Source: Bacteroides sp.
Lineage (GTDB): Bacteria; Bacteroidota; Bacteroidia; Bacteroidales; Bacteroidaceae
Assembly: GCA_017556595.1 (NCBI GenBank)
Contig: JAFYML010000378.1
Coordinates: 1 to 5,196, forward strand
Length of the DNA: 5,196 bases
Reading direction: 5' to 3'
How positions within the stretch are numbered: the stretch's first letter is position 1; each line of letters starts with the position of its first letter. Below the pieces are notes generated by a model. That model saw only the letters and a list, made by a program, of their open reading frames with translations. It made no database searches and was not told where the DNA came from. The translations under genes were made by a program, and so were the position numbers. Positions 1 through 5,196 of the stretch are shown here, in pieces.

Positions 1-1005
1 AAAGGTGCTGAACAGGATGAACTTAAATTACTACAAATACAAATAGATAGTAGAAATAAAACTGCTAATAATCAAAATAATGATGTAGCAGAAAATACTT
101 CCGATGAAAAGGAGGAGAAAACTCGTAAGGAGTCGGATAAGAATGTTGAGAATTATCGGAAAATTGTGATTGCAGATGAATCTGAAGTAACTCAACGCTA
201 CACAAGTGATTATAGAGGTCGTGTTCAAGATAGGAATGTGACAGTAAAATTAGAGCCAATGTTTGCGTTGACCTATTACGAAAAGCCAAATGAACTTAGA
301 GGAGGAGTGCATTATCACAAATTTATTGATGAATTAAATCAATCTCGTCAATTTCATTCTCTTTTGCGTATAACAAATAATGAAGCACCACTTACCGAGG
401 AACAAGTAAATACGCACTTTGCATTGATAGATTCGCATACTTCGGATATTGTGAATGATGATAGAAGTGCAATAAAACGTTTTTTGCGTGGATTGGATTT
501 TTATTTGGTGCAGGATTTTGATAGCTCTATAGCAGATATGACTCAAGCTATATTATTGGATGATACATTTTTCCCTGCATATTTTGTTCGTGCATTGTTG
601 CGTTGTAAGCAGTTGGAGTATATGAAAGCAGAAGCTATTATTGATTCAAATCTTCCACTTCATTCTCGAAATCAAGAGAATGAAGTTGGCAAACTTAATA
701 TGGAATATGAATTGATTCGTAAAGATTTGGATAAGGTAATAGAAATCGCTCCAGATTATGTTTATGCGTACTATAATAGAGGTCATGTGCTTTCTCAATT
801 GAAAGATTATCGTGGTGCATTGGCTGATTACGATAAAGCAATTTCTTTATATCCAAACTTTGCGGAAGCCTATTTTAATCGCGGTTTAATACATATCTTT
901 ATTGGCGATAATAAGAAAGGCGTTTCGGATTTGAGTAAAGCTGGTGAGTTAGGTATAGCTTCGGCATACAATATTATTAAGCGATTTAGTCTTGTACAAA
1001 ACTAA
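1..1005 (+). CDS. Tetratricopeptide-repeat protein, C-terminal part (5' end outside window)
   Basis: The frame is open from base 1 to the TAA at 1003-1005, giving 334 visible residues without an N-terminus. Visible residues 17-52 are a hydrophilic, charged, Asn/Lys/Glu-rich linker. Residues about 56-155 are a non-repetitive region I do not recognise. TPR-like helical pairs follow: one at about 157-190 (RGLDFYLVQDFDSSIADMTQ), a degenerate one at about 191-212, and two good consecutive 34-residue repeats at about 253-286 (AYYNRGHVLSQLKDYRGALA) and 287-320 (AYFNRGLIHIFIGDNKKGVS). TPRs form helical scaffolds for protein-protein contacts; the partner is unknown. Established knowledge, from memory: a long TPR protein commonly precedes thrS in Bacteroides genomes. 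A GTG at 166 could start an ORF, but the frame stays open upstream and the linker looks coding, so I treat the gene as truncated by the window. Location in the cell cannot be judged without the N-terminus. Confidence 0.88.
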   Translation, partial: KGAEQDELKLLQIQIDSRNKTANNQNNDVAENTSDEKEEKTRKESDKNVENYRKIVIADESEVTQRYTSDYRGRVQDRNVTVKLEPMFALTYYEKPNELRGGVHYHKFIDELNQSRQFHSLLRITNNEAPLTEEQVNTHFALIDSHTSDIVNDDRSAIKRFLRGLDFYLVQDFDSSIADMTQAILLDDTFFPAYFVRALLRCKQLEYMKAEAIIDSNLPLHSRNQENEVGKLNMEYELIRKDLDKVIEIAPDYVYAYYNRGHVLSQLKDYRGALADYDKAISLYPNFAEAYFNRGLIHIFIGDNKKGVSDLSKAGELGIASAYNIIKRFSLVQN

Positions 1006-1021
1006 CATTTCTGTGTTAAAA

Positions 1022-1053
1022 ATGAAATATTAAAAAAGAAATCGTTATTTTTG
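1022..1053 (+). promoter_or_regulatory. Candidate Bacteroidota-type promoter of thrS
   Basis: TATTTTTG at 1046-1053 matches the Bacteroidota -7 consensus TAnnTTTG. The upstream -33 box is poor: the best placed triplet is ATG at 1022-1024 (consensus TTG), 21 nt before the -7 element. Transcription would start near 1057-1061 and leave a 5' leader of only about 25 nt, too short for a T-box-like or other large leader. The site lies in the 78-nt gap after the TPR gene, so thrS need not depend on read-through from it. Base pattern seen in the sequence; activity is inferred. Confidence 0.5.
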
Positions 1054-1083
1054 CAAGCCGTAAAATAGAATAAATATTTCATT

Positions 1084-3024
1084 ATGATAAAAATTACATT
1101 TCCTGATGGTTCTGTTCGCGAATATAATAAGGGCGTAACAGGACTTCAAATTGCAGAAAGTATTAGCCAACGCTTGGCGCAAGATGTGCTAGCATGTGGT
1201 GTAAATGGCGAAACTTATGATTTAGGTCGTCCTATCAATGAAGATGCACAAGTGGTGCTTTACAAGTGGGAAGATGAGCAAGGTAAACATGCTTTTTGGC
1301 ATACAAGTGCTCACTTGCTTGCCGAGGCATTGCAAGAGTTGTATCCTGGTATTCAATTTGGTATAGGTCCTGCTATTGAAAATGGTTTCTATTACGATGT
1401 TGATCTAGGTGAAACACCAATTAAAGAAGCAGATCTTCCTATTATAGAAAAGAAGATGGCCGAGTTGGTTGCGAAGAAAGAGGCCGTAGTTCGCCAAGAT
1501 ATTAACAAGGCAGATGCACTGAGTATGTTCGGTGCACGCGGCGAAACCTATAAGTGCGAATTGATTGAAGAGTTGGAAGATGGTCACATCACAACTTATA
1601 CTCAAGGTGCATTTACCGACCTTTGCCGTGGTCCTCACTTGATGACAACTGCTCCTATCAAAGCCATTAAATTGACATCTGTTGCTGGTGCATATTGGCG
1701 CGGTCAAGAAGATAGAAAAATGATGACTCGTATTTATGGTATCTCTTTCCCTAAGAAGAAGATGCTTGACGAGTATTTAGTGATGCTTGAAGAAGCTAAG
1801 AAACGCGACCACCGTAAGATTGGAAAGGAGATGGACCTCTTTATGTTCTCTGATACAGTGGGTAAGGGCTTACCAATGTGGCTACCCAAGGGTACAGCAT
1901 TGCGCAATCGCTTGCAAGATTTCTTGCGTCGCATTCAAGCAAGATACGATTATCAAGAAGTAATGTGTCCACCAATTGGTAATAAGTTGCTTTACATTAC
2001 CTCTGGTCACTATGCAAAATACGGAAAGGATTCATTCCAACCTATTCATACGCCAGAAGAAGGTGAAGAGTACTTCTTGAAACCAATGAACTGTCCTCAT
2101 CACTGTATGATATACAAGAACTCGCCTCGCTCGTACAAGGAACTTCCTTTGCGATTGGCAGAGTTTGGTACTGTATGTCGCTATGAACAAAGCGGCGAGT
2201 TGCATGGTTTGACTCGTGTACGTAGTTTTACACAAGACGATGCACACATTTTCTGTCGTCCCGATCAAGTAAAAGATGAATTCTTGCGTGTAATGGATAT
2301 TATTTCAATTGTGTTCCAATCAATGAATTTCGAAAACTTTGAAGCACAAATCTCATTGCGCGATAAAGAAAATCGTACAAAATACATCGGTAGCGATGAA
2401 AATTGGGAAAGAGCAGAACGCGCTATTGTAGAAGCTTGCGAAGAAAAAGGCTTGAAAGCAAGAGTGGAATATGGCGAAGCTGCTTTCTATGGTCCTAAGC
2501 TCGACTTTATGGTGAAAGATGCTATCGGTCGTCGTTGGCAATTAGGTACAATCCAAGTTGATTATAACTTGCCCGAACGTTTTGAACTTGAATATACAGG
2601 CTCGGATAACCAAAAACATCGCCCGGTTATGATTCACCGTGCACCATTCGGATCAATGGAACGTTTCGTAGCAGTGCTTATTGAACATACTGCTGGTAAA
2701 TTCCCATTGTGGTTGACTCCTGATCAAGTAGCAATTCTTCCGATTAGCGAAAAATTCAATGATTATGCAGAAGAAGTGAAGCAAGAACTTCGCAAATACG
2801 ATGTTCGTGCTATCGTAGATGAGCGTAACGAAAAGATTGGACGTAAGATTCGCGATAATGAAATGAAACGCATCCCTTACATGCTGATTGTTGGAGAAAA
2901 AGAAGCTGAAAATAGAGAAGTTGCAGTACGTAAACAAGGCGAAGGCGACCAAGGAACACTGAAAATTGAAGATTTCGCGAAAAAAGTTAGCGAAGAAGTT
3001 CAAAATATGATAAATAAGTGGTAA
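1084..3024 (+). CDS. thrS: Threonyl-tRNA synthetase (class II)
   Basis: Cytosolic enzyme that joins threonine to tRNA-Thr using ATP and clears mischarged Ser-tRNA-Thr. The 646 residues are full length for the bacterial enzyme (about 640). Domains in order: TGS at about 1-61; editing (SAD) domain at about 65-225 with HTSAH at 73-77 plus C181 and H185, equivalent to the E. coli editing-site H73, H77, C182 and H186; class II catalytic core at about 245-540; anticodon-binding domain at about 545-640. The catalytic zinc ligands appear intact as C337 (MNCPHH), H388 (DDAHIF) and H518 (MIHRAPFG). Motif 2 arginine R366 and motif 3 arginine R527 are present. The start ATG gives the usual TGS beginning [10 protein letters not shown]; the leader is A/T-rich without a clear Shine-Dalgarno. 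It heads the thrS-infC-rpmI-rplT cluster. Very close to Bacteroides ThrRS as I remember it. Nothing is missing or broken. Confidence 0.99.
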
Positions 3025-3029
3025 ATTTG
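3022..3029 (+). promoter_or_regulatory. Possible internal promoter for infC-rpmI-rplT
   Basis: TAAATTTG fits TAnnTTTG exactly and its first three bases are the thrS stop codon. The expected -33 position, 20 nt upstream, has only GTTC (2998-3001), two of four bases. If used, transcription would begin about 3033-3037, giving infC a leader of about 50 nt. Such a six-base pattern can occur by chance in AT-rich DNA, so this is a candidate only. Confidence 0.35.
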
Positions 3030-3083
3030 CGCCCAATTTAGTAATAACCAATAAGAAACAAAAAACGGAACATACGTTATTTA

Positions 3084-3683
3084 ATGAAGAATGACAATTT
3101 AAAAGGGCAACATCGGGTTAATGAACAAATCCGTGCCAAAGAAGTCCGCATCGTGGGCGATGATATCGAATCACAGGTTTATCCATTGGCTCAAGCATTG
3201 AAAATTGCCGAAGAGCATGATGCCGACCTTGTAGAAATCTCTCCCAATGCTCAACCGCCAGTTTGTCGTATTATTGATTATTCTAAGTTCTTGTATCAAC
3301 TTAAGAAACGTCAAAAAGAGCAAAAAGCAAAGCAAGTTAAAGTAAATGTGAAAGAAATTCGATTCGGTCCACAAACCGACGATCACGATTACAACTTTAA
3401 GTTGAAACATGCCAAAGGCTTTTTGGAAGATGGCGATAAAGTGAAAGCATATGTGTTCTTTAAAGGACGCTCAATCTTGTTCAAAGAACAAGGCGAAGTA
3501 TTGCTTCTACGTTTCGCTAATGATTTGGAAGATTTCGCAAAAGTTGATCAAATGCCGATTCTTGAAGGAAAGCGTATGACAATTCAACTCTCTCCGAAAA
3601 AAGCAGGCTCACCTAAGAAAAATTCAACTCCCAAACCTGAGAAAAATAATTCTCATGAAGGGGAAAGAGAAAACGAAGAATAA
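3084..3683 (+). CDS. infC: Translation initiation factor IF-3
   Basis: IF3 binds the 30S subunit, keeps it apart from 50S and checks the start codon and initiator tRNA. The protein has 199 residues. The N-terminal domain is at about 11-76 and contains the family signature around [14 protein letters not shown] (62-75). A lysine-rich linker (about 74-86) follows, then the C-terminal ribosome-binding domain (about 87-170; [30 protein letters not shown]). Residues 171-199 form a Lys/Pro/Ser then Glu-rich tail that extends past the usual core of about 170-180 residues and is probably disordered. The ATG at 3084 puts [16 protein letters not shown] at residue 11, as expected; upstream in frame there is a stop at 3045-3047 and no better start. 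E. coli infC uses a rare AUU start for self-control; here the start is a normal ATG. The gene lies 59 nt after thrS and 65 nt before rpmI. Confidence 0.98.
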
Positions 3684-3691
3684 AAATGAGT

Positions 3692-3713
3692 AACGCCATA
3701 GGTATAGTGCGTT
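3692..3713 (+). promoter_or_regulatory. Small hairpin in infC-rpmI gap, possible translational control site
   Basis: AACGC (3692-3696) can pair with GCGTT (3709-3713) around a 12-nt loop, in the 65-nt gap just before rpmI. In E. coli and Bacillus, bL20 represses its own operon by binding mRNA at or before rpmI, so a structure here is plausibly regulatory. The stem is short and no L20-binding motif can be recognised by eye, so the role is inference. Confidence 0.22.
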
Positions 3714-3748
3714 TCCATATATTTAATAATTAATAAAACAAAAGTAAG

Positions 3749-3946
3749 ATGCCGAAAATTAAGACGAACTCCGGTGCAAAAAAAAGATTTACTCTTACCG
3801 GAACCGGAAAAATCAAGAGAAAGCACGCTTTTCATAGTCATATTTTGACTAAGAAAACTAAAAAGCAAAAGAGAAACTTGTGTCACTCTGCACTTGTTGA
3901 TACAACAAATGTAGCTCAAGTTAAGTCACTCTTAGCTATGAAGTAA
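3749..3946 (+). CDS. rpmI: 50S ribosomal protein bL35
   Basis: A small, strongly basic protein of the large ribosomal subunit; 65 residues is the normal length. The N-terminus [14 protein letters not shown] carries the family signature ([11 protein letters not shown], residues 4-14). It is followed by the typical basic stretches [13 protein letters not shown] (19-31) and [10 protein letters not shown] (35-44), and a short helical C-terminus. The ATG is preceded by an A-rich stretch (AAAACAAAAGTAAG) without a strong Shine-Dalgarno, as for its neighbours. The gene sits between infC and rplT, the usual order, and is presumably on the same transcript. Complete, no anomalies. Confidence 0.98.
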
Positions 3947-4017
3947 TCTAAGCGTGAAGGAATTTTAAGTTATTATTAACCGAATGCATTAGCTTCAAGT
4001 CCGTTGCGTGAAGTAAT
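3939..4017 (+). promoter_or_regulatory. Candidate RNA control region before rplT with competing pairings
   Basis: The 100-nt rpmI-rplT gap is long for such a tight operon. CTTCA (3993-3997) can pair with TGAAG (4009-4013), with a possible inner G3999-C4007 pair. Two other TGAAG copies (3939-3943, at the rpmI stop, and 3955-3959) could pair with the same CTTCA instead. GCGTGAAG occurs twice (3952-3959, 4006-4013), as does TGAAGTAAT (3939-3947, 4009-4017). A role in bL20 feedback is inference; stems are short. Confidence 0.3.
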
Positions 4018-4046
4018 GGCGCTAACATTCAAAAACAAGAAAAACT

Positions 4047-4397
4047 ATGCCAAGATCAGTAAATCATGTTGCTTCAAGAGCAAGAAGAAAGAAAATTTTG
4101 AAATTGACCAGAGGTTACTTTGGTGCAAGAAAGAACGTTTGGACAGTTGCCAAGAATACTTGGGAAAAAGGTCTTACTTATGCGTTCCGTGACCGTAAGA
4201 ATAAGAAAAGAAACTTCCGTGCATTGTGGATTCAACGTATCAACGCTGCTGCCCGTTTGGAAGGTATGTCTTATTCAAAGTTGATGGGTGCATTGCACAA
4301 AGCTGGTATTGAAATCAATCGTAAAGTTTTGGCTGATTTAGCAATGAATCATCCTGAAGCTTTCAAGGCTATTGTTGCTAAAGCTAAAGCTGCTTAA
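4047..4397 (+). CDS. rplT: 50S ribosomal protein bL20
   Basis: An early-binding 23S rRNA protein needed to assemble the large subunit; in E. coli and Bacillus it also represses its own operon. The 116 residues are the normal family length. The N-terminal arm ([20 protein letters not shown], residues 1-20) is the usual basic extension that threads into rRNA. The family signature lies around [17 protein letters not shown] (54-70), and the globular C-terminal half (about 60-116) has the typical [20 protein letters not shown] (73-92). This ATG yields the conserved MPRSVN start; a longer overlapping frame from 4004 is a shadow. It is the last gene of the cluster, with an intrinsic terminator starting 27 nt after its stop. 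Confidence 0.99.
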
Positions 4398-4423
4398 TAT
4401 TAGCAGTGACTGATAGAACTGAT

Positions 4424-4458
4424 AAAATGCTGATTACCGTTTGGTGATCAGCATTTTT
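4424..4458 (+). terminator. Intrinsic terminator of the thrS-infC-rpmI-rplT operon
   Basis: AAATGCTGAT (4425-4434) pairs with ATCAGCATTT (4447-4456). The stem extends inward through T4435-G4446, A4436-T4445, C4437-G4444 and C4438-G4443 to a GTTT loop (4439-4442), 14 bp in all. Five T residues (4454-4458) and CTTATTT follow. A strong rho-independent signal correctly placed after rplT. Confidence 0.93.
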
Positions 4459-4486
4459 CTTATTTATGAAGAACAAATACTTTGGA

Positions 4487-4538
4487 CGTGAAGTGTTTGT
4501 TGCTCACGGCTGAAGTGTTAATACTTCAGAAAGCAACA
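4487..4538 (+). repeat. Stem-loop with direct and inverted TGAAGT repeats
   Basis: TGAAGTGTT occurs at 4489-4497 and 4511-4519, 22 bp apart, and the inverse ACTTCA is at 4523-4528. CTGAAGT (4510-4516) and ACTTCAG (4523-4529) form a perfect 7-bp stem with a 6-nt loop. Around it TGTTGCT (4498-4504) and AGCAACA (4532-4538) form a second perfect 7-bp stem across a small internal loop. CGTGA (4487-4491) with TCACG (4504-4508) is an alternative to the outer stem. No T-tract follows, so this is not a standard terminator. It lies between the rplT terminator and the small RNA promoter. Function unknown: DNA operator, processed RNA or leftover structure. Confidence 0.5.
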
Positions 4539-4577
4539 TTGCATAGTTGTGAAAAGATGAAAATAATAGATGTCTTA

Positions 4578-4609
4578 TTTGCTTATCTCAAATAAATATC
4601 CTATCTTTG
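4578..4609 (+). promoter_or_regulatory. Strong Bacteroidota-type promoter of the small RNA
   Basis: TTTG at 4578-4581 is followed after 20 nt by TATCTTTG at 4602-4609, a full match to the Bacteroidota housekeeping promoter TTTG...TAnnTTTG with proper spacing. The DNA just upstream (4551-4570) is A-rich, like an UP element. The expected transcription start is about 4613-4617. This promoter lies downstream of the ATG at 4570, which argues against a protein gene starting there. Confidence 0.85.
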
Positions 4610-4613
4610 TCAT

Positions 4614-4838
4614 AACAAAAATAAGAAAAGTAGCCGCATTGATTGGATCGGGAAACTCATCAATTATATCTGAATACCGAGACAAGCTTGCGTACTCAAT
4701 GGCGGGCCACGCCCTTCGGGGTAACCTTGAGTCGGTGGATTACAAAGAGTACGGGCACTCAAATCCTGTTATTCGGAGTTTCATCACATCATCGGTGCGG
4801 CTTAATATAAAATGATTCACTTAAGTGAATCATTTTTT
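4614..4838 (+). ncRNA. Structured small RNA, Bacteroidales-1 motif type (possible 6S RNA)
   Basis: About 225 nt between a strong promoter and a strong terminator. Pairings found by eye: 4633-4643 with 4791-4801 (11 bp, two G-U); 4652-4658 with 4776-4782 (7 bp, perfect); 4671-4676 with 4770-4775; 4677-4680 with 4732-4735. Hairpin A is 4695-4702 with 4725-4731 (U4700 bulged), capped by a C(UUCG)G tetraloop at 4714-4719. Hairpin B is 4737-4741 with 4762-4766 and 4747-4750 with 4757-4760. The Bacteroidales-1 RNA is known to lie often downstream of the L20 gene with its own promoter and terminator, as here. A long closing stem, an unpaired 5' strand (4659-4670) and a branched tip resemble 6S RNA, which binds RNA polymerase. 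I recall that Bacteroidales-1 has been linked to 6S, but cannot confirm it here. The 5' end is estimated from the promoter. Confidence 0.85.
4809..4838. terminator. Bidirectional terminator shared by the small RNA and mltG
   Basis: Positions 4809-4836 are a perfect 28-bp palindrome, centred on CACTTAAGTG: a 12-bp stem (4809-4820 with 4825-4836) and a TTAA loop. On the + strand it ends in six T residues (4833-4838) and ends the small RNA. On the - strand the stem is followed by TTTTATATT and serves the converging mltG, whose stop codon lies at its edge. Confidence 0.92.
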
Positions 4839-5196
4839 ATTTATATATCTTTCGCTTATTTAAAGCATCCCAATATTTGCGTGCATTGCGATTATGCTCG
4901 CTTAATGTGCTAGCAAAGTTGTGTGTACCTGAGAAATCTTCTTTTGCACACATATATAGATAATTGTGTTTGCTGAAGTTTAGTACTGCATCTATACCTT
5001 CTGGTGTAGGGATACGTATTGGTCCAGGAGGAAGCCCAGCTATCTTATATGTGTTGTATGGTGAATCTATTTCAAGGTGCTTATTTGTGATTCTGCGCAA
5101 AGTAAAATCTTGCCATGCATACTTTACTGTAGGATCGGCTTGTAGCGGCATGCCTCTTTTTAGGCGGTTAATATATAAACCTGCTACCATTGGCTT
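4837..5196 (-). CDS. mltG: Endolytic murein transglycosylase MltG, C-terminal part (5' end outside window)
   Basis: MltG (YceG-like family) is an inner-membrane lytic transglycosylase that cuts nascent peptidoglycan strands and is thought to end their elongation. The frame stays open to the right edge, leaving 119 residues of the C-terminal catalytic region. Family landmarks are clear: MVAGLYINRLKRGMPLQADP (visible residues 3-22), the SPYNTYK segment, AGLPPGPIRIPTPEGIDAVL, then YLYMCAKEDFSGTHNFASTL and a closing EHNRNARKYW. The N-terminal membrane anchor, the LysM-like part and the catalytic glutamate lie beyond the window and cannot be checked. Many members end soon after the EHN...W segment, so the C-terminus (NKRKIYK) looks natural. 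The TAA stop is 4839-4837, in the T-tract of the shared terminator. It converges on the small RNA gene and is not part of the ribosomal operon. Confidence 0.97.
   Translation of the reverse strand, partial: KPMVAGLYINRLKRGMPLQADPTVKYAWQDFTLRRITNKHLEIDSPYNTYKIAGLPPGPIRIPTPEGIDAVLNFSKHNYLYMCAKEDFSGTHNFASTLSEHNRNARKYWDALNKRKIYK

Follow-up and report, generated by a model that had tools for sequence, protein, structure and literature searches.

The window analysed here is the whole stretch of 5,196 nucleotides from a Bacteroides sp. contig, and it carries a structured RNA gene downstream of the genes for initiation factor IF-3 and ribosomal protein L20 (rplT), with a gene of the YceG/MltG family converging on it from the other side (Table 1). 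The rplT gene shares 95–96% identity with records that carry the name Bacteroides sp. or Bacteroidales. A cmscan of the window gave a full-length match to Bacteroidales-1 RNA (RF01693) at 4632–4808 of the forward strand, with 187.1 bits against a gathering threshold of 60 and an E-value of 4.9e-34, which makes the RNA a member of this family, as the sequence-only reading had proposed from the letters. That reading also suggested a 6S RNA and named both covariance models as a check; in the window the canonical 6S model (RF00013) remained without a match up to an E-value of 5, and the 6S-Flavo model (RF01685) overlaps the same place below its gathering cut-off, with 24.9 bits against 85. The match to RF01693 is the only one in the window's genome, the completeness of which is 70.6%. 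An 81-codon open frame overlaps the RNA (4570–4815, forward strand) and has no support as a gene. Sub-threshold Rfam matches to TB9Cs1H1, CRISPR-DR33 and ZFAT-AS1_3 in the window were taken as chance; that to CRISPR-DR33 sits on the hairpin after rplT.

Table 1. Features of the window around the Bacteroidales-1 RNA, in order of position
Feature	Position	Strand	Basis or remark
rplT, ribosomal protein L20	4047..4397	+	Upstream of the RNA; Pfam PF00453, E 6.6e-44
Terminator-like hairpin after rplT	4424..4457	+	15 pairs and T-run; pattern match only
TTTG, predicted -33 promoter element	4578..4581	+	Sequence; sigma-ABfr consensus TTTG / TAnnTTTG
TATCTTTG, predicted -7 promoter element	4602..4609	+	Sequence; start predicted at about 4614-4616
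Bacteroidales-1 RNA, likely 6S RNA	4632..4808	+	RF01693, 187.1 bits
P1 outer closing helix, 5' arm	4632..4643	+	Pairs with 4791-4802; covariation
P2 helix, 5' arm GAAACUC, likely product-RNA template	4652..4658	+	Near-invariant in Bacteroidales-1; two-sided changes in the wider family
Central bubble, 5' strand	4659..4678	+	Consensus fold of the alignment
Apical stem with side hairpins	4679..4760	+	Covariation; Rfam structure
UUCG hairpin CCC-UUCG-GGG	4712..4721	+	In the sequence
Central bubble, 3' strand	4761..4775	+	Consensus fold of the alignment
P2 helix, 3' arm GAGUUUC	4776..4782	+	Pairs with 4652-4658
P1 outer closing helix, 3' arm	4791..4802	+	Pairs with 4632-4643; covariation
Terminator of the RNA, palindromic, between the converging genes	4809..4836	+	12 pairs and T-run; fold
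Converging YceG/MltG family gene, 5' part beyond the window	4837..5190	-	Pfam PF02618, E 4e-43

Single-sequence folding was set aside as evidence, because it is weak and equal on both strands (z -2.33 with 2 of 200 shuffles as good on the forward strand, z -3.17 with 0 of 200 on the reverse), and the case for a structured RNA is carried instead by the covariance match and by covariation. For the latter, alignment A1 was assembled from 30 loci, the best-scoring of the 68 Bacteroidales genomes matched by RF01693, with the window among them. RNAalifold with ribosum scores folds A1 into a single rod composed of the outer helix P1, the helix P2, a bubble and the apical stem; without ribosum scores the middle part comes out different and weaker. 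Within the rod 95.6% of cells pair and two-sided changes occur at 23 of 43 pairs, a result equalled by none of 500 shuffles, with one of the five covariation measures matched by a single shuffle of the 500, and sliding the partner by 1–3 columns leaves pairing at only 40–49%. The compensating changes among relatives that the sequence-only reading had looked to are therefore present across the 30 sequences, and in the outer helix of A1 they affect 9 of 10 pairs. Rfam's structure for RF01693 comprises the apical stem only; P1 and P2, which make the rod 6S-like, are added here. The inner six pairs of P2 are without covariation in Bacteroidales-1, because the helix is almost invariant there, and it varies on both sides in the wider set (for example AAACUC/GAGUUU versus AAACUUC/GGAGGUUU).

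In 27 further loci outside model building, two-sided changes occur at 37 of the 43 pairs (0 of 500 shuffles); the larger alignments A3 and A4 were fitted to the model and so lean towards its structure. A closing stem, a central bubble and an apical stem, the arrangement by which a 6S RNA is recognised, are thus kept by covariation. As to the individual elements, the perfect 7-bp helix, the UUCG-capped hairpin and the palindromic terminator described in the sequence-only reading are all found as it had them, the closing helix is present with 12 contiguous pairs (some of them G–U) in place of its 11, and the second side hairpin is weak in the window sequence when seen in the RF01693 match alignment. 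A candidate UCC/GGA release hairpin in the 3' bubble strand was rejected: it shows one compensatory change, and 45 of 500 shuffles do as well.

Homology to an accepted 6S family was found through a covariance model, R1, built from the Bacteroidales-1 alignment A1 alone. Its target set consisted of 31 loci for the 30 genomes of the phylum sample with RF01685 matches, namely 28 of the 30 RF01685 loci and L004–L006, which RF01693 had contributed, with scores under its own cut-off, from RF01685's place in three of the genomes; L033 and L034 were excluded as duplicates, and L006 and L015 are the same gene. R1 matches every one of the 31 loci, and so all 30 genomes, with E-values from 9e-11 to 2.4e-4, and RF01685 itself places 12 of the 30 genomes above its cut-off and 18 below. 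One locus, L036, is doubtful (38 bits with RF01685, 27.5 with R1), and it was included in A3 all the same. Applied to the 247 genomes of the phylum sample, R1 matches 22, among them three of family f9 that neither Rfam family finds. In 80 named rplT loci (387 kb, some incomplete) it gave 14 matches, all on the forward strand downstream of rplT, and nothing beyond these at E up to 1.

The joint model R2 was built from A3, which holds 59 sequences of all types; its training sequences came from 20 of the 203 order genomes that it matches. It finds the same 14 of the 80 rplT loci as R1, and of 247 order genomes it matches these 203 and misses 44, where RF01693 gives 68 matches (50 above cut-off) and RF01685 gives 25 (none above cut-off). 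Twenty-three of these 25 coincide with the place given by R2, the weak RF01685 matches in G470 and G483 being unreported by it. The corresponding figures for the 247 genomes of the phylum sample are 42 for R2, 6 for RF01693 and 30 for RF01685; the genome of L036 (G037), not reported by R2, is the only one of those 30 outside R2's 42. In both searches there is one R2 match per matched genome at E up to 0.001. Twenty-seven R2 loci that RF01693 does not list, 20 of them in the order and 7 outside, are the further loci used above for covariation; all have E-values of 1.4e-5 or below in their stretch, and 19 of them, together with L151, show no Rfam family above gathering.

In the 20 kb around E. 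coli ssrS, R2 gave no match. As RF00013 likewise gives no match in the window, it is shape and gene order, and no sequence score, that connect the window's RNA with 6S RNAs at large. RF00013 does match in 2 of 118 order genomes, and for both loci contamination is suspected, though unproven. One of them (L232) adjoins ZapA and L20 genes by Pfam, lies on a different contig from that genome's R2 match and has an L20 that reads unlike the window's; the other (L233) is near a sugar-nucleotide-transferase-like gene, named by eye.

A gene for ZapA stands directly before the RNA in 9 of the 9 order loci scanned with Pfam (L204, L206, L207, L209, L212, L214, L215, L217 and L219) and before it in all four Flavo-type loci scanned (L004, L007, L010 and L018) and in both weak phylum matches scanned (L227 and L228); with Pfam and tblastn taken together, ZapA is identified at 19 of the 20 loci of the order and at 26 of the 29 of Flavo type. 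On the downstream side of the RNA lies RNase Y (rny), in all 20 order loci, with a median gap of 33.5 nt, and in all 29 Flavo-type loci; at 11 further loci (L224–L230, L036, L151, L157 and L160) tblastn did not find it. At L227 a YmdB-like gene (429–1271), not RNase Y, lies downstream of the weak RNA match beside ZapA, and L224 adjoins an ion-channel gene. Linkage to zapA is a usual, not a defining, feature of 6S RNA, and E. coli ssrS lies directly after zapA; the window's RNA sits on the rplT side, and it is in sister lineages that the linkage is found. The 6S-like layout put forward by the sequence-only reading is therefore supported by a rod kept through compensating changes, outer helix included, by homology to 6S-Flavo and by homologues that adjoin zapA as ssrS does.

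All 22 Bacteroidales-1 genomes tested, chosen from the 68 with RF01693 matches, retain zapA, and RNase Y starts 56–214 nt after it. No R2 match lies between the two genes in any of the 22; one match elsewhere in these loci, with an E-value of 1.4, was taken as chance. It is likely from this gene order that the 6S gene left the zapA–rny site in an ancestor of the Bacteroidales-1 lineages and settled elsewhere, the direction of the move being read from the gene order of outgroups. By eye, a short hairpin with a T-run behind it (GCACTGC ... GTAGTGC, for example) can be seen in many of the empty spacers (L239–L260); it may be a plain terminator or a remnant of the 6S outer helix.

The two arrangements also differ in what precedes the RNA. 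In the window, TTTG and TATCTTTG are 20 nt apart and the latter ends 22 nt before the outer helix, in keeping with the sigma-ABfr consensus TTTG / TAnnTTTG (PMC7366714). Among the best 30 of the 68 Bacteroidales-1 loci, window included, TAnnTTTG occurs within 70 nt upstream in 27, against 1.8 expected from shuffles, although in 3 of the 27 it lies 41–61 nt away, beyond the usual range. The promoter motif recognised in the sequence-only reading is thus present and above chance, and together with the terminator-like hairpin between rplT and the RNA, which would separate transcription of rplT from that of the RNA, it favours the independent transcription claimed there. A scan of the window for promoters of the sigma-70 type, the wrong type for this phylum, found 2 against 1.9 expected and was discarded.

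In the 80 nt that precede the RNA at loci linked to zapA or rny, TAnnTTTG is absent from all 20 order loci and present at 1 of the 29 Flavo-type loci, and GTTCTTT is present at 16 of the 20 and 21 of the 29, where shuffles predict 0.08 and 0.10; for the best 30 of the 68 Bacteroidales-1 RNAs the same comparison gives GTTCTTT in 1 and TAnnTTTG in 27 (0.3 and 2.2 expected). Of the 49 linked loci, 37 have the slightly wider GYTCTTT no more than 40 nt upstream of the RNA, mostly at 18–30 nt; at the background rates in the remaining 129 kb of these loci, 0.16 would be expected from the same strand (13 occurrences) and about 0.9 from the other strand (71). This element fits boxA, the consensus of which in gamma-proteobacteria is GYTCTTTAANA (PMC5725501); that full, gamma-proteobacterial consensus is itself present in 10 of the 49 loci. 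A related but looser pattern, G[CT]TC[TA]T[TA], is seen, as a raw count, in 11 of the 15 rRNA leaders with 300 nt at hand (from 17 loci inspected among 25). Upstream of E. coli ssrS there is no GYTCTTT within 200 nt. The three f9 loci (L151, L157 and L160) have TATATTTG 4–6 nt before the outer helix and an RNA away from RNase Y, perhaps through an independent second move with gain of a promoter.

An account without a move, in which horizontal transfer brought in the Bacteroidales-1 copy as a replacement for a lost zapA-linked 6S RNA, has in its favour that the empty zapA–rny spacer holds the boxA-like motif in 0 of 22 Bacteroidales-1 genomes and that the neighbour genes of the RNA differ among these genomes. 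We nevertheless judge it unlikely, since none of the 247 order genomes gives R2 a second match at E up to 0.001, and since both types score on one model. Relocation remains our preferred reading, and with it we offer, as a tentative idea that falls somewhat short of an even chance, an account of how expression changed. The ancestral Bacteroidota 6S RNA would have lain in a zapA–6S–rny operon and been expressed in the manner of rRNA, with boxA, mostly 18–30 nt ahead, loading a Nus antitermination complex and thereby sparing the untranslated RNA from Rho. In the Bacteroidales-1 lineages the gene would have come out of the operon, dropped boxA and gained a sigma-ABfr promoter. If so, the decoy would be transcribed by the very sigma factor that it titrates, which would create a direct feedback loop. 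Within the part of the surveyed literature that names both terms, no title has boxA control of 6S RNA as its subject.

The central bubble offers a candidate for the site of polymerase binding. Across the 59 sequences of A3 the unpaired C4661 is the same in all, as are the unpaired A4762 and U4767, and the likewise unpaired G4768 is the same in 58; the last three keep the spacing of A2, T7 and G8 in TAnnTTTG. The 3' bubble strand at 4761–4768, AAAUCCUG, fits WAnnCnUG, a motif noticed post hoc, after inspection, which occurs in the 3' bubble of 56 of 59 sequences in A3 and 15 of 27 in A4 (shuffle means 1.4 and 0.6) and is absent from the other 12 bubbles of A4. Exact TAnnTTTG occurs in the 3' bubble of 0 of 86 sequences and was rejected; only the weaker WAnnCnUG stands. 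The geometry of E. coli 6S RNA is the model for a predicted start of product RNA opposite C4661. In that RNA the -10-like region is on the 3' bubble strand, and product RNAs unwind the helix beside the bubble (PMC8876501).

The RNA is predicted to act as an open-promoter decoy that binds RNA polymerase carrying the main sigma factor, with WAnnCnUG on the 3' bubble strand presumably standing in for the sigma-ABfr -7 box. The polymerase would be held until nutrients return and would then begin at about C4661, likely the template for the product-RNA start on this comparison, and copy the 5' strand of the bubble together with P2; the predicted product RNA is 5'-GAUGAGUUUCCCGAUCC, and its synthesis would open P2 and so release the enzyme. 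A structured small RNA of another kind could share the rod shape, for instance one that, like Ms1, is structurally related to 6S RNA yet binds core RNA polymerase without sigma (PMC9130861, PMC11077062), and shape alone cannot separate holoenzyme from core binding. With this precedent on its side, such a reading is still very improbable for the window's RNA in view of the 6S-Flavo homology, the ZapA genes that adjoin homologues, the conserved -7-like element in the 3' bubble and the pRNAs reported in B. thetaiotaomicron (PMC7366714). Hardly credible at all is an element that belongs to the rplT region or to the converging mltG and acts in cis (a ribosomal-protein leader or trailer, or an antisense RNA): a question mark stands at cis-regulation for the motif in the table of Weinberg 2010, and rplT lies within 1.5 kb and always on the same strand in 13 of the best 30 of 68 loci, window included, but the RNA comes after the terminator-like hairpin of rplT, has its own promoter motif, and elsewhere follows dnaJ, a DUF4251 gene or a glycosyltransferase gene. 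A position described beforehand as typically downstream of L20 thus applies to those 13 loci, the window among them, and fails in the remainder.

We therefore hold it very probable that the Bacteroidales-1 RNA of the window is the 6S RNA of its host, a predicted decoy of the main-sigma RNA polymerase, its gene having likely moved from a zapA–rny locus. The core of this finding is already known, since Rfam's text for RF01693 reads '6S-Bacteroidales RNA suggested' and a Bacteroides 6S RNA is in print: dRNA-seq gave a 6S RNA and two pRNA classes in B. thetaiotaomicron (PMC7366714). In Flavobacterium psychrophilum, 6S RNA is among the known RNAs detected (PMC9723704). The present analysis adds the outer-helix covariation, the recovery of the RNA by R1 in all 30 genomes with 6S-Flavo matches, the joint model R2, the zapA–rny gene order with its empty site and the contrast between boxA-like element and promoter. 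In the parts of the literature surveyed, which do not include Wehner 2014, the most relevant paper, no mention was encountered of the joint family, the empty site or the change from boxA to a promoter. With these additions a suggested 6S identity becomes a well-supported homology, and Bacteroidales-1 and 6S-Flavo look like parts of one 6S family, split and often missed by current Rfam models. A concrete motif in the bubble and a predicted product RNA are offered for study in organisms whose main sigma factor is unusual. The results point to a housekeeping RNA gene that changed both its address and its mode of expression within one order, and they raise boxA control of 6S RNA as a testable idea which, if true, would tie a polymerase-throttling RNA to the machinery that drives rRNA synthesis.

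Among known systems, the Ms1 RNA of actinobacteria has the 6S-like shape in common with the window's RNA and differs in binding core polymerase without sigma, as reported in the sources cited above. The 6S RNA of B. thetaiotaomicron is equated with Bacteroidales-1 here by assumption. With RF01693 itself the window's RNA agrees in full-length match and in its place downstream of rplT. The 6S-Flavo RNAs (RF01685), homologous to the window's RNA although it is no member of their model, have the same rod and similar letters in P2 and bubble, but their genes stand before RNase Y, mostly with a boxA-like element, whereas the window's gene stands after rplT with a TAnnTTTG promoter. Canonical 6S RNA (RF00013) is not linked by score, its model missing the window and R2 missing ssrS, and the window's RNA is not filed under it; a closing stem, a central bubble, an apical stem and a length of about 180 nt are nevertheless common to the window's RNA, E. 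coli ssrS and B. subtilis 6S-1, and ssrS follows zapA in E. coli just as the homologues of the window's RNA do in its sister lineages.
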